DNA from: a bacterium
GTDB taxonomy: Bacteria > Campylobacterota > Campylobacteria > Campylobacterales > Sulfurimonadaceae
Length of the DNA: 7,243 nt
Direction of reading: 5' to 3'
Assembly (NCBI GenBank): GCA_018824795.1
Contig: JAHJFL010000133.1
Coordinates: 1 to 7,243, forward strand
Part shown: positions 1 to 7,243 of the stretch, piece by piece
Layout: every line of letters starts with the position of its first letter
Numbering within the stretch: the first letter of the stretch is position 1
Program-made: the position numbers and the translations under genes
The notes under the pieces: model-generated
What the model was told of the DNA's origin: nothing
The model's database searches: none
What the model saw: only the letters and a program-made list of their open reading frames with translations

Positions 1-1
1 A

Positions 2-739
2 AAAATCTATCAGGCTTCAACTTCTGAGCTTTACGGAAAAGTACAAGAAACTCCTCAAAGTGAAACAACACCTTTTTACCCGCGTTCACCTTATGCAGTA
101 GCGAAGATGTACGCATACTGGATTACCGTCAATTACCGTGAGGCTTACGGCATGTTTGCATGTAACGGTATTCTGTTCAACCATGAGTCTCCTGTTCGTG
201 GAGAAACTTTTGTTACAAGAAAGATTACCCGTGCGGCTTCAAAAATAGCACTAGGACTACAAGACAAACTCTACCTTGGTAACCTTGACGCCAAACGCGA
301 CTGGGGACATGCAAAAGACTACATTAAAATGATGTGGATGATTCTGCAGGCAGAAGAGCCGGAAGACTGGGTAATAGCAACAGGTCAGACAACAATGGTA
401 AGAGATTTTGTAAGAATGGCGTTTAAGTATGCCGGCATAGAGTTAGAGTTTAAAGGTACGGGCGTAGATGAAAAAGCGTATGTAGTAAGCTGTTCAAACC
501 CAGAGTACCAAGTAGAAATTGGTAAAGAAGTTGTGGCGGTAGACCCGAAATACTTCAGACCGACAGAAGTTGACCTTCTTTTAGGCGACCCTACAAAAGC
601 AGAACAAAAACTTGGCTGGACAAGAGAATACAGACTCGAAGAACTCGTAAACGACATGATGCAATCTGACCTAAAACTCATGACAAAAGACGTCTACCTC
701 CAAGAAGGCGGATACAAGACTATGAGTTATTTCGAATAA
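2..739 (+). CDS. gmd: GDP-mannose 4,6-dehydratase, 5'-truncated by the window edge
   Basis: This cytoplasmic extended-SDR enzyme converts GDP-D-mannose to GDP-4-keto-6-deoxy-D-mannose, the first step toward GDP-L-fucose. The reading frame is open from base 2 and gives 245 residues, so about 130 N-terminal residues, including the NADP-binding glycine motif, lie outside the window. What remains starts in the catalytic core: STSELYG (window residues 6-12) supplies the Ser/Thr and Glu, and YAVAK (31-35) is the YxxxK pair. The family-typical stretches [17 protein letters not shown] and the RDWGHAKDY nucleotide-sugar region follow, and the C-terminus looks complete. The first in-window ATG (107) lies inside the catalytic domain and is not the start. 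The stop codon TAA shares one base with the fcl ATG (TAATG), so the two genes are likely translationally coupled. The family call is very secure. Confidence 0.97.
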
Positions 740-1827
740 TGCAAAAGAGTTCCAGAATCTACATAGCAGGCCACAGAGGTTTAGTCGGTTCTGCTATTGT
801 TAAAAATTTACAAGCCAAAGGCTACACAAACCTTGTGTACAAAACACATGCAGAACTCGACCTTTGTGACCAAAACGCAGTGGCAAAGTTCTTTGAAACG
901 GAGAAACCAGAATATGTCATACTCGCGGCTGCAAAAGTTGGGGGCATAGTTGCCAACAACACTTACAGAGCAGACTTCATTTATGAAAATCTTCAGATTC
1001 AAAACAATATTATTCATCAAAGCTATCTTAACGGTGTAACAAAACTCCTTTTCTTGGGAAGTACCTGCATCTACCCAAAAAATGCTCCTCAGCCTATGCC
1101 TGAAGAGTGCTTGCTGACTGATACCCTTGAGTACACAAACGAACCTTACGCCATAGCTAAAATAGCAGGTATTAAGATGTGTGAGTCTTACAACATTCAG
1201 TACGGCACAAACTTCATAAGTGTTATGCCTACAAATCTCTACGGACCAAACGACAACTTTGACTTGGAAAAGTCTCATGTACTTCCTGCTATGATACGAA
1301 AGATTCACTGTGCGAAGCTTTTAAATGAGAAAAAGTACGATGAGGTTGTAAAAGATTTGGGTGAAAACTCCATAGAAGAAGCTAGAGAGTATTTGGCTAA
1401 ATTTGGTGTTGATGAAAGTAAAGTGGAGATTTGGGGAACAGGTAAACCAAGACGTGAGTTTTTGTACTCGGAAGATATGGCAGATGCCTGCGTTTACCTA
1501 CTTGAGAATAGAGACTTTAAAGACACTTACACAAGTTCTGAAGGCTCAAATGACACATGCTCTCCTAACAGTCTGAAAACGCAAGAGATAAGAAATACTC
1601 ACATAAACATAGGAACCGGCGTTGATATCAGCATTGCTGAACTCGCACGACTTATTAAAGAGACCATAGGCTTTAAGGGCGAACTCTATTTCAATGCAGA
1701 CAAGCCAGACGGAACAATGGTAAAACTCACAGATGTAAGTAAACTCCACGCTCTTGGATGGAGACATAAAATTGAACTTGAAGCTGGTGTGAAAACCATG
1801 TACGAATGGTATTTGGGTTCTAAATAA
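739..1827 (+). CDS. fcl: GDP-L-fucose synthase (GDP-4-keto-6-deoxymannose 3,5-epimerase/4-reductase)
   Basis: This NADPH-dependent SDR enzyme epimerises and reduces the Gmd product to GDP-L-fucose. The Rossmann motif GHRGLVGSA is at residues 11-19. By alignment from memory with the E. coli enzyme, the catalytic residues are Ser108 and Cys110 (GSTCIYP), Tyr137 and Lys141 (YAIAK), and His180 (SHVLPA). At 362 residues it is longer than the roughly 320 of the E. coli enzyme. One extra block (about residues 197-228, ending before [13 protein letters not shown]) is, as I recall, common in other bacterial homologues. A second, about residues 264-282 ([17 protein letters not shown] and flanks, before [12 protein letters not shown]), looks unusual and is Ser/Thr/Asn-rich. 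The start overlaps the gmd stop by one base, and no strong Shine-Dalgarno is visible, which fits coupled translation. Confidence 0.96.
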
Positions 1828-1892
1828 TGCTTTTAAAACAGCCTGTTGAAAGTGAATCTGTAGATAAATATACGAAGGATTATTTGAGATGA
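1827..1892 (+). CDS. Possible 21-codon coupling micro-ORF bridging fcl and manC
   Basis: This ORF of 21 codons plus stop exactly fills the fcl-manC gap. Its ATG shares one base with the fcl stop (TAATG, the same arrangement as gmd-fcl). Its TGA overlaps the manC ATG (ATGA, as at manC-rmlA). The predicted peptide begins [11 protein letters not shown] and ends KYTKDYLR; it is charged and hydrophilic, with no membrane segment or recognisable domain. The manC Shine-Dalgarno (AAGGA, 1875-1879) lies inside it. It has no Shine-Dalgarno of its own, so it could only be translated by ribosomes finishing fcl. It may keep ribosomes moving across the gap, may be the remnant of a deleted gene, or may be chance. 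No function is assigned. Confidence 0.35.
   Translation: MLLKQPVESESVDKYTKDYLR
1875..1879 (+). promoter_or_regulatory. Ribosome binding site of manC
   Basis: AAGGA lies nine bases upstream of the manC ATG at 1889. It supports that start codon, and it lies within the bridging micro-ORF. Confidence 0.6.
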
Positions 1893-3265
1893 CAAACATA
1901 ATATTATGCGGCGGCAGCGGAACGAGGCTTTGGCCAATTAGCAGAACACTCATGCCAAAACAGTTTGTGAAACTCTTTGATGAGAAATCGTTATTTCAAC
2001 TGACAGTCAAACGCAACGCTAAAGTTTGTGACTCTCAGTTTATTGTCTCAAACGCAGAGCAGTATTTTTTGGCACTCGACCAGCTGGAAGAACTTCAGCA
2101 GGAAAATAATAAATACCTACTGGAGCCTGTAGGAAGAAACACAGCTCCCGCCATTGCGTTGGCATGTATGGCGTTGGATGCAGAGGAAATAGTCCTTGTC
2201 ACTCCATCGGATCATTTGATAAAAAATGAGACAGAGTATAAAAAAGTACTCCAAAATGCAAAAGAGTTGGCAGAAAAAAACCAGCTTGTGACATTTGGCA
2301 TTACGCCGACGTTCGCTGAAACAGGATTTGGGTACATTGAAGCTGAAGGCTCGGCAGTTAAAGCTTTTCATGAAAAACCAGATGCCAAGAGAGCACAAGA
2401 GTATCTAAACGCAGGCAACTACTACTGGAATTCAGGAATGTTCTGTTTTAAAGCAGGAGTCTTTTTGAACGAGCTTAAAAAGTACTCGCCGGGTATTTAT
2501 GAAGCATCTTTTAAAGCATTTGAGAATGCTTCAAAAGAGACTATCATAAGAATTAAGCATGAAGATATGATGAGTATTCCCGAAGATAGTATTGACTATG
2601 CCGTTATGGAAAAATCGACTATAGTAAAAGTGGTTCCATCCGACATAGCATGGAGTGATGTTGGAAGTTTTGACGCGCTCTTTGATGAACTGCCAAAAGA
2701 TGAAAATAACAACACATGCAACAAAAACCATATTGGCATCGATTCTAAAAATAACCTTATTTATGGAAACCATAGAGTTATTGCGACTATTGATATAGAA
2801 GACTGCATCATAGTAGATACCGGAGATGCGCTTTTAATCTCAAAAAAGGGAAGCTCGCAAAAAGTAAAACAAGTTGTAGAAGAAGTGAAAAAAACCACCG
2901 ACCTGCATAATGTGCATTTGACGAGTTACAGACCGTGGGGAACATACACCGTTTTAGAAGACACAGCAGGATATAAAATAAAAAGAATTGAAGTAAAACC
3001 GGGCAAGCGACTCTCTTTGCAAAAACATTTTCATAGAAACGAACACTGGATAGTTGTAAGCGGAACAGCCACGGTAACAATAGGCAATGAAACAAAACTT
3101 GTACGTCCAAATGAGTCAACATACATAAAAATGGGAGAACTGCATCGTTTGTCAAACGATGGAAAGCTGCCTGTTGTTTTAATTGAAGCTCAAGTCGGTG
3201 AATACACTGGAGAAGATGACATTGTCAGAATCAGTGATGATTTTCAAAGAGGAGAAAATGCATGA
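1889..3265 (+). CDS. manC: Bifunctional mannose-1-phosphate guanylyltransferase / mannose-6-phosphate isomerase
   Basis: The N-terminal domain joins GTP and mannose-1-phosphate to form GDP-mannose, the substrate of Gmd. The C-terminal cupin domain interconverts fructose-6-phosphate and mannose-6-phosphate. The nucleotidyltransferase signature [11 protein letters not shown] is at residues 8-18, with PKQ at 23-25. [14 protein letters not shown] (79-92), PSDH (106-109), YYWNSGMF (178-185) and [14 protein letters not shown] (251-264) follow in family order. The isomerase domain starts near RPWGTY (348-353) and holds the metal-binding set [10 protein letters not shown] (378-387), with Glu433 further on. 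The length of 458 is close to other two-domain ManC/AlgA-type proteins. The stop overlaps the rmlA start (ATGA), which physically links the GDP-sugar and dTDP-sugar halves. The phosphomannomutase (ManB) needed between its two activities is not in this window. Confidence 0.96.
3248..3254 (+). promoter_or_regulatory. Ribosome binding site of rmlA
   Basis: The strong purine-rich AGAGGAG lies seven bases before the rmlA ATG at 3262 and is inside the 3' end of manC. It fixes the rmlA start and allows initiation independent of coupling. Confidence 0.75.
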
Positions 3266-4152
3266 AGGGAATTATTTTAGCCGGAGGTTCAGGTACGAGA
3301 CTTTACCCAATCACCAAAGGTGTTTCCAAGCAACTCATGCCAATTTATGACAAACCTATGATTTACTATCCACTTTCTGTTTTAATGCTCTCAGGCATTA
3401 CTGAAGTGTTAATTATCTCCACTCCAAAAGATTTACCAAGATTTGAAGAGCTTTTAGGTGATGGCTCTGACATTGGGATGCAGTTCTCTTATGTTGTTCA
3501 GCCTTCTCCGGATGGTCTTGCTCAGGCTTTCATCTTAGGTGAAGAGTTCATAGGCAACGATGATGTCTGTTTGGTTCTTGGTGACAATATATTTCACGGG
3601 CATGGTTTGACTGAGCTCCTTAGTGAAAGTGTTAAAAACGCAACCCAGCTCAATAAAGCAACAGTCTTTGGCTACTTTGTAAGTGACCCAGAACGCTACG
3701 GTGTTGCAGAGTTTGACAATGAAGGTAATGTAACAAGCATAGAAGAAAAACCGCATGAGCCTAAAAGCAACTATGCAGTGGTAGGCCTTTATTTCTACCC
3801 TAACGATGTTGTAAAAAAAGCCAAAGAGGTAAAACCATCTGCTCGCGGTGAACTTGAAATTACTACGCTTAATCAAGAGTATCTCAATGAGCAGAGACTC
3901 AAAGTTGAACTTATGGGCAGAGGTTACGCTTGGCTAGACACAGGAACGCACGAGAGTTTACTAGAAGCATCTCAGTTCATTCAGACCATTGAAAACCGCC
4001 AATCTCTTAAAGTCGCCTGTATAGAAGAGATAGCGTACGAGATGGGTTATATCTCTAAAGAGAAGCTTTTAGAACTTGCACAGCCCCTAAGCAAAAACCA
4101 ATACGGTCAATACCTAATGAGACGCGCAAACCAACCGAGAAGTTTGAGATAG
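3262..4152 (+). CDS. rmlA: Glucose-1-phosphate thymidylyltransferase
   Basis: RmlA (RfbA) joins dTTP and glucose-1-phosphate to form dTDP-glucose, the first and usually feedback-controlled step of dTDP-L-rhamnose synthesis. The nucleotide-binding signature GGSGTRLYP is at residues 8-16, with SKQLMP (22-27), [10 protein letters not shown] (106-115, Asp108 binding the metal), EEKP (161-164), and [13 protein letters not shown] (225-237, Asp226 the second metal ligand). The C-terminal helices ending near QYLMRR are present. At 296 residues it matches the usual length of about 290. It overlaps manC by four bases upstream and is followed after one base by a nuclease gene rather than by another rml gene, which breaks the usual rml clustering. 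Confidence 0.97.
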
Positions 4153-4153
4153 T

Positions 4154-5191
4154 ATGAAGTTAGAAAAAAGCTATAAAGATTTTATTTTAGATTTAAAACA
4201 AAAAATTTATAGTGCAAAAAATAGAGCGATATTGTCAGCCAATAGATTGATGATTGAGCTGTATTTTGAGATTGGAAATCAAATTATCATAAACCAAGAA
4301 ACTTTGAGTTGGGGTAAATCTGTAGTTGAACAGATGTCAAAAGATTTACAAAGCGAATTTGGTGAAAAGAGTGGGTATTCTACGCAAAACCTGTGGTATA
4401 TGAGACAATTTTACTTGACATATAAAGACTCTCCAAATCTCCAACAGCTTGTTGGAGAAATTCCTTGGGGTCAAAACATTCTCATCTTTAGTAAGTGTAA
4501 ATCTGAAGATGAACAGGAATATTACATTAAAAACACCATAGAGTATGGTTGGAATCGTAATGTGCTTATGCACCACATTAAAACTGACTTATATACACGA
4601 GATGACAGTAAGAATCTTCAAAATAATTTTCGTGCAGCTCTGTCCCCAGAACTTTCTGAGCTTGCTATTGACATTGTAAAAAGTGAGTATAACTTGGAGT
4701 TTTTGGAAGTTTCAAAAGATGCTCATGAAAGACAAGTTGAAAACTCTCTAGTAGAAAATATTAAAAAGTTTCTATTAGAACTTGGGTATGGTTTTAGCTT
4801 TGTTGGGAATCAATACAAATTGTCGCTTGGTGAAAATGAGTATTTTTTAGATCTGTTGTTTTTTCATAGAAAATTGAATGCTTTAGTAGTCATAGAACTA
4901 AAAGTAGGAAAGTTTAAACCAGAATACGCAGGCAAAATGAACTTTTACTTAAACCTTTTAAATGACACTGTAAAATTACCACATGAAAACCCATCTATTG
5001 GCATTATCTTATGCACAGACAAAGATGGCTTGGAAGTAGAGTACGCTTTACAAAATGTGGCTCAGCCCATGGGTGTATCTACGTATGTTGTTCGAGATAA
5101 TCTCCCATCTGACATGAGTAAGTATTTTCCATCAAAAGAAGAATTAGAAAACAAATTGAATGAAAAATTAGAAGAGGAAAAGAAGATATGA
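4154..5191 (+). CDS. YhcG/DUF1016-family PDDEXK nuclease inserted in the rml operon
   Basis: The protein has 345 residues and the two-part YhcG architecture. The N-terminal DUF1016 region (about 1-160) carries the family-typical WGKSVVEQMSKDL (53-65), GYSTQNLWYMRQFY (74-87), IPWGQNILIF (103-112) and YGWNRNVL (131-138). The C-terminal nuclease domain (about 185-320) has Asp233 in EYFLDLLFFH, Glu248 and Lys250 in VVIELK, and the diagnostic FKPEYAGKMNFYLN (254-267). The D...ExK set is complete, so it looks catalytically intact. The family is considered nuclease-like from its fold; I know of no settled biological role, although members occur in restriction and other mobile or defence neighbourhoods. 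It starts one base after rmlA and overlaps rmlC by ATGA. Sampled lines have about 27-33% G+C against 38-40% in sugar genes, which suggests acquisition. A direct role in rhamnose synthesis is unlikely. Confidence 0.92.
   Translation: MKLEKSYKDFILDLKQKIYSAKNRAILSANRLMIELYFEIGNQIIINQETLSWGKSVVEQMSKDLQSEFGEKSGYSTQNLWYMRQFYLTYKDSPNLQQLVGEIPWGQNILIFSKCKSEDEQEYYIKNTIEYGWNRNVLMHHIKTDLYTRDDSKNLQNNFRAALSPELSELAIDIVKSEYNLEFLEVSKDAHERQVENSLVENIKKFLLELGYGFSFVGNQYKLSLGENEYFLDLLFFHRKLNALVVIELKVGKFKPEYAGKMNFYLNLLNDTVKLPHENPSIGIILCTDKDGLEVEYALQNVAQPMGVSTYVVRDNLPSDMSKYFPSKEELENKLNEKLEEEKKI
5175..5178 (+). promoter_or_regulatory. Ribosome binding site of rmlC, supplied by the nuclease gene
   Basis: AGGA within an A/G-rich tract lies nine bases before the rmlC ATG at 5188. 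It is inside the last codons of the nuclease gene, which encode the EKLEEEKK tail. The present rmlC initiation signal is therefore nuclease coding sequence. Confidence 0.55.
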
Positions 5192-5763
5192 ACTTCATAA
5201 GAACAGACATCCCTGACATAATCATGATTGAGCCAAAAGTTCATGGTGATGAACGCGGATACTTTGTAGAGACATTCAGGTGCGACAAACTTGAAGAGTT
5301 TTTGGGTTATAAAATAAACTTCTGCCAAGACAATGAGTCTAAATCTTCCCGTGGCGTTTTAAGAGGTTTGCATTATCAACTTCACCCTGCTGCTCAAACT
5401 AAACTTGTTCGAGTTATACAAGGCCGAGTTTTAGATGTAGCGGTTGACATACGCAAAAACTCTCCAACTTTTGGAAAACATGTAGCAGTTGAACTCAGCT
5501 CAGAAAATAAACGCCAGGTATTAGTCCCAAGAGGATTTGCTCACGGCTTTGTGGTACTTGAAGACGACACAGTATTTGCCTACAAGGTAGACAATTACTA
5601 CTCCCCTGAAAATGACAGAGGAATTCTCTTTAGCGACGAAACTTTAGGAATTGACTGGCAAGTAGCTCATGATGAACTAAACCTCTCCGCTAAAGATAAA
5701 ACGCAGCCTAAACTCTCAGAGACGAATGATCTGTTTGAGTATGGAGTGGATTACTACGCCTAA
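5188..5763 (+). CDS. rmlC: dTDP-4-dehydrorhamnose 3,5-epimerase
   Basis: RmlC (RfbC) epimerises dTDP-4-keto-6-deoxyglucose at C3 and C5 to give dTDP-4-keto-L-rhamnose. It is a cupin-fold dimer in the cytoplasm. The N-terminal PKVHGDERGYFVETF (16-30) and QDNESKSSRGVLRGLHYQ (47-64) are diagnostic. The catalytic base is His62, partnered by Asp170 (LSAKD), and Tyr132 (AYKVDNYYSP) is the likely general acid. VPRGFAHGFVVL (113-124) is also conserved. At 191 residues it is within the family range and complete. Its ATG overlaps the nuclease stop by four bases, so the inserted nuclease gene now sits in the translational coupling path of rmlC. No terminator follows it. Confidence 0.96.
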   Translation: MNFIRTDIPDIIMIEPKVHGDERGYFVETFRCDKLEEFLGYKINFCQDNESKSSRGVLRGLHYQLHPAAQTKLVRVIQGRVLDVAVDIRKNSPTFGKHVAVELSSENKRQVLVPRGFAHGFVVLEDDTVFAYKVDNYYSPENDRGILFSDETLGIDWQVAHDELNLSAKDKTQPKLSETNDLFEYGVDYYA

Positions 5764-5792
5764 TGTTTTGTTAGTGTATAAAAATATAAATA

Positions 5793-5801
5793 TGATATAA
5801 T
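5793..5801 (+). promoter_or_regulatory. Extended -10 promoter of the toxin-antitoxin operon
   Basis: TGATATAAT is a perfect TGnTATAAT extended -10, in the 65-base AT-rich gap after rmlC. No good -35 hexamer lies 16-18 bases upstream; the nearest TTGxxA-like match (TTGTTA, 5768-5773) is 22 bases away. Extended -10 promoters without a -35 are typical of Campylobacterota sigma-70. Transcription would begin near 5807-5810, inside the palindrome. Confidence 0.65.
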
Positions 5802-5816
5802 GACAACATATTGTCA
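5801..5816. promoter_or_regulatory. Palindromic operator, probably for YefM-YoeB autorepression
   Basis: TGACAA-CATA-TTGTCA is a perfect 6-bp inverted repeat around a 4-base centre. It begins on the last base of the -10 box, covers the expected transcription start, and ends where the antitoxin ribosome binding site begins. Phd/YefM antitoxins are known to repress their own operons by binding palindromes at the promoter. The arms differ from the TGTACA core of the E. coli yefM operator, so the specificity is likely its own. Confidence 0.6.
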
Positions 5817-5823
5817 AAAGGAG
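5816..5823 (+). promoter_or_regulatory. Strong ribosome binding site of yefM
   Basis: AAAAGGAG lies five bases before the ATG at 5829 and decides that start over an upstream in-frame TTG at 5811. The strong site fits the need to make antitoxin in excess of toxin. Confidence 0.75.
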
Positions 5824-5828
5824 CGACT

Positions 5829-6080
5829 ATGCAAGCAGTATTTTATTCACAAGCCAGAAATAACCTCAGAGATCTTATTAATAAAGTATGTGACGATTTT
5901 GATGAATACATCATCACAACAAAAGATGATAAATCAGCAGTACTGATTTCGTATGAGGAATATAGTGCTATGAAAGAAACGATGTATTTGTTGTCATCAA
6001 AAACCAATAGAGACAGATTGAATGAAGCGGTTGACCAAATAGAAAGCTTACAATTTGTAAAAAAAGATATTGATGTATGA
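5829..6080 (+). CDS. yefM: Type II antitoxin of the Phd/YefM family
   Basis: The 83-residue antitoxin is the same length as E. coli YefM, and it should neutralise the YoeB toxin encoded next to it and repress the operon. The N-terminal half (MQAVFYSQARNNLRDLINKV) matches the YefM DNA-binding and dimerisation region (YSEAR-N-L pattern). VLISYEEYSAMKET (38-51) is the conserved VLMSxEEYxxLxET segment. The C-terminal half (residues 52-83) is charged and helical and should be the toxin-wrapping part. The in-frame TTG at 5811 was rejected because it lies in the operator, whereas the ATG has an ideal ribosome binding site. The gene overlaps yoeB by ATGA. Sampled G+C is about 30%, lower than flanking rmlC and rmlD. 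Confidence 0.93.
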   Translation: MQAVFYSQARNNLRDLINKVCDDFDEYIITTKDDKSAVLISYEEYSAMKETMYLLSSKTNRDRLNEAVDQIESLQFVKKDIDV

Positions 6081-6337
6081 TTGTAGGATTTGCCGAAAGG
6101 GGATGGGAAGATTATCAGTACTGGGCTCAAAACGACAAAAAAATACTCAAAAGAATAAATTCATTGTTAGCAGATATTAAACGCAACCCTAATGACAATG
6201 GTGGTTTAGGTAAACCAGAGAGATTGAAAGAAAATTTTCAAGGATATTTTTCTCGAAGAATTACATCTGAGCATAGACTTGTATACAAAATTATAGAAGA
6301 TTTAATAGTTATAGCTCAGTGTCGGTATCATTATTAG
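6077..6337 (+). CDS. yoeB: YoeB/Txe-family mRNA interferase toxin
   Basis: This RelE-fold ribosome-dependent endoribonuclease cuts mRNA at the ribosomal A site when freed from YefM. At 86 residues it has every hallmark of an active toxin: Glu48 (GKPE), Arg67 (SEHRLVY) and the C-terminal RYHY with His85 and Tyr86. These match E. coli Glu46, Arg65, His83 and Tyr84 with a constant two-residue shift, caused by a longer NDNGGLG loop (39-45) before GKPE. FSRRITSEHRLVY (58-70) is the family core. It has no ribosome binding site of its own and depends on the ATGA overlap with yefM. Its TAG stop forms part of the AGGA site for rmlD, eight bases before the rmlD start. Confidence 0.94.
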   Translation: MIVGFAERGWEDYQYWAQNDKKILKRINSLLADIKRNPNDNGGLGKPERLKENFQGYFSRRITSEHRLVYKIIEDLIVIAQCRYHY

Positions 6338-6339
6338 GA
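6336..6339 (+). promoter_or_regulatory. Ribosome binding site of rmlD overlapping the yoeB stop
   Basis: AGGA includes the last two bases of the yoeB TAG stop and lies six bases before the rmlD ATG at 6346. The toxin stop and the rmlD initiation signal therefore share bases. Confidence 0.6.
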
Positions 6340-6345
6340 ATTCAA

Positions 6346-7243
6346 ATGTGCAATATTTTAGTAACAGGAAGTAATGGCCAACTCGGTTCCGAGATACAAG
6401 AACTCTCATCTGAATATGCTTACAATTTTTACTTTACTGACAGAAACAACTTAGACATTACAGATGCAAACGCAATCAAAACATTTGTAAAGAAAAACTC
6501 CATAAACGCAGTCATAAACTGTGCAGCTTATACAGCCGTTGACAAAGCAGAGACAGATGAAGTAAACGCAAACGCAGTGAATCATTTGGCTGTAAAATAT
6601 TTAGCACAGATTGCAAAAGAGAAAAACATTACACTTATTCATGTATCGACTGACTATGTGTTTGACGGCACAAACTTTAAGCCTTATACAGAAGAAGATA
6701 GCACAAGCCCTAACAGCGTTTACGGAAAAACAAAGCTTGAGGGTGAAAACGCACTCAGAGAGATAAATCCTCCAAACGCAGTCATCATCAGAACCTCATG
6801 GGTTTACTCAAGCTATGGAGCAAACTTTGTAAAGACTATGTTGCGTTTAGGCAAAGAGAAAGAGTCTCTTGGAGTTATTTACGACCAAGTAGGAACACCT
6901 ACTTATGCAAGAGACTTGGCAAAAACTATTTTAGATATTCTGCCAAATATGGCCTCGTTCCCAACGTCCTCGTTGGGAATGCAGACAGATGGCAATACAG
7001 CAAGTACGAGCATGCATTCCCAAGCTGGAGCTTTGGAACGAGATGAAATTCAAAATTCAAAATTAGAAATTTATAATTATAGTAACGAAGGCGTTCTCAG
7101 CTGGTACGACTTTGCAAAAGAGATTATGCGCATGGCAAAGCTGGGTTGCCACATTAACCCAATAGAGACAAAAGAGTACCCAACACCGGCAACTAGACCA
7201 CACTACTCTTTACTGAACAAATCAAAGATAAAAAAAGAGTTTG
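6346..7243 (+). CDS. rmlD: dTDP-4-dehydrorhamnose reductase with an in-frame REP-like insertion, 3' end outside the window
   Basis: RmlD (RfbD) reduces dTDP-4-keto-L-rhamnose to dTDP-L-rhamnose with NAD(P)H. I read the frame codon by codon from ATG 6346 to the window end: 299 residues, no stop. TGSNGQLG (7-14) is the dinucleotide motif. STDYVFDG (101-108) holds Thr102, and YGKTK (126-130) holds Tyr126 and Lys130, completing the SDR catalytic set. RTSWVYS (149-155) and YSNEGVLSWYDFAKEI (from 245) are conserved, and the final RPHYSLLNKSKIKKEF shows that only a short C-terminal piece is missing. Family members are about 285-300 residues in full, whereas this one would be near 315-320. The excess is residues 202-234, encoded by a palindromic element between ILPN and QNSKLEIY. 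Both halves look undamaged, so the protein may still work. Confidence 0.93.
   Translation, partial: MCNILVTGSNGQLGSEIQELSSEYAYNFYFTDRNNLDITDANAIKTFVKKNSINAVINCAAYTAVDKAETDEVNANAVNHLAVKYLAQIAKEKNITLIHVSTDYVFDGTNFKPYTEEDSTSPNSVYGKTKLEGENALREINPPNAVIIRTSWVYSSYGANFVKTMLRLGKEKESLGVIYDQVGTPTYARDLAKTILDILPNMASFPTSSLGMQTDGNTASTSMHSQAGALERDEIQNSKLEIYNYSNEGVLSWYDFAKEIMRMAKLGCHINPIETKEYPTPATRPHYSLLNKSKIKKEF
6956..6981. repeat. REP-like hairpin unit 1
   Basis: TTCCCAACG (6958-6966) pairs perfectly with CGTTGGGAA (6971-6979) around a TCCT loop. A G-T pair and a C-G pair extend the stem outward. No run of T follows on either strand, so it is not an intrinsic terminator. Confidence 0.85.
7015..7040. repeat. 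REP-like hairpin unit 2, one stem mismatch
   Basis: TTCCCAAGCT (7017-7026) pairs with AGCTTTGGAA (7029-7038) around a GG loop with a single mismatch. The symmetric arm would be AGCTTGGGAA, so one base has probably changed since insertion. The stem sequence differs from unit 1 in the inner bases (AAGCT against AACG) while sharing TTCCCA. Confidence 0.8.
7046..7073 (+). repeat. Short degenerate heptanucleotide tandem repeat next to the REP-like element
   Basis: Four consecutive 7-base units read AAATTCA, AAATTCA, AAATTAG, AAATTTA. Only the first two are identical. The tract encodes residues around IQNSKLEIY of RmlD, which look like ordinary family sequence, so the periodicity may be chance in an AT-rich context. 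Confidence 0.35.

Follow-up and report, generated by a model that had tools for sequence, protein, structure and literature searches.

How does a palindrome come to lie within a biosynthetic gene whose reading frame stays open, and is such a case a lone accident or one of many? The question is raised by rmlD (dTDP-4-dehydrorhamnose reductase; 6346..7243), identified by its matches to TIGR01214, PF04321 and known structures, and cut at its 3′ end by the window, by which we mean the whole stretch of 7,243 nucleotides that was analysed; rmlD and the parts of it located here are on its forward strand. The window carries a nucleotide-sugar operon of a Sulfurimonas-like bacterium, in the order gmd (cut), fcl, manC, rmlA, a YhcG-type nuclease, rmlC, a Phd/YoeB pair and rmlD. 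The YhcG-type PDDEXK nuclease (4154-5191) and the Phd/YoeB toxin-antitoxin pair (5829-6337) are interleaved between rmlA, rmlC and rmlD, and the spacing of aligned blocks suggests that both are absent from the same operon of G159, the closest relative compared. Fcl (GDP-fucose synthase) has 13 extra residues at about 1534-1587 relative to L050, the only homologue shown, and no palindrome was recognised in that stretch when looked for by eye.

The insert in rmlD consists of 33 complete codons (6949..7047), which encode RmlD residues 202-234 (MASFPTSSLGMQTDGNTASTSMHSQAGALERDE) and are missing in G159; in pairwise alignment they appear as 33 amino acids placed after reference residue 201. Nested in them is a pair of inverted units (6954..7042), made up of unit A (CTCGTTCCCAACGTCCTCGTTGGGAATGCA; 6954..6983), a spacer (6984..7012) and unit B in inverted orientation (TGCATTCCCAAGCTGGAGCTTTGGAACGAG; 7013..7042). 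These arms, 30 nt each, 29 nt apart and 80% complementary, are the longest among the 38 inverted pairs of the window. The two hairpin units, the perfect match of the outer 8 bp (CTCGTTCC/GGAACGAG) and the one decayed stem base in the second unit, all pointed out in the initial annotation, can be read directly in the sequence, and the frame of rmlD runs through the insert uninterrupted. Compared with shuffles that preserve base content only, the 89-nt dimer folds with a z score of -4.5 and the 99-nt insert with -3.7, the corresponding values for 13 segments of the same length from the same gene being -0.3 on average and -2.1 at minimum. The dimer is open in all six reading frames, as were 0 of 2000 shuffles; little weight is given to this, because the other families tested were not unusual in that respect. 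The idea of an RNA family was dropped, as no Rfam family matched the window at gathering thresholds. No clear target duplication was seen.

The empty site is provided by G159, which is identical to the window at 89% of DNA positions over manC-rmlA (1275/1429) and at 86% over the first part of rmlD (513/599). There the insert is absent, the sequence reads ...CTGCCAAAC|ATTAAGAATGAGAAAGTTGAAATT, and the eight codons downstream of the site align one to one with those of the window. Since G159 reads straight through with its codons in register, the window is longer there by exactly 99 nt (33 codons). The protein nevertheless scores 292.6 bits against the NCBIfam rmlD model TIGR01214 (cut-off 224.05), and its AlphaFold2 model, with a mean pLDDT of 89.8 and blocks of 43-68 in the insert, matches the RmlD structures 1vl0, 3sc6 and 1kbz (Foldseek against 1vl0_A: TM 0.84 by query, 0.89 by target). 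In this model the insert forms a low-confidence loop that joins helix 188-202 (codons 6907..6951, reaching the first codon of the insert) to strand 241-244 (codons 7066..7077, after the loop), which agrees with the loop location proposed earlier; its low pLDDT is a weak sign of disorder, because the aligned rows are without this insert. As the insert is a multiple of three and stop-free, the predicted product is an RmlD of normal fold that carries about 33 additional residues, probably without fixed structure. The inverted repeat, the frame, the RmlD model score and the empty site of G159 together uphold the original reading of a REP-like palindrome placed in frame inside an uninterrupted rmlD.

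REPs are by definition extragenic. As judged from sequence comparison, the insert consists of two REP units in inverted arrangement that belong to a dispersed family, here labelled F1. Matches to F1 were found in 18 of the 46 genomes behind loci L001-L048 (E<=0.01), with 26 matches as the highest count in one genome, and in 49 of the 135 genomes of the genus of G159 (E<=0.001), these copy counts coming from the genomes of relatives and not from the window's own. The lack of a second copy, which the initial annotation had named as evidence against a mobile palindrome, is not what the relatives present: F1 copies lie elsewhere in their genomes. Fetched loci yielded 73 distinct places with F1, of which 68 are outside ORFs of 120 aa or more; the five inside an ORF (at least 120 aa long, with at least 30 aa on each side) comprise two in PriA, one in an ORF without a Pfam family match and two others. 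PriA was recognised as an F1 host from such DNA places and not from a peptide search, in which the REP peptide used as query matched only P0001-P0004 and F1 in other proteins was not found.

The dimer of the window aligns with F1 dimers elsewhere, which were read at 36 distinct places in total (the window and 35 others, from 49 readings); the outer units are conserved and the spacer is variable. The stem of unit A varies among these copies by paired changes (AACG/CGTT, AATG/CATT, ATCG/CGAT). The tags next to the stem are GTCT and GCAT in the window, and in 34 F1 units at distinct places they are GTAT (12), ATAT (8), GTCT (5), GTAG (1) and others (8), so that F1 mostly lacks the GTAG at the foot of the stem by which the GTAG REP superfamily is defined. 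A single F1 unit is also found beside or between pilin-like genes (names assigned by reading) upstream of priA in L297-L304, L306 and L311; it lies outside genes, in eight to ten chosen genomes, and is possibly an orthologous intergenic REP. In G019 (L157, L158), a genome without a Y1_Tnp match, F1 units are clustered within about 1.7 kb at two places.

The family has a candidate agent of movement. In G041 two F1 units, near-identical to unit B of the window, flank a RAYT gene (NCBIfam NF047646, 97.7 bits, cut-off 80), and near-identical copies of unit B occur in other RAYT loci as well. RAYT matches are present in 118 of the 228 genomes of the family of G016, above the cut-off in 35 of them. 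Thirty RAYT loci were fetched, and 15 of them contain an F1 unit, which often lies no more than some 150 nt from one end of the matched part or from both; the count in reversed-sequence controls was 0 of 30, and F1 is thereby tied to a RAYT class. The search for a REP-associated tyrosine transposase that had been recommended was thus fruitful in relatives, and the assignment of the palindrome to a mobile kind is borne out by dispersal and RAYT linkage alike. In G016, copies of another family (F6) surround a Y1 transposase gene scoring 67 bits, below the RAYT cut-off. Passages of PMC8266576 describe BIMEs as a REP together with an inverted REP, and changes of the tetranucleotide tag that are tolerated by some RAYTs. 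F1 resembles such REP/BIME systems with RAYT (REPtrons) in its short imperfect palindromes, arranged as an inverted pair of two unit types, and in being dispersed, mostly intergenic and located beside a REP-associated tyrosine transposase (TnpA-REP) in relatives; it differs in that its tag is mostly GTAT, ATAT or GTCT and not GTAG, and in that the window copy lies inside a coding gene.

The extra 99 nt are very probably a RAYT-linked REP dimer (BIME) in an rmlD loop, one of the palindromes that persist in protein-tolerant loops. An F1 dimer would have been inserted, or would have arrived by allele exchange, in the loop joining helix 188-202 to the next strand, and a RAYT, if still active, would move the REP by way of single-stranded DNA, in the manner suggested for REPtrons. 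REPs of several families presumably insert at many sites, and in coding DNA they would persist mainly where the protein tolerates extra residues, that is, in RmlD near 17-27, 196-208 and 245, in RmlB near consensus position 141 (perhaps 290), and in the PriA linker between the DNA-binding and helicase domains, with purifying selection acting as the likely filter that removes insertions elsewhere in coding DNA. The in-frame insert, the dispersal in relatives, the RAYT linkage, the recurrence at loops and the near absence from RmlA and RmlC are the demonstrated parts of this reading.

Recurrence was assessed on 284 RmlD rows, which combine 120 proteins with 164 rows from loci and in part represent one gene twice, from two sources (268 of the 283 rows used for trees differ in the compared columns); four loci whose RmlD loop could not be read were omitted. 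Loop 196-208 holds an insert of at least 5 aa in 34 of the 284 rows and none that long in 250, so the initial annotation's alternative of a conserved domain segment carried by all relatives is ruled out. Other places with inserts of at least 5 aa are near 17-27 (22 rows), 245 (2 rows) and 89 (1 row). Only three of the 34 rows are from outside Campylobacterota (L069, L071, L073), and within loop 196-208 the points of insertion are scattered across about 13 codons. Of 103 RmlD loops read in the family of G016, 91 have 10 aa and 12 have at least 14 aa, the longer ones being mostly palindromes of families other than F1. About seven palindrome families can be distinguished among the inserts of this loop, under labels F1-F8 that were assigned by eye: besides F1 there are CGTCATTGCGAGGAACGAAGCAATC (F2), CGTCATTCTGAACTTGATTCAGAATC (F3), a TTCCCGC type (F4) and three GG..CC types (F5-F7). 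F2 and F3 have a CGTC tag in the analysed loci; F2-F4 may share the CGTC class, and F5-F7 may be related to one another. Contrary to what had been assumed, the event is not a single one: the same loop holds several different palindromes in relatives, and loops of RmlB and PriA do so too.

Several of these palindromes are repeated within the genomes that carry them: a query joining ten inserts matched most often in G011 (83), G020 (57), G161 (43), G142 (43) and G016 (38) and hardly at all in G029 (2), G184 (2) and G009 (1), in totals that mix families and may count one palindrome on both strands. In Campylobacterota the inserts at loop 196-208 mostly fold better than shuffles, but of the labelled ones L009 scarcely folds (z -1.3) and L025, taken for an F3 remnant, does not (z 0.3). 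The long RmlD loops of non-Campylobacterota L052, L054, L055, L071 and L073 have z values of -0.9 to 0.5, that of L079 has -2.7, and L042 and L073 are tandem repeats. Among the eight inserts tested in the first loop, L128, L016 and L029 reach z <= -3 and the others range from -1.8 to 0.9; both inserts at loop 245 fold (z -2.4 and -4.5). In L128 and L016, one palindrome family is present in two RmlD loops. Two side observations concern individual loci: in L011 and L127 the rmlD loop combines an F2 palindrome with a tandem duplication that takes in the coding stretch after it (NVQMYHYSN occurs twice), and the record of L029 is titled Planctomycetota and is possibly a mixed bin, its rmlD being Sulfurimonas-like.

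How many events do these inserts represent? On a FastTree of 283 rows (one of the 284 was dropped), with the loops excluded, 25 changes are required if labelled inserts are scored as present or absent and 29 if the nine labels are told apart; the F1 carriers taken by themselves require 5. An IQ-TREE of 100 rows, picked as neighbours of insert carriers, contains for the rest of the protein a 13-row clade (SH-aLRT 97) in which three rows have F1, two F2, one F4 and seven none, several of the seven insert-free rows being near-identical; F1 alone needs 4 changes on this tree, and its starred branches force 3. Such changes may be gains, losses or allele transfers. For F1, the spread of an F1-bearing rmlD allele or rml operon segment by homologous recombination or transfer among Sulfurimonas-like bacteria is a serious rival, because five F1-carrying RmlDs have a spacer peptide in common, with few changes, although spacers differ in the dimers of other genomes, and because the spacer 26-mer of the window, allowing up to 3 mismatches, matched 0 of 228 genomes. 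At the level of sequence, the shared spacer suggests transmission, among the five carriers, of an rmlD allele or of a local BIME subfamily. The 5 or 4 changes needed by F1 on these trees point the same way, as does the identity of the insert, which at least equals that of the rest of the protein: its peptide is identical at 31/31 positions among P0001, P0002 and P0003, and the remainder is 0.89-0.91 identical. On the other hand, the left junctions of the F1 inserts differ (PNM, QNSKF, PKIDEP, SKT, PKIGSEV), with the residues QNSK standing after the insert in P0001 and before it in P0002, and the spread of one allele does not explain why that loop also holds palindromes of several other families. 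We consider this explanation credible, at somewhat less than an even chance. The suggestion that the element has been kept for some time, drawn from its decayed stem base, stands only weakly, as an identical insert peptide fits a young copy or a shared allele equally well.

The reading of a REP dimer in a tolerant loop can be compared with what happens in neighbouring genes. RmlB has inserts of at least 8 aa in 13 of 68 rows, ten of them near position 141; seven of the 13 fold with z <= -2, and those at position 290 are weak (-2.1 to 0.5). Across Campylobacterota loci, internal inserts of at least 8 aa occur in 17 of 61 RmlB, 9 of 70 RmlD, 0 of 67 RmlA and 1 of 65 RmlC rows, with z <= -2 in 10, 7, 0 and 1 of these, respectively. 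Taken together, RmlB and RmlD have 26/131 and RmlA and RmlC 1/132 (Fisher p 5e-8, on rows that are not independent), the sole RmlC insert having a z of -0.4, or -2.2 with longer flanks. Because the same operons, in largely the same genomes, give a different outcome for different proteins, a protein-tolerance filter is favoured over a regional DNA hot spot. In G020, 3 of 58 F3 units were read inside ORFs, all in the rml region (two in RmlB, one in RmlD), and its RmlB scores 458.1 bits against TIGR01181 (cut-off 365.1). G011 stands in contrast and counts against this reading, with 7 of 14 F2 units from eight fetched regions inside ORFs by the criterion used; two of them are in a PriA fragment, though the other five are in ORFs that contain runs of N or consist of repeats.

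PriA linkers (n=30, the best matches to an insert-carrying PriA, query included) range from 17 to 52 aa, and 14 of them fold with z <= -3; these counts are restricted to L267-L296, because L297-L316 had been selected for having REPs or long ORFs. Palindromes of different families are stacked in the linkers of L273, L286, L288, L298, L304-L306 and L314, and in L314 the flanking motifs are separated by 135 aa. It is conceivable that the loops are insertion hot spots at the DNA level, where the next REP is drawn in by a palindrome already there or by the local sequence, since families can lie side by side: F1-like and F2-like units in the PriA linker of G159, two F1 units in that of L286, and F5-like and F2-like peptides together in the RmlB of G011 (L127). 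However, a tolerance filter predicts the same stacking, the insert points are spread over about 13 codons, and the neighbouring rmlA and rmlC are nearly free of inserts, so that we regard hot spots as unlikely. Equally doubtful is the broader proposal that RmlD 17-27, 196-208 and 245, RmlB 141 and the PriA linker are standing acceptors, which palindromes of several unrelated mobile families enter and stack in time and again because more than tolerance draws or keeps them there, be it palindrome-on-palindrome targeting or, as improbably, selection for variable loops or hairpins in surface-sugar and replication-restart genes.

Retention of the palindrome for a function, as an mRNA hairpin tuning rmlD or rmlB output or as a loop for protein contacts, would fit the occurrence of hairpins of several families in several genes (rmlB, rmlD, priA) and the unchanged insert peptide of the closest F1 carriers. 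Most relatives are nevertheless insert-free, as the 10-aa loops of 91 of 103 rmlD genes illustrate, families, lengths and peptides differ, and the tests for conservation of the insert have little force (Fisher p 0.04-0.32), which makes a function of this kind very unlikely. A chance inverted repeat or an assembly artefact, which the single contig might bring to mind, is highly improbable given a near-same insert in four other RmlD sequences, an F1 family in dozens of genomes and fold z values of -3.7 to -4.5.

The REP dimer in rmlD has parallels in other bacteria. Rickettsia palindromic elements (RPEs), as characterised in passages of PMC10969869, are in-frame palindromes of ~150 bp in unrelated genes. 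The window element is like them in being a palindrome inserted in a protein gene with the frame intact, and unlike them in its length (89-99 nt), its link to RAYT and its non-Rickettsia host, and in that given loops of given genes have repeatedly received several families. The description of the insert as an RPE-like event, which was put forward in the initial annotation, therefore holds in effect, whereas the element itself is one REP dimer (BIME), and RPEs were compared by description only. Nor is Rickettsia the one case of palindromes within genes: parts of PMC3733652 report REPs wholly within ORFs in several genera, dimers that encode 20-30 aa, several REPs in DNA repair genes, and, in recB of X. 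campestris and X. oryzae, REPs that differ between the two species but occupy roughly the same site. To these intragenic GTAG/CGTC REPs the window is linked by a REP dimer inside an ORF, and F2 and F3 by their CGTC tag. The main text of PMC3733652, as distinct from the list of target ORFs in its Additional file 3, does not contain RmlB, RmlD, dTDP, rfb, PriA, primosom or rhamnose, and palindromes in RmlB, RmlD or PriA do not appear among the titles and abstract openings of the matches listed, which does not prove that none exist. REPs in frame, like RPEs, are already in print; what is new is the recurrent acceptor loops with several families.

The feature in rmlD is real, and the recurrent acceptor loops are more interesting than the lone insert. 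The same few protein loops have been filled many times, even in a clade whose enzymes are otherwise about 90% identical. Empty and filled sites could be used to date REP activity. The loops form a natural map of insertion tolerance in what look like working enzymes, and they make it possible to test whether proteins gain new peptide from mobile palindromes in bacteria other than Rickettsia.
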